The position numbers and the translations under genes were made by a program. A stretch of DNA of 64,000 nucleotides from contig NZ_CP045720.1 of NCBI RefSeq assembly GCF_009646115.1, forward strand, positions 1,488,001 to 1,552,000, read 5' to 3'. This stretch comes from Pantoea eucalypti (GTDB taxonomy: Bacteria; Pseudomonadota; Gammaproteobacteria; Enterobacterales; Enterobacteriaceae). Shown here piece after piece: positions 1 through 64,000 of the stretch. Numbering within the stretch: position 1 is the stretch's first letter; each line of letters begins with the position of its first letter. Below the pieces are notes generated by a model that saw only the letters and a program-made list of their open reading frames with translations, did not search any database and was not told the DNA's origin.

Positions 1-277
1 TGGAGTTACCATTTATAATACCAATAGTGAATGGCAATCAGTTTCTATTGTTGAAGAAGCAAAGCCTGGTGAGACCTTTTTTTTATCAGTTGAAGTGCCT
101 AATCTTCTTTTTGAAGGTGACTATTTTATCTCTGTAGGTATTGCAAGTAGTAATGCCCAGGGTGAAATAATTCCTCATGACCGTCGCTATGATTCAATTC
201 ATTTACCTGTAGGCCCAGTTGGTACTTTTACGGGTTTGGCCGATTTAAACGCGAGAATAAAACTTGAAAATGGCTAA
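1..277 (+). CDS. C-terminal part of O-antigen ABC transporter ATPase (Wzt-like), truncated by window edge
   Basis: The frame is open from base 2 to the TAA at 275-277. Its 91 codons read as a beta-rich domain ending in a phrase of the type FTGLADLNARIKLENG. This resembles the carbohydrate-binding C-terminal domain of Wzt, the ATPase that with Wzm exports finished O-antigen chains on undecaprenyl diphosphate across the inner membrane. No Walker motifs are visible because the N-terminal ATPase half lies outside the window. The gene overlaps the next one by 8 bases, so they are probably co-transcribed. The DNA is AT-rich, as is usual for O-antigen clusters. The family call is inferred from the tail only; the position next to glycosyltransferases and gnd supports it. 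Confidence 0.6.
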   Translation, partial: GVTIYNTNSEWQSVSIVEEAKPGETFFLSVEVPNLLFEGDYFISVGIASSNAQGEIIPHDRRYDSIHLPVGPVGTFTGLADLNARIKLENG

Positions 278-3200
278 TTTAGAAAATATTTTGTTAAAGG
301 CTGGCTTTCGTAAAAATGAAGAAACTGCGCTCTGGTCTCCTGCTACCATGAGAGACTTCGCTTACAGTGATGGAGACGATTCTGAAAATTACATTTTTGA
401 CACTATACGTAATGCCTCGGATGTGACTGTTGATTCTAAAGAGTTAGGAAAGTTTATTGTTGACTGGCCCTCAACCTATCATCTTAGCTCTGTCCGGGCT
501 AATTTATTACGTCCATTCCAGAGTTGGATGAAAGATAAACGCATTTTGGAAATTGGCTGTGGATGCGGGGCCATTAGTCGGTATCTTGGAGAAAATGCAG
601 CAGAAGTTGTCTCTGTAGAGGGGAGTTATCGTCGTGCAAATATTGCACGTTCTCGTTGCCGGGATCTGGATAATGTCACTGTTATTTGCGCACCCTCAGA
701 TACACTACCAGACTTGGGCAAGTTTGACGCAGTTTTACTCATTGGTGTTCTTGAATATGCCCGTGTTTTTATTGGCGAGAAAGGAGAGCAGCATCTTTTA
801 AAAGCCTGTAAAGAGCGTTTGAAAGATGATGGTAAAATCTTTGTAGCCATTGAAAATAAAATTGGCATCAAATATTTTGCAGGCGCGCGTGAAGACCATG
901 TCAACATACCGATGTTTGGTATTAACAACAGTTATGACAAACAAAGCGTAGTTACCTTCGGAAGAAAAGAATTAATAAGTGAGCTTAATGAAGCTGGTTT
1001 CACTGATACGCTGGAGTATCTTCCTTTACCTGACTATAAATTACCCTGTGCTGTAGTTACTCCACTGGGATGGCAAAATTACTCTAAAGAGTTAAGTCAA
1101 TTAGCTGTTGAAAGCGCCCATAAAGAAAAACAGGTTGTACCTCAATATTTGTTTTCTCTTGAACAGGGTATTAAAAATATCTGGAATAATGAAATTGCGG
1201 CTGATCTATCAAGTTCCTTTTTGATGGTATCAAGTATGAATAAACAAGAGTCTGTTCATAAGAATGTTGCTGCTATCTATTATTCTGATGATAGAAATAC
1301 CGAGAATAAAAAGAACGTTGAATTTATTAAAACAAATGAAGGTTTATCTGTTTCTTCCGGTTCAAGCCAGGATGGTGAAGTGTTATGTGAAGAACTGGAA
1401 AGGTTTATCTACGGACAATCATTATGGTCAGATCTTTTAAGGATTGTTAACCGCCCTGATTGGTTGGTAGAAGAATTAGCCGCATGGGCGAAAGGCTGGC
1501 TTGATCAGCTTCAGCTGAAAGCTTGCGTTTCACTGGATATCGACAAAGATATTTTATTGCCTGATTCTTATCTGGATGCGTTACCATTTAACGTGATTAA
1601 AAAGGATAATGGCGAGTTTGTTTTCTTCGATCAGGAATGGCACGCATCAGAAAGTATAACTTTGGGGTACGTTGCTTATCGCGGTATATATCACTCCTTA
1701 TTGCGAGTAACTTCTGCAGGTAACAGTAAGTTTTGTAATAGTAACAACATAGCCGATTTGACTGTTGCCACATTAAATGTCATTGGTTTCTCTTGTTCTG
1801 CTGCGGACTCAAGAAATTATTTAAGACAGGAAGCTAATTTCCTGGCACAAGTTCAGCATAAAAATGCTGAAGAAATTTATAGTATGCTTAAAGAATTTTC
1901 TTTAAGTATGCGAGCTGAATACTGGCTTGACTCTAATGACTACAATTCACTAAAAGGGCATGCAGAAAATCGTCAGCGTCACTATCTAAGCCGTATTGAA
2001 GATCTTGAAAAATCTCTTCAGGGTGAACATGAGAATAGTGTCAGACTTCAGCATGAGCTAAATCAACTACATGCAATATATGCTCAACAAGGCCATCTTC
2101 TGGATCAGTACCGGCATGACATCGAGAAAATTTTAAACTCTGCAAGCTGGAAAATCTCTGCTCCATTTCGTGTTGCAGGCCGTCGTCTACCTGAAAGATT
2201 TAGGGCGCCGGCAAAAAGAACAATTTTCAAAATGTTTTATCTTGGTCAGAAAGTAAAAGTAAAAACAGGAAGTTTATTAGTGAGAGTTAATGCACCTGAC
2301 AGCAATCTGAAACGAAGCTTACGCGATTTTTTACGGAATCTTTATCTTCAGTTGCCTGAACGATACAAAGATAAAGCTCTTAAATTAGCTATGAAGGTCC
2401 GGCCGAGTTGGTTCAGGCATCATCCAGCCTTTAACCAGGCTCAATATGAGCAGGGAATTATTAACAACAACAAAGATGTTCATCCGACCTTTCTTTCTCG
2501 CCGCAATGATGGCACTTATTCATTTGCTGAACGCCCTGATGAGTATGTCTATATCCCGGCTAAAAAACCAAATTTCTTCGAAGACAAGCTCAATGAACTT
2601 GAAGCACAGCCTCTTTTTTCGATTATTGTTCCTATCTATAACACGCCATTAGATTTGTTAGAATTGATGGTTAAATCGGTTGAGAATCAGTGGTATTCTA
2701 ATTGGGAACTGGTTCTCGCTAATGATTGCAGTCCGGATAAAGAGATCGTACCAGCACTGAACGCCTTCAAAGATCCCCGGATTAAAGTAATCCATATGGA
2801 TAAAAATCAGGGGATCGCAGGAGCAACCAATATTGCTATTGATAATGCAAGTGGTGATTATATAGTCTTCCTGGATCATGATGACGAGTTAACTGAAGAT
2901 TGTTTATTTGAATTTGCTAAATGTATAAATGAAGAAGACCCGGACTTTATTTATAGTGATGAGGACAAGTTCACACCTGAAGGCAACTATTCTCAACCCC
3001 ACTTTAAACCAGACTGGTCTCCGGACACGATGATGGGAACAATGTACACCTGTCATGCTGCGTGTGTTCGATTGAGCGTTGCCCAGAAATTAGGTGGATT
3101 ACGTACGGAATTCAATGGTTGTCAGGATTGGGATTTCATTTTAAGACTCTGTGAACTGACTCAGAAAATTTCCCATATTCCTAAAGTTCTTTATCACTGG

Positions 3201-4196
3201 CGTATTATCCCAGCTTCTGTTGCTTCTGATATTACTGCTAAGCCCTATGTCCTGGCTGCCTCAAAGGCTGTACGTGAAGATGCCCTTAAACGTCGTGGTA
3301 TTGATGGAATCGTTGAAGAGTTACCTGGCTATCACGGGTATTTCCGCGTTAACTATAATCTTCGCGCTGAAACCCTGGTATCAATTATTATTCCGACACG
3401 TGATAACCATGATGTACTTTCTCGCTGTATCAGCTCAATCACAGATAAGACTGCATGGAAACATTATGAAATTGTGATTGTCGATAACGGCTCTCAAAAG
3501 AGAGAAACGCTTGATTATCTTGATAAAGTCGCTCTTAATGACAATATCTCAGTCATCAGGCACGACAAACCATTCAACTTTTCAGAACTTAATAATGTTG
3601 GGGTTGGGCATGCGAAGGGGAGTCTGTTACTTTTCCTCAATGATGACACTGAAGTGCTGCAGGAAGATTGGCTTCAACGATTAGGCGGTTATGCTCAGCA
3701 GAAACATGTTGGTGCAGTTGGTGCTAAACTTGTTTATGCTGATGGACATACTATCCAGCATACAGGCGTTCTTAATTTGCAGACCGGGCCAGTTCATGCT
3801 TACATTGGCCACGATAAAAACAATCCTGGGTACTTTTTACGCAATCAGATTGAGTATAACTGGCTTGCTGTCACCGGTGCATGTTTGATGATAGATCGTC
3901 AAAAATATGAATCAATCAACGGTTTTGATGAGTCTTTCCCGATTGCTTATAATGATGTCGATATTTGTATGCGTCTTGTTGAAAAAGGCTATTACAATGT
4001 TATGTGTCAGGCTGTAACATTGATTCATCATGAATCAGTGTCTCGAGGACTTGACCACATGGATGAGGTAAAAGTTAAGCGTCTACAAAATGAATTAGGT
4101 CGCCTTAATAGCAAGCATCCTCAATACTATCAGCATGACCCATTCTATAATGTGAATTTTGCTTTCAATGGACATAATTTCGAGATTATGAAATGA
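270..4196 (+). CDS. Multidomain O-antigen enzyme: SAM methyltransferase + two GT2 glycosyltransferase domains
   Basis: About 1,308 residues. An N-terminal class I methyltransferase carries the SAM motif LEIGCGCG near residue 95. A long middle region contains a charged coiled coil (about 565-620). Two GT2 domains follow: the first begins SIIVPIYNT near 783 with the acidic motif FLDHDDE near 870; the second begins SIIIPTRDN near 1039 with FLNDDTE near 1125. Such proteins build and may cap O-antigen chains on the inner-membrane face. The ATG at 270 is preferred to an in-frame TTG at 264; both overlap the Wzt tail. The stop overlaps the next start by 4 bases. Fused methyltransferase, coiled coil and GT domains recall chain-terminating or chain-extending enzymes of ABC-type O-antigens (inference). 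Sugar and linkage cannot be read from sequence. Confidence 0.8.
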   Translation: MANLENILLKAGFRKNEETALWSPATMRDFAYSDGDDSENYIFDTIRNASDVTVDSKELGKFIVDWPSTYHLSSVRANLLRPFQSWMKDKRILEIGCGCGAISRYLGENAAEVVSVEGSYRRANIARSRCRDLDNVTVICAPSDTLPDLGKFDAVLLIGVLEYARVFIGEKGEQHLLKACKERLKDDGKIFVAIENKIGIKYFAGAREDHVNIPMFGINNSYDKQSVVTFGRKELISELNEAGFTDTLEYLPLPDYKLPCAVVTPLGWQNYSKELSQLAVESAHKEKQVVPQYLFSLEQGIKNIWNNEIAADLSSSFLMVSSMNKQESVHKNVAAIYYSDDRNTENKKNVEFIKTNEGLSVSSGSSQDGEVLCEELERFIYGQSLWSDLLRIVNRPDWLVEELAAWAKGWLDQLQLKACVSLDIDKDILLPDSYLDALPFNVIKKDNGEFVFFDQEWHASESITLGYVAYRGIYHSLLRVTSAGNSKFCNSNNIADLTVATLNVIGFSCSAADSRNYLRQEANFLAQVQHKNAEEIYSMLKEFSLSMRAEYWLDSNDYNSLKGHAENRQRHYLSRIEDLEKSLQGEHENSVRLQHELNQLHAIYAQQGHLLDQYRHDIEKILNSASWKISAPFRVAGRRLPERFRAPAKRTIFKMFYLGQKVKVKTGSLLVRVNAPDSNLKRSLRDFLRNLYLQLPERYKDKALKLAMKVRPSWFRHHPAFNQAQYEQGIINNNKDVHPTFLSRRNDGTYSFAERPDEYVYIPAKKPNFFEDKLNELEAQPLFSIIVPIYNTPLDLLELMVKSVENQWYSNWELVLANDCSPDKEIVPALNAFKDPRIKVIHMDKNQGIAGATNIAIDNASGDYIVFLDHDDELTEDCLFEFAKCINEEDPDFIYSDEDKFTPEGNYSQPHFKPDWSPDTMMGTMYTCHAACVRLSVAQKLGGLRTEFNGCQDWDFILRLCELTQKISHIPKVLYHWRIIPASVASDITAKPYVLAASKAVREDALKRRGIDGIVEELPGYHGYFRVNYNLRAETLVSIIIPTRDNHDVLSRCISSITDKTAWKHYEIVIVDNGSQKRETLDYLDKVALNDNISVIRHDKPFNFSELNNVGVGHAKGSLLLFLNDDTEVLQEDWLQRLGGYAQQKHVGAVGAKLVYADGHTIQHTGVLNLQTGPVHAYIGHDKNNPGYFLRNQIEYNWLAVTGACLMIDRQKYESINGFDESFPIAYNDVDICMRLVEKGYYNVMCQAVTLIHHESVSRGLDHMDEVKVKRLQNELGRLNSKHPQYYQHDPFYNVNFAFNGHNFEIMK

Positions 4197-6028
4197 TTAT
4201 TTACGATAACACTGTTAATCCTGCTTATACGAAAGAAGAGATGGATCTGATTTCACTTCGTCATTTAGCTAAAGACGCCAGAGTTATCTCCTTTGATTTT
4301 TTCGATACCCTCTTTGTTCGACCTCTGGATGATCCGGAAGACGCCTTTGATCTTCTGGCAAATAAGTTTCTAATTCCTGACTTCAGACAATTACGCCGTA
4401 AAGCACAAAAGGATGCTTTTGTGCAGATGGTCAAAGAAGGCCGGAAAGAAATAACATTAAGAAATATTTATAACAATTTCCATGATAGCCGGGCAGATAG
4501 TGAAAGCATCATGGAAGCTGAATATCAGCTTGAATTAGCACTTGTTGAACCTAATCCATTTTTTAAGGATTTCTTCAATGAACTGATTGCTGCTGGTAAA
4601 ACAGTGGTTATTACTTCTGACATGTATCTTGATGAAGGTTTCTTTCGGGAAGCATTGAGTAAATACAATATGGCTGAAGTCCCTCTGTTCATTTCGGCCG
4701 ATCGTAATGCAACCAAGCGCGATACCGGAGAAATATTCGACTTTTTGATTGCTGAATGCGAAGTTGAACCTCATGAGGTTTTACATATCGGTGACAATGA
4801 GTTAGCTGATTATATTAAGCCACGTGAAAAAAATATCCGTGCGTGGCACTACGAGCCAATTCATCTGGCGAATAAAGGAAAGAAACAGTCCCTGGCTTCC
4901 TCCTTGATTAACGGAATGCTCCGGACCTTGCAGTCTGAAAATATTAATGCAGACTCTTTTCAGAAATTAGGCTACAAGTATCAGGCGCCTGCAACATGGG
5001 GATTTCTGGAGTGGATTCGTAAGCAAAGCATTGCCGATAGCATTGACAAATTATTATTTGTTTCGCGTGATGGTTATTCACTCGAAAGGATAGCTTCGCA
5101 TCATTTTCAGGGTAAGTTGCCAGAGTTTTCCTATTTTATGGGATCCCGTATTGCCTTTAACCTGGCTTTAATGGATGAAGCTAATTTTAATGAGAATCTC
5201 AGTTTTCTGATGTCAGGATCTGATGGTTTATCACCTGGTGAATTACTGGAGCGTATTGGTGTAGAGCCTCCAGCAGATGAAGTAATGTTGTCTGTAGGTA
5301 TTGCTCCTGACATGATCATAGCGCCAGATAACTATGACTTAGTGCATAAGTTCCTTATTGCATTACGTGCAGAGATTCTCAAAGTATGCCAGCGTAATCG
5401 ACGTGGACTATTTATGTATCTTCATTCTTTAGGTATTAATGAGGGGGATACGGTAGCTATGGTTGATGTTGGCTGGAGTGGAACCACGCAAGAAGCATTC
5501 ATTCATACTGTAAAAAAATTTATGAACATAAATGTTATTGGCTACTATTTCTGCATTGCCAATACGTATGAAAGAAAACGACGTTCGCCGCATCAGATCA
5601 TGAAAGCTTTCATTAACAATGACTCTACCAGTCCAGCTTTAGTGGATAAGATTTATGAAAACCGGGTAGCAATTGAGTTGTTTTTCTCTGCACCACATAA
5701 TACGGTTATAGGTTATAAGCCTATTAAAAATACAGTACTTCCTGTAACGGATCCCGGACGTATAAAGTCTAAGGACCATAATTTAATCAATGCGCAACTA
5801 ACTGAAGGTGTCGATAGGTTTAGTGAGGATTTCCTGCATATGATAGGGAGATTGCAGGTCAAACTGACCCCTATGCAGCTTGCTCAGCCCTTAATTTCGT
5901 TGACGACTAATGATGACTGGCGCAAAAATAAATTATTTATGCAGATAGAAAACTTTGATTCATGGGGCAGTACACGTAACAAAGTTATCAAGTTTCAGGA
6001 TTATTTTCAGAACACCTCTCAATGCTGA
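4193..6028 (+). CDS. HAD-superfamily hydrolase-like protein of polysaccharide clusters
   Basis: 611 residues. A HAD motif I, DFFDT, lies at residues 35-39. A motif II-like VVITSD follows near 140, and HIGDNELADY near 197 fits the acidic motif IV. These place a phosphatase-like fold in roughly the first 230 residues. The remaining 380 residues form a second region that I do not recognise. Large proteins of this type recur in O-antigen and capsule clusters; their reaction is not settled. The start overlaps the preceding gene by 4 bases and the end overlaps the next by 7, so translation is coupled. Role is inferred only from location: tailoring or control of chain synthesis in the cytoplasm. Confidence 0.65.
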   Translation: MIIYDNTVNPAYTKEEMDLISLRHLAKDARVISFDFFDTLFVRPLDDPEDAFDLLANKFLIPDFRQLRRKAQKDAFVQMVKEGRKEITLRNIYNNFHDSRADSESIMEAEYQLELALVEPNPFFKDFFNELIAAGKTVVITSDMYLDEGFFREALSKYNMAEVPLFISADRNATKRDTGEIFDFLIAECEVEPHEVLHIGDNELADYIKPREKNIRAWHYEPIHLANKGKKQSLASSLINGMLRTLQSENINADSFQKLGYKYQAPATWGFLEWIRKQSIADSIDKLLFVSRDGYSLERIASHHFQGKLPEFSYFMGSRIAFNLALMDEANFNENLSFLMSGSDGLSPGELLERIGVEPPADEVMLSVGIAPDMIIAPDNYDLVHKFLIALRAEILKVCQRNRRGLFMYLHSLGINEGDTVAMVDVGWSGTTQEAFIHTVKKFMNINVIGYYFCIANTYERKRRSPHQIMKAFINNDSTSPALVDKIYENRVAIELFFSAPHNTVIGYKPIKNTVLPVTDPGRIKSKDHNLINAQLTEGVDRFSEDFLHMIGRLQVKLTPMQLAQPLISLTTNDDWRKNKLFMQIENFDSWGSTRNKVIKFQDYFQNTSQC

Positions 6029-6954
6029 ATAAGCCGCTAAAGGGACATGTTGCTATTCTGATGGGCACCTACAATGGTGCCCCATACATAGAAAAGCAAC
6101 TTAATTCAATTAAACACCAGAAATGGAAAAACTGGTCTTTATGGGTTTCAGACGATGGCTCCAGTGATGATACGCGTTCAATTATAGAAAGTTCTTTTTC
6201 AAAAAATCAGAATGATTGCACTTTATTGCAAGGGCCAGAACAAGGTTTTTGCGAAAATTTTAAATCTATGATCGGCAACGAAAACATTATTTCGGATTAT
6301 TATGCGTTTGCTGACCAGGATGATATATGGCTTCCTGATAAACTGTCACTTGCAGTGAGTTACCTTAGTTCATTTTCTAAAGAGACGCCGGTAATATATT
6401 GTTCACGAACTCAGTTAATTGATAAGGATGATAATGTTATTGGTTACTCATCTCTCAACCATAAAAAACCTGGGTTTTCTAATGCACTAATACAAAATAT
6501 CGCAAGCGGCAATACTATGGTTTTCAATCATGCCGCACGTCAACTTTTTCATAAAACGCTCTCATTTCCGATGATTGCACATGATTGGGCTCTATATCTG
6601 ATAGTTACTGCATGTGGTGGTTCTGTTTTCTATGACCCATTGCCCACGGTACTATACAGGCAACATACAGCTAATTTAATCGGAAATGGAATGAAATTGA
6701 GTACACGATTTGGCAATCTCTTTGATGCCTATCGTGGTCGTAACAGGCGCTGGAATGATCTTCATTTCCAAATTTTAGACTTTCTTTACCTCCACATGAC
6801 GTTCGAAAATCGTGCCAGGTATAATGCTTTTCGGCAGATACGAAACAGTAATATTTTCAGTCGCTTGAAATTATACAAAGCCTCGAAAGTTTATCATCAG
6901 AACCGAGTGGGTCAGATAACGAACTTTTCATACGTTCTATTTAACAAGTTTTAA
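6022..6954 (+). CDS. GT2 family glycosyltransferase (O-antigen cluster)
   Basis: 310 residues with an N-terminal GT-A fold. The nucleotide-sugar start is ILMGTYNGAPYIEKQL near residue 12, then SDDGSSDDT, and a metal-binding acidic run ADQDDIW near residue 97. No membrane span is evident, so it should act at the cytoplasmic face on a lipid-linked acceptor. The layout resembles rhamnosyl- and other GT2 transferases of O-antigen loci, but the donor sugar cannot be assigned. The ATG overlaps the upstream stop by 7 bases, which marks it as part of the same operon. AT-rich like its neighbours. Confidence 0.8.
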   Translation: MLNKPLKGHVAILMGTYNGAPYIEKQLNSIKHQKWKNWSLWVSDDGSSDDTRSIIESSFSKNQNDCTLLQGPEQGFCENFKSMIGNENIISDYYAFADQDDIWLPDKLSLAVSYLSSFSKETPVIYCSRTQLIDKDDNVIGYSSLNHKKPGFSNALIQNIASGNTMVFNHAARQLFHKTLSFPMIAHDWALYLIVTACGGSVFYDPLPTVLYRQHTANLIGNGMKLSTRFGNLFDAYRGRNRRWNDLHFQILDFLYLHMTFENRARYNAFRQIRNSNIFSRLKLYKASKVYHQNRVGQITNFSYVLFNKF

Positions 6955-6967
6955 ATTTGGTAATCTC

Positions 6968-7783
6968 GTGAAAATAATCGCATCGCTTGTACTCTATCGT
7001 CATGCTTATAAGGATATTTCACGCACATTGGATTCATTGTTATCTGAAGAAAGTATTGATAAAGTCTGTATCGTTGATAACGGTGGGCATTGCGACTGGC
7101 TAAACGATTACAAACATTCTAAGGTTTCCGTTTTGTTGCTTCAGGATAATAAGGGTTTTGGTGCGGGCCATAATAAAGCTTTTGAAAAATACCGAGCCGA
7201 ATCGGAATATTTTCTTATTTGCAATCCCGATATCACATTTAATTCTGGCGAGGTTGATGCTCTTTTTAATTTTGCTACAAAAAATCATCTTGCATTAACT
7301 ATACCTAAAGTCATTTATCCTGACGGAAGTCTTCAATATAGTTGTAAACTTCTGCCTACGCCCTATCAGTTATTTATGCGGCGTTTTTTCTCACCACATG
7401 TTATCGATTCAAATCGTGAATATGAACTTCACGATGCTGATTATCAACGCCCATTTTATGCCCCATCTTTTTCAGGGTGTTTTATGCTGATTAGTCAGCA
7501 GGCTCTCATCCAGACCGGTGGCTTTGATGAACGCTTCTTTCTTTATCTTGAAGATGTAGATTTATCCAGACGGGTTTCAGGTTTAGGCCTGAATGTCCAG
7601 TACTGTCCTGATTCAATGGTTGTTCATGAATCGCAAAGACGTTCATATCAGGATTTTAAGTTTCTTATTTTTCACATCGTCTCAGCAGTTCGCTATTTTA
7701 ATAAATGGGGCTGGCTTATTGATCCGGAGAGAGACAGATTAAACGCTTTGTGCCTTTCCCAGTTGAACTGTAAGAATTCGTGA
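6968..7783 (+). CDS. GT2 glycosyltransferase, rhamnosyltransferase (WbbL)-like
   Basis: 271 residues from a GTG start at 6968. Seen: an N-terminal IVDNGG block near residue 37, an NPDI motif near 80, a GCFMLI segment, and the EDVDLSRR block typical of WbbL/RfbN-type rhamnosyltransferases. The family usually transfers rhamnose or a related deoxysugar to the growing lipid-linked O-unit in the cytoplasm. It is the last gene of the glycan operon; 13 bases separate it from the preceding stop, and about 200 bases with a separate promoter precede gnd. Rhamnose specificity is an inference from family resemblance; no rhamnose-synthesis (rml) genes are in view. Confidence 0.75.
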   Translation: MKIIASLVLYRHAYKDISRTLDSLLSEESIDKVCIVDNGGHCDWLNDYKHSKVSVLLLQDNKGFGAGHNKAFEKYRAESEYFLICNPDITFNSGEVDALFNFATKNHLALTIPKVIYPDGSLQYSCKLLPTPYQLFMRRFFSPHVIDSNREYELHDADYQRPFYAPSFSGCFMLISQQALIQTGGFDERFFLYLEDVDLSRRVSGLGLNVQYCPDSMVVHESQRRSYQDFKFLIFHIVSAVRYFNKWGWLIDPERDRLNALCLSQLNCKNS

Positions 7784-7864
7784 TTAAAGACTTTTCAGAA
7801 TTTACGTATTAGTGTAACTCTTCTTATAACTAATTCTATTGATCTAAACGCAGTCATGTTACTG

Positions 7865-7893
7865 ATAACATTGTTTATGAAATGATGTATAAT
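7865..7893 (+). promoter_or_regulatory. Candidate sigma70 promoter of gnd
   Basis: A perfect -10 TATAAT at 7888-7893 lies 17 bases after ATAACA (7865-7870), a 4/6 match to the -35 consensus. The start would fall about 80 bases before the gnd ATG, leaving room for an untranslated leader. A strong separate gnd promoter is known in enterics; this particular one is inferred. Confidence 0.5.
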
Positions 7894-7979
7894 AGATGTT
7901 ACGTTTATATTGACTGAGTTTGTCATTCGCTATTGGGATAGAGCTGAACGGCTCTGTATATATAGATCAGGAGTAAATA

Positions 7980-9389
7980 ATGTCCAAGCAACAGATCGGC
8001 GTTGTAGGTATGGCAGTGATGGGCCGCAACCTGGCTCTTAACATTGAGAGCCGCGGTTACACTGTTTCTATCTTCAACCGTTCACGCGAAAAGACTGATG
8101 AAGTCATCGCTGAGAACCAGGGCAAGAAGCTTGCTCCTTTTTACACCGTTGAAGAGTTTGTCGAATCGCTGGAAAAACCTCGTCGTATCCTGCTGATGGT
8201 TCAGGCAGGTGAAGCGACTGATAAGACTATCGCCTCACTGACTCCACACCTGGATAAAGGTGACATCCTGATCGATGGCGGTAACACTTTCTATAAAGAC
8301 ACCATCCGTCGTAACAAAGAGCTTTCTGATCAGGGCTTCAACTTCATCGGTACCGGCGTTTCCGGCGGTGAAGAGGGCGCACTGAAAGGCCCATCAATCA
8401 TGCCTGGCGGTCAGAAAGAAGCGTACGAGCTGGTTGCGCCGATTCTGGATAAGATCGCGGCACGTGCGGAAGATGGCGAAGCCTGTGTGGCTTACATCGG
8501 TCCGGACGGCGCGGGTCACTATGTGAAGATGGTTCACAACGGCATCGAGTATGGCGACATGCAGCTGATCGCTGAAGCTTATGCTCTGCTGAAAGGCGCT
8601 CTGGGCCTGAACAACGAAGAGCTGGCTCAAACCTTCACCGAGTGGAATAACGGCGAGCTGAGCAGCTACCTGATCGACATCACCAAAGATATCTTCACCA
8701 AGAAAGACGAAGAAGGTAAATATCTGGTTGATGTGATTCTGGATGAAGCAGCAAACAAAGGTACCGGTAAATGGACCAGCCAGAGCTCACTGGATCTTGG
8801 CGAGCCTCTGTCACTGATCACCGAGTCTGTTTTTGCCCGTTACCTCTCGTCACTGAAAACGCAGCGCGTTGCGGCCTCTAAAGTACTGAGCGGTCCACAA
8901 GCTAAAGCGTTTACTGGTGACAAAGCAGAGTTCATCGAGAAAGTTCGTCGTGCATTGTACCTGGGTAAAATTGTCTCTTATGCGCAGGGCTTCTCACAGC
9001 TGCGTGCTGCGTCAGAAGAGAACAACTGGGATCTGCATTACGGTGAAATCGCTAAGATCTTCCGCGCGGGTTGCATCATCCGTGCTCAGTTCCTGCAGAA
9101 AATCACTGATGCTTATGAAGCAGATGCAGGCATCGCTAACCTGTTGCTGGCGCCATACTTCAAAGATATCGCGGATCAGTATCAGCAGGCGCTGCGTGAT
9201 GTGGTTTCTTACGCGATTCAGAACGGCATCCCGACGCCAACCTTCTCTGCGGCGATTGCTTACTACGACAGCTACCGTTCAGAAGTGCTGCCTGCCAACC
9301 TGATTCAGGCGCAGCGTGACTACTTTGGTGCGCATACCTATAAGCGCATTGACAAAGATGGTGTGTTCCACACCGAGTGGTTAGATTAA
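7980..9389 (+). CDS. gnd: 6-phosphogluconate dehydrogenase, decarboxylating
   Basis: 469 residues, the usual bacterial length. Catalyses oxidative decarboxylation of 6-phosphogluconate to ribulose 5-phosphate with NADP+, in the cytosolic pentose phosphate pathway. Seen: the N-terminal nucleotide-binding loop [11 protein letters not shown], and [13 protein letters not shown] near residue 183, which carries the catalytic lysine. A GGAG ribosome site lies a few bases before the ATG. Codon use is GC-richer than in the preceding glycan genes, so the composition boundary of the O-antigen locus falls between 7783 and 7980. In enteric bacteria gnd flanks the O-antigen locus and neighbours his, as here. 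Confidence 0.98.
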
Positions 9390-9398
9390 TCACTAAAA

Positions 9399-9426
9399 AG
9401 GGCTTCCCTCGGGAAGCCCTTTTTTT
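9399..9426 (+). terminator. Rho-independent terminator after gnd
   Basis: A ten-base-pair stem (9399-9408 with 9411-9420) is followed by a run of T to 9426. The A-rich left flank could also let it serve the convergent minus-strand gene ending at 9425. Confidence 0.9.
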
Positions 9427-10723
9427 ATCCTACCAGCAAATCCCCGCTCCGAATCTCCTTCTCACCCGCCAGCCGCACCACCAGCATGCCTGCCGTCGCA
9501 AATCTTACCCAGTGTCTCGCATAGAGGATACCGCCATGTTCTGCCACCAGTGGCGTAATATGGTCAGTAATCGGATCGACAATCTCAGCGACTACTTCTC
9601 CTGGCCGAATCTGTGCGCCAAGCGGTTTACGATGCAGAATCAGACCTGACACCGGCGAATGAATGTATTCGCAACCTGCTAACGGCGTAGGGGGATTTTT
9701 CAGGGCAGGGGAGGCTGCCGCCGATCCTTCGCTGTGACGTTCTTTAATCACGCCCGTCTCTCCTGGCGCTTCAGCAACGTCAGGCACGTTTAAACCAATC
9801 GGACCGTCATTGATTGCCACGATATCGTCACCGCCCGCGCTTGCCGGAACCAGTTCATCGCCACCGATTACAGGAGCAGCCACTTCCACGGAAATTGAGG
9901 GCTCGCTGTAGCCGATATAACCACTTTCCTGAAGTGCCGAAATAATCGCATCTGCATCTTTCTCCGCCTGTTCAGGCGACACATCACGCACGCCACGCAA
10001 CTCCAGCGTCACCGGCAGCAATCCACGTGGCATGGGGTAATCTTTGCCAAAGCGTTCTGCCAGCGTCAGCCAGGGTTCGCAGCAGGCTTCATCAAACGGT
10101 TCACCGCCAGAGATCTGCGCCAGCAGCTGCACTTCACTGCCTAACCAGCGCGCCAGCGGCTCAATGTCCGGCCAGGCATGCGGCGTGGTGTAGAGATGCG
10201 GCACGGCTTCCCAGTCACAGTGCAGGTCAATCATCAGGTCTGCCTGGCTGGCCATTCGCATCAGCGTATAACGCTGCGCATCCAGCTCCGTTTTTGGCAC
10301 GGTATCGCGATAGTGACGATCGATCGCGTCGCGAATCAGGCTTCGGTTCTGCGATTCACTCTGCGTCAGGCTATCCGCCAGTCCGGCCGCCAGCGTGGTA
10401 CCCAGTGACGGAAAACGGCGATTAAAGTCCTGACCAGAGAGCGTATGGAAACGACCCAGATGGGTGCCGTGCCAGTGCTGTCCCAGCGCCAGGGGATTAG
10501 CAACCGGCACCAGGGTAAACGCGGCTTTCAGCTGTCCGGCGGACTCCAGCGACTGCAGTCTTTGTTTCAGAAACCATGCCACCGCCATACCGGGCAGTTC
10601 ATCGCCATGCAGCGCAGCCTGGATATAGACCTGACGCTCGTGGTCCGGAGCAAAATGAAAACTGATGATTTCACGCTGGGTGCCTAAAGAGGCGCTTAAC
10701 AGTGGATGATGTTGTTGATGCAT
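9425..10723 (-). CDS. Succinylglutamate desuccinylase/aspartoacylase-type M14 metallohydrolase
   Basis: 432 residues. Seen: the zinc site HGDELPG near residue 39, a second zinc histidine in DLHCDWEAVPH near 165, and a candidate catalytic glutamate in TLELRGVRD near 235. Family members remove an acyl group from N-acylated amino acids in the cytosol; the substrate here is unknown. The family is usually around 330-370 residues. The excess is a low-complexity Ala/Gly/Pro-rich stretch at roughly 275-345, between the catalytic core and a beta-rich C-terminal domain. Downstream of the amino-acid-binding protein gene and on the same strand, so uptake and deacylation may be linked (inference). The ATG at 10723 has only a distant Shine-Dalgarno. 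Confidence 0.8.
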   Translation of the reverse strand: MHQQHHPLLSASLGTQREIISFHFAPDHERQVYIQAALHGDELPGMAVAWFLKQRLQSLESAGQLKAAFTLVPVANPLALGQHWHGTHLGRFHTLSGQDFNRRFPSLGTTLAAGLADSLTQSESQNRSLIRDAIDRHYRDTVPKTELDAQRYTLMRMASQADLMIDLHCDWEAVPHLYTTPHAWPDIEPLARWLGSEVQLLAQISGGEPFDEACCEPWLTLAERFGKDYPMPRGLLPVTLELRGVRDVSPEQAEKDADAIISALQESGYIGYSEPSISVEVAAPVIGGDELVPASAGGDDIVAINDGPIGLNVPDVAEAPGETGVIKERHSEGSAAASPALKNPPTPLAGCEYIHSPVSGLILHRKPLGAQIRPGEVVAEIVDPITDHITPLVAEHGGILYARHWVRFATAGMLVVRLAGEKEIRSGDLLVG

Positions 10724-10829
10724 ACCGTGTTAATGTCCTTTAATCGGCAAAGGACGACAGCGCGCCGTCCTGAAAAAGTTAAAGTATAGTGCCGGATCGC
10801 GGTGAGGACGAAAAAGGGCGACCGCGAGG

Positions 10830-11621
10830 TTACTGCTGGATAGAGATATCCGTAGCGAAATAGCGCTTCTGAATCTGGTCAAACGTGCCGTTCTTTTTGA
10901 TTTCGGCAAAGGCATTATCCAGCGCCGTTTTCAGCTCCGCATCGCCTTTGCGCAGGCCGATTGCCGTGCCGGGGCCGATAATCGGATCCTGAATAATCGG
11001 GCCAGCCAGCTCAAAGTCTTTACCCTGCGGATGCTTAAGGAAGCCAATGGCCGCCTGTGCCGCATCAGTAAATACCGCATCCAGCCGGCCTGATACCAGA
11101 TCGCTTTCAACCTGGGCCTGATCGCCATAAGGCACTACGGTCACACCATGCGGCTGCCATTTCGCCAGCGCATAGCGCTCCTGTACCGTTCCCTGTTCCA
11201 CGCCGACTGTTTTCCCTTTCAGGGATTCAACCGTTGGCAGTATGCCAGAACCCTTACGGGCGATTAGCTGGGTGTGGGTGTCATAGAGCGGCACGGTGAA
11301 ATCGATCTGTTTAAGGCGCTCTTCGGTAATGCCCATGTCAGAGAGAATGGCATCGAATTTACGCGCTTTCAGCGCCGGGATCATGCCGTCAAACTGGCTT
11401 TCAACCCAGACGCATTTCGCCTGCATCTGGGTACAGAGCGCATTGCCCAGATCAATATCAAAGCCGACCAGCTTGCCCTGTGGTGTTTTCGATTCAAACG
11501 GTGGATAGGTCGGGTCGACCGCGAAACGCACCTGTTCGATTTTCGCCTGCGCGCCAAACGCACAACCAGCCATAACCGCCACTGCCAGCGTCTGACGCAG
11601 GCGTTGAGTGAAAATGTTCAT
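10830..11621 (-). CDS. Periplasmic amino-acid-binding protein of an ABC importer (ArgT/HisJ-like)
   Basis: 263 residues starting with MNIFTQRLR and a Sec signal peptide that probably ends AQA before KIEQVRF. Seen: the family-3 solute-binding signature GFDIDLGNALC near residue 60, and paired cysteines as in lysine/arginine/ornithine- and histidine-binding proteins. It would bind a polar or basic amino acid in the periplasm and deliver it to an inner-membrane permease; none is encoded beside it. The ATG at 11621 is chosen because the signal peptide begins there and AAGAG lies upstream; a longer frame to 11687 has no signal. The M14 hydrolase gene follows about 100 bases later. Confidence 0.88.
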   Translation of the reverse strand: MNIFTQRLRQTLAVAVMAGCAFGAQAKIEQVRFAVDPTYPPFESKTPQGKLVGFDIDLGNALCTQMQAKCVWVESQFDGMIPALKARKFDAILSDMGITEERLKQIDFTVPLYDTHTQLIARKGSGILPTVESLKGKTVGVEQGTVQERYALAKWQPHGVTVVPYGDQAQVESDLVSGRLDAVFTDAAQAAIGFLKHPQGKDFELAGPIIQDPIIGPGTAIGLRKGDAELKTALDNAFAEIKKNGTFDQIQKRYFATDISIQQ

Positions 11622-11687
11622 GATTTTGCTCTTATTCTGTCGTGATGAATGTTTATGCAGAGTATCGCCGGGCTGCCGGGATGGCAA

Positions 11688-12164
11688 TTACTGCGTTATC
11701 TTCACCACGTCAGCCGCGCACAGCGACCGGTAATCTTCGGTGTTCAGGATCACTGAGCGCTCCAGCAGACCGGCGTTAAACGCGATCTCCGGATAACGTT
11801 CAAACAGCGTGGGGTCAACGACCAGTCTGAGGTCAGGATGAAAGCTGAACGGCGGGATAGCCCCGAATACACAACCGGTCAGCAGTTCGGTCTCTGTCGG
11901 GCTGGCGAGTGAGGCGCGCCGTCCACCGACCGCCGCTGCGACTTTACTCAGGTCGGCCTGCTGATCAGCCGGTAACACCGCCAGCACGTGCTGTTTCACG
12001 CCATTGCCTTTCACATGACAGACCAGCGCTTTCGCGCCCTGGCCAATTTCGGTGCCGCGTATCGCCGCAACCGCTTCACATTTACCGGTCGCCTCATGCT
12101 CCATCAGGCGATAGCGTGCCTGGTGCTTGTCGAGCAGGGTGATTAATTTTTCATGGGTCGTCAC
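11688..12164 (-). CDS. YbaK/EbsC-family aminoacyl-tRNA deacylase (YeaK-like)
   Basis: 158 residues covering one YbaK/ProX editing domain. Such free-standing domains hydrolyse misacylated tRNA in trans in the cytosol. Seen: the conserved lysine region GAKALVCHVKG near residue 44, the GGRRASLASPTE block near 80, and the GAIPPFSFHPDLRLVVD block near 100. It resembles E. coli YeaK more than YbaK, but specificity (Pro, Ala, Cys or Ser) cannot be fixed by eye. It lies between the his operon and the binding-protein gene on the same strand; a 114-base gap with an inverted repeat separates it from hisI. Confidence 0.85.
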   Translation of the reverse strand: MTTHEKLITLLDKHQARYRLMEHEATGKCEAVAAIRGTEIGQGAKALVCHVKGNGVKQHVLAVLPADQQADLSKVAAAVGGRRASLASPTETELLTGCVFGAIPPFSFHPDLRLVVDPTLFERYPEIAFNAGLLERSVILNTEDYRSLCAADVVKITQ

Positions 12165-12229
12165 GGTTCTCTCCCCGAGGTTTGAGTCGCCATTATTGTG
12201 CGGGATGGGGGTGAGGATTGAGAAGGATT

Positions 12230-12266
12230 CTGCTCAGAATCCCCATAAAAGCAAAATTCTGAGCAG
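12230..12266 (-). repeat. 11-bp perfect inverted repeat downstream of hisI
   Basis: 12230-12240 (CTGCTCAGAAT) is the exact reverse complement of 12256-12266, with a 15-base loop. It lies just after the hisI stop on the his strand. No T-run follows on the minus strand, so it may be a Rho-assisted terminator or mRNA-stabilising hairpin rather than a classical terminator. Confidence 0.5.
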
Positions 12267-12278
12267 CATATTGCACAA

Positions 12279-12883
12279 TTATTTATGGCGGGTGCGCAGG
12301 TTGTTGATCACGGCACTGAAGTCCAGATCCTGATCCTGTAACAACACCATCAGGTGATAGACCAGGTCAGACGCTTCATTGGTCAGCTCATCCCGATCGT
12401 TGACGGTGGCCGCCAGCGCGGTCTCAACCCCTTCTTCGCCCACTTTCTGCGCAATGCGCTTGGTGCCGCTGGCGTAAAGCCGGGCAGTGTAGGAGCTTTC
12501 AGGATCGGCCGTTTTGCGAGACGCCAGCAGTTCTTCCAGCTGATAGAGGAAAGTCCACTCAGGCACAGCCGGCGAGAAGCAGCTGGTGGTGCCCAGATGG
12601 CAGGTCGGGCCAATCGGGTTTGCCAGCACCAGCAGCGTGTCGTTGTCGCAGTCGGGCGTAATGCTTACGACCTGCAGAAAATTGCCGGAGGTCTCGCCTT
12701 TGGTCCACAACCGGTTTTTGGTGCGGGAGAAAAAGGTGACATTGCCTTCTGCCAGCGTTTTTTCCAGCGCCTCTGGGTTCATATAGCCGTGCATCAGCAC
12801 TTCGCCTGAGACGTTATGCTGAACGATGACCGGCATCATGCCCTGTGTTTTGTCCCAGTCGAGCTGGGACAGTTGTTGTTCGG

Positions 12884-12890
<7 letters not shown>
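12279..12890 (-). CDS. hisI: Bifunctional phosphoribosyl-AMP cyclohydrolase / phosphoribosyl-ATP pyrophosphatase
   Basis: 203 residues (the enteric fused HisIE). The N-terminal half opens the purine ring of PR-AMP; metal/zinc residues are visible in PDCDNDTLL and [12 protein letters not shown] near residues 80-105. The C-terminal half removes pyrophosphate from PR-ATP; its [10 protein letters not shown] helix lies near 150. These are steps 2 and 3 of histidine synthesis in the cytosol. Last gene of the operon; its ATG overlaps hisF by 7 bases. Confidence 0.98.
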
Positions 12891-18410
<5,520 letters not shown>

Positions 18411-18413
18411 GGC

Positions 18414-19313
18414 TTACTCCATCATCTTCTCAATAGGCAGCACCAGAATGGAACTGGCACCCAGTGCTTTCAGTTTTTCCATCGTTTCCCAGAACAGGGT
18501 TTCGCTGCTGACCATGTGCATCGCTACGCGGCTGACATCACCTGCCAGTGGCAGAACGGTCGGGCGCTCTGCGCCAGGCAGCAGGCTAATGACTTCTTCC
18601 AGACGCTCACTCGGCGCGTGCAGCATGATGTACTTCGATTCACGCGCTTTAATCACGCCCTGAATACGGGTCATCATTTTGTCGATCAACTCCTGCTTGG
18701 CGGCAGGCATCTCGCCGTCACGCTGAATTAATACGGCTTTGGAACGATAGATGACTTCAACTTCGCGCAGGCCGTTGGCTTCCAGGGTTGCACCGGTGGA
18801 GACCAGATCGCAGATGGCATCCGCCAGACCCGCACGGGTCGCCACTTCCACGGAACCGTTCAGTAAACAGGTTTTGAAGCTGACGCCTTTTTTGTCGAGG
18901 TATTGTTTGAGCAGGTGAGGATAAGAGGTGGCGATACGGGACTTATCAAGGCATTCCGGACCGGTGTACTCGGCGTCAGTCGCCATCGCCAGTGACAGGC
19001 GGCAGCCGCCGAAATCCAGGCGGCGCAGCGTGAAATAGCGCGGATCTTCACCCTGAGCACGACGTGAGAGCAGTTCTTCTTCCAGGACGTTCTCACCGAT
19101 GATGCCTAAATCGACCACGCCATCCATCACCAGGCCAGGGATATCGTCATCGCGCACACGCAGGATGTCGATTGGCATGTTCTCCGCAAACGCAATCAGG
19201 CGCTGTTGCTGAAGGTTGATTTTAACGCCGCAGCGCGCCAGCAGTTCGCGTGAATCATCACTTAAACGGCCAGATTTCTGCATAGCTATGCGTAAACGGG
19301 TGTTATCTAACAT
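18414..19313 (-). CDS. hisG: ATP phosphoribosyltransferase (long form)
   Basis: 299 residues, the hexameric long form with a C-terminal regulatory domain that senses histidine. It condenses ATP with PRPP, the first committed step. Seen: N-terminal [33 protein letters not shown] near 56, and the PRPP loop [13 protein letters not shown] near 176. First structural gene after the leader; expression should depend on the attenuator at 19361-19436, and activity on feedback by histidine (known for the family). Confidence 0.98.
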
Positions 19314-19360
19314 GGTTCCTGTCCTTTTCCTGTCCTGAATGTGTGGTTACGTCAGCCCAT

Positions 19361-19395
19361 AAAAAAACCCCCGGAAGACGATCTTCCGGGGGTTC
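19361..19395 (-). terminator. his attenuator terminator
   Basis: A 13-base-pair stem (19366-19378 with 19382-19394) with a 3-base loop is followed on the minus strand by seven T residues (19367-19361). It lies between hisL and hisG, so it is the terminator arm of the attenuator: formed when histidyl-tRNA is plentiful. Confidence 0.95.
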
Positions 19396-19411
19396 TCTTG
19401 CGTTCACACCA

Positions 19412-19436
19412 CTGGAAGATCTTGAAAGTCTTCCAG
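19412..19436 (-). promoter_or_regulatory. his leader pause/antiterminator hairpin
   Basis: 19412-19419 pairs with 19429-19436 (8 bp, 9-base loop). The segment GGAAGA is shared with the attenuator stem, allowing the mutually exclusive pairings expected of his attenuation. Location between the hisL stop and the terminator fits. Confidence 0.75.
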
Positions 19437-19454
19437 CACCAATCGCCTGAAAGA

Positions 19455-19502
19455 CTAGTCAGGATGATGGTGATGATGATGGTTGAACTGAACGCGTGTC
19501 AT
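19455..19502 (-). CDS. hisL: his operon leader peptide
   Basis: A 15-residue frame, MTRVQFNHHHHHHPD, with TAG stop. It carries six consecutive histidine codons; the E. coli leader, from memory, has seven. Ribosome stalling at these codons when charged tRNA-His is scarce would favour the antiterminator and allow hisG transcription. Too short for standard gene callers; identified by position, sequence and the adjacent attenuator. Confidence 0.95.
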   Translation of the reverse strand: MTRVQFNHHHHHHPD

Positions 19503-19542
19503 AATAATCTCGTCGATGAATGAGTATTCATTTGTGGGGTTT

Positions 19543-19571
19543 AACCTAACGAAGATGGCTGCGCTTGGCAA
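19543..19571 (-). promoter_or_regulatory. his operon promoter
   Basis: On the minus strand TTGCCA (19571-19566) is followed after 17 bases by TAGGTT (19548-19543). The TAGGTT -10 is what I recall for enteric his promoters. It sits about 40 bases before the hisL ATG. Confidence 0.65.
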
Positions 19572-19681
19572 CACTTTTTTAAACAGGTGATTCGGAAAGC
19601 ACTGAAACAGGTTGTTCTGGTTTGCAATCCGGGGGCAAACTACGGTGAAGTCGGGGTTGATGTTTCACGTCAGGAGTCAAA

Positions 19682-20509
19682 ATGAAGAAGGTCGCGATTG
19701 TGGGACTGGGCTGGTTGGGCATGCCGCTGGCCACGGCGTTAACCGCGCGAGGCTGGCAGGTTACCGGCAGCAAAACCACGCCAGACGGTGTTGAAGCCGC
19801 ACGTCGCTGCGGGATTGAGGCGTTCCAGCTGGAACTGACGCCGGAACTGCTCTGTGATGCCGCCGATATTGAGCCGCTGTTCAACGTTGATGCAGTGATC
19901 GTTACGCTGCCCGCCAGCCGCACCGCAGAAGGTGGCGAGGCCTATCTGCAGGCGGTGCAGAATGTGGTGGATACCGCGCTGGTCTACAAAGTGCCGCGCA
20001 TCATCTTTACCAGCTCAACGTCAGTTTATGGCGGCAGTTCAGGTGTTAAGCGGGAAAACAGTCCGCTGGCTGCAGAAACGGTAGCCGGAAAGACGCTGGT
20101 GAAACTGGAAAGCTGGCTGCACGATCTGCCTGGGACCAGCGTGGATATTCTGCGGCTGTCCGGTCTGGTCGGGCCAAAACGCCATCCCGGACGCTTCCTG
20201 GCGGGTAAGCAGGATGTGGCAAATGGCTCGCAGGGCGTGAATCTGGTGCATCTGGATGATGTGGTCGAGGCGATTGCGCTGCTGCTGCAGTCGCCGAAAG
20301 GCGGCCGGGTTTATAACCTTAGTGCGCCGAAACACCCGACGCGTGACACCTTCTATCCAGCGGTTTCGCGCCAGCTTGGGCTGCAGCCGCCGCAGTTCGC
20401 GCCAGAGGCCGTAAAAGACAGCGGCAAGCTGATTGATGGATCGCGCATCTGTAGCGAACTCGGGTTTGAGTATCGCTATGACGATCCGGTGAAGATGCCG
20501 CTGGAGTGA
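19682..20509 (+). CDS. yeeZ: SDR-type NAD(P)-binding protein YeeZ
   Basis: 275 residues, close to E. coli YeeZ (about 274), which also lies divergent from the his leader. A dinucleotide-binding Rossmann motif, IVGLGWLGMPLATAL, starts at residue 5, and a strand ending TSSTSVYGG near 105 carries the SDR-like serine and tyrosine. Members are predicted cytosolic NAD(P)-dependent sugar-nucleotide or related epimerase-like proteins; no reaction is established. The ATG has AGGAG upstream. Shares the 180-base divergent intergenic region with hisL. Confidence 0.92.
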   Translation: MKKVAIVGLGWLGMPLATALTARGWQVTGSKTTPDGVEAARRCGIEAFQLELTPELLCDAADIEPLFNVDAVIVTLPASRTAEGGEAYLQAVQNVVDTALVYKVPRIIFTSSTSVYGGSSGVKRENSPLAAETVAGKTLVKLESWLHDLPGTSVDILRLSGLVGPKRHPGRFLAGKQDVANGSQGVNLVHLDDVVEAIALLLQSPKGGRVYNLSAPKHPTRDTFYPAVSRQLGLQPPQFAPEAVKDSGKLIDGSRICSELGFEYRYDDPVKMPLE

Positions 20510-20876
20510 AAAGTTTCTGAACTGGAAAGCCCTGTGCGTTACTCAAAATAAATGAATTTTCATTTATCAGACGCCGGGGCAAAGGATGTGACTTTGATCG
20601 TTATTAAAGATTATAAGAAATGTTAACCATAAATTCCGTAACCTGCCCACTAACGTTTCTAATGTCGGGTCCAGTCATAGAAGCCGATGAGATGAGAAGA
20701 GACTGGCATCACTTTTACGTTAACGATAACGGCAAAAAATTAGTAAGCTTAACCTTTCCCTGGGATTTCATTTTCAGTATCATCGCCGGCGTTCAGTTTA
20801 TGTCAGAAAAATAACAGTTCATCGCTTTGGGCCGGAGCTGGCGGCCTTGATATTGGGTAAAATTTGGAGATAGCGG
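20510..20876. other. Intergenic region between yeeZ and the glycan cassette
   Basis: 367 bases, AT-richer toward the right, marking the left edge of the seven-gene cassette. It presumably holds the cassette promoter, but no convincing -35/-10 pair with proper spacing was found, and no JUMPstart/ops (GGCGGTAG) element was seen. A doubtful 64-codon frame lies inside at 20620-20814. Confidence 0.6.
20620..20814 (+). CDS. Doubtful small ORF upstream of the cassette
   Basis: A 64-codon frame whose C-terminal half (RRDWHHFYVNDNGKKLVS and a hydrophobic stretch) looks more protein-like than a random frame. No good Shine-Dalgarno precedes any of its ATG codons. It could be a remnant of a larger gene or chance. 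I do not recognise it. Confidence 0.2.
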   Translation: MLTINSVTCPLTFLMSGPVIEADEMRRDWHHFYVNDNGKKLVSLTFPWDFIFSIIAGVQFMSEK

Positions 20877-21995
20877 ATGTTGGCACAAAAGAATATAGCT
20901 ATCGCTGGGGGCGGGTTTTTTGGCTTGTATCTGGCAGAGCAACTTGCGCTTCGCGGTTGCTGCGTGACTGTATATGAAAAAAGCCAGCACCTGATGTCCC
21001 GCGCTTCATATGTTAACCAGGCACGAGTGCACAATGGTTATCATTACCCGCGCAGTATTCTTACTGCCCTGCGTTCTCGCTTATCATTCCCACGCTTCGT
21101 TAATGAATTTCGTGATTGTATTGATGATGAATTCGAAAAATATTATCTGATTGCAGGCTCATTGAGCAAAGTGACGGCTGAGCAGTTCAGGCGTTTTTGT
21201 CAGCGTATTGGCGCAGACTGTGAAGAAGCACCATCTTCTGTCACAAAAATGGTCAATCCGGCTCTGATTGATACTATATTCACTACCACAGAGTATGCTT
21301 TCGACTCCTTTAAATTACGCGATGTAATGATAGAACGCCTTTCACAGGCCGGGGTGCGCGTTATTACAGATGCAGTCGTTGAAAAAGTCTGGACTTATAA
21401 TGATGGTCTAAAACTTGCTGTCACAATCTCCGGCGAGCAGGACATCGTCTATGCTGACCATCTCTTCAACTGTACTTACTCAAGAATCAACTATTTACTG
21501 AATAGTTCCGGGCTTGAACTCATTCCATTGCGTCATGAAATGACTGAAATGTGTCTGGTCGACGTTCCTGACGAATTCAGGAAAATGGGATTGACGGTAA
21601 TGTGTGGCCCTTTCTTTTCCGTAATGCCTTTTCCTTCAGCACAATTGCATTCTTTCAGCCATGTTCGCTACACACCTCACTATCAATGGCGGGATGATGC
21701 AGGCAACCCGTATGAAGACTCACATGCAAAATATGACGAATATTCACGTCAATCTGCATGGGGGCATATGATTCGTGATGCACAGCGTTATGTTCCTGCC
21801 TTAAGTGAATGCAAATATGAGCGTTCTATATGGGAAGTCAAAACTATTCTGCCTCGAAGTGATAGTGATGATTCCAGGCCCATCCTTTTCCGTAAAAATC
21901 ACGGTCTGAAGGGGTTGCATTGCATTATGGGTGGGAAAATAGACAACGTTTATGATGTTTTGCAAGAAATTGAGCGACTAATAGAGTTGAACTAA
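20877..21995 (+). CDS. FAD-dependent oxidoreductase (cassette gene 1)
   Basis: 372 residues. The N-terminus is a clear FAD-binding Rossmann loop, IAIAGGGFFGLYLAEQL, followed by an acidic strand end VTVYEKS near residue 37 that would bind the ribose. The body resembles DAO/UDP-galactopyranose-mutase-like flavoproteins, with YVNQARVHNGYHYPRS near 50. A soluble cytosolic enzyme is expected. In this cassette it may oxidise or ring-contract a sugar or lipid-linked precursor (inference). GGAGA lies 6 bases before the ATG. The next gene begins 2 bases after its stop. AT-rich relative to yeeZ. Confidence 0.75.
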   Translation: MLAQKNIAIAGGGFFGLYLAEQLALRGCCVTVYEKSQHLMSRASYVNQARVHNGYHYPRSILTALRSRLSFPRFVNEFRDCIDDEFEKYYLIAGSLSKVTAEQFRRFCQRIGADCEEAPSSVTKMVNPALIDTIFTTTEYAFDSFKLRDVMIERLSQAGVRVITDAVVEKVWTYNDGLKLAVTISGEQDIVYADHLFNCTYSRINYLLNSSGLELIPLRHEMTEMCLVDVPDEFRKMGLTVMCGPFFSVMPFPSAQLHSFSHVRYTPHYQWRDDAGNPYEDSHAKYDEYSRQSAWGHMIRDAQRYVPALSECKYERSIWEVKTILPRSDSDDSRPILFRKNHGLKGLHCIMGGKIDNVYDVLQEIERLIELN

Positions 21996-21997
21996 AA

Positions 21998-23002
21998 ATG
22001 ATAAAAAGTGAATCCTTTGTTTCTGTCGTTACCGTTATTCATGGGCATCTTGAAGAGGTTTATGAACCGCTTAGAAAGTTAAGCCTGACGCTGGACGAAA
22101 GTTACAGCGATTATGAAATTGTCGTCGTCGTTCCGGGCGTAAATTCTACACACGCGCAAATTGAAGACCGTATTTTAAAAGACATAAACTGCGTCCGGAT
22201 TATTCTGCTTTCCACGCCGGTTTATCATGATGTTGCGCTTGCCGCTGGTCTGGAAAACGCGATTGGAGACTTTGTTGTTCTGTGGAACCCCGCTGCTGAT
22301 CCGGTTGAAATTGTTCCTCAGGTCGTCGAGCAATGCCGTGCGGGAAGCGATATCGTTATCGGAGTAACAAATAAAGTCCGTTCGCTACGTTATAGACTTA
22401 TTCGAAAAATGATGAATGTCGCATTACGTACGATTGATTACGATATTCCGGCTAACTCAACCAGTTTGCGTTGTTTAAGCCGCAGGGCAGTTAACGCCGT
22501 TACAAGAATTGGTAAATTTCATCACCAGTTCTATCTGCGCATCCAAAAAACGGGATACGCTGCATCAGCTTTCAATTACATGCCAGTAAAAGAAAATGAG
22601 GGTGCAAAAATCGTTGAATCCATGCGACGTTTACTTCGTCTGATGGTTTTCAATTCTGCACGTCCTTTGCGCTGGATGTCTATGCTTGGATTCTTTGGCA
22701 GCGTAGCAGGATTAATCTTTGCCTGTTACAGCGTGCTCATTCACCTGATAGATGGTCACGTTGTTGAAGGCTGGACAACAACCATTCTTTTCATGTCCGT
22801 TATGTTTATTATCCAGTTCGTGATGATGGCCTTTTTTGGCGAATATCTGGGAAGAATGCTGGATGAAAACAGCGCTCAGGCTGGTTATGCAGTTGTTTAT
22901 GAACGCAATAGTGATGTCATGGTTAATGCAGACAGGGTCAATGTTCTGGAGACGTCACTTATGCAGGAACCTAACAACGTCCAGACCGGGCGCGATAAAT
23001 AA
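21998..23002 (+). CDS. GtrB/ArnC-like GT2 with C-terminal membrane helices (cassette gene 2)
   Basis: 334 residues. A GT2 domain (about 1-215) starts FVSVVTVIHG. Two hydrophobic helices follow near 227-250 and 262-285, as in polyisoprenyl-phosphate glycosyltransferases such as GtrB and ArnC, which load a sugar onto undecaprenyl phosphate at the inner face of the inner membrane. Oddity: where such enzymes usually carry an acidic DxDxQDPP-type run, this protein reads VVLWNPAADPVE near residue 100, lacking the first aspartates. It may be inactive, metal-independent or a structural partner. Start and end are tightly packed in the operon. Confidence 0.75.
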   Translation: MIKSESFVSVVTVIHGHLEEVYEPLRKLSLTLDESYSDYEIVVVVPGVNSTHAQIEDRILKDINCVRIILLSTPVYHDVALAAGLENAIGDFVVLWNPAADPVEIVPQVVEQCRAGSDIVIGVTNKVRSLRYRLIRKMMNVALRTIDYDIPANSTSLRCLSRRAVNAVTRIGKFHHQFYLRIQKTGYAASAFNYMPVKENEGAKIVESMRRLLRLMVFNSARPLRWMSMLGFFGSVAGLIFACYSVLIHLIDGHVVEGWTTTILFMSVMFIIQFVMMAFFGEYLGRMLDENSAQAGYAVVYERNSDVMVNADRVNVLETSLMQEPNNVQTGRDK

Positions 23003-23017
23003 ATTCTGGAGATGAAG

Positions 23018-23791
23018 ATGGATGCACTTATTGGTTTTTCAGGTTTTGTCGGTCAGACACTGCTTAAACAGCGTGAGTTTGACTCGCTTTACCGTTCAAC
23101 AAATATTGATGAAATTATTGGCCAGTTATTTGGAACGGTCGTCTGCGCTGCTGCGCCTGCTCAGAAATGGCTGGCAAATAAAGAGCCTGAGAACGATCTT
23201 AAACACATTGAAAGTCTGATCGAAAAACTGAAAACCATCAATTGTGAAAAATTCATATTGATAAGCACAGTGGACGTTTTTAAAACGCCTGTAAACGTTG
23301 ACGAAAACACGCCTGTCGAAACAGACGGATTACATGCGTATGGTCTGCATCGTTACTACCTTGAGCAATTCGTGAGTCAGCATTTTCCGGATGCATTGAT
23401 CGTTCGCTTACCTGGTCTGGTAGGGCCGGGATTAAAGAAAAATATCATTTACGATTTCCTTAACAATAATAATCTCAATCAAATTGAAAGCCGTGGCGTA
23501 TTTCAGTTCTATCCCATGATCAACCTTTGGTATGACATTGAGATTGCTTTGAAAAACGACATCAGGCTGTTACATCTTACCGCAGCCCCTGTCAGCGTTG
23601 CAGATGTGGCCAAATATGGCTTCGGATTTGATTTTGAAAATCACGTGCAGCAGCAGCCCGGACATTATGATATGAAAAGCTGCTATTCTCATCTTTATAC
23701 GGACGGCAAAGATTATCAATACAGCTACCGTGAATCACTGATGTCGATTCGTGCTTATGCTCAATCCGAGCCAGGAAAGAAACCTGAATGA
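23018..23791 (+). CDS. NAD-dependent epimerase/dehydratase-like SDR (cassette gene 3)
   Basis: 257 residues. The glycine loop GFSGFVGQTLL at about residue 6 binds a dinucleotide; LISTVDVF near 83 supplies the SDR serine/threonine region. The catalytic YxxxK is changed to YGLHR near 107, with arginine for lysine. RLPGLVGPG near 130 is typical of sugar-nucleotide epimerases and dehydratases. It would act in the cytosol on an activated sugar (inference). The ATG at 23018 has GGAG at the proper 6-base distance; another ATG at 23012 abuts the Shine-Dalgarno and is less likely. Its end overlaps the next gene by 4 bases. Confidence 0.7.
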   Translation: MDALIGFSGFVGQTLLKQREFDSLYRSTNIDEIIGQLFGTVVCAAAPAQKWLANKEPENDLKHIESLIEKLKTINCEKFILISTVDVFKTPVNVDENTPVETDGLHAYGLHRYYLEQFVSQHFPDALIVRLPGLVGPGLKKNIIYDFLNNNNLNQIESRGVFQFYPMINLWYDIEIALKNDIRLLHLTAAPVSVADVAKYGFGFDFENHVQQQPGHYDMKSCYSHLYTDGKDYQYSYRESLMSIRAYAQSEPGKKPE

Positions 23792-24621
23792 ATATTTCCA
23801 TTTCGAATATCGCATGGGACATTAAAGATGATGACGCAGTGCGTGCACTTCTTCATTGTCATCATATCCATGCTATCGATATTGCGCCTGGAAAATATTT
23901 TCCAGACCCAAAATCAGCGAGTGATAAAGAGATTCTTGCCGTTCGAAATTATTGGGAATCGCAGGAGATTTCTCTGGTCGGGATGCAGTCACTCCTGTTT
24001 GGCACACAGGGCTTGAATCTGTTTGATGAGCCGTCTGTACAACAGAAAATGCTGGAACATTTACAGGCAGTGAGCCATGTTGCAGCAGGATTAGGCATTA
24101 CACGTTTAGTGTTTGGTTCACCCAAAAATCGTTATCGACCGGCTATCAGCGATGAAGCTTCATGCGCGATCGCACTCCGCTTCTTCACGCTTTTGGGGGA
24201 CATTGCACGTCAGGAAGGCGTTGTTATTTGTCTGGAGCCTAATCCAGAGTGTTATGGCGCTAACTTCATGACCAGCAGTGCAGAGACGGCTAAGATGGTA
24301 CGGCTTGTTAATCATTCAGCCATTAAAATGCAACTGGATACCGGGGCTATTGCGATTAACGGCGAAGATGTGGCTCAGGTAATCAGTGGTAATGAGGATA
24401 TTATCGGCCATGTACATCTTAGTGAACCGAACCTTATAGCGCTGGGGCGAAGTGCTGTGAATCATGCTGATGTAGCCGCAGTGTTGAATCGTATGCTTCC
24501 GCAGCGTATTGCCACTATTGAAATGCTGGTCTCTAAAAATGAGAACGCTTTAATGGTTATTGACGAGTCTCTTAAATTTGTGACTGAGCATTATCGGAAG
24601 ACGCCGGGAGATGTTTCATGA
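23788..24621 (+). CDS. Sugar-phosphate isomerase/epimerase-like TIM barrel (cassette gene 4)
   Basis: 277 residues of the xylose-isomerase-like/AP-endonuclease-2 fold. Likely metal ligands are seen in the expected order: Glu in CLEPNPECYG near 149, Asp in QLDTGAI near 182, His in GHVHLSEPN near 211 and a late Glu in IEM near 252. Such enzymes isomerise or epimerise sugars or polyols in the cytosol; the substrate is unknown. Overlaps both neighbours by 4 bases (ATGA), so translation is coupled. Together with the FAD enzyme and the SDR it suggests synthesis of an unusual sugar. Confidence 0.75.
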   Translation: MNISISNIAWDIKDDDAVRALLHCHHIHAIDIAPGKYFPDPKSASDKEILAVRNYWESQEISLVGMQSLLFGTQGLNLFDEPSVQQKMLEHLQAVSHVAAGLGITRLVFGSPKNRYRPAISDEASCAIALRFFTLLGDIARQEGVVICLEPNPECYGANFMTSSAETAKMVRLVNHSAIKMQLDTGAIAINGEDVAQVISGNEDIIGHVHLSEPNLIALGRSAVNHADVAAVLNRMLPQRIATIEMLVSKNENALMVIDESLKFVTEHYRKTPGDVS

Positions 24622-24974
24622 AATGGTTAATCCTGATTTTAGGTATAGCCTGCAATGCTTCTGCCAGCGTGCTTATTAAGTTAGCGATGACGCCTCCACG
24701 CAGGCTTCCCAGTTTGTCCGAACCTTTAGCAGTGCTGAGTAATTTCCCGCTGTTATTGGGAATATTTCTCTATGGCATGGCTTTCCTGCTTTATGCCGCA
24801 ACACTGGCATTTTTACCCTTAAACGTGGCACATCCTGTTTTAACCTCAGGCGCTATTGCCTGTGTTGCCTTAATGTCAGTTGTGCTATTCAAAGAACCTG
24901 TTTACTGGTCCACTATTGCCGGCATTTTGATGGTAATAGCCGGCGTTGTACTTATTACCCTAAAAGTTAAATAA
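24618..24974 (+). CDS. Small four-helix SMR/EamA-type membrane protein, putative lipid-linked sugar flippase (cassette gene 5)
   Basis: 118 residues with four predicted membrane helices, the size and layout of SMR proteins and of ArnE/ArnF. The first helix, LGIACNASASVLIKLAM, aligns with EmrE, but the proton-coupling glutamate (EmrE Glu14) is asparagine here. That argues against a drug/proton antiporter and for an ArnE/F- or GtrA-like role: moving an undecaprenyl-phosphate sugar across the inner membrane (inference). It begins inside the preceding stop (ATGA) and precedes a GT2 gene by one base. Confidence 0.75.
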   Translation: MKWLILILGIACNASASVLIKLAMTPPRRLPSLSEPLAVLSNFPLLLGIFLYGMAFLLYAATLAFLPLNVAHPVLTSGAIACVALMSVVLFKEPVYWSTIAGILMVIAGVVLITLKVK

Positions 24975-24975
24975 G

Positions 24976-25794
24976 ATGGAAAAGAATATGAGTGAATCTT
25001 TAAATATAAAAAATACTGACTGGGAAGTTCCATCTTATGAGCGTCAGTTATGGCAGGGTAAACAGCATAATTATTGCGTGATCATTCCCGTCATCAACGA
25101 AGGGGAACGCATCCGCAATCTGTTAAGCCGAATGGCTGCAGTAAATGTCCATACCTATGCAGACATTATCATTGTTGACGGTGGAAGTCGGGATGGTTCA
25201 CTTGAACTTTCAGCGCTGAAACAACTTTCGGTTTGCGGTCTGCTACTTAAAACTGGCCCGGGTAAGTTAAGTTCTCAGCTGCGTTGTGGATATGCTTTTG
25301 CTCTGGAGCAGGGTTATGAAGGTATCGTAACGATTGATGGGAATGATAAAGACGATCCGGATGCCATTCCTCAGTTCATTGAGGCACTGAAACAGGGTTA
25401 TGATTTTGTTCAGGCATCCCGTTTTGTCAAAGGTGGCGTTGCTGAGAATACACCTGCTTCACGTGATTTTGCTATCCGTTTTATTCATGCACCAATGCTC
25501 TCACTTTTTTCCGGCTTCAAGTGGACCGATACGACACAGGGCTTCCGTGCATATAGCCGAAAAATGCTGCTTGATCCGCGCGTTGCACCGTTTCGCAATA
25601 TTTTTCAGACTTACGAATTACTGGCCTATCTTTCTTATCGCGCACCTAAATTAGGGTTCCGCTGTATCGAAATCGCAACAGTTCGCCGTTATCCAAAAGG
25701 CGAAGTACCAACTAAAATTAGTGCTATTAGTGGGAATTGGGCAGTATTGTCGATTTTATTTTCTGCTTGCTTCGGCAAGTATAATATCAAATAA
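24976..25794 (+). CDS. GT2, polyprenol-phosphate glycosyltransferase-like (cassette gene 6)
   Basis: 272 residues. A DPM1/GtrB-like GT-A domain: VIIPVINEGERI near residue 36, IIVDGGSRDGS near 62, and an intact acidic run TIDGNDKDDPD near 120. QGFRAYSRKML near 190 is typical of the family. No clear C-terminal membrane helices, unlike cassette gene 2. It could load a sugar onto a polyprenyl phosphate or elongate it at the cytoplasmic face. ATG at 24976 follows the previous stop by one base; an in-frame ATG at 24988 has a better GGAAA(AG) site and may be the true start. Confidence 0.78.
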   Translation: MEKNMSESLNIKNTDWEVPSYERQLWQGKQHNYCVIIPVINEGERIRNLLSRMAAVNVHTYADIIIVDGGSRDGSLELSALKQLSVCGLLLKTGPGKLSSQLRCGYAFALEQGYEGIVTIDGNDKDDPDAIPQFIEALKQGYDFVQASRFVKGGVAENTPASRDFAIRFIHAPMLSLFSGFKWTDTTQGFRAYSRKMLLDPRVAPFRNIFQTYELLAYLSYRAPKLGFRCIEIATVRRYPKGEVPTKISAISGNWAVLSILFSACFGKYNIK

Positions 25795-25822
25795 TTAAAT
25801 AAAGGTTAGGCAGAACTCAGCT

Positions 25823-28132
25823 ATGATTACACTGTCGCATATAAATGTTCTGAAACAGAATGAAACCACGGCAGAGCTCTTCAAGCTCTGCCAGTTTTTT
25901 ATGTTGATGTTCGCAATCATTGTTGTTGAAATGAATCAACAGCCACTCATAATATCACTAGACCGCGTGCTGGAACAATGGTCAACTCTTTTACCAGATT
26001 TTTTTGTAGGTAAACAGGATTTCTTATTTAGTTATGGACCGTTATATTGGCTTCAGGGGAGTCCGGTAGTACAATACTCACAAGCAAGTTATTTTATTTC
26101 GTTGTTTTTTATAAGCCTTTATTGTGCTTTAAACTGGGCTTTGATGTTGAGATTAGCTATTAACGCCCGTTGCGTGTTTTTTTTTGCTGTAATTTATATC
26201 GTTTTTATTAAAGTTTATAATGCTTACGCCGTATTCTTCACTTTGCCTTTATTTATTATAGTGTATCTTCGCCAAAATAGTCTGGATAAACTTTGGGATA
26301 AAAAAATATTCCTGTCTGCGGCAGCGTTGCTTGTGGCTTTTTTATTTTACTTTCGTTTTTTTTACGGAATCGTTGGGGTGCTTACAATAGGTAGTTACTT
26401 AGTCTCAACTCACTTATTAGGACGGCGCCATTTATCTCCTGTTGCTTTTTTCCTCAGTGTTACAGTATTGCTCTATATTATTTTTGGATCGTTGATATTT
26501 CGCGACTCATACAGTATTGTAAATTATGCGCTGATAAATTCACAACTGAGTTTTGGTAACTCTGTTGATATGAATTATGATTTAGACATAAAAGAACAAG
26601 CCTATTATATTATTTTTGCAATTTTTATTTTGTTTAACTTCTATCTTGTTAAATGTCAGCGAACATTGTTTTTAACAGTTAACGGTTTGTTGCTTATTTT
26701 TGTGAAAATTGGTTTTTCACGAGCAGATCATTATATCTCTTATTTTATAATGCCTGTCGCACTCTTTTCTTTGTTAATTCTTGTCAGCAATTACAAGTAT
26801 AAATACTTGTTGGCTGGGTTAATTTTATCGCTTCTTTTTTATCTTGGTAATATGCCTATTTATAATGGAGCTAAACGGATTGATGTTTTTAGCACTCATG
26901 AGGATTTTTCTAAAAGCTTAAAGGAACGCGCGGCAGAACGTCATCATAAATTTAAGTTACCGCAGGATGTTATTGCTGAAGTGGGCAATAGTACTATCGA
27001 TGTATATCCATATAATAATGAATATACTACTGCCAATAAACTAAATTACTGGCATCGCCCATCATTTCAAAACTATATGACATTAACACCCAAATTGGAT
27101 CAGTTGAATGCTGATTTTTACGAAGGAAATGATAAGCCAGAGTATGTATTATGGACAGCCAGTATTACTTGTGTTTCTAACGATTGCAGTGTTTTTGATG
27201 ATTTTGATGGGAAATATATTCTCAATGAAGATCCATTAACAACGATGGCGATTTTGAAAAATTATAAATCGGTGCGTGTTATATTTGATCTTAATCATAA
27301 GCCTATCATGCTTATGAAAAAGACTCCTAATGCTCAGGACCTAAACATAAAAAAAACAGGTGACATAAAGATTAAATTCGGTGAGTGGATTAAGATACCG
27401 CGCACTGATGATGTGATAGTAAAGTTAAAGCCTCAGTTTAGAATGACTATTTTAGCCAGGCTCCAGAATTTATTCTTCCATGGATCCGTCATTTATGTAA
27501 ATTACAGGCTTTTTAACGGAGAAATAAAACGATATCGTCTTAACATCATCAATGCTCAAAGTGGAGTATGGATTTCACCATTACTGGACTCTTTACCGCT
27601 ACAGGGGCAGCGTGTGTCAGAGGTTATGATTGAAACAACAGATAAACACTACTTTGAACCACAATTTAAAGCGCATTTTGTAGAATATCAATTTAGCGGT
27701 ATTAGTATCGATGAGAAAATTGCACCTCGCTTTACATCTTATAAGCCTGCAGGACTGTCTAATTCTGTTGCCGTGTGTGTTGCCACCATTGATAAGCTGA
27801 AGCAATCAAATTTTACGCTTGATAATGTCGTTTCTAAGAGATTAACGAGCGAGGGATGGGCTGCATATTCAATAGAGAAAAACCTTGCTCCGCAAGCGAT
27901 ATGGCTGACGCTGCAGGATGAGCAAGGACGGAAGTTCTTTGTACCTGCAGATAAAACTTTAAGGCAGGATGTGGCAAATGCCTTTAACAAACCGGATCTG
28001 GTTAACGCGGGATATAAAGTGTTTGCTGATATCACACCTTTCAAAGGTCAATATAAAGCTGGCCTTGCAATTGCGGGAGAAGGGAAGCTAATTGAATGTG
28101 ACAATTTCGCACAACCCATCACAATTCAATAA
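25823..28132 (+). CDS. Large polytopic membrane protein, putative GT-C-like glycan transferase (cassette gene 7)
   Basis: 769 residues. About 10-11 hydrophobic helices fill the first 350 residues, followed by a soluble region of some 400 residues. Between the first helices a loop reads VGKQDFLFSYGPLYW near residue 65, reminiscent of the first periplasmic loop of GT-C enzymes, where an acidic residue is catalytic. The layout (membrane core plus large periplasmic domain) suits a transferase taking sugar from a lipid carrier outside the inner membrane (inference). I do not recognise a named family. It is the most AT-rich gene in the window apart from the O-antigen block. A weak Shine-Dalgarno (AAAGG) precedes the ATG. 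A strong terminator follows. Confidence 0.65.
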   Translation: MITLSHINVLKQNETTAELFKLCQFFMLMFAIIVVEMNQQPLIISLDRVLEQWSTLLPDFFVGKQDFLFSYGPLYWLQGSPVVQYSQASYFISLFFISLYCALNWALMLRLAINARCVFFFAVIYIVFIKVYNAYAVFFTLPLFIIVYLRQNSLDKLWDKKIFLSAAALLVAFLFYFRFFYGIVGVLTIGSYLVSTHLLGRRHLSPVAFFLSVTVLLYIIFGSLIFRDSYSIVNYALINSQLSFGNSVDMNYDLDIKEQAYYIIFAIFILFNFYLVKCQRTLFLTVNGLLLIFVKIGFSRADHYISYFIMPVALFSLLILVSNYKYKYLLAGLILSLLFYLGNMPIYNGAKRIDVFSTHEDFSKSLKERAAERHHKFKLPQDVIAEVGNSTIDVYPYNNEYTTANKLNYWHRPSFQNYMTLTPKLDQLNADFYEGNDKPEYVLWTASITCVSNDCSVFDDFDGKYILNEDPLTTMAILKNYKSVRVIFDLNHKPIMLMKKTPNAQDLNIKKTGDIKIKFGEWIKIPRTDDVIVKLKPQFRMTILARLQNLFFHGSVIYVNYRLFNGEIKRYRLNIINAQSGVWISPLLDSLPLQGQRVSEVMIETTDKHYFEPQFKAHFVEYQFSGISIDEKIAPRFTSYKPAGLSNSVAVCVATIDKLKQSNFTLDNVVSKRLTSEGWAAYSIEKNLAPQAIWLTLQDEQGRKFFVPADKTLRQDVANAFNKPDLVNAGYKVFADITPFKGQYKAGLAIAGEGKLIECDNFAQPITIQ

Positions 28133-28160
28133 GTTAATTTAAGCCTCAATAGTAACTAAC

Positions 28161-28183
28161 AAGGGAGCTTTGCTCCCTTTTTT
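28161..28183 (+). terminator. Rho-independent terminator closing the cassette
   Basis: An 8-bp stem (28161-28168 with 28172-28179) with a TTT loop and a T-run to 28183. It separates the cassette from the convergent puuB gene. Confidence 0.9.
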
Positions 28184-29459
28184 ATACTCCCAATCGGTCC
28201 CTCAGCGCGTACCACACCGCGCCCATCGCCGTCAGCGGCACTTTAAACCGCCGTCCGCCGGGAAAGGGCAGGTGAGGCAGGCGGGCAAAAGCATCGAACC
28301 GTTCGGCGTCGCCGCGTAACACTTCGCTGATTAGCTTGCCGGAGAGATGCGTGCTGGTCACACCATGGCCGCTGTCGCCCTGCATGAAATAGACATTGTT
28401 CTCCAGCCGGCCAAACTGCGGCATGCGCGACAGCGTCAGCAGGAAATTGCCGCTCCAGCTGAAGTCCAGCTTCACATTCTGCAACTGCGGGAACGTGCGC
28501 GCCAGTTTGGGTCGTATTAACGCTTCGATATCCGCCGGTTCACGTGCGCCATAGACCACACCGCCGCCATAAAGTAGCCGGTTATCTGCGGTCAGTCGGA
28601 AGTAATCCAGCAGATAGTTACAATCTTCCACACAGTAGTTGTTCGGCATCAGCGATAACGCCTGGTCGGGTGTCAGCGGCTCGGTCGCGACAATCTGCGA
28701 TCCACACGGCATGCTTTTCCTGCTCAGGCGCGGCTCCAGTTGCGGTGACAGATAGGCGTTACCGGCGAAGATCACAAACGTTGCGCTCACCTCGCCCTGA
28801 GCCGTTTTCACCCGATTAGGTGTGCCATAAACCACATTGGTTGCCGCAGACTGTTCATAGATGCGACCGCCATGTCGCCGGATGGCTTCTGCTTCACCCA
28901 GTGCCAGGTTCAGCGGATGCAGATGACCGCCACGCCGATCCAGCAGTCCACCGACGTAGCGTTCGGTGGCGACTTCGCGGCGAATGGCGCGTTCGTCCAG
29001 CAGCTCCAGATCGTGATTGCCATACTGCTGCCATAACGCTTTCTGTTTCTGCAGATGCGCCATCTGGCGCGTATTCAGGGCCGCAAAGATGCCGCCAGGA
29101 CGGTAGTCACACTCAATTGCATACCGCTTGATGCGGTCGCGGATAATCTCAGCGCCTTCAAACATCATGCCGCCCAGCATGCGGGCGCTCTCTTTGCCGT
29201 AACGCTGTTCAATCACATCCACGTCGCGGCTGTAGGAGTTCACCACCTGACCGCCGTTACGGCCGCTGGCACCAAAGCCGACGCGTGCTGCTTCCAGCAC
29301 GACCACGTCGTAACCCACCTCGGTCAGATGCAGTGCCGCCGAAAGACCGGTGAAACCACCGCCAATAATGCAGACGTCACACTGAATACTCTCCTGCAGC
29401 GTCGGCCAGGGCGCATGCGTATTGGCGGTCGCAGCGTAATAACTCTCCACATAATTCAT
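28182..29459 (-). CDS. puuB: Gamma-glutamylputrescine oxidase
   Basis: 425 residues, strongly similar to E. coli PuuB. FAD loop CIIGGGFTGLSAALHL near residue 29; GFGASGRNGGQVVNSYSRD near 62; C-terminal MQGDSGHGVTSTHL near 370. It oxidises gamma-glutamylputrescine to gamma-glutamyl-gamma-aminobutyraldehyde, with H2O2 and ammonia released. The start MNYVESYY at 29459 matches the E. coli protein; a frame to 29564 has no support. puuR ends 19 bases upstream, so the operon order is puuD-puuR-puuB. puuC, the aldehyde dehydrogenase for the next step in E. coli, is absent between them. Confidence 0.96.
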   Translation of the reverse strand: MNYVESYYAATANTHAPWPTLQESIQCDVCIIGGGFTGLSAALHLTEVGYDVVVLEAARVGFGASGRNGGQVVNSYSRDVDVIEQRYGKESARMLGGMMFEGAEIIRDRIKRYAIECDYRPGGIFAALNTRQMAHLQKQKALWQQYGNHDLELLDERAIRREVATERYVGGLLDRRGGHLHPLNLALGEAEAIRRHGGRIYEQSAATNVVYGTPNRVKTAQGEVSATFVIFAGNAYLSPQLEPRLSRKSMPCGSQIVATEPLTPDQALSLMPNNYCVEDCNYLLDYFRLTADNRLLYGGGVVYGAREPADIEALIRPKLARTFPQLQNVKLDFSWSGNFLLTLSRMPQFGRLENNVYFMQGDSGHGVTSTHLSGKLISEVLRGDAERFDAFARLPHLPFPGGRRFKVPLTAMGAVWYALRDRLGV

Positions 29460-29478
29460 AACAACCTCCGGAATGCGC

Positions 29479-30036
29479 CTAGAAATTTGCTGGTGTGTGG
29501 GCACTGACAATGCGGCACGGGAAGTCTGCACTGTTGGTAAAGCTGTGCGGTAAGCCGGTATCAATCACGTAGCTCTCTCCGGCGGAGAGATGAAACGCTT
29601 GTCCGTTAATCACCAGCGTAATTTCGCCTTCCAGCAGCGTACCGGTTTCCTCGCCCGGATGACGCAGTTTCTCGCCGGTACTGGCGCCGGGTTGATACGT
29701 TTCCAGCAGCATGCCCAGCGAGCGCTGCGCACCACCGTTGTCGATGAGCTTCAGCGAAACACCCTGGCTGCCAATCTCCACCAGGTCGCCGGGACGGACA
29801 ATCACTTTGGGTTCTGCGTCCGGTTTGGGTTCCGAAAAGAATTCTGACAGCGATAGCCCATAAACCTTCAGCAGCTTCTGCAGCGTGCTGACTGCCGGGC
29901 TGACTTTATCCTGCTCAATGGTACTGATGGCGCTGTGAGTCAGTCCGGCCTGTTCGGCAACCCGACGTTGCGACAGCCCCAGCGTCTGGCGAATCTGCGC
30001 CAGCCGTCGTCCCGGTGCCAGCGTGGCATCACTCAT
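29479..30036 (-). CDS. puuR: HTH-type repressor of the putrescine pathway
   Basis: 185 residues, same length as E. coli PuuR. An N-terminal Xre-type helix-turn-helix (GLSQRRVAEQAGLTHSAIS near 25-45) is followed by a C-terminal cupin domain (GEETGTLLEGEITLVING near 120-140). E. coli PuuR represses puu promoters and is released by putrescine. Start MSDATLAPG at 30036 matches the family; the 5' end overlaps puuD by 8 bases. It probably acts on the puuD-puuA divergent region. Confidence 0.95.
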   Translation of the reverse strand: MSDATLAPGRRLAQIRQTLGLSQRRVAEQAGLTHSAISTIEQDKVSPAVSTLQKLLKVYGLSLSEFFSEPKPDAEPKVIVRPGDLVEIGSQGVSLKLIDNGGAQRSLGMLLETYQPGASTGEKLRHPGEETGTLLEGEITLVINGQAFHLSAGESYVIDTGLPHSFTNSADFPCRIVSAHTPANF

Positions 30037-30796
30037 CTGCTTTTCCCCTGTGATAGCGAATGGCGGCCTGAATAAAGCCGCTGAACAGCGCCTGCGATCC
30101 CGCCGTGCTTTCTGGCTGCCACTCGGGATGCCACTGTACCGCCAGGGCGAAGGGATGATGACGCAGACTGACGGCCTCAATCAGGCCATCCGGCGCGCGC
30201 GCTTCAACGCGCAGTTGCGGGCCCGGTTCGCGTACGCCCTGATGATGCAGTGAATTGACCCTCAGTGAGCTATCACTGTCGAGTAATGTTGCCAGCACGC
30301 CATCCGGTTCGATAGTGACCTGATGCGCCGGTGCATACTGTTGATCCAGTGGCAGCGTCTCATCTTCATGATGACGCTGAAACGGCGGCTGCCCGCTCAC
30401 TTCTCTCCACAGCGCGCCGCCATTCGCCACCACCAGCTCCTGCATGCCACGGCAGATGCCGAATATCGGCATTTTATGGCTGGTGGCCCAGGTAATCAGC
30501 TGAAAGGCAAGATGGTCCCTACCCGGATCGGCATGGGGCTCTTCGCCCGGCTCGCCATAATGCCAGGGTTCGATATTACTTGGGCTGCCGGTTAGCAGCA
30601 GGCCATCCATAACAGCCATAGCGTTTTCTAATAGATGAGGGGCATTCATCAGACTGTGGGGAAGTGCCAGCGGCACACCGCCTGCAAGAACAATCGCGTC
30701 GATATATTTGTTGTGAACCGTCTGGGTCAGATGGCCGCCCAAATCTTTCTGACACATCACTACGCCAATCAATGGCTTGTCAAAAATAATGCCCAT
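30029..30796 (-). CDS. puuD: Gamma-glutamyl-GABA hydrolase
   Basis: 255 residues, class I amidotransferase-like hydrolase that releases GABA and glutamate from gamma-glutamyl-GABA. Seen: nucleophile Cys in GICRGMQELVVANGG near residue 117, catalytic His in QWHPEW near 222, and ADPGRD near 90. ATG at 30796 has GAGG 7 bases upstream; an ATG at 30811 lacks a good site. First gene of the minus-strand puuDRB unit, divergent from puuA. Confidence 0.95.
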   Translation of the reverse strand: MGIIFDKPLIGVVMCQKDLGGHLTQTVHNKYIDAIVLAGGVPLALPHSLMNAPHLLENAMAVMDGLLLTGSPSNIEPWHYGEPGEEPHADPGRDHLAFQLITWATSHKMPIFGICRGMQELVVANGGALWREVSGQPPFQRHHEDETLPLDQQYAPAHQVTIEPDGVLATLLDSDSSLRVNSLHHQGVREPGPQLRVEARAPDGLIEAVSLRHHPFALAVQWHPEWQPESTAGSQALFSGFIQAAIRYHRGKADE

Positions 30797-30852
30797 CTCC
30801 CGTCCTCGCATCGCTGTTCGAAATATCTACCGAAAAGGCACGTCTGGTGACT

Positions 30853-30925
30853 AAGTGTGCAATATTTTTTCAATCTAACAACCTGCTGTTTGTTCTTCAA
30901 ACAGAATTGTTACATTTGCACACTT
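30853..30925. promoter_or_regulatory. Paired inverted motif in the puuD-puuA divergent region
   Basis: AAGTGTGCAA at 30853-30862 is the exact reverse complement of TTGCACACTT at 30916-30925. The two copies face each other across 53 bases between divergent puu genes, where PuuR is expected to bind. Whether this is the PuuR operator is inferred. Confidence 0.45.
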
Positions 30926-31000
30926 TTTATGTTGGCGCTATGTTAGTGGTGTGGCTGTTATTTTGAGCATTACGCAAACCTAATAGGGGCGGGTGAGATC

Positions 31001-32416
31001 ATGACTAACCTGGTAGAAGTGGAAGACTTCATGCTTCACAGTGAAGAGAAACGAACCAGCGCGTTCCAGCTTGAGGTGAAAACCTGGCTGGAGCGCCATC
31101 CTGAAACGCAGTATGTCGACATCCTGTTAAATGATCTAAATGGTGTGTTCCGCGGCAAGCGCATTCCGGTCTCTGCGCTGTCTAAACTGGAAAAAGGGTG
31201 TTATTTCCCCGCCTCGGTGTTTGCCATGGATATCCTCGGCAACACGGTGGAAGAAGCGGGACTCGGCCAGTCACTGGGCGAACCTGATAACCTCTGTCTG
31301 CCCGTCACCGGTACGTTAGTTCCCTCCGCGTCTGACCCTCAACACATTGCGCAGCTGTTGTTAACCATGTGCAACCAAGATGGCACTCCCTTTGACGTTG
31401 AACCCCGAAATGTCCTTAACCGGCTGTGGCAACAGCTGCGTAACCGAGGGCTGTTTCCGGTGGTAGCGGTAGAGCTGGAGTTCTATCTGGTGGACAAAAA
31501 GCGTGATGCTGAAGGCTTTATCCAGCCGCCGTGTTCGCCTGGTAGTGATGAACGCAATATGCAGAGCCAGGTCTACTCGGTAGATAACCTCGATCACTTC
31601 GCCGATGTGCTGCGCGACATTGACGATCTGGCGCGTCAGCAGGGCATACCGGCTGACGGCGCACTGGCGGAGGCCTCGCCCGGACAGTTTGAAATTAACC
31701 TCCACCACACGCGCGACGTGCTGCGCGCCTGCGACCATGCGGTGCAGCTCAAGCGTCTGATTCGTCAGGTGGCGGAAAATCACGGTATGACCGCAACATT
31801 TATGGCCAAGCCGTATGAGGAATATGCGGGCAGCGGCATGCATGTGCATATCAGCATGCTGGATGCGGCCGATCACAATGCTTTCGCCTGCGATGACGGC
31901 AGTGATTCGCCACTGATGAAACGCGCGCTGGCCGGCATGATCGACCTGATGCCCGCGTCAATGGCGCTGCTGGCACCTAACGTGAATGCCTATCGCCGCT
32001 TTGTTCCGGATGCCTATGTGCCGTTACAGGCCTCATGGGGCCATAACAACCGGACGGTTGCGCTGCGCGTTCCCTGTGGCGATATTGATAACCATCGTAT
32101 CGAGTATCGCGTGGCCGGTGCCGATGCTAACCCTTATCTGGTGGTGTCGGCTATCCTGGCCGGGATGCTCCATGGACTCGATACTCAGTTGCCGTTGCCG
32201 CATCCGGTCACTGGCAACGGTCATCATGCCGAGGGGCTGGCACTGCCGATTCGTCAGAGCGATGCACTGTATGAATTTGACAACAGTTATCCGTTGCAGA
32301 AGTTACTGGGCGAACGTTTTGCCAGTGTCTGGCACAGCTGCAAAAATTATGAACTGATGCAGTTTGAACGGCTGATTACCTCTACGGAAATTGACTGGAT
32401 GCTGAAAAACGCCTGA
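31001..32416 (+). CDS. puuA: Gamma-glutamylputrescine synthetase
   Basis: 471 residues, glutamine-synthetase-like. It ligates glutamate to putrescine with ATP, the entry step of the pathway. Seen: VDILLNDLNGVFRGKR near residue 38, VAVELEFYLVD near 155, the His-rich GSGMHVHIS near 280 and ASWGHNNRTVALR near 340. Very close to E. coli PuuA in length and sequence. Divergent from puuDRB; a strong terminator lies 110 bases after the stop, so puuP has its own leader. Confidence 0.96.
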   Translation: MTNLVEVEDFMLHSEEKRTSAFQLEVKTWLERHPETQYVDILLNDLNGVFRGKRIPVSALSKLEKGCYFPASVFAMDILGNTVEEAGLGQSLGEPDNLCLPVTGTLVPSASDPQHIAQLLLTMCNQDGTPFDVEPRNVLNRLWQQLRNRGLFPVVAVELEFYLVDKKRDAEGFIQPPCSPGSDERNMQSQVYSVDNLDHFADVLRDIDDLARQQGIPADGALAEASPGQFEINLHHTRDVLRACDHAVQLKRLIRQVAENHGMTATFMAKPYEEYAGSGMHVHISMLDAADHNAFACDDGSDSPLMKRALAGMIDLMPASMALLAPNVNAYRRFVPDAYVPLQASWGHNNRTVALRVPCGDIDNHRIEYRVAGADANPYLVVSAILAGMLHGLDTQLPLPHPVTGNGHHAEGLALPIRQSDALYEFDNSYPLQKLLGERFASVWHSCKNYELMQFERLITSTEIDWMLKNA

Positions 32417-32820
32417 AACGCCGGTTTATCAGCAATTCCGTGCGTTATTTTTGCATATGATGCCCCGATGGCTTGTATTTCTGCCACGGGTTGGGGCAGA
32501 ATACGCGGCCTGCAAAATCAGATGATAACCGACGCTTCACGCGCCGGTTATTTTTTTTGCATCAGGTTTTAATAGAGCGTTTTTGCTGACTTAACCGAGG
32601 CCGGGCACGCACCCGGATAGATAAACACTGAAAACACGCGTAAGCGTGAGATTGAGGATTACAAAGATGGGGATGTTTTACACTCTGCCAGCTAACGCTG
32701 GTACGCGTTTTCGTGATGACTACGGCGCCGCGTCAACCGCTAACCTTTCTCCCTGTCGCTTAATGCGCAGTTGCCCTGTGACCCAGCCCAGCCAGGTTGT
32801 TGCACATGGGGGACTGAAGC
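32417..32820. other. Intergenic leader between puuA and puuP
   Basis: 404 bases holding the puuA terminator, two short hairpins (32601-32616 and 32635-32648) and a small overlapping frame (32667-32831). No promoter could be placed confidently, but transcription of puuP must start after 32558 unless there is readthrough. Confidence 0.6.
32525..32558 (+). terminator. Rho-independent terminator after puuA
   Basis: An 11-bp stem with one mismatch (32525-32535 with 32541-32551) precedes eight T residues. Confidence 0.92.
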
Positions 32821-32831
32821 ATGTCGCTTAA
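32667..32831 (+). CDS. Possible small leader ORF overlapping the puuP start
   Basis: A 54-codon frame beginning [16 protein letters not shown] lies 9 bases before its ATG, and its stop lies 11 bases inside puuP, an arrangement suited to translational coupling. No similarity is recognised and it may be chance. An in-frame GTG at 32646 is an alternative start. Confidence 0.3.
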
Positions 32832-34179
32832 TACCTCCGCCGCACCGCAGCGTGCGCAACTCAAAAAAACACTCACGTTACTTCCGGTCGTCATGATGGG
32901 CTTAGCCTACATGCAGCCTATGACCCTGTTCGATACCTTTGGCATCGTTTCCGGGCTGACCGACGGTCACGTCGCCACCGCTTATGCTTTCGCGCTGGTT
33001 GCGATTCTGTTTACTGCTGTGAGTTACGGTAAGCTGGTACGCCGCTTCCCCTCTGCGGGCTCCGCTTATACCTATGCTCAGAAGGCAATCAGTCCGCACG
33101 TCGGCTTTATGGTCGGCTGGTCATCTCTGCTGGACTACCTGTTCATGCCGATGATCAACATCCTGCTGGCTAAAAACTATTTCGAATCGCTGGTGCCGGG
33201 CATTCCGTCGTGGATTTTTGTTGTGCTGCTGGTTGGGTTTATGACGCTCTCTAACCTCAAGGGCATCAAAACTGTTGCGAACTTCAACAGCGTGATTGTG
33301 GTGCTGCAGGTGGTTGTCATGGTCGGGATCACTGCGATGGTGATCTACGGTGTGGCCAGCGGCGTCGGTTCCGGTACGCTGGTAAGCAGCCGTCCGTTCT
33401 GGTCTGAGAATGCCCATGTGGTGCCGATGATTACCGGTGCGACCATACTCTGCTTCTCGTTCCTCGGCTTTGATGGCATCAGTTCGCTGTCGGAAGAGAC
33501 CAAAGATGCAGAACGCACGATTCCTCGCGCTATTTTCCTGACTGCGCTGATTGGTGGTGTGATCTTTATCGCTGCGTCTTACTTCCTGCAGCTTTACTTC
33601 CCGGACATCACCCGCTTCCAGCACCCGGACTCCTCACAGCCTGAAATCATGCTGTTTGTCGCCGGTAAAGCGTTGCAGGTTGGCATCCTGATCTTCTCGG
33701 TGGTCACGGTGCTGGCATCCGGTATGGCAGCGCACGCTGGCGTATCGCGTCTGATGTATGTGATGGGCCGCGATGGCGTGTTCCCGGAGCGTTTCTTCGG
33801 TTACATCCATCCAAAATGGCGTACCCCATCGCTCAACGTGCTGCTGGTCGGTGCGATTGCGCTGATGGCGATTAACTTTGATCTGGTTACGGCTACCGCG
33901 CTGATTAACTTTGGTGCGCTGGTGGCGTTTACCTTCGTTAACCTGTCGGTGATCGCGCAGTTCTGGGTCCGTGAGAAGCGTAACCGCACGCTGAAAGATC
34001 ACGTTCAGTATCTGCTGCTGCCGCTGCTGGGTGCACTGACGGTCGGTGCGCTGTGGGTAAACCTGGAAGAGAGTTCTATGGAGCTGGGCCTGATCTGGGC
34101 CGCCATCGGGATTATCTACCTGGCCTTTGTGACCCGCAGCTTCCGTAATCCGGTGCCGCAGTTCAGCGAAGAAGTCTAA
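32821..34179 (+). CDS. puuP: Putrescine importer, APC family
   Basis: 452 residues with about twelve membrane helices. It resembles E. coli PuuP throughout: [27 protein letters not shown] N-terminus (described, not quoted in full), [13 protein letters not shown] near 100, [17 protein letters not shown] near 214 and [14 protein letters not shown] near 305. It is expected to import putrescine with protons across the inner membrane. The location next to puuA supports the substrate. A GGGGGAC stretch precedes the ATG. Confidence 0.92.
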
Positions 34180-34188
34180 TCGCGCTAA

Positions 34189-34226
34189 CGTTGCCGCCTT
34201 TCCGATCTTGCGGGAAGGCGGCAACG
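34189..34226. terminator. Long hairpin between convergent puuP and ygbI
   Basis: A perfect 12-bp stem (34189-34200 with 34215-34226), extendable to 16 bp with one G-T pair and a 6-base loop. Only a short T stretch follows, so it may act in both directions with help from Rho or as a transcript end-protecting hairpin. Confidence 0.7.
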
Positions 34227-34228
34227 GT

Positions 34229-34990
34229 TTAACTGGCCAGCACCAGCTCCCAGTTACCCGTACTTAACAACTCCCGCCCTGCATCACTCAGTTTTTTATC
34301 GGTTATAACCACATCAAACCTCTCCAGCGGTAACGCCAGAAACGTCGCAATTCTGTTGTACTTCGAACTGTCACTCAGCAGCACCCGCTTACTGCTCACC
34401 TCACTCACCGCCTGTTTCACCATCACTTTATCTTCATCCGGCGTAAACAAGCCGCGCGGCCCCCAGCAGGAGGCGGAAATAAAGGCAATATCGATAGCCA
34501 GATGACGCAGGCTTCGTGCCGCCGACTCGCCGATACAGGAGCGGTTCTCCCGGCATACGGTGCCGCCAGTATGAATAACCCGGCACTGACTCGCTTCCAT
34601 CAGCAGATTCGCCACCATAAAATCATTGGTCACCACCAGCACATCATCCCGATCCACCAGCTCTCGTGCCAGCGCTAATGTCGTGGTGCCGGCATCCAGA
34701 TAGATGCAGCTGTTACGCGGAATGTGCCGGGCTGCGGTGCGGCCGATAGCGCACTTTTCATCGTTGTAGAGGGCGCTTTTCGTCAGATGTGAGGGTTCAG
34801 CCGCCAGCCGATCGGCAGAGCGCACGCCGCCGGAAACGGACAGCACCGCACCTTGTTCCTCCAGTTTCTGCACATCACGACGTATGGTCATGTGTGACAC
34901 ACCCAGCCGCTCAGTAAGTTCTGCAATGCTGACCACACCACGATCGGCGACCAGCGCCAGAATCTGTTGATGACGTTCAACCGGAATCAT
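34229..34990 (-). CDS. ygbI: DeoR-family repressor of the tetronate operon
   Basis: 253 residues. An N-terminal DeoR helix-turn-helix (AELTERLGVSHMTIRRDVQKL near 23-43) is followed by a sugar-phosphate-sensing domain with LDAGTTTLALA near 97 and VVTNDFMVANLL near 118. It is divergent from ltnD-otnKCI-ygbN, the same arrangement as E. coli ygbI-ygbJKLMN, so it probably controls that operon through sites in the 265-base divergent region. The effector is unknown; a tetronate phosphate is plausible. Confidence 0.88.
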   Translation of the reverse strand: MIPVERHQQILALVADRGVVSIAELTERLGVSHMTIRRDVQKLEEQGAVLSVSGGVRSADRLAAEPSHLTKSALYNDEKCAIGRTAARHIPRNSCIYLDAGTTTLALARELVDRDDVLVVTNDFMVANLLMEASQCRVIHTGGTVCRENRSCIGESAARSLRHLAIDIAFISASCWGPRGLFTPDEDKVMVKQAVSEVSSKRVLLSDSSKYNRIATFLALPLERFDVVITDKKLSDAGRELLSTGNWELVLAS

Positions 34991-35255
34991 ATCTGCTCCC
35001 TGATAATTATCATTTTTTCACACTATAAAGTATCTGCCGCTTATCCAGAACAAAAAATAACAGCATACATCCCATGATAGCGTGCTTTAACGCCGTTTAA
35101 GGCCTGATTGCGGATAAGTATGCCATGTTAAAAATTGTTCCTGTTCACAGGTATGATGTTTTTTTGTGAAGGATGACACATTTTTACCGGGAGTAAGCTG
35201 GCAGGATTAACAGTAACAAACAAATAATCACTTAATTTAACAGTGGAGGCGTAAC

Positions 35256-36161
35256 GTGCCAGCTGAAAACATCTGTGTTATCGGGTTAGGTTCTATGGGC
35301 ATGGGTGCCGCGAAATCCTGTCTGCGTGCCGGTTTAAACACCTGGGGTGTCGATTTAAACCCCGCTGCGCTGGAGAGCTTACGTCAGGCCGGCGCACGTG
35401 ATGCGCAGCCATCCGCCTCTGCCTTTGCAGACCAACTTGATGCCGTATTGCTGCTGGTGGTGAACGCGCAGCAGGTAAACGCCATTCTGTTCGGTGAAGC
35501 GGGCCTGGCTGCAAAACTGCGTCCCGGCACCGCAGTCATGGTTTCATCCACGCTTTCCGCGCACGATGCGCAGCAGATTGAACAGCGGCTGGCCGAACAC
35601 CAGTTGCTGATGCTGGATGCCCCGGTTTCCGGCGGTGCCGCCAAAGCGGCCAGCGGTGAAATGACCGTAATGGCCTCAGGCAGCGACGCAGCCTTTGCGT
35701 ACCTGCAGCCGGTGCTGGATGCGGTCGCGGCCAAAGTGTACCGCGTGGGCAGTGAAATCGGCCTTGGGTCTACCGTCAAAATTATCCATCAGCTGCTGGC
35801 GGGTGTTCATATCGCAGTGGGTGCAGAAGCGATGGCGCTGGCGGCGCGGGCCGGTATCCCGCTGGACACCATGTATGAAGTCGTCACCAATGCGGCGGGC
35901 AATTCGTGGATGTTCGAGAACCGTATGAAGCATGTAGTAGACGGGGATTACAGCCCGAAATCAGCCGTCGATATCTTTGTGAAAGATCTTAACCTGGTCG
36001 CCGATACTGCCAAATCGCTGCACTTCCCGCTGCCGCTGGCCTCAACCGCCCTCAACATGTTCACCGAAGCCAGCAACGCGGGATATGGCCGCGAAGATGA
36101 CAGCGCGGTAATTAAAATCTTCAGCGGCATCACGCTGCCACAGGCCGGGGAGAAAAACTGA
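35256..36161 (+). CDS. ltnD: L-threonate dehydrogenase
   Basis: 301 residues of the beta-hydroxyacid dehydrogenase family. NAD loop GLGSMGMGAAKSC near residue 8, substrate motif DAPVSGGAAKAA near 122 and catalytic lysine in GSTVKIIHQLL near 171. Oxidises L-threonate at C2 in the cytosol. GTG start with TGGAGG 6 bases upstream. First gene of the operon; shares one base with otnK (TGATG). Known in E. coli as YgbJ. Confidence 0.93.
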   Translation: MPAENICVIGLGSMGMGAAKSCLRAGLNTWGVDLNPAALESLRQAGARDAQPSASAFADQLDAVLLLVVNAQQVNAILFGEAGLAAKLRPGTAVMVSSTLSAHDAQQIEQRLAEHQLLMLDAPVSGGAAKAASGEMTVMASGSDAAFAYLQPVLDAVAAKVYRVGSEIGLGSTVKIIHQLLAGVHIAVGAEAMALAARAGIPLDTMYEVVTNAAGNSWMFENRMKHVVDGDYSPKSAVDIFVKDLNLVADTAKSLHFPLPLASTALNMFTEASNAGYGREDDSAVIKIFSGITLPQAGEKN

Positions 36162-37423
36162 TGCGTCTTGGGGTCATAGCGGACGATTTCACTGGTGCAA
36201 CGGACATCGCCAGTTTTCTGGTGCAGAACGGCCTGAGCACTATTCAGTTCAACGGCATTCCCGCCAGCGAAGAAATCACCGGGGCGCAGGCGATAGTGGT
36301 CAGCCTGAAAAGCCGCTCTTGTCCGGCAGAGCAGGCGGTTGCCCAGTCGCTGGCGGCGCTGGCCTGGCTGCAGCAACAGGGCTGCGAGCGCTTCTACTTC
36401 AAATATTGCTCTACTTTCGACAGCACAGCGCAGGGCAATATCGGTCCGGTGACCGATGCGCTGCTGAACGCACTGGGTGAAACGCAGACGGTCATCTGTC
36501 CGGCGCTGCCTGTCAATGGCCGCACTGTCTACCAGGGCTATCTGTTTGTCGGTGATCAGCTGCTGTCAGATTCCGGGATGCGTCATCATCCGGTCACACC
36601 GATGCACGACAGCAACCTGCTGCGTCTGATGACGTCGCAGGCGTCGGGAAAAGCCGGGCTGATCGCAGCGGCGAAGGTCGAACAGGGCGCAGAGTCAGTG
36701 CGTCAGGCGCTGGGCCAGCTGGCGGCGCAGGGGATCAACTACGTCGTGACCGATGCTCTGCATCAGGATCATCTTGTGACGCTGGGCGCGGCACTAAGCG
36801 ATATGCGGCTGGTCACCGGCGGTTCGGGGCTGGCTATCGGTCTGGCACGGCAGTGGGCGACGGCTGAGACCGACGCTGAGGCGGAGCAGGCTGGTCGTCC
36901 GCAGGGCGATCGCGCCGTGGTACTTTCCGGCTCCTGCTCGCAGATGACCATCCGGCAGGTTGCCGCGTATCGCCAGCTGGCACCGGCCTGCGAAGTTGAG
37001 ATTGAACACTGCCTGGAAGATGCTGAAGGGTATGCCCGACAGCTGTGCGACTGGGTAGAAGCACATCGCCATCAGGCGCTGGCACCGCTGCTGTTTGCCA
37101 CTGCGGACGCGCAACAGTTGCAGGTCATTCAGCAGCGCTATGGTGCGCAGCGCAGCAGTGAAGCCGTTGAGCAGCTGTTCGCCGCCGTCACCCGTGAGCT
37201 GAAGCAGCGCGGCTGGCAGCGCTTTATCGTAGCGGGCGGTGAAACCTCCGGTGTGGTTGCGCAGAGCCTGGGCGTAACGGCCTTTCACATCGGCCCGACC
37301 ATTTCACCTGGCGTACCCTGGGTTCGCGATATCCATCAGCCGCTCTCACTGGCCCTGAAATCAGGCAATTTTGGCGATGAAGACTTTTTCCGCCGCGCGC
37401 AAACGGAGTTTACTTATGTCTGA
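36161..37423 (+). CDS. otnK: 3-oxo-tetronate 4-kinase
   Basis: 420 residues of the four-carbon acid sugar kinase (DUF1537) family. N-terminal substrate domain RLGVIADDFTGATDIASF; C-terminal nucleotide domain with VLSGSCSQMTIRQV near 250 and VAGGETSGVVAQSLG near 355. Phosphorylates 3-oxo-tetronate at C4, feeding OtnC. Overlaps ltnD by one base and otnC by 8. E. coli name YgbK. Confidence 0.93.
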   Translation: MRLGVIADDFTGATDIASFLVQNGLSTIQFNGIPASEEITGAQAIVVSLKSRSCPAEQAVAQSLAALAWLQQQGCERFYFKYCSTFDSTAQGNIGPVTDALLNALGETQTVICPALPVNGRTVYQGYLFVGDQLLSDSGMRHHPVTPMHDSNLLRLMTSQASGKAGLIAAAKVEQGAESVRQALGQLAAQGINYVVTDALHQDHLVTLGAALSDMRLVTGGSGLAIGLARQWATAETDAEAEQAGRPQGDRAVVLSGSCSQMTIRQVAAYRQLAPACEVEIEHCLEDAEGYARQLCDWVEAHRHQALAPLLFATADAQQLQVIQQRYGAQRSSEAVEQLFAAVTRELKQRGWQRFIVAGGETSGVVAQSLGVTAFHIGPTISPGVPWVRDIHQPLSLALKSGNFGDEDFFRRAQTEFTYV

Positions 37424-38060
37424 ATCTTTCTCTTTCGCGGAGCAGCAGGCGCGTGACGAGATGGTGCGTCTTGGCGCGTCGTTCTTTCAGCGTGGCTATG
37501 CCACCGGCTCCGCAGGTAACCTCTCTATGTTGCTGGCCGATGGCAATCTGCTGGCGACACCCACCGGTTCCTGCCTCGGGGAATTACAGGGTGATCGGCT
37601 GTCAAAAGTCACGCCTGAGGGGGAATGGCTCTCCGGTGATAAACCCTCCAAGGAAATCGCGTTTCATCGCGCGCTCTACCTGAATAATCCCGACTGCAGG
37701 GCAGTGGTGCATCTGCATAGCCACTACCTCACAGCGCTGTCGTGTTTACAGGGTCTGGACAAGAAAAACTGCATTCGCCCGTTTACGCCTTATGTCGTGA
37801 TGCGCGTGGGTGATGTGCCGGTCGTGCCTTACTACAAGCCGGGCGATGAACGACTGGCCGAGGATCTGGCAACGCTGGCTCCGCGCTACCGTGCCTTTCT
37901 GCTGGCGAATCACGGTCCGGTGGTGGTGGGCAAGTCACTACAGGAAGCGGCAGACAACACCGAAGAGCTGGAAGAGACTGCCCGGCTGATATTTACCCTG
38001 GGCGACCGCCCGATTCGTTATCTCAATGATGCCGAAGTGGCGGAATTAAGGAGCCGATAA
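37416..38060 (+). CDS. otnC: 3-oxo-tetronate 4-phosphate decarboxylase
   Basis: 214 residues, class II aldolase fold. Zinc-binding histidines in [13 protein letters not shown] near residue 92 and [11 protein letters not shown] near 160. Decarboxylates 3-oxo-tetronate 4-phosphate to dihydroxyacetone phosphate. Start MSESFSF at 37416 matches E. coli YgbL length; upstream ATG codons lie deep in otnK and are rejected. Stop and otnI start share one base (TAATG). Confidence 0.93.
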
Positions 38061-38845
38061 TGCCGAAGTTTGCTGCTAACCTCTCGACGCAGTTTACAGA
38101 ATACCCCTTTGCTGAACGCTTTGCGGCAGCAGCTGAAGCCGGTTTTACTGCGGTGGAATTTCTGTTTCCTTATGACTATCCCGCCACGCAGATAAAACAG
38201 TGGCTTGATGATAATCATCTGGAGCTGGTGCTGTTCAATACAGCTCCCGGCAACATTGCGGCGGGTGAGTGGGGCGTCTCTGCCATTCCCGGACGGGAAG
38301 CGGAAGCTAAGGCGGATATCGATCGCGCCCTGAGTTATGCGATTGCGCTGAACTGCCCGCAGGTTCATATCATGGCCGCGACGGTGCCGCCTGGTGCCGA
38401 CCGCCAGCGCTACGTCGAGACCTTTATCAGTAACATGCGTTATGCGGCTGAGTGCTTTGCGCCGCACGGCATCACCCTGCTGATAGAAGCACTCAACCCG
38501 ACAACCAAACCCAACTATCTCTACGCCAGCCAGTATCAGACGCTGGAGATGGCTGAACAGATCGACCGGCCGAATGTGTTTACTCAGCTCGACCTGTTCC
38601 ATGCGCAGCGCGTTGACGGCAACCTCAGCCATCTGATTCGCCACTATGCCGGACGCTATCGTCACGTACAGATTGCGTCGGCACCGGATCGCCATGAGCC
38701 GGATGAGGGTGAAATTAATTATCCGTACCTCTTCGCGCTGCTGGATGAGGTTGGCTATGCCGGCTGGATCGGCTGCGAGTACATCCCGCGCGGAAAAACG
38801 ACCGAGGGGCTTGGCTGGTTTAAAACCTGGAAGATAAGAACCTGA
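38060..38845 (+). CDS. otnI: 2-oxo-tetronate isomerase
   Basis: 261 residues of the hydroxypyruvate-isomerase-like TIM barrel family. Likely metal ligands: [14 protein letters not shown] near 140, [10 protein letters not shown] near 174 with Asp and His, and GCEYIPRG near 240 with Glu. Converts 2-oxo-tetronate to 3-oxo-tetronate so OtnK can act. E. coli name YgbM. Coupled to otnC by a one-base overlap. Confidence 0.92.
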
Positions 38846-38861
38846 TTTAACGTGCTTTAAA

Positions 38862-38881
38862 ACCGGTGTTTCGGCACCGGT
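38862..38881 (+). other. Intercistronic hairpin between otnI and ygbN
   Basis: A perfect 7-bp stem (38862-38868 with 38875-38881) with a 6-base loop and no T-run. It may set the relative amount of ygbN message. Confidence 0.4.
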
Positions 38882-38969
38882 AGGGAGAGGCTTGCCTTTT
38901 TTCTGGCCCTGCACCTGCTATTTCTGTACGCCGATAACCCAAAAAATATAACAATTTCTGAGGTTTACT

Positions 38970-40325
38970 ATGTCCACCGCACTGCTGTTAGCCATAGCGA
39001 CCGCCAGCATCGTGATCCTGCTGCTGCTGGTCATCAAAGCCAAAGTTCATCCGTTTGTCGCCCTGTTAATTGTCAGTCTGCTGGTGGCTATCGCGACCGG
39101 CATTCCGGCTGAAAAAATCATGGAGACGATTATCACCGGGATGGGTGGACTGCTCGGTCATATCACCATCATTATCGTTTTGGGTGCCATGCTTGGGGCG
39201 ATTATTGAAGCCTCGGGCGGTGCTGAATCGCTGGCGCAACGCTTCAGTAAAACGCTGGGGCTAAAGCGAACCGTCGCGGCCCTGACCATGGCGGCCTTTA
39301 TCCTGGGCATTCCGGTGTTTTTCGAAGTGGGCTTTATTATCGTCATCCCGCTGATTTATGGCTTCACTAAGGTGGCACGTGTCTCACCTTTGAAATTTGG
39401 TCTGCCGATGGCGGGTGTGATGCTGACAGTGCACGTGGCGCTGCCGACCCATCCGGGAGCAGCCGCTGCGGCGGGCATCCTGCACACCGATATGGGTTGG
39501 CTGATGATGCTGGGTATTGCGATTTCAGTGCCGGTCGGCATCATCGGCTACTACGTGGCGAAGGTCATGAACCGTCGCCATTACCATCTGTCGGTGGAGG
39601 TGCTGGAACAGTTGCAGATGGCAAAGCCGGAGGGACAGGAAAAGAAAAATGAGCCAGCTCCACCCGGCGCGCTGACCATCAGCGGTCTGATTGTGGTTCC
39701 GATTGTGTTAATTGTGCTGGGAACGCTGTCCCACACACTCCTGACAGAAGGGAGCCTGCTGCGAAATGTGATGACCGTGATTGGCACGCCGCCGATTGCC
39801 CTGCTGATTGCTTTAGGTCTGGCGGCGTGGCTGCTGGGCGTGCGACGGGGCTGGAGCAAAGACAAGCTGGAAGATCTGACCGGTCGGGCCATTCCCACCT
39901 CAGCCAGCGTGATTCTGGTGGCCGGTGCGGGTGGGGCATTCGGTAAAGTGCTGGTGGAGTCGGGCGTGGGTAAAGCGCTTGCGGTCACGCTTGAAACGCT
40001 GCATCTGCCGCTGGTACCGGCTGCGTTTATCCTGTCGCTGGCACTGCGTGCATCACAGGGTTCAGCGACAGTTGCCATCCTGACCACCAGTGGTTTGCTG
40101 ACGCAGGCGGTAACTGGCGTGACGGATATGCAGCGGGTATTGGTCACCCTCGCAGCCTGTTTTGGCGGCCTGGGACTGTCGCATGTCAACGATGCGGGAT
40201 TCTGGGTGGTGACACGTTATCTTGGATTATCCGTCGCCGATGGTTTACGCACCTGGACCGTGCTGACGACAATAATGGGATTAAGCGGTTTTGCACTGAC
40301 CTGGCTGGCGTGGACCGTACTCTGA
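38970..40325 (+). CDS. ygbN: GntP-family permease, putative tetronate/sugar-acid transporter
   Basis: 451 residues with about twelve to fourteen hydrophobic helices, as in gluconate permeases. Seen: ILGIPVFFEVGFIIVIPL near residue 113, a family hallmark, and SVILVAGAGGAFGKVL near 315. It would import the four-carbon sugar acid with protons across the inner membrane; substrate inferred from the operon. Begins 124 bases after otnI, after a hairpin. E. coli homologue YgbN. Confidence 0.9.
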   Translation: MSTALLLAIATASIVILLLLVIKAKVHPFVALLIVSLLVAIATGIPAEKIMETIITGMGGLLGHITIIIVLGAMLGAIIEASGGAESLAQRFSKTLGLKRTVAALTMAAFILGIPVFFEVGFIIVIPLIYGFTKVARVSPLKFGLPMAGVMLTVHVALPTHPGAAAAAGILHTDMGWLMMLGIAISVPVGIIGYYVAKVMNRRHYHLSVEVLEQLQMAKPEGQEKKNEPAPPGALTISGLIVVPIVLIVLGTLSHTLLTEGSLLRNVMTVIGTPPIALLIALGLAAWLLGVRRGWSKDKLEDLTGRAIPTSASVILVAGAGGAFGKVLVESGVGKALAVTLETLHLPLVPAAFILSLALRASQGSATVAILTTSGLLTQAVTGVTDMQRVLVTLAACFGGLGLSHVNDAGFWVVTRYLGLSVADGLRTWTVLTTIMGLSGFALTWLAWTVL

Positions 40326-40337
40326 TTCAGCAATATC

Positions 40338-40378
40338 AGACACTCAGACCCGGCAGGTGATGCCGGGTCTGAGTGTCT
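40338..40378. terminator. 18-bp perfect hairpin between convergent ygbN and sbcB
   Basis: 40338-40355 pairs perfectly with 40361-40378 around a 5-base loop. No T-run on either side; by position it should separate two convergent transcripts. Confidence 0.65.
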
Positions 40379-40385
40379 CAGTACG

Positions 40386-41813
40386 TCAGGAAACCAGCTC
40401 CTGCGCATAGAGATAGAGCGCTTTCAGCTGCCCAACCTTTTCTGCATCCGCTTCATGCAGATTGGCCAGTCCCTCCAGCTCCTGCATAAACGCCGACACG
40501 CGCTCAGCATTCAGCACTTCACGGCGATGCTGCAACCAGCGTTGCTGCTCGGCATCATCCAGCGTGCCGGGGAAGTTACGCGCCCGGTAGCGGAACAGCA
40601 GTTTTGCCACCCGTGCACTTTCAAAGCTCAGGTCGAGCGCGGGCAGATTCGCGGGCGCGGTCTGACGAATGATATTCATCCCGGCGCGGTCGGCATCACT
40701 GAAGAAGCCATCATAAAGTTGCGTGTCTACATCGTCTGACGGCGTAAACGGCTCCGCTTCCGCAAACAGCGTGACCAGCTTTTCCCGCACGTCGGGCTGC
40801 TGACGCAGCAGTGCCAGATTCGCCAGACAGTGCTGACGGTCAATGCCCAGACGGGCCGCATCTTCCGGACGCAGCGTACTGGCAGGGGCCAGCACCGGAC
40901 ATTTGTTAATATGCACCAGTTTTACCGGCACCGGCGGCAGATCGCCAAGGTCGTTTTTCGGCGTAAAAAGACGCTCACGAAGCGTGTCAACATCCAGCTG
41001 CAACAGTGGCGACATGTCACCCGCCAGATCCACCACGATCAGCGCATTGCGGTTATCGGGATGCCAGGCCAGCGGCACGATCCAGCTGGTGTTACCGCGC
41101 GCGGCGCCAAACATGCCGGAGACATGGACCAGCGGCTTCATCTGCGGGATGTCGATCAGGTTCATCAGCTTGTTTTTGTTTCGATGAGTAAACAAAAACT
41201 CAAACAGTTTTGGCTGCTTCTCTTTTACCAGCTTCGCCATCGCCAGCGTGGCGTACACATCAGACATCGCATCATGGGCATTTTCATGGGCTACGCCATT
41301 GGCTTTGGTCAGATGCTCCAGCCGGAAGCTGGGGAAGCCTTCTTCATTCTCCGGCCAGATGATCCCGTCAGGGCGCAATGCGTAACAGGCACGCATCACG
41401 TCCAGGAGGTCCCAGCGTGAGTTGCCATTTTGCCAGGCCCAGCCATAAGGGTCATAGAAGTTGCGATAGAAGATATTGCGTGTCACTTCATCATCGAAAC
41501 GCACGTTGTTGTAGCCCACCACACAGGTTTGTTCGGTAGTGAACAGCGTATGAATGCGTTCGGCAAACTCTGCTTCGATCACGCCGCGACTCATCGCAAT
41601 CTGTGGGGTAATGCCGGTAATCATCACGGCTTCGGGCTGTGGCAAGTAGTCATCAGGCGGACGGCAGTAGAACACGTCGGGCTCACCAACCGGATTAAAC
41701 TCGCTGTCGGTGCGCAGGCCGGCAAACTGGGCGGGCCGGTCGCGAGAGGGGCTGGTGCCAAAGGTTTCATAATCGTGGAAGAGGAAAGTAGGCTGTACGC
41801 GGTCGTTATTCAA
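40386..41813 (-). CDS. sbcB: Exodeoxyribonuclease I
   Basis: 475 residues, the E. coli length. It degrades single-stranded DNA 3' to 5' and acts in recombination and mismatch repair. DEDD-type catalytic residues are visible in FLFHDYETFGTSPSRDRP near residue 11, YNNVRFDDEVTRNIF near 105 and HDAMSDVYATLAM near 181. ATG at 41813. Convergent with ygbN and divergent from dacD, the latter as in E. coli. Confidence 0.97.
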   Translation of the reverse strand: MNNDRVQPTFLFHDYETFGTSPSRDRPAQFAGLRTDSEFNPVGEPDVFYCRPPDDYLPQPEAVMITGITPQIAMSRGVIEAEFAERIHTLFTTEQTCVVGYNNVRFDDEVTRNIFYRNFYDPYGWAWQNGNSRWDLLDVMRACYALRPDGIIWPENEEGFPSFRLEHLTKANGVAHENAHDAMSDVYATLAMAKLVKEKQPKLFEFLFTHRNKNKLMNLIDIPQMKPLVHVSGMFGAARGNTSWIVPLAWHPDNRNALIVVDLAGDMSPLLQLDVDTLRERLFTPKNDLGDLPPVPVKLVHINKCPVLAPASTLRPEDAARLGIDRQHCLANLALLRQQPDVREKLVTLFAEAEPFTPSDDVDTQLYDGFFSDADRAGMNIIRQTAPANLPALDLSFESARVAKLLFRYRARNFPGTLDDAEQQRWLQHRREVLNAERVSAFMQELEGLANLHEADAEKVGQLKALYLYAQELVS

Positions 41814-42390
41814 ATTTCATATCCGTTCATTGCGTTCACTGACTTTATAAACAGAAAGCGAGAAAACGGCTCTCTGTTCGCTCTGAATTTGTCTGCGCAC
41901 AGCAGGCTGAATGATGTTCGTTGTGTCTGATGTGCGCTGATTGTGGTCCAGCCGTGTCGTGCCATTATAGTGGGCCAATACAGCAGCTGACGTTTTACCT
42001 GTATGGTAAACCATAATCCGGCACGCCAGAAGTTAAGGGTTTAACCCGCTACATTGCTTTTTAGCTGCACCGCAGCAAGAACCGCAGCGTCAGACGAATA
42101 AGACCCTGTTGGTGTCGTTTGTCACGCTCCCAGACCGGACGCTGTTTCGCCTGTTCTTACTGCGTCATGCCCGGCGCTCGCGGTGCAGGTCGCCCTATGA
42201 AATCTGCTCTTTACCTGTGGGATGACGCGGATCACTGGCGGTAATCCGACACCTGGCAGGTCAAACCCCGTCATCAGTTCATACTTTTTTTCAATTTATT
42301 CAAACCTTCACAACGCTTTTAACGTAAAACGTGCGGCTGTTTCCGTTTCGTTTTAGAAATTTTCTCTCCCGTGTAATTAAGGATGAAGTG
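41814..42390. other. Long intergenic region between sbcB and dacD
   Basis: 577 bases with no convincing gene on either strand. It must hold the divergent sbcB and dacD promoters. A 6-bp hairpin (41994-41999 with 42005-42010) was the only structure seen. No terminator-like T-run that would mark a small RNA. Confidence 0.6.
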
Positions 42391-43554
42391 TTGAAAAGGC
42401 GTCTGCTGTTCACCGTTACCGCTACTCTATTTTGGGCCTCGCTGGCACAGGCTGATGCGATCCCCTTTCCTGTGACGCCTCCGGCAATTGATGCCGCTTC
42501 CTGGGTGCTGATGGATGCCACCACCGGGCAGGTCCTGACGGCGGGTAATCCCGATGAACGCCGCAATCCCGCCAGCCTGACCAAGCTGATGACCGGTTAC
42601 GTGGTGGATCGCGCCATCGACCAGAAAAAAATCAGCCGCGACGATATGGTCACGGTGGGTAAAGATGCCTGGGGAGCGGGTAATCCGGTGTTTAAAGGCT
42701 CATCGCTGATGTTCCTGAAGCCAGGCGATAAACTGAGCGTCCGGGACTTAAGCCGTGGCGTCATCATCGATTCCGGTAACGACGCCTGCGTTGCGCTGGC
42801 GGATTACGTGGCGGGCAGCGAAGCAAACTTTGTCGGCATGATGAACCACTATGTCGAAAAACTGGGTCTGCAGAATACCCATTTTGAAACAGTGCATGGA
42901 CTGGATGCACCCGGTCAGTTCTCCAGTGCGCTTGATATGGCAAAACTGTCACGCGCTATTATTGATGGTGAGCCGGACTTTTATGCCATGTACAGTGAGA
43001 AAACCCTGACCTGGAACGGCATCACTCAGAACAACCGTAATGGCCTGCTGTGGGACAATAATCTTCACGTTGATGGACTGAAAACCGGTCACACTGAGAC
43101 GGCAGGCTTTAACATTATTGCCTCGAATGTGGTGGGCAAGCATCGCCTCATCGCCGTTGTGATGGGGGGTAAAAGTTCAAAAGGCCGTGAAGAGCAGGCG
43201 CGTAAATTGCTGGTCTGGGGCCAGAACACCTTTGATACTGTTCAGCTGTTCCACGCCGGTAAGAAGATTGGCACTGAAAATGTCTGGTACGGTAATCCTC
43301 ATCAGGTCGATGTCGGAACCGCAGATGATGTGTATCTGTCGCTGCCGCGCAGTGAAGTGCAGAACGTGAAGGCGAAGTACGTCATTAATCGCAAAGATCT
43401 GGAAGCCCCGCTGAAAGCCAATGAAGTGGTGGGTGAAATTCAGGTGATCGATAAAGATCAGCAGATTGCTCACTATCCGCTGGTGGCGCTCAGTGGGGTT
43501 GAACCGGCCGGTGTCATTACCCGCGTGACGGATTATCTGAAGCAGAAGTTCTGA
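42391..43554 (+). CDS. dacD: D-alanyl-D-alanine carboxypeptidase DacD (PBP6b)
   Basis: 387 residues. A signal peptide (KRRLLFTVTATLFWASL then AQADA) precedes a penicillin-binding domain: SLTK near residue 64 with the catalytic serine, SGN near 128, and KTG near 231. The C-terminal domain and an amphipathic tail anchor such proteins to the outer face of the inner membrane. It trims the terminal D-Ala of peptidoglycan stem peptides. TTG start at 42391 (GGAT upstream) matches E. coli DacD length; an upstream frame to 42331 is not supported. Confidence 0.94.
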   Translation: MKRRLLFTVTATLFWASLAQADAIPFPVTPPAIDAASWVLMDATTGQVLTAGNPDERRNPASLTKLMTGYVVDRAIDQKKISRDDMVTVGKDAWGAGNPVFKGSSLMFLKPGDKLSVRDLSRGVIIDSGNDACVALADYVAGSEANFVGMMNHYVEKLGLQNTHFETVHGLDAPGQFSSALDMAKLSRAIIDGEPDFYAMYSEKTLTWNGITQNNRNGLLWDNNLHVDGLKTGHTETAGFNIIASNVVGKHRLIAVVMGGKSSKGREEQARKLLVWGQNTFDTVQLFHAGKKIGTENVWYGNPHQVDVGTADDVYLSLPRSEVQNVKAKYVINRKDLEAPLKANEVVGEIQVIDKDQQIAHYPLVALSGVEPAGVITRVTDYLKQKF

Positions 43555-43575
43555 TTAGCCGATTGTCAGCACTCA

Positions 43576-43603
43576 AACGGGTAGCCTGCGGGCTGCCCGT
43601 TTT
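43576..43603 (+). terminator. Terminator after dacD
   Basis: An 11-bp stem with one wobble pair (43576-43586 with 43591-43601) followed by a short T-run. Confidence 0.8.
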
Positions 43604-43806
43604 CACATTGATGCCCTGTGACTGTGTGTCGATAAAAGTTACAGAGCCGTAGCCAGTTGTTTTTAACTTCCGGGCAGGTATGTGAGACGGATGTTGATAA
43701 TTGTAAGCGAACGTCAAAACTGTTTGAAATATCCCGCCTGCGCTAAGCCTGAGCCGCGTTCAGGGTTAAGATAGCCACATTATGTTCCCGCAACCGGAAA
43801 GCCACC

Positions 43807-44865
43807 TTGCGTCCTGATAAGCCCATATCAAAACTGGAGTTCTGGTTTTATCGCCATTACCGCTCCGTTCACGGCGTGCGCATTGCCATCGCCTTTTTGC
43901 TCTGCTTCATCTTTGTCCGGGCAACCGGGATACCTGAAGGCACCTGGCCGCTGATTACGCTGGTGGTGGTAATGGGACCGATCTCCACCTGGGGAAATGT
44001 CTTTCCGCGCGCGCTGCAGCGTATCAGCGGCACGGTGGCGGGCTCCATCTCCGGTCTGATTGCTCTGAAGCTGGAACTGATCTCGATGCCGGTGATGCTG
44101 GCCTGGTGCGGTGTCATCATGGTGATCAGCGGCTATCTGACGCTGGGCAAACATCCCTACATGGCGCTGTTGATCGGAATTACGCTGAGTGTGGTGGTGG
44201 GTGCGCCAACCGGCGATTTCACCATGGCATTGTGGCGGGGCGGTGATGTGATTCTGGGATCGCTGATGGCGCTGCTGTTTACCGCGATCTGGGCGCAGCG
44301 GGCCTACATCCACTGGCGTATTCAGCTCTCTGACGCGCTGGCGGAAATGGCGAAGATCTATCACGCCGGTTTTTCGCCCAATCTGGTTGAAAAGCCGCGT
44401 CTCAACAAGCCGCTGAGCAAATTGCTGAGCAGCGTCATTAAGATGCGAGCGCTGCTGGAGCCGTCGAGCAAAGAGACGCGCATCCCGAAGTCGGTGCTTG
44501 AAGCCATTCAGACCATTAACCGTAATATGGTTAACACCATTGAGATGCAGATTAATGCCTGGTGGGCATCGCGTGAAAGCCATCTGATTATGCTTAACGC
44601 ACCCGCACTTCGCCGCACCCAGCAGATGACCGAGAACACGCTGCGGGCGCTGTCGGTGATGGCGATTGAGGGGGAAACGGAAGAGGTGATTGCCAACAGC
44701 CATGAGCTGACTGAAATCAGCGGCGAACTCCGGCGGCTGATCGCCGACGCGGGCAGCGATGGTCTGGAAGAGACGCCCATCTACGGCTACGTCTGGCTGA
44801 CGCTGGAACTGGCGAAACAGCTGGAGCGGATGACCGATCTGATGCGAATGGCGCTGCGCAAATAA
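43807..44865 (+). CDS. yeeA: FUSC-family inner-membrane protein YeeA
   Basis: 352 residues, identical in length to E. coli YeeA. Six hydrophobic helices in the first 170 residues (for example RIAIAFLLCFIFV and TLVVVMGPIS) and a helical cytosolic C-terminal half. The family includes aromatic-acid efflux components, but no substrate is known for YeeA. TTG start with GGAAAG upstream. Neighbours dacD and yeeX are the same as in E. coli. Confidence 0.92.
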   Translation: MRPDKPISKLEFWFYRHYRSVHGVRIAIAFLLCFIFVRATGIPEGTWPLITLVVVMGPISTWGNVFPRALQRISGTVAGSISGLIALKLELISMPVMLAWCGVIMVISGYLTLGKHPYMALLIGITLSVVVGAPTGDFTMALWRGGDVILGSLMALLFTAIWAQRAYIHWRIQLSDALAEMAKIYHAGFSPNLVEKPRLNKPLSKLLSSVIKMRALLEPSSKETRIPKSVLEAIQTINRNMVNTIEMQINAWWASRESHLIMLNAPALRRTQQMTENTLRALSVMAIEGETEEVIANSHELTEISGELRRLIADAGSDGLEETPIYGYVWLTLELAKQLERMTDLMRMALRK

Positions 44866-45025
44866 TCACCTCAGACAATGACTTAATGTGAAACCGGGTT
44901 TCTTTGCGCTAAGATAAGAGCCAGTCTGAATTTAGCTGTGAAAATTGCTTACCTGGCGGGCTAGCCGCTAAGCTGATCGTTTTGACTCTCTCCCTGCGTC
45001 AGCAGGCTCAAAGAAAGGTGCCATC

Positions 45026-45352
45026 ATGGAAAATGCCAAGCAGTCATTTCAGGACGTACTGGAGTTCGTGCGTATGTTCCGCCGCAAAAACAAACTGCAG
45101 CGTGAAATCGTCGACAACGAGAAGAAAATTCGCGACAACCAGAAGCGCGTTCTGCTGCTCGACAACCTGAGCGAATATATCAAACCGGGCATGAGCGTTG
45201 AGGCTATTCAGGAAATCATCGCCAGCATGCGTGTGGATTATGAAGATCGCGTCGATGAGTACATCATCAAAAACGCCGACCTGTCGAAAGAGCGTCGCGA
45301 GCTGTCTAAAAAGATCAAAGCGATGGGCGTGGGCGAACACCCAAAAGCGTAA
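45026..45352 (+). CDS. yeeX: DUF496 small coiled-coil protein YeeX
   Basis: 108 residues, highly charged and helical ([19 protein letters not shown] near 20-38; [15 protein letters not shown] near 87). It closely matches E. coli YeeX, a cytosolic protein of unknown function that may bind nucleoid or RNA. AAAGG precedes the ATG. A terminator follows. Confidence 0.93.
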
Positions 45353-45393
45353 GGGCCTATAGCTGAGCGCTAATGCGACTGAGCTCCCATGCG

Positions 45394-45427
45394 AACCCGC
45401 TTCCACTCTGATGGAGCGGGTTTTTTA
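45394..45427 (+). terminator. Terminator after yeeX
   Basis: A stem of about 11 bp with one bulged base (45394-45405 with 45411-45422) followed by T residues. Confidence 0.88.
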
Positions 45428-45447
45428 TTGCCCGCATAACCGCAGAT

Positions 45448-46509
45448 TTATTTACCCGCCAGCCTTCGCGCAATCCCCTGTAGCTGCTGTGACAGCGCCA
45501 CTAAATCGACCTGCTTATCTGCGGGCGGGGCGGTGGTCTCGCGGATCACCAGCGTAGTTTCCAGCGCGATGTGTGAAGCTTCTTCACCCTGAAGCCGCGC
45601 CAGCATCCGCTCGACGCTCTGTGCGCCAAGAAAGTGTAAATCCTGCCGCACCGTGGTCAGCGGCGGCTGATACCATGCGCTCTCGGCGGTATCATCATAA
45701 CCAATCACTGATATCTCACCGGGAATCGCCACGCCATACTGATGCAGCGCCCGCATCGCACCCAGCGCCATCTGATCGTTTGCGACCAGCAGCGCCTGTG
45801 GCAGATCGTCGGGCAACTGCGCCAGCAGCGCCTGGTAGCCGGACTGTGCGCTCCAGTCGCCCCGCAGGGAACAGTGCGGCGTTAACTGATGATCGGCCAG
45901 CGCCTGACGCCATGCGTTTTCACGCTGACGGGCGGACACCGAGCGCAGCGGTCCATTTAGCAGGCCAATCTGACGGTGACCCAGCGACACCAGATGTTCA
46001 ACGGCAGCGCGCGCGCCAGACTCATTCGGGTACTGACACTGCGCCACCGCGGCCCTGGGTTCAACATCCAGAAACAGCACCGGTTTACTGCCACACAGCA
46101 ACTGGATCTGCTGCGCCTCGTCCGCCTCCAGCGGCAGATTGATCAGCAGCCCATCGACCCGCTGTGCCAGCAGTTCATTCACGGTGGCGGCCGCATCGTT
46201 ACCGCTGTCCATCGCGATCACCAGATGATATCCCGCCCTCGCAGCACGCTGCTGAATCGCCGAGGCGATCTGCGCCGGTGCCATCAGCGCCAGATCGCTG
46301 GTAGCCAGACCGAGCGTGCGCGTCGCTTTGCCCGCCAGCTGCTGCGCCACGCGATTAGGCACATAATTGAGCTGCTGCATTGCCGCCTCAACCCTTTGCC
46401 GCGTGCGGGCTGACACCTGTTCAGAACGATTTAAAACACGTGAAACGGTTTGATATGAGACGCCAGCCAGTTGAGCGACATCATCGAGGGTCACGGAGCG
46501 GGAAGTCAT
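45448..46509 (-). CDS. LacI-type repressor without a lac operon
   Basis: 353 residues, unusually close to E. coli LacI. The headpiece TLDDVAQLAGVSYQTVSRV carries the recognition helix YQTVSR; the hinge NRVAQQLAGK, the sugar-region arginine in SVSARQR near 190, and VANDQMALGAMRA near 265 match LacI residue for residue in these stretches. It likely binds a galactoside, but lacZ and lacY are not nearby and no LacI operator is seen in the flanks. ATG at 46509 has GGAGAG upstream; a frame to 46590 is rejected. Target genes are unknown. Calling it lacI would overstate its role. Confidence 0.9.
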   Translation of the reverse strand: MTSRSVTLDDVAQLAGVSYQTVSRVLNRSEQVSARTRQRVEAAMQQLNYVPNRVAQQLAGKATRTLGLATSDLALMAPAQIASAIQQRAARAGYHLVIAMDSGNDAAATVNELLAQRVDGLLINLPLEADEAQQIQLLCGSKPVLFLDVEPRAAVAQCQYPNESGARAAVEHLVSLGHRQIGLLNGPLRSVSARQRENAWRQALADHQLTPHCSLRGDWSAQSGYQALLAQLPDDLPQALLVANDQMALGAMRALHQYGVAIPGEISVIGYDDTAESAWYQPPLTTVRQDLHFLGAQSVERMLARLQGEEASHIALETTLVIRETTAPPADKQVDLVALSQQLQGIARRLAGK

Positions 46510-46635
46510 TGAACTCTCCAAAATATGAAGCGATGAGTGTAGCAAATTTTCCTGCTGCGCTGCTGCTGCTGACCACACTTTCACCGCCACACTGCCGGGG
46601 CCATTCCCGCACCCGGTCAGCGTAGTCGGCCCTGG

Positions 46636-47550
46636 TTAACGCTGTTGCAGATAGACCTGCAGATTCACATCCACTGCGTTCAACAGCGGCGTCGCGAGGC
46701 CATTTCGTTTCGCCCGCAGCAGCAGATCGCCTATCACCTGATCCGCTTCGATATCAGAGCCCTGGGTGAGATCGCGATACATAGAGGAGGTCATGGGCGT
46801 CGCCGGATTGTTCAGCAGCTCAAAAATGCGGGCGGTGACCGCCGGGCGCGGCTGATAGCCTTCGGCAGTGATGACGGACAGAATCTCAGTGAAAACCCCC
46901 TGTAACAGCGCTTCACCGCCGCGCGAGGTGAGAATTTGCTGAGTATTGCCGCGTGCCAGGCAGCAGACCGCGCCCAGCGTGCTCAGCAGCAGCCACTTTT
47001 CCCACAGTTCATCCATGATGTTGTCACTGAACAGGGTATCAACCCGACAGTCGCGCAGTGCGGCATCAACCCGCTGCAGCCGCGCGTCGTTGTTACCGTC
47101 CAGCGCACCGTATAAGAGCTGATGCAGCGGCGTCATCTGGATCACTTCACCCTGGTCACCCAGCGTGGCATTGATTTTACACAGGCCGCCAATCACCTTA
47201 TCTTCGCCGAAACGCTGTTGTAGTGTTGCGATGTGCCGCATTCCGTTGAGAATCGGCATGATCAGGGTTGCCGGGCCGACCGCAGGCGCAATGTCATCCA
47301 TGACCTGATCAAGGGCAAAGCTCTTCACCGTCACGATAATCAGGTCATAGTGGCTTTTCAGCGTGCTGGCCTGGATTAGCTGCGGCTGAAACTTTTCAGT
47401 GCCCTGCGGCGTCTGTAATACCAGACCGTGGGTCTGAAGCTGCTGATAACGCCGTTCACGTACCAGAAACGTGACATCCTGACCTGCCTGAATCAGTCGT
47501 GCGCCAAAATACCCACCGGTCGCCCCGGCACCTGCCATCAGAATACGCAT
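46636..47550 (-). CDS. Ketopantoate reductase family protein (PanE/ApbA-like)
   Basis: 304 residues. NADP loop ILMAGAGATGGYFGARL at the N-terminus; VTVKSFALD near 73 with the conserved lysine; ILNGMRHI near 99 with the conserved asparagine; a C-terminal helical domain with WEKWLLLSTLGAVC near 180. Family enzymes reduce 2-dehydropantoate in pantothenate synthesis or act on similar 2-keto acids. Enteric genomes often have a separate panE, so this paralogue may have another substrate. Located 126 bases upstream of the LacI-like gene on the same strand. Confidence 0.85.
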   Translation of the reverse strand: MRILMAGAGATGGYFGARLIQAGQDVTFLVRERRYQQLQTHGLVLQTPQGTEKFQPQLIQASTLKSHYDLIIVTVKSFALDQVMDDIAPAVGPATLIMPILNGMRHIATLQQRFGEDKVIGGLCKINATLGDQGEVIQMTPLHQLLYGALDGNNDARLQRVDAALRDCRVDTLFSDNIMDELWEKWLLLSTLGAVCCLARGNTQQILTSRGGEALLQGVFTEILSVITAEGYQPRPAVTARIFELLNNPATPMTSSMYRDLTQGSDIEADQVIGDLLLRAKRNGLATPLLNAVDVNLQVYLQQR

Positions 47551-47727
47551 CCCACTCTCCCTTTCTGAAAACCTCTACCTTAGAACGCCGCAGCCGGGCT
47601 TACCAGTCTTAGCAAGGTCAGAGCGCATTGAGGAGCATAAAATGCCAGGTCGGGAAAGCGTCGGCAGGGAGGCGGCAACGCAGAGTCTCCCTCTGTTCCG
47701 GTTAAACGATTAAGCCAGCATGGTGCG

Positions 47728-48501
47728 TTACAGCCGGGCGACGCCCAGCGCGGCGGCCTGCTGCTCCCATGCCATCACGACCTGATAATTGTCCCGATGC
47801 ACCGGGCTGAATCCGCCGATCAGATTATCGTCGCAGATGGCGCGAAACGCAGGGTCGCTCACCAGCTGAAGCAGTATTGTGCGTAACGTCTCCAGCCGGG
47901 CCGCTGACGTTGAGGCTGCCGTGATCAGCGGTAATCCGGGTGCGGCTGGTGACTCTCCGATGATATGCAGGCCGCGCAGTTCCTCAGGTGCATGGCGCGC
48001 CAGCAGCGCCCAGCTGACGCAGTCGATCGCCGCGATATCCGCCTGTGAATCACGCAGTGCCGCCAGCGACTGACGGTGCCCGCCGCTCAGCAACAGCTGC
48101 GAAAACGTTATGCCCTGAAGCGCTGCTAACCGCCGCAGCGCGTTATAGCCGGAGTGCGAGTCCAGGCTGTTTGCCACGGCCCGCTGACCGTTGAAATCGG
48201 CGAGCGTTGCCTTTTTATCCCGCGCCACCAGCCAGCTGCGATACGCGTAACCGTTGCAGCCCGGTGCCCGATAGTGAAATGCACCGACCAGTTGCACTGC
48301 AGGCAACTGACTGACCAGCGGATAGCCGCAGGTCTGGCTCAGCAGCAACCGATCATTCTGCCAGTGTGTCAGCAAATCCTCAGGCCAGACCGGTTGCGCG
48401 GCCATACCCTGCTGCGCCAGCAGGGTAACCATCGTCTGCATCAGCGCCTGTGTAGCAGGCGGATGAATCGCATACATCGGCAAAGCGAGCAGGGTATTCA
48501 T
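47728..48501 (-). CDS. PhnD/SsuA-like periplasmic-binding-fold protein without signal peptide
   Basis: 257 residues. The body resembles PhnD/phosphonate-type binding proteins (LLLSQTCGYPLVSQL near 53, VANSLDSHSGYNALRR near 110, AIDCVSWALLAR near 155). The N-terminus (MNTLLALPMYAIHPPAT) is not a Sec signal, so it may be cytosolic and serve as a ligand sensor or enzyme. No transporter genes accompany it. Ligand unknown. Confidence 0.7.
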   Translation of the reverse strand: MNTLLALPMYAIHPPATQALMQTMVTLLAQQGMAAQPVWPEDLLTHWQNDRLLLSQTCGYPLVSQLPAVQLVGAFHYRAPGCNGYAYRSWLVARDKKATLADFNGQRAVANSLDSHSGYNALRRLAALQGITFSQLLLSGGHRQSLAALRDSQADIAAIDCVSWALLARHAPEELRGLHIIGESPAAPGLPLITAASTSAARLETLRTILLQLVSDPAFRAICDDNLIGGFSPVHRDNYQVVMAWEQQAAALGVARL

Positions 48502-48817
48502 GTGTGTTCTCCGCTGTGTTTTCCGGTGGCGCGTAATGCACTCAAGGGTAGTTCAGATTCAGCAGCAACCGGCGCCCCGGCAATCTATTGGGTGCGCCAG
48601 TGCCTGACAGCAGAAACCCGCAGAAACCCGCAGAAACCCGAAGAGTGAAAGCCAGGTTGGTCAAAAGTAACGTGGATACGCTGCAGGCTATGTCGAAAAT
48701 CCTGAATATAGCGCTGAAAGATATTGACTATCAGTGGCGGCGCGGAGGGCGTAACCTTTCCCTATCGAATATCGCCTTATGCTCACAGGCGTTTAACGCC
48801 TGTCAGGAGAACTACAG
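48502..48817. other. Divergent intergenic region with a short tandem repeat
   Basis: 316 bases between the PhnD-like gene and the monooxygenase gene. It holds three tandem copies of CAGAAACCCG at 48611-48640; otherwise no gene or clear promoter was recognised. Confidence 0.6.
48611..48640 (+). repeat. Three tandem copies of a 10-bp unit
   Basis: CAGAAACCCG occurs three times head to tail without a mismatch. Copy number may vary by slippage. Confidence 0.9.
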
Positions 48818-49840
48818 ATGAAAAATATTGGCTTCTTATCTTTTGGTCACTGGACGCCTTCGTCTCAGTCTGCCACCCGTACCGCGCAGGATGTCTTATT
48901 GCAGTCGATCGACCTGGCGGTCGCCGCCGAAGAACTGGGCGCAGATGGCGCTTACTTCCGCGTCCACCATTTTGCCCGCCAGCTGAGCTCGCCGTTTCCG
49001 CTGCTGGCTGCCGTGGCCGCGCGCACCAAAAAGATTGAGATTGGCACCGGCGTCATCGACATGCGCTATGAAAACCCACTCTACATGGTGGAAGACGCCA
49101 GTTCAGCAGACCTGATCTCCAATGGTCGTCTGCAACTGGGTCTGAGCCGCGGTTCACCGGAGCAGGTGATTGATGGCTGGCGCTACTTTGGCTTTGAACC
49201 CAAAGCAGGTGAAAGCGATGCGGATATGGGACGTCGTCACACCGAAGAGTTCCTGGAGGTGCTGCGCGGCGAAGGCTTTGCGAAGCCGAATCCGCAGCCG
49301 ATGTTCCCGAATCCGCCTGGCCTGCTGCGCCCTGAGCCGCTTTCTGAAGGGCTGCGCGACCGCATCTGGTGGGGCTCCGGATCCAATGCCACCGCAGAGT
49401 GGGCAGCAAAAATGGGCATGAACCTGCAAAGCTCAACCCTGAAAGATGATGAAACGGGTGAGCCGTTCCACATTCAGCAGGCGAAACAGATTCGCGCCTA
49501 TCGTGAGGCCTGGAAAGCAGCCGGGCATCAGCATGCGCCACGCGTCTCTGTCAGCCGCAGTATCTTTGCGCTGGTGAATGATATGGACCGCGCCTATTTT
49601 GGCCGCAGCGGTAACGACCAGGATTCGGTCGGTTTTCTGGATGAGAAAACCCGAGCCATCTTTGGCCGCAGCTACGCCGCAGAGCCTGAAGTGCTCATTA
49701 AGCAGCTGGCACAGGATGAAGCCATTGCCGAAGCGGATACGCTGCTGCTCACCGTGCCTAACCAGCTCGGTGTCGCCTATAACGCCCATGTTATTGAGGC
49801 GATCCTGAAGTATGTCGCCCCGGAACTCGGCTGGCGTTAA
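48818..49840 (+). CDS. Luciferase-like monooxygenase (LLM-class flavin oxidoreductase)
   Basis: 340 residues forming a bacterial-luciferase-like TIM barrel. Family pattern: AAEELGADGAYFRVHHFA near 37-54, IEIGTGVIDMRYENPLYM near 73, GRLQLGLSRGSPEQV near 104. Such enzymes use reduced flavin and oxygen to oxidise organic substrates; this one's substrate is unknown. AGGAG lies upstream of the ATG. Monocistronic, with a hairpin following. Confidence 0.88.
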   Translation: MKNIGFLSFGHWTPSSQSATRTAQDVLLQSIDLAVAAEELGADGAYFRVHHFARQLSSPFPLLAAVAARTKKIEIGTGVIDMRYENPLYMVEDASSADLISNGRLQLGLSRGSPEQVIDGWRYFGFEPKAGESDADMGRRHTEEFLEVLRGEGFAKPNPQPMFPNPPGLLRPEPLSEGLRDRIWWGSGSNATAEWAAKMGMNLQSSTLKDDETGEPFHIQQAKQIRAYREAWKAAGHQHAPRVSVSRSIFALVNDMDRAYFGRSGNDQDSVGFLDEKTRAIFGRSYAAEPEVLIKQLAQDEAIAEADTLLLTVPNQLGVAYNAHVIEAILKYVAPELGWR

Positions 49841-49847
49841 GTGACCC

Positions 49848-49880
49848 AGCGCCCTGGATAAGCAGGGCGCTATCTGGTTT
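49848..49880 (+). terminator. Hairpin after the monooxygenase gene
   Basis: A 9-bp stem (49848-49856 with 49863-49871), then a weak T-rich tail. Likely transcript end. Confidence 0.55.
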
Positions 49881-50203
49881 ACCTTGTCCGCAAATGATGC
49901 GCGTTCGTTGTAATGTCTCTGCAGCCTGTGCGTATCATCACCTTCTGATTCTTTAGCTTTTCCCCTCTGCGTTTATCGCTGGCAGGTTATTCCCGACCTG
50001 ACAGGGTATTTCTCGCTCACTCACTCACTCTTAGTTAATACCTGCGATTTCTGGAGTGGTGACTTTTCCCTATTTTAGTCACGCCTGCGCCCGGAAGGGA
50101 GCCGCATCGACTTAGTCAGCATTTCAGTAAATTCTCTGCTTAAGCCGGTTATTCTCGTTGCTCTTTAAAGATCGGCTCAACGGTTAATGCCTTTCCGTAA
50201 CTA
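49881..50203. other. Intergenic stretch before the RND efflux genes
   Basis: About 320 bases without a recognisable gene. It leads into the candidate operator at 50204-50227. No regulator gene is present here, unlike many RND loci. Confidence 0.55.
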
Positions 50204-50227
50204 GTGACCATTGACAATATTGGTCAC
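50204..50227 (+). promoter_or_regulatory. Candidate repressor operator overlapping a -35 box
   Basis: GTGACCA (50204-50210) and its exact reverse complement (50221-50227) flank a 10-base spacer that begins TTGACA, a perfect -35. A repressor bound here would block transcription of the efflux genes starting at 50276. The matching -10 is weak (TAACAA region). Confidence 0.5.
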
Positions 50228-50275
50228 ATGATAACAAAATGGCGGCACTCTCCTGCTTACTGTTGAAGGTCATCT

Positions 50276-51373
50276 ATGCTCAGGTTTATTCCCGCCACCC
50301 TGGTTGTTTGTCTGCTGCCACTGGCGCTGGTGGGCTGCCGGGACAACGCGTCCAAAGCGGATCCGCGCACCCAGCCGCCGCTGGTCAGGGTCACGAAAGT
50401 TCTCAGCGCTGCGGATGACAGTCGCGCATTCAGCGGCATCGTCGTTGCCCGGGTTCAGAGCGACCTCGGTTTTCGGATATCGGGCAAAATCCTCGAAAGG
50501 CTGGTGGACAGCGGCCAGCGTGTGAAGCGTGGTCAGCCGCTGATGCGACTTGACCCGGTCGATCTGCGACTGCAGGCCCAGGCCGCACAGCAGAGTGTTG
50601 CCGCTGCGCAGGCACGCGTCAGACAGACCCGTGCCGATGAAGCGCGTTACCACACACTGATGGCAACCGGCGCGGTTTCCGTGTCGGCCTATGACCAGAT
50701 TCGGGCCGCTGCGGCTACCGCGCTGGCCGATCTGAAAGCCGCGCAGGCGCAGGCCAGCGTGGCGACTAATGCCAGCGGATATGCGCTGTTACTGGCGGAT
50801 GACGACGGTGTGGTGATGGCAACACTGGCGGAGCCGGGCCAGGTAGTGAGTGCCGGTGAGGCGGTTGTCAGACTGGCCAGAGCCGGGCAGCGTGAGGCGA
50901 GCGTTCAGTTGCCGGAGACGCTTCGTCCCGCAGTGGGCAGCGAGGCGCAGGCAACGCTTTATGGTGCGGGCAGTGCGCCCGTGTCAGCCCGGCTTCGGCA
51001 ACTGGCGGATGCAGCCGATCCGATGACGCGCACCTATGAGGCAAGATTTGTGCTGGAGGGCGCACTGGCCAGCGCGCCACTGGGTGCTACCGTCACAATT
51101 TCGTTAACCAATAAACCCATGCAAACGCAGCTGAAGGTGCCACTGGCTGCGATCTATGATGCCGGTAAAGGGCCAGGCGTCTGGGATATTACGGGTCTGC
51201 CTGCCACTGTTGCTTGGCGGCCGGTCACGGTGATCGCGATCAGTGACGAGGCGGCGACCGTGACGGGGCAGCTGAATGCAGGCGATCGGATCGTGGCTCT
51301 CGGGGCACATCTGTTGCAGCAGGGCGAGCGCGTGCGACCCGATGACGCTGCGGTTGCAGGGAGCCAGCCATGA
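50276..51373 (+). CDS. RND efflux periplasmic adaptor lipoprotein
   Basis: 365 residues. A lipobox LALVGC places the lipidated cysteine at residue 21, so the protein is anchored to the inner membrane and reaches into the periplasm. GFRISGKILERLVDSGQRVKRG near 64 is a lipoyl-type half-motif; an Ala-rich coiled coil follows (about 100-165). It joins the RND pump to an outer-membrane channel. Overlaps the pump gene by 4 bases. Confidence 0.92.
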   Translation: MLRFIPATLVVCLLPLALVGCRDNASKADPRTQPPLVRVTKVLSAADDSRAFSGIVVARVQSDLGFRISGKILERLVDSGQRVKRGQPLMRLDPVDLRLQAQAAQQSVAAAQARVRQTRADEARYHTLMATGAVSVSAYDQIRAAAATALADLKAAQAQASVATNASGYALLLADDDGVVMATLAEPGQVVSAGEAVVRLARAGQREASVQLPETLRPAVGSEAQATLYGAGSAPVSARLRQLADAADPMTRTYEARFVLEGALASAPLGATVTISLTNKPMQTQLKVPLAAIYDAGKGPGVWDITGLPATVAWRPVTVIAISDEAATVTGQLNAGDRIVALGAHLLQQGERVRPDDAAVAGSQP

Positions 51374-54300
51374 GCCACGGACGCTTTAATCTGTCAGCAC
51401 TGGCCGTGCGCGAACGCGCCATCACGCTGTTTCTGATCATCCTGATTACCGTGGCGGGCATCCTGTCCTTTTTCGAACTGGGACGGGCAGAAGATCCGCC
51501 GTTCACTGTTAAACAGATGACGATTATCTCCGCGTGGCCAGGTGCGACGGCGCAGGAGATGCAGGATCAGGTGGCCGAACCGCTGGAGAAGCGGCTTCAG
51601 GAGCTGCGGTGGTATGACCGCAGCGAAACTTATACGCGGCCTGGCCTGGCGTTCACCATGCTCTCCCTGCAGGACAAAACGCCGCCCTCCCAGGTTCAGG
51701 AGGAGTTTTACCAGGCTCGTAAGAAGCTGGGCGATGAGAGCAGAAATCTGCCCGCCGGGGTCATCGGGCCGATGATCAACGACGAGTTCTCTGACGTGAC
51801 CTTTGCGCTGCTGGCGCTGAAGGCAAAAGGAGAGCCGCAGCGCCTGCTGGTGCGTGAGGCGGAATCACTGCGTCAGCAATTGCTGCATCTGCCGGGTGTG
51901 AAAAAGGTCAATATCATCGGCGAGCAGAGTGAGCGCATCTATGTTTCGTTTTCACACGATCGGCTGGCGACGCTCGGTATTACCCCACAGGAAATTTTTG
52001 CGGCACTGAACGACCAGAATGTCCTGACGCCTGCGGGCTCGATCGATACTCAGGGACCGCAGGTGTTTATCCGGCTGGAGGGCGCTTTTGATAAGCTGGA
52101 AAAAATTCGAGAGACACCGATTGTGGCGCAGGGGAGAAGCCTCAAGCTGGCAGACGTGGCTACCGTGACGCGGGGATATGAAGATCCCGCCACGTTTAAG
52201 GCTCGTCATCAGGGTGAACCCGCATTGCTGCTCGGTATTGTGATGCGTGATGGCTGGAACGGTCTGGCGTTGGGCAAGGCACTCGCTGCTGAAACCGTCA
52301 GCATAAATCAGGCGATGCCGTTAGGGATGTCACTGACTCAGGTCACGGATCAGTCCGTGAATATCCGCTCAGCGGTCGATGAATTTATGATTAAGTTCGT
52401 CGTGGCATTACTGGTGGTGATGGTGGTCTGCTTCGTCAGCATGGGCTGGCGTGTCGGAGTAGTGGTGGCGGCGGCCGTTCCGCTCACCCTGGCGGTAGTA
52501 TTTGTGGTGATGGAAGCCTCCGGCAAAAACTTTGACCGCATCACGCTGGGATCGTTGATTCTGGCGCTGGGCCTGCTGGTGGATGATGCCATTATCGCCA
52601 TTGAGATGATGGTCGTGAAGATGGAGGAGGGCTACGACCGCATCAAGGCGTCTGCCTATGCCTGGAGTCATACGGCGGCACCGATGCTGGCCGGAACCCT
52701 GGTCACCGCCGTGGGCTTTATGCCCAATGGTTTTGCGCAGTCCACGGCGGGTGAATACACCAGCAATATGTTCTGGATAGTGGGCATCGCCCTGATCGCC
52801 TCCTGGATTGTGGCCGTGGTATTTACCCCTTACCTCGGGGTAAAGCTGCTGCCTGACATCAAAACGGTGGAAGGCGGTCACGCAGCCATCTACAACACCC
52901 GTAACTACAATCGCTTTCGCCAGCTACTGACCAGCGTGATTGCGCGTAAAGGCTGGGTAGCAGGCGTGGTCATTGTCCTGTTTATCACCGCTGTGCTCGG
53001 AATGACGCTGGTGAAAAAACAGTTTTTCCCGACCTCAGACCGGCCTGAAGTGCTGGTTGAAGTTCAGCTTCCCTACGGCAGCGCCATTGAACAGACAGCG
53101 GCTGCGGCTGAAAAGATTGAGACCTGGCTTAAACAGCAGCGTGAGGCAAAAATCGTCACCACCTACATTGGTCAGGGACCGCCGCGTTTTTACCTGGCGA
53201 TGGCACCCGAACTGCCCGATCCCGCCTTTGCCAAGCTGGTCATACTGACCGACAGTCAGGATGCACGCGAGGCGTTAAAAGCGCAGCTTCGCACCGCAAT
53301 CGCCCGCGGCCTGGTGCCTGAAGCGCAGGTTCGCGTGACACAACTGGTATTTGGCCCTTATTCACCTTATCCGGTGGCGTGGCGCGTGATGGGGCCGGAC
53401 CCGGTACGCCTGCATGTTATCGCTAATCAGGTGGAAGCCGTACTGCGTGCCAGCCCGATGATGAGGACGGTGAACACCGACTGGGGCGCACCCGTGCCGA
53501 CACTGCATTTCTCGCTGGATCAAAACCGACTGCAGGCTGTGGGCCTGACCTCCAGTGAAGTCGCCCGGCAGTTGCAGTTTCTGTTGACGGGCGTGCCGGT
53601 CACCACCGTGCGGGAAGATATCCGCGCGGTCCAGGTCGTGGGCCGTGCCGCCGGAGATATCCGGCTCGATCCGGCTAAGATTGCTGACTTCACGCTGGCA
53701 GGTGCGGCGGGGCAACGTATCCCACTGTCGCAGATTGGTGAGGTGCAGGTGAAAATGGAAGATCCCCTGCTGAGGCGGCGCGACCGTACACCGACCATTA
53801 CTGTTCGCGGAGATATTGCTGACTCCCTGCAGCCGCCGGATGTCTCCACGGCGCTGAATAAAACTCTGCAACCGATCATCGCAACGCAGCCTGCGGGCTA
53901 TCGCATTGAACTGGCCGGTGCAATAGAGGAGTCCGGTAAAGCGACACAGGCGATGGCGCCGCTGTTCCCAATCATGATTGCGATCACACTTTTAATCATC
54001 ATTTTGCAGGTGCGTTCTCTGTCGGCGATGGTGATGGTATTTCTCACCGCACCTCTCGGGCTGATAGGTGTTGTGCCGACGCTGCTGCTGTTCGGTCAGC
54101 CGTTTGGTATCAATGCGCTGGTCGGGCTGATTGCCCTGTCGGGTATCCTGATGCGTAACACGCTGATCCTGATAGGGCAGATCCACCATAACGAACAGCA
54201 GGGGCTGGCACCTTTTGCTGCGGTGGTAGAAGCGACCGTACAGCGTGCGCGTCCTGTGTTACTGACGGCGATGGCGGCGGTGCTGGCGTTTATTCCACTC

Positions 54301-54465
54301 ACCCACTCGGTGTTCTGGGGAACGCTGGCCTACACGCTGATTGGCGGCACGCTGGGCGGTACCCTAATCACGCTGGTTTTCCTGCCCGCGATGTATGCGA
54401 TCTGGTTCCGTATTCGTCTGCCAGAGAGTAAAACGGCAGTTGTGAAACCGGCGCTGTCGGAATAG
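51370..54465 (+). CDS. RND efflux pump, inner-membrane transporter
   Basis: 1,031 residues, usual RND length, with twelve helices in two repeats and two large periplasmic loops. Proton-relay aspartates sit in GLLVDDAIIAIE near residue 402; the N-terminal FELGRAEDPPF is typical of HAE1/VexF-like branches. It exports hydrophobic or amphiphilic compounds with proton influx. No outer-membrane factor is encoded beside it, so it should use a TolC-type channel from elsewhere. Drug spectrum unknown. Confidence 0.94.
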   Translation: MSHGRFNLSALAVRERAITLFLIILITVAGILSFFELGRAEDPPFTVKQMTIISAWPGATAQEMQDQVAEPLEKRLQELRWYDRSETYTRPGLAFTMLSLQDKTPPSQVQEEFYQARKKLGDESRNLPAGVIGPMINDEFSDVTFALLALKAKGEPQRLLVREAESLRQQLLHLPGVKKVNIIGEQSERIYVSFSHDRLATLGITPQEIFAALNDQNVLTPAGSIDTQGPQVFIRLEGAFDKLEKIRETPIVAQGRSLKLADVATVTRGYEDPATFKARHQGEPALLLGIVMRDGWNGLALGKALAAETVSINQAMPLGMSLTQVTDQSVNIRSAVDEFMIKFVVALLVVMVVCFVSMGWRVGVVVAAAVPLTLAVVFVVMEASGKNFDRITLGSLILALGLLVDDAIIAIEMMVVKMEEGYDRIKASAYAWSHTAAPMLAGTLVTAVGFMPNGFAQSTAGEYTSNMFWIVGIALIASWIVAVVFTPYLGVKLLPDIKTVEGGHAAIYNTRNYNRFRQLLTSVIARKGWVAGVVIVLFITAVLGMTLVKKQFFPTSDRPEVLVEVQLPYGSAIEQTAAAAEKIETWLKQQREAKIVTTYIGQGPPRFYLAMAPELPDPAFAKLVILTDSQDAREALKAQLRTAIARGLVPEAQVRVTQLVFGPYSPYPVAWRVMGPDPVRLHVIANQVEAVLRASPMMRTVNTDWGAPVPTLHFSLDQNRLQAVGLTSSEVARQLQFLLTGVPVTTVREDIRAVQVVGRAAGDIRLDPAKIADFTLAGAAGQRIPLSQIGEVQVKMEDPLLRRRDRTPTITVRGDIADSLQPPDVSTALNKTLQPIIATQPAGYRIELAGAIEESGKATQAMAPLFPIMIAITLLIIILQVRSLSAMVMVFLTAPLGLIGVVPTLLLFGQPFGINALVGLIALSGILMRNTLILIGQIHHNEQQGLAPFAAVVEATVQRARPVLLTAMAAVLAFIPLTHSVFWGTLAYTLIGGTLGGTLITLVFLPAMYAIWFRIRLPESKTAVVKPALSE

Positions 54466-54556
54466 TCTCAGGGTGGCGGTTGCCGCTTCGCTGCTTTTTT
54501 TAAGCACAGCGGCGGCCGTCGGTTCATTGTCTTAAGCTTTTGAAGAAGGTGCATAA

Positions 54557-56873
<2,317 letters not shown>

Positions 56874-56905
56874 TTGGTAGTAACACGATAAAACGCTGAC
56901 AAGTG

Positions 56906-56955
56906 ACTGCACCCCAAAAGTTGGTAATCCAACTGAGTAGGGTGCAGTTTTTTTT
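56906..56955 (+). terminator. katG terminator resembling fused IS3-family ends
   Basis: A 9-bp outer stem (56906-56914 with 56940-56948) and a 6-bp inner stem (56919-56924 with 56929-56934) are followed by eight T residues. The arms resemble terminal inverted repeats of IS150-like elements of the IS3 family (from memory). It should end katG transcription whatever its origin. Confidence 0.75.
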
Positions 56956-57021
56956 GCGCGCTATGCTTCTGATGGCAGGTCTGAGGCGATTCTTTTTACT
57001 CAGACCTGGTGTGGCAGATAA

Positions 57022-57753
57022 TTACTCGTCCAGTTTCAGCGGCGGCAACTGCGCAAAAATGCTCAGCAGGCCTTCGCCCCAGCCTTTGCGGATCATGTCG
57101 AAATAGGGGTGCGTTTCGGTAATCCGGTGCTGCTGCGCGGCACTAAAGCTGTCTTTGGGGTAGGTCATCACATCCAGCGGCAGGCCCACGGAAAGATTAC
57201 TGCGCAGTGTGGAGTCCATCGAAATCAGTGCACATTGCATCGCCTGATCCAGAGCGGTGTCGTAGTTCAGCACGCGATCAATAATCGGCTTACCATACTT
57301 ACTCTCACCTACCTGGAAATAGGGCGTGTCGTGCGTGGCTTCAATGAAGTTTCCCTGCGGATAGATGTGGAACAGCCGCAGACCTTCCCCTTTAATCTGT
57401 CCGCCGAGCAACAGGTTGCAGCTGAAATCTGTATTGCTGCCCTGATTTGCGCCGCTGTCCCGGGCGATCACTTCTCGCACCGTTTCACCCAGCAAACTGG
57501 CGGCATCATACAGGGACGTTACGTTCAGCAGGTTTTCCCGTTCATCGTCTGCGCAGCGACGATGCAGCAGACTGATAATGCTCTGTGTGGTCGCCAGATT
57601 TCCGGCACTCTGAATCACCAGCACGCGCTCATCGCTTTGATGAAACACATGCAGTTTACGGAAGGTGGAAATATGGTCCACTCCGGCATTGGTGCGTGAA
57701 TCTGAAACAAACACCAGGCCAGAGGACAAGCGCATGGCCACACAGTAAGTCAT
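57022..57753 (-). CDS. Anbu proteasome-type peptidase
   Basis: 243 residues. Ntn-hydrolase fold related to HslV and proteasome beta subunits. The likely nucleophile is Thr2 after removal of Met, in MTYCVAMRL. GLVFVSDSRTNAGVD near 12-26 and VLVIQSAGNLATTQS near 43 match the beta-subunit pattern. Anbu proteins assemble into ring- or helix-like cytosolic particles; their substrates are not known. Fourth gene of a conserved operon; 26 bases separate it from the transglutaminase-like gene. Confidence 0.92.
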   Translation of the reverse strand: MTYCVAMRLSSGLVFVSDSRTNAGVDHISTFRKLHVFHQSDERVLVIQSAGNLATTQSIISLLHRRCADDERENLLNVTSLYDAASLLGETVREVIARDSGANQGSNTDFSCNLLLGGQIKGEGLRLFHIYPQGNFIEATHDTPYFQVGESKYGKPIIDRVLNYDTALDQAMQCALISMDSTLRSNLSVGLPLDVMTYPKDSFSAAQQHRITETHPYFDMIRKGWGEGLLSIFAQLPPLKLDE

Positions 57754-57779
57754 AAAATGGCTTCCTCAGGTATTCAGGA

Positions 57780-58574
57780 TCATTGCGGAACGTCGAGCAT
57801 GGCAACGGCGGCAACAGTGCGCATGTCTTCGCTTCCTCCACCTAACCGGATACCGCGGACCGGGCATGCATCAAGATAATCTATGCCGATAGCCAGTTTC
57901 AAATGCTGATTCGGTTGGCAGGTGTTATTGGTGACATCAAAGCTCTGCCACCGGTCATCCAGCCAGGCTTCCGCCCAGGCATGCATGGCCACATGTGCGG
58001 AGTCTTCCGAGTATAGATAACCGCTGACGTAACGCGCCGGGATACCCAGGCTTCGGCAGCAGGCCAGGAAAACATGCGTGTGGTCCTGACATACGCCGGT
58101 TTGTGCGGAAAAGGCCTGGGAAGCGCTGTCTTTTACCGTGGTGCTGCCGGGGTTATAGGGCATTTTCAGCAGCAGTTCGCCCATCAGATTGCACAGACTC
58201 TCATGCTGTGCCTGCGGCCGGTAGTAACGACTGGCGAAATCGCGGATCGCGCCATCGGCCAGCGTCAGCGGGCTGGTGCGCAGAAACACCAGTGGTGAGA
58301 GATGCCCGCAATTATCGTCTTCCGTATTATCTTCAATCTCCACCACGCCGTTGGCGACAATGGTAATGGCCTGATGGGGCTGGTCGAGTGTCAGAACATG
58401 CAGGATATTGCCGTAAGCATCCAGCGTGCGGGTGGCGTATTCCGGCAAGGTCAGATCCCACGACAATATCTTCTGATGACTGGAATCCTGCGGCGTAAGG
58501 CGAAGATATTGCGTGCTGTGTTTAACCTGTTGCGCATAGCTGTAATGCGTCTGATGCGTGACATTCAGTTTCAT
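57780..58574 (-). CDS. Transglutaminase-like cysteine peptidase/amidase (Anbu operon)
   Basis: 264 residues. N-terminal beta-rich domain, then a transglutaminase core: cysteine in GVCQDHTHVFLACCRSLG near residue 157, histidine in HAWAEAWL near 194, aspartate in FDVTNN near 209. Microbial members usually hydrolyse peptide or isopeptide bonds. ATG at 58574 overlaps the alpha-E stop by one base (TAATG); a frame to 58607 is rejected. Function inferred with its operon partners. Confidence 0.9.
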   Translation of the reverse strand: MKLNVTHQTHYSYAQQVKHSTQYLRLTPQDSSHQKILSWDLTLPEYATRTLDAYGNILHVLTLDQPHQAITIVANGVVEIEDNTEDDNCGHLSPLVFLRTSPLTLADGAIRDFASRYYRPQAQHESLCNLMGELLLKMPYNPGSTTVKDSASQAFSAQTGVCQDHTHVFLACCRSLGIPARYVSGYLYSEDSAHVAMHAWAEAWLDDRWQSFDVTNNTCQPNQHLKLAIGIDYLDACPVRGIRLGGGSEDMRTVAAVAMLDVPQ

Positions 58575-59515
58575 TATTGAGCCTCCAGATAGGTTTGATG
58601 AATGCACTCAGCGATGGCAGTGGTCTGATCCAGAAACTGCATCAGCCAGGGACTGAGACCCATCTCAACAATTTCGTCCATTTCGGTGAAGCGCAGCTGA
58701 GCGTAAAGGGTATGAACGCGACGACGGGGCTGATTACCCGCGCTGCCACCGATCTCATCCAGCTCCTGGGCCATAAGTTCGATGCAGGAAAGCAGAGAAC
58801 GCGGTAGCTCGCGGCGCAGTATCAACAGCTCGGCAATACCTCTCTGGCTGATTTGCTGCTTATAAAGCGTGTGGAACGCTTCGCGGGCGCTGACTGCACG
58901 CAATAGCGTGTCCATCCGGTAGTATTCACGCACCGGATCCTCATCGGCGTTCAACAGCTGATTTTTAGCATCCAGCAGGCGCGCGGTGCTGTCTGCGCGT
59001 TCCAGCAGGGTACCGAGGCGGATGAAGTTTTGTGCATCACTGCGCAGCAAGGTGCCAAACATCGCCCCACGGAACAGATGTGAACGCTCTTTGACCCAGT
59101 CAAAGAACGCGTCTGCACCGGCAGAACCGACGCCCTGACGGCGGATGAGCTTCATCTCTATCCACGTGGCATTGATGCTTTCCCAGACTTCAGAGGAAAG
59201 GCTGCCGCGCACCGCATGCGCATTGTTCCAGGCCATTTGCAGACAACTGAAAATGCTGCTGTGGTTGAAACTGTCCAGTGCGAAGAAATTAAGCAGATTC
59301 CCCATCGACGCCTGCGGATAGTGCTCGTCGAACAGATCCCGCGTGCCGGTCATGGTCAGCGGGACCAGTAAATCATTGTTTTCATCGCGTGCGTGGACAT
59401 CACGGATCGACATCATCGAAAGCTTATTGGTCACGTCCAGCAGGCGTGCAATTGTCTCGGCGCGTTCCAGATAACGTGCCATCCAGTACAGTTCGCTGGC
59501 TGTTCTGCTTAGCAT
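58574..59515 (-). CDS. Alpha-E domain protein (Anbu operon)
   Basis: 313 residues, almost all helical, matching the alpha-E/DUF403 family: MLSRTASELYWMARYLERA at the N-terminus with ERAE-like repeats near 165 (LLERADSTARLLD). No catalytic motif is known for the family. It accompanies ATP-grasp ligases and transglutaminases in many bacteria. Overlaps the ATP-grasp gene end by 7 bases. Confidence 0.9.
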   Translation of the reverse strand: MLSRTASELYWMARYLERAETIARLLDVTNKLSMMSIRDVHARDENNDLLVPLTMTGTRDLFDEHYPQASMGNLLNFFALDSFNHSSIFSCLQMAWNNAHAVRGSLSSEVWESINATWIEMKLIRRQGVGSAGADAFFDWVKERSHLFRGAMFGTLLRSDAQNFIRLGTLLERADSTARLLDAKNQLLNADEDPVREYYRMDTLLRAVSAREAFHTLYKQQISQRGIAELLILRRELPRSLLSCIELMAQELDEIGGSAGNQPRRRVHTLYAQLRFTEMDEIVEMGLSPWLMQFLDQTTAIAECIHQTYLEAQ

Positions 59516-60960
59516 GCGTCATCCTCCGTCGCATTTTCTTCCAGTACCCAAGTATCTTTGGTTCCGCCGCCCTGAGAGGAATTCACCACCAGTGAGCCTT
59601 CTTCCAGTGCTACACGGGTTAATCCACCTGGTACCAGACGAATTTCGGCGCCGGTCAGCGCAAAGGGCCGCAGGTCGATGTGACGCGGTGCGAGCCCGTT
59701 ATCGACAAAGGTCGGGCAGGTGGAAAGCGCCAGTGTTTCCTGCGCGATGTAATTTTCCGGTCGAGCGCGCAGCAATTCACGGAAACGTTCAATTTCCGCC
59801 TTGCTGGCCTTGGGGCCAATCAGCATGCCGTAACCGCCTGCACCATGAACCTCTTTCACCACCATTTTTTCCAGGTTTGCCAGCACGAAAGAGAGATCGC
59901 TCTCTTTGCGGCATTGCCACGTCGGCACGTTATTGAGAATGGGATCCTCAGCAAGGTAGTAGCGGATCATCTCCGGGACGTACGGATAGATCGATTTATC
60001 ATCTGCCACGCCGGTGCCTATCGCATTCGCCAGCACCACACCACCGGATCGGTAGACTGACAGCAGGCCGGGAACGCCGAGCATGGAATCGGCGCGAAAC
60101 GCCAGCGGGTCGAGGAAGGCGTCGTCGATACGTCGATAGATCACATCAATCCTGCAGGGACCTGCGGTAGTGCGCATAAACACCGCGCCGTCTTTCACGA
60201 ACAGATCGACACTTTCAACCAGTTCAACGCCCATTTGTTGAGCGAGGAAGCTGTGCTCGAAATAGGCGCTGTTAAAGCGGCCAGGTGTCAGTACCACAAC
60301 GGTCGGATCGTTGACGGTGGTGCTTTCGCGCAGGGTTTGCAGTAAGTGAGAAGGGTAGCGGGAAACCGGCGCGATACGCTGCCCGGCAAACAGTTCGGGA
60401 TATAACCGCATCATCATTTTGCGGTTTTCCAGCATGTAAGAGACACCAGAGGGCGTGCGAAGGTTATCTTCCAGCACGTAATATTCGCCATCGCCTCCCC
60501 GCACCATGTCGGTTCCGGCAATGTGGGCGTAAGTATCACGGTGAAGGTCGATACCCTGCATGCACGGCTGATACTGCTCGTTGGCCAGCACCTGTTCAGC
60601 GGGGACGATCCCTGCCTTGAGGATCTTCTGGTCATGATAAATATCATGCAGAAACGCATTGAGTGCCTGAACCCGCTGACGAATCCCGCGATCCAGCATC
60701 TGCCATTCGCTGGCCGGAATAATACGTGGCACGCTGTCGAACGGGATCAGCCGTTCCGCGCCATCGTCTTCACCATAAACATTAAAGGTAATCCCCACCC
60801 GGTGAAACAACAGCGCAGCTTCCTCTTTTTTGCGCTGGACGGCCTGCTGATCGGCTTTCTGCAACCACTGCCAGTAGTCCTGATAATGGCTGCGGTGTTT
60901 ACCTTCAGCCATCAACATTTCATCAAAAAAGGGTGAATCGGAAAGGTCAATCTTGATCAT
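59509..60960 (-). CDS. Circularly permuted ATP-grasp ligase (Anbu operon)
   Basis: 483 residues of the circularly permuted ATP-grasp type 2 family. Seen: YVLEDNLRTPSGVSYMLENR near 150 (metal and nucleotide region), VVLTPGRFNSAYFEH near 218, EVHGAGGYGMLIGP near 365. Such ligases form amide bonds with ATP; related enzymes make small peptides. First gene of the operon. ATG at 60960 lies 5 bases after GAGG; an ATG at 60963 and a frame to 61008 are less likely. Confidence 0.9.
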   Translation of the reverse strand: MIKIDLSDSPFFDEMLMAEGKHRSHYQDYWQWLQKADQQAVQRKKEEAALLFHRVGITFNVYGEDDGAERLIPFDSVPRIIPASEWQMLDRGIRQRVQALNAFLHDIYHDQKILKAGIVPAEQVLANEQYQPCMQGIDLHRDTYAHIAGTDMVRGGDGEYYVLEDNLRTPSGVSYMLENRKMMMRLYPELFAGQRIAPVSRYPSHLLQTLRESTTVNDPTVVVLTPGRFNSAYFEHSFLAQQMGVELVESVDLFVKDGAVFMRTTAGPCRIDVIYRRIDDAFLDPLAFRADSMLGVPGLLSVYRSGGVVLANAIGTGVADDKSIYPYVPEMIRYYLAEDPILNNVPTWQCRKESDLSFVLANLEKMVVKEVHGAGGYGMLIGPKASKAEIERFRELLRARPENYIAQETLALSTCPTFVDNGLAPRHIDLRPFALTGAEIRLVPGGLTRVALEEGSLVVNSSQGGGTKDTWVLEENATEDDAC

Positions 60961-61431
60961 CATCACCTCACAAACAGGACAGGCTGCAATTGAATCGTTC
61001 AATAACACTGACGATCAGGCATAAAGTGTGCCAGGGTGCAAAATGGGCTGAAAATCAGGGAAAAAGGGGCGGTTCTGCCCTGTTCGGGTGCGGCTCGCTT
61101 TCAGGTTGTGTGAAAAGAGGGCAAAAACAAGTTGCTTACTTTAAATATGGTCGCTGATGAGGCAATTGCCAGTAATGCCAGGAAACGACGCACTTACCGC
61201 AGAGTCCGCTTATCGGCTCCATGTGGATCAATTCAAGCTGCCTTAAGCAACATCTGCTTATGGAGCGCAGCAGAAAAACTCCAGGAATGAGAGATCTGTT
61301 GAGCGCGAGCAGCGGACAGTGAGTGAGACTGAAGCGGTAAGATAATTCAGACATTCAGGGCGATTCAGGCTGCAATTTATGTTTATATAAATTTTGAGAA
61401 TCAGTAGCTAAGAATTTTTAAGAGGGGGAAT
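60961..61431. other. Intergenic region before the Nudix gene
   Basis: 471 bases with no supported gene. It should hold the promoters of the Anbu operon (leftward) and of the Nudix gene (rightward). The right part is AT-rich. No repeat or terminator was recognised. Confidence 0.6.
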
Positions 61432-61905
61432 GTGCGTATTCGACCATCATCACGGCTGATCATTCTTTCGCCTGAAAATCATGTCCTGCTCTTCAGGTTC
61501 TGTCATGAAGACGATGCTCTGAGGGGAAAAACATACTGGGCAACGCCGGGAGGAGGGCTTGAAAATAATGAATCTTTCGAGCAGGCCGCTCTACGCGAAT
61601 TATTTGAAGAGACGGGTTTGACAGGAACATTAACTGGACCAGAAATAGCGTCCCGAACTTTCACAATGATGTTACCCAGTGGAGAGACAGTACTTGCTGA
61701 TGAGCGGTTCTTTATGGTTAATGCAAATACAGTCGATCTCGATCGCTCAGGATGGAGTAGCAATGAAAAGGAAGTCATTCGCGATTATCATTGGTGGACA
61801 ATAGAAGAGCTGATACACACCAATGAGACAATTTTTCCACGCGACTTAATCATTAACATACTTCAAAGCAAGCCGGACGGATCGTCGACGTTAACGGCGT
61901 CATGA
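61432..61905 (+). CDS. Nudix hydrolase
   Basis: 157 residues. A full Nudix box runs from about residue 40 to 62: GGLENNESFEQAALRELFEE then TGL, with all invariant Gly, Glu, Arg and the EExG acidic pair. Cleaves a nucleoside diphosphate linked to another group; substrate unknown. GTG start with AGAGGGGG just upstream. AT-rich compared with its neighbours, so possibly acquired. Confidence 0.88.
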   Translation: MRIRPSSRLIILSPENHVLLFRFCHEDDALRGKTYWATPGGGLENNESFEQAALRELFEETGLTGTLTGPEIASRTFTMMLPSGETVLADERFFMVNANTVDLDRSGWSSNEKEVIRDYHWWTIEELIHTNETIFPRDLIINILQSKPDGSSTLTAS

Positions 61906-62094
61906 TATTCTGAACCTCTTCACTGACGCAAAACTGTCCACGGTTGTAACCCGTCTTTCTTCAATGTCATGACTTTGCTGCTATCAGCCCGTCACATAGC
62001 AACAACCGCCGCTTTCAAACATTCATTATGATGAGAATCCTTTCAGAGCCAGGGTTGCCTGAAGAGAAGGGTTATTCAGACTCAAACGCCAAAA

Positions 62095-62130
62095 AGCAAA
62101 AAGCCCGCTTAGTTTCCTAAGCAGGCTTTT
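62095..62130 (-). terminator. Terminator of the tRNA-Asn transcript
   Basis: A 12-bp stem with one wobble (62101-62112 with 62117-62128) and a 4-base loop; T residues follow on the minus strand. Confidence 0.85.
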
Positions 62131-62136
62131 CTAATT

Positions 62137-62212
62137 TGGCTCCTCTGACTGGACTCGAACCAGTGACATACGGATTAACAGTCCGCCGTTCTACCGACTG
62201 AACTACAGAGGA
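62137..62212 (-). tRNA. tRNA-Asn (anticodon GTT)
   Basis: 76 bases including an encoded CCA end. The acceptor stem TCCTCTG pairs with CAGAGGA, the T loop reads GGTTCGAGTCC, and the anticodon loop CTGTTAA gives GTT at 62177-62179. Complete cloverleaf. Confidence 0.97.
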
Positions 62213-62230
62213 ATCGTTTGAACGGGGCGC

Positions 62231-62259
62231 ATAGTAACGGCCACGCCGGAGCATGTCAA
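62231..62259 (-). promoter_or_regulatory. tRNA-Asn promoter
   Basis: On the minus strand a perfect TTGACA (62259-62254), a 17-base spacer and TACTAT (62236-62231), followed by a GC-rich discriminator GCGCCCC, the pattern of stringently controlled stable-RNA promoters. Confidence 0.85.
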
Positions 62260-62544
62260 AGCTCTTTTTAATAAATTCGCGCGACTGCTGAAATAGTCGC
62301 CACTATCGCGTGTTATGCCGTGACAGAACGCGCTGCATAGAGCATTCATGCGGAAAAAGAGGCACGGAAAACTGAGGTGTTTATGAGGTGTTCTGATGGT
62401 GCAAAGCGCTTGTCAGACTGCTGTGCGCATGATTTAAGCGGATAGTTTTTTACGGCCGTCACAAAGTCTCTATTCTCGCTTTGTCAGCAACAGAAACGAA
62501 ACGTAGATTTCATTTCAATCCTGAACAGAATATACGGAGTTGAC
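62260..62544. other. Intergenic region before the Gfo/Idh/MocA gene
   Basis: Part of a 332-base gap between tRNA-Asn and the oxidoreductase gene; the tRNA promoter occupies the left end. It should carry the promoter of the oxidoreductase gene, but none was placed with confidence. No repeat copied from the tRNA was noticed. Confidence 0.5.
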
Positions 62545-63666
62545 ATGAACAAAGTCAGAATCGGCATGATCGGCAGCGGCTATATCGGGCGTTGCCACGC
62601 CATTGCCTACGCCCAGGCACCCACCGTCTTCGCGCTGAAAGGCGAAATCGTGCGGGAGATGCTGGCCGAAGTGAATCCTGAGCTGGCGGCCCGACAGGCA
62701 GCAACCTTTGGTTTTGCGCGTTCAACCGGCGACTGGCGCGCGCTGGTCAGCGATCCGGCGATTGATGTGGTGGATATCTGCGCGCCTAACTTCCTGCACA
62801 AAGAGATGGCGCTGGAGGCGATTCGCCACGGCAAACATGTCTATTCAGAAAAGCCGCTGTCGCTGAGCGTGGCGGACGCGCAGGAGATGGTCGCGGCGGC
62901 TGAAGCCGCAGGGGTAAAAACGCTGGTCGGCTTTAACTATATGAAAAACCCCACCAGCCAGCTGGCAAAAGAGATCATTGCCAATGGCGAAATTGGGGAT
63001 GTGGTGCATTTCTACGGCACCCACAACGAAGATTACCTCGCCAGACCGGAAACCCCGCTCGACTGGCACTGTCAGAAAGCGCTGGCCGGTCTGGGTGCGC
63101 TGGGCGATCTGGCGGCGCACATCGTCAATATGGCGCACTACCTGGTCGGTGACATTGCAGAGGTCAGCGGCGACATGATGACGGTAATTACCTCACGGCC
63201 CGACCCGAAAGCACCTGAACGGCAGTTACCGGTTGAAAACGAGGATCAGGCCAGCGCGCTGCTGCGCTTCTCGAATGGCGCACATGGCGTGATTGAAACC
63301 TCACGCATCGCCTGTGGCGCAAAAATGGGGCTGACCTACGTCGTCACCGGCACCAAAGGCACACTGCGGTATACCCAGGAGCGTATGGCCGAGCTTGAAC
63401 TTTATCTGCATGACGATCCCGCCGGGCGTCAGGGATTTAAAACCATCCTCACCGGGCCGGCACATCCTGATTACGCGAACTTCTGTGTTTCAGCCGGGCA
63501 CGGCATCGGATTTAACGATCAAAAAACGGTGGAAATCCGCGATCTGATCAACGGTATCGCGGCGGGTGATCGCATGTGGCCAGATTTCGCAGAGGGATTG
63601 CAGGTGCAGAAAGTCCTGGAAGCGATTGCGCACTCCGCAGAGCAGCGTCGCTGGATCGAGGTGTAA
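62545..63666 (+). CDS. Gfo/Idh/MocA-family NAD(P)-dependent oxidoreductase
   Basis: 373 residues. NAD loop GMIGSGYIGRCHAIAY near residue 7; the family signature EKPLSLSV near 98 carries the lysine used in catalysis; GLGALGDLAAHIVNM near 185 supplies the conserved Asp and His. These enzymes oxidise or reduce cyclic sugars and inositols; substrate not evident. CGGAG precedes the ATG. Monocistronic, with a hairpin after the stop. Confidence 0.92.
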   Translation: MNKVRIGMIGSGYIGRCHAIAYAQAPTVFALKGEIVREMLAEVNPELAARQAATFGFARSTGDWRALVSDPAIDVVDICAPNFLHKEMALEAIRHGKHVYSEKPLSLSVADAQEMVAAAEAAGVKTLVGFNYMKNPTSQLAKEIIANGEIGDVVHFYGTHNEDYLARPETPLDWHCQKALAGLGALGDLAAHIVNMAHYLVGDIAEVSGDMMTVITSRPDPKAPERQLPVENEDQASALLRFSNGAHGVIETSRIACGAKMGLTYVVTGTKGTLRYTQERMAELELYLHDDPAGRQGFKTILTGPAHPDYANFCVSAGHGIGFNDQKTVEIRDLINGIAAGDRMWPDFAEGLQVQKVLEAIAHSAEQRRWIEV

Positions 63667-63719
63667 TGCAGCGTCACAGGTGAGAGGAGATTGCCGCTGC
63701 GGTAATGAATGCCGTCGGG

Positions 63720-63748
63720 CAGGGCGGGAACCTGGGTTTCCCGCCCTG
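63720..63748. terminator. Hairpin between convergent genes
   Basis: A perfect 11-bp stem (63720-63730 with 63738-63748) without a clear T-run, between the oxidoreductase and the minus-strand GT8 gene. Probable two-way transcript end. Confidence 0.55.
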
Positions 63749-63754
63749 ACGTAA

Positions 63755-64000
63755 TCAGATCAAGCCGCTTTTTTCCCACCACAGCTTGTCCAGCGCATAG
63801 AACCGATCACGCTGGCTCTCCGGCTGATTGAGATCGCGTTTCCACGGCTTCGCCAGAATATAGTGCAGGTTCTTCACCTCATCATCCTGCCAGAGGCCAC
63901 GGTGCTGGAAGGGCAGCGTTTTTAACGCATTGTAGATATAAGAGAGCGGTTTCCAGCGTTCCGCGAACACTTCATTCAGCAGATCCTGTTCAGAGAAAGG
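63755..64000 (-). CDS. C-terminal end of a GT8 family glycosyltransferase, truncated by window edge
   Basis: 82 codons are open from the window edge to the stop at 63755, reading FSEQDLLNEVFAERWKPL, then LPYQ-like hydrophobic residues, HYILAKPWKRDL and a basic tail. SEQDLLN and the HYxxxKPW block are typical of glycogenin/galactosyltransferase (GT8) enzymes, in which this region binds donor sugar and manganese. The N-terminus is outside the window, so the specific enzyme cannot be named. Confidence 0.6.
   Translation of the reverse strand, partial: PFSEQDLLNEVFAERWKPLSYIYNALKTLPFQHRGLWQDDEVKNLHYILAKPWKRDLNQPESQRDRFYALDKLWWEKSGLI

What the first reader, a model, noticed from the sequence alone, without database searches (positions are those of the whole stretch)
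20877..28132. Seven-gene AT-rich cassette that reads as a self-contained lipid-linked-sugar pathway
Seen: seven tightly packed genes on one strand (overlaps of 4 bases or gaps of 1-28), from an FAD enzyme through a GtrB/ArnC-like GT2, an SDR, a TIM-barrel isomerase, a four-helix SMR-like protein and a second GT2 to a 769-residue membrane protein, closed by a strong terminator. Known: O-antigen glucosylation (Gtr) and lipid A aminoarabinose (Arn) systems use a polyprenyl-phosphate GT2, a small flippase and a membrane GT-C transferase. Inference: this cassette makes an unusual sugar (three enzymes), loads it on undecaprenyl phosphate, flips it and transfers it outside. It lies between yeeZ and puuB, without phage genes.
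Basis: partly seen in the sequence, partly recalled or inferred. Interest (0 to 1): 0.75.

Follow-up and report, generated by a model that had tools for sequence, protein, structure and literature searches.

The report
Seven-gene O-antigen side-sugar cassette
A Pantoea genome carries a compact, movable set of seven genes that most likely makes a rare deoxy sugar on a lipid carrier and attaches it as a side branch to the polysaccharide coat, and relatives of six of the seven sit where E. coli O162 is thought to encode the same kind of decoration.

Summary
Seven packed, AT-rich genes (20877-28132) replace a short yeeZ-puuB spacer in a Pantoea genome. The block is a real unit: 15 of 16 loci fetched through the last gene carry A, B, C, D and F beside it. 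It occurs on plasmids too, and in 5 of 5426 E. coli genomes at near identity; in the 4 whose gene tables I opened it lies between gnd and ugd. PMC13168486 states that E. coli O162 differs from O101 by a 4-deoxy-D-arabino-hexose branch and that genes directly downstream of gnd are suspected, with a transposon there in O101; I see uninterrupted and IS4-interrupted copies. The host has ABC-transporter O-antigen genes 21-23 kb upstream. The same Pantoea site holds GtrA/GT2 cassettes in 8 of 11 otherwise occupied sites. Six genes form a conserved donor module; the last, a probable GT-C transferase, is interchangeable. The first GT2 lacks DXD in 20 of 20 copies; the second is the likely loader. Best reading: a lipid-carrier O-antigen side-branch system for 4-deoxy-D-arabino-hexose or a close relative. 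The enzymology is inferred, not shown.

The parts
20510..28183 (.). Insert relative to empty yeeZ-puuB sites of close Pantoea relatives (ends approximate); it replaces a spacer of roughly 150-170 bases
   Evidence: Local alignments to 4 empty relatives end at 20509-20520 on the left and begin at 28175-28186 on the right; only short chance-like repeats around it
20877..21995 (+). A: FAD-dependent DAO-family oxidoreductase, proposed sugar oxidase
   Evidence: PF01266 E 4e-18; region RASYxNQARVHNGYHYPRS mostly invariant in 17 sequences
21998..23002 (+). B: ArnC/GtrB-like GT2 (C-terminal membrane part by homology) without a DXD motif; proposed membrane partner of F
   Evidence: ArnC structures E 3e-16; DXD absent in 20 of 20 copies; one open frame with F in Psychrobacter
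23012..23791 (+). C: extended SDR-like reductase/epimerase with Y-x3-R where SDRs have Y-x3-K (recalled)
   Evidence: PF01370 E 2e-4, just above cut-off; Tyr110 and Arg114 in 19 of 19 copies
23788..24621 (+). D: PF01261 sugar isomerase/epimerase/dehydratase-like TIM barrel with conserved E150, D184, H210, E245
   Evidence: the four residues in 19 of 19 copies
24618..24974 (+). E: SMR-like protein, proposed lipid-linked-sugar flippase (ArnE/F role)
   Evidence: EamA and SMR models; ArnF model E 4e-7, QacCGHJ 3e-8, all below cut-off; no acidic residue at positions 10-21 in 17 of 17 copies
24976..25794 (+). F: Dpm1-like GT2, proposed polyprenyl-phosphate sugar synthase
   Evidence: PF00535 E 1e-12; dolichol-phosphate mannose synthase E 1e-11; natural fusions to membrane proteins
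25823..28132 (+). G: 769-aa membrane protein with C-terminal beta domains, proposed GT-C side-branch transferase
   Evidence: AlphaFold2 model mean pLDDT 80.7; AftA, OST and DPY19 are the long structural alignments; D66 invariant and E51 nearly invariant in 20 sequences
28161..28179 (+). Intrinsic terminator-like hairpin closing the block
19682..20509 (+). yeeZ, left flank of the site (not part of the block)
   Evidence: 64% identical to E. coli yeeZ
28182..29564 (-). puuB-like FAD oxidoreductase, right flank of the site (not part of the block)
   Evidence: PF01266 E 4e-71

Best explanation
The block is a self-contained side-branch modification system for the cell's ABC-transporter-dependent O-antigen. 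F, probably together with its membrane partner B, puts a hexose on undecaprenyl phosphate. A, D and C remodel the sugar by oxidation, isomerisation or dehydration, and reduction; whether before or after loading is open. E flips the lipid-linked sugar and G transfers it as a side branch onto the exported O-polysaccharide. The sugar is most likely 4-deoxy-D-arabino-hexose, the O162 side sugar of E. coli, or a close relative. Six genes are the conserved donor module; G sets the acceptor and is exchanged or diverges. Shown here: gene content, co-occurrence, sites, motifs, fusions. Inferred: every enzymatic step and the sugar.
For: Co-occurrence in 15 of 16 loci. E. coli orthologues at 53-70% identity, block between gndA and ugd; the O89/O101/O162-type wzm/wzt are seen in the two regions fetched widely enough. 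Of 5 near-identical E. coli copies, two are uninterrupted, one has IS4 at the start of A, one has that IS4 broken by an IS3 element, and the fifth (H26) was judged from its hit row only. PMC13168486 (passages): O162 carries a 4-deoxy-D-arabino-hexose branch that O101 lacks; genes directly downstream of gnd are suspected, with a transposon in O101. Own genome: galF-, galE-, rmlBDAC-like genes (by inspection) and wzm/wzt matches upstream of gnd. The same Pantoea site holds GtrA plus GT2 cassettes, one with GtrII PF14264. GtrA beside the Sulfurimonas block that lacks SMR. F-G fusion P0072, F fused to GT87-type (PF09594) and other membrane proteins, B-F fusions P0121 and P0122. In L009-L012 G is the most divergent gene: 75, 51, 46, 39% against 84-99, 69-86, 68-90, 54-76% for the other six; five last genes after the same module share no blastp match at E <= 1.
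Confidence: 0.66

Rival explanations
1. Same architecture, different sugar: the module makes another unusual hexose (for example an epimerised or keto sugar) that decorates the O-antigen.
For: D is nearest to IolO and D-psicose 3-epimerase models and weakly to the 3-keto-D-glucoside 4-epimerase; donor genes are only 53-70% identical to E. coli.
Against: All six donor genes are shared with the E. coli block in the same order, and the tested residues of C, D and E are shared.
Confidence: 0.2
2. The acceptor is not the O-antigen but another surface glycan (LPS core, exopolysaccharide, enterobacterial common antigen).
For: In Pantoea the block lies outside the O-antigen locus; no wzm/wzt match in the fetched stretches of L012, L013, L015, L017, L019, L020, L022, L024 and L082-L084, and only weak ABC matches in L023.
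Against: Blocks lie in or near ABC-type O-antigen loci in two kinds of E. coli, Sulfurimonas and two Caballeronia, and the Pantoea site also hosts a GtrII-type glucosyltransferase cassette.
Confidence: 0.15
3. Two separate lipid-linked sugars are made, one by B and one by F, so that a disaccharide branch is built.
For: Two GT2 genes; Franconibacter pulveris O1 is described as having a side chain of two 4-deoxy-D-arabino-hexose residues (PMC11231755, passage).
Against: B has lost DXD in 20 of 20 copies and is one open frame with F in Psychrobacter, which suits one enzyme pair.
Confidence: 0.12
4. A drug-export or amino-acid oxidation operon, with the glycosyltransferases incidental.
For: RefSeq calls E an EmrE protein in E. 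coli; Qac models score above ArnF; A belongs to the DAO family.
Against: No acidic residue at positions 10-21 of E in 17 of 17 copies; repeated co-occurrence with GT2 and GT-C-like genes.
Confidence: 0.02

Closest known systems
E. coli O162 genes downstream of gnd (4-deoxy-D-arabino-hexose side branch, hypothesised in print)
   Same: Same first six genes in the same order, a membrane protein last, ABC-transporter O-antigen host
   Different: Last gene (452 aa) has no sequence similarity to G; the Pantoea block sits at yeeZ-puuB, outside the O-antigen locus
Gtr three-component O-antigen glucosylation (GtrA, GtrB, Gtr-type transferase)
   Same: Polyprenyl-phosphate GT2, small flippase-like protein, specific membrane transferase; Gtr cassettes occupy the very same site in other Pantoea
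   Different: SMR-like protein instead of GtrA, an extra DXD-less GT2, and three sugar-modifying enzymes on board
Arn (lipid A aminoarabinose) system
   Same: ArnC-like protein, SMR-type small membrane protein, GT-C-like transferase; sugar-making enzymes encoded alongside
   Different: No ArnA, ArnB or ArnD model hit among the seven; B lacks DXD; linked to O-antigen loci, not shown for lipid A
Mycobacterial decaprenyl-phosphate arabinose pathway (DprE1/DprE2, AftA; recalled)
   Same: FAD oxidase plus SDR in one pathway and a GT-C (AftA) that tops the long structural alignments of G
   Different: A is DAO family; an added TIM barrel; no sequence relation shown

Membership tests
E. coli O162-type side-branch block | Six donor genes A-F in order, followed by a membrane protein | tested here: met
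E. coli O162-type side-branch block | Product is 4-deoxy-D-arabino-hexose | not testable with these tools
   Needs chemistry; stated for O162 in PMC13168486
E. coli O162-type side-branch block | Host makes an ABC-transporter-dependent O-antigen | tested here: met
   Gene level only: wzm and wzt matches of 58% and 43% in L081 upstream of gnd
Gtr three-component system | GtrA-type flippase (PF04138) | tested here: not met
   E matches EamA/SMR models, not PF04138, at E <= 0.001
Gtr three-component system | Polyprenyl-phosphate sugar GT2 | tested here: met
   By homology: F PF00535 and Dpm1-like; B and F match phrog_841 GtrB-like
Gtr three-component system | Polytopic GT-C-type specific transferase | tested here: inconclusive
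Arn system | ArnC equivalog score | tested here: not met
   B scores 63 bits against a cut-off of 529
SMR drug exporters | Membrane-embedded Glu in helix 1 (recalled) | tested here: not met
   No Asp or Glu at positions 10-21 in 17 of 17 copies; position 13 is Asn in all; the PDB alignment to EmrE did not cover helix 1, so the register is mine
Active GT2 with DXD (gene B) | DXD motif | tested here: not met
   One-residue deletion at the second Asp in 20 of 20 copies, beside three GtrB proteins that keep DXD
PF01261 metal-dependent sugar isomerases (gene D) | Glu-Asp-His-Glu metal site (recalled) | tested here: met
   19 of 19 copies; E150, D184, H210 align with D-psicose 3-epimerase residues of the same kind

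The most novel reading that the evidence does not exclude
The sugar is deoxygenated while attached to polyprenyl phosphate: F loads glucose, A oxidises C2, D acts like myo-inosose dehydratase (IolE, same PF01261 superfamily) to remove the 4-OH and give a 2,3-diketone, and C reduces both carbonyls. This predicts exactly the differences between D-glucose and 4-deoxy-D-arabino-hexose: inversion at C2 and C3 and loss of oxygen at C4. It would be a lipid-linked deoxysugar pathway, unlike the nucleotide-linked routes known to me.
Probability: 0.3. Interest if true: 0.8.

Novelty: new variant of a known kind. Interest (0 to 1): 0.6.

Why it matters
4-deoxy-D-arabino-hexose is reported from O-antigens of E. 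coli, Citrobacter and Franconibacter, but I found no characterised biosynthesis in the papers searched. This gives a six-gene candidate donor module present in several bacterial lineages, a short list of testable enzyme steps, a probable non-catalytic glycosyltransferase partner, and a surface-modification hotspot (yeeZ-puuB) in Pantoea where this cassette and Gtr cassettes alternate. It could let serotype and phage-receptor variation be predicted from genomes.

Tried and rejected
Foldseek of the G model against PDB gave nothing at E <= 0.001, and against BFVD one match at 7e-4 with TM 0.09, which I read as noise from beta domains. An E. coli near search with the whole Pantoea block found nothing; a distant search with the Phytobacter block found the E. 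coli copies. A distant plasmid search with the whole block gave 3 records, of which one, pA22P4, carries the module. PDB searches with G and C gave no hit, and D none at 1e-6 and 12 weak ones at 0.1. Repeats around the insert are short and chance-like, so no integrase-type duplication is seen. A class-wide search with C found one further strong match (G320) and two weak ones in 369 genomes, so the block is patchy; the two weak ones show no other block gene in the fetched flanks. Free nucleotide-sugar synthesis before loading was considered and not excluded. An earlier count said 14 of 16 loci; a recount gives 15 of 16.

The only structural model of A was made without an alignment by oversight and is useless (pLDDT 32.6); nothing rests on it. 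It used the last structure job, so the membrane domain of G alone was not modelled.

The distance from the O-antigen genes was corrected from 26 kb to 21-23 kb.
Full report
What is there. Their GC is 36-46% against 52% for the window, with G lowest. Named relatives of the block's last gene at the same site are Pantoea, so I take the genome as Pantoea. Family scans give A a DAO-type FAD enzyme, B an ArnC/GtrB-like GT2 (NCBIfam, PHROGs and PDB, but no Pfam hit), C a weak SDR, D a PF01261 TIM barrel, E an SMR/EamA-like protein, F a GT2, and nothing for G.

The site. A yeeZ search found it in 60 of 61 genus genomes; the 30 best were fetched, so the sample leans to close relatives. Of these 30, 2 hold the block, 17 have the puuB-like gene directly behind yeeZ (16 with gaps of 14-176 bases, one with 646), and 11 hold something else. 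Against four empty relatives homology ends at 20509-20520 and resumes at 28175-28186. I fetched all 11 other sites: 8 encode a GtrA plus a GT2 beside it (L071-L075, L077, L079, L080). Pfam confirmed GtrA in L071, L072 and L079, and a GtrII-type transferase in L071; the rest rest on similarity to these. Of the other three, one has a sulfatase-type protein (L070) and two have genes that look metabolic from sequence (L076, L078, not family-tested). L010 has both a GtrA/GtrB pair and the block. Five of 61 genus genomes have gene C, and all five have the block at yeeZ-puuB: the window, L009, L010, L011, and G006, where gene A is split by a prophage-like element. Two Erwinia loci have it at the same site (L012, L013).

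Co-occurrence. A genome-contig scan with the alignment of G returned 16 loci; 15 carry A, B, C, D and F next to G, with E detected in 13. L016 is the exception. Starting from C instead, the six genomes with strong matches (five genus genomes, and G320 among 369 class genomes) all show A, C, D, E and F around it; B is seen in five, and G320's fetched 3.7 kb has no B. In the Sulfurimonas locus L014, E is missing and a GtrA protein follows A. In Acerihabitans (L022) E is also missing, with no replacement seen. An IMG/VR contig with phage-like genes carries G beside an acyltransferase and none of the other six (L025). Two Pantoea genomes have a distant G (23-24%) without the block in the fetched flanks (L006, L007).

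Fusions. In Psychrobacter plasmid pA22P4, B and F are one open frame of 592 residues; P0122 is a second such protein. F is fused to a G-type protein in P0072. Of the 120 listed (of 698) matches to the B-F protein, 29 are longer proteins (488-980 aa) that cover 42-45% of it, the size of F. I read six of these: each has an F domain followed by a long hydrophobic region, by eye; P0217, P0220 and P0224 carry PF09594, recalled as GT87. F therefore works with membrane transferases.

Motifs. B lacks DXD in 20 of 20 copies, whereas three GtrB proteins from Pantoea gtr cassettes keep it; F has Asp-Gly-Asn in 16 of 16. C has Tyr110 and Arg114 in 19 of 19, Arg standing where SDRs have Lys (recalled). D keeps Glu150, Asp184, His210, Glu245 in 19 of 19, and the first three align with D-psicose 3-epimerase. 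E has Asn at position 13 in 17 of 17 and no Asp or Glu at 10-21; drug-exporter models nevertheless score slightly above ArnF, all far below cut-off.

The E. coli link. A distant search with the Phytobacter block found 7 of 5426 E. coli genomes, 6 with most of the query. In NCTC10973 the order is gndA, A-F, a 452-aa protein, ugd, next to wzm/wzt annotated O89/O101/O162. SY3626 has the block behind another ABC-type locus with rfbBADC genes, and plasmid pCUPF09A carries it between insertion elements. A near search with the NCTC10973 block finds 5 genomes, each covering the whole query: NCTC10973 and 2017.17.03CC uninterrupted, SCPM-O-B-12142 with IS4 at the start of A, SCPM-O-B-7615 with that IS4 itself broken by an IS3 element, and SCPM-O-B-9504, whose hit row looks like 7615 but whose gene table I did not open. 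PMC13168486 (outline, passages and two of three parts of the reference list seen) says that O162 has an added 4-deoxy-D-arabino-hexose side branch and that genes directly downstream of gnd are hypothesised to modify O162 but not O101 because of a transposon insertion in the latter, citing Liu et al. 2020 (not held, not seen). The structure paper for O162 (Shashkov 2017) was seen only as a title. Passages of PMC4732683 and PMC6128206 agree that O101 and O162 clusters are nearly identical and that further genes lie distal to gnd in O89, without naming a sugar. Identity of the Pantoea genes to NCTC10973 is A 63, B 56, C 60, D 53, E 67, F 70%; the five last genes compared share no blastp match at E <= 1. 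Franconibacter pulveris O1, also ABC-dependent, has such residues in its side chain (PMC11231755, passage and reference title), and Citrobacter braakii O6 contains the sugar (title in the references of PMC5530964); I could not check their genomes by name.

The host's own O-antigen. Upstream of the window lie galF-, galE- and rmlBDAC-like genes (named by inspection), then wzm (58% to SY3626) and wzt (43%), 21-23 kb before gene A, followed in the window by a methyltransferase/glycosyltransferase-like protein and others up to gnd at 7980-9389. The block thus stands across the his operon from an ABC-type O-antigen locus. wzm/wzt matches also lie near the block in L014, L018 and L021, but not within the fetched stretches of L012, L013, L015, L017, L019, L020, L022, L024 and L082-L084; L023 has only weak ABC matches.

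Divergence. In L009 to L012 the G identities are 75, 51, 46 and 39%, while the other six genes lie at 84-99, 69-86, 68-90 and 54-76%. In L014-L021 it is B (23-28%) that is most divergent, with G at 36-39% (L016 has G only). Within Pantoea and Erwinia, a conserved donor with a fast-changing last gene is what a transferase adapting to different O-antigens would show.

How it probably works. F, with B, loads a hexose on undecaprenyl phosphate; E flips it; G transfers it. The A/D/C trio makes the sugar. By stereochemistry (my own derivation), 4-deoxy-D-arabino-hexose differs from D-glucose by inversion at C2 and C3 and loss of oxygen at C4. One oxidation at C2, an IolE-like dehydration removing the 4-OH and two reductions would give exactly this with an oxidase, a PF01261 enzyme and a reductase. 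D matches the IolE model only weakly (1.6e-4) and IolO better (8e-14), so the step is a hypothesis. It parallels DprE1/DprE2 (recalled) if it happens on the lipid.

A prophage in the cassette. In G006 a 50 kb stretch with an integrase-like gene at one end, phage-structural-looking genes and a GtrA-GtrB-transferase cassette at the other lies inside gene A: matches to A residues 5-284 are on one side and 260-372 on the other. A phage with its own O-antigen cassette thus interrupts the host's; I describe it and mend nothing.

Not in print, as far as searched. Searches listed no biochemical study of these genes and no description of the block beyond the E. coli O101/O162 statement. The library lacks most subscription journals, including two papers I asked for, so the claim is weak.

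Verdict. The finding is real, its interpretation is supported, and the gain is a named sugar hypothesis, a conserved six-gene donor module, a likely non-catalytic GT2 partner and a cassette hotspot. It is a new variant of a known kind rather than a new kind.

Noticed in passing
L085 and L086 (genome G006, about 50 kb between the pieces): A prophage-like element with an integrase-like gene and its own GtrA-GtrB-transferase cassette lies inside gene A of the block; described only, not mended.
   Followed up: partly
L070-L080 (11 sites between yeeZ and puuB): The yeeZ-puuB interval is a hotspot in Pantoea: GtrA plus GT2 cassettes in 8 of 11 otherwise occupied sites, a sulfatase-type gene in one, metabolic-looking genes in two.
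   Followed up: partly
L008 1-10782 (Psychrobacter plasmid pA22P4): A 10.8 kb plasmid with mob genes (typed non-mobilizable by MOB-suite) carries the donor module, with B and F in one open frame and an unrelated membrane protein last.
   Followed up: partly
L028 8887-15746 (E. coli plasmid pCUPF09A): The block lies on a plasmid between insertion elements, near aminoglycoside-resistance genes; described only.
   Followed up: no
L025 2304-5699: An IMG/VR contig with an integrase-like gene and long structural-looking genes carries a G homologue and an acyltransferase without the donor genes, like a serotype-converting pair.
   Followed up: partly
L016 9833-12157: Pseudomonas sp. JUb42 has a G homologue alone, with none of the other six genes matched in about 10 kb either side.
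   Followed up: no
L010 2213-5061: Between yeeZ and the block lie a GtrA/GtrB pair and fragments resembling the yeeZ 3' end, as if two insertions followed each other.
   Followed up: partly
window 20692-20814: A 40-residue ORF upstream of A is 82% conserved in L009; no such match in L011-L013 and only a weak one (32%, E 0.5) in L010. Possible leader peptide or chance.
   Followed up: partly
KF114877.1 13042-13803: Leptospira phage LE1 encodes a protein with 28.6% identity to residues 361-608 of G.
   Followed up: no
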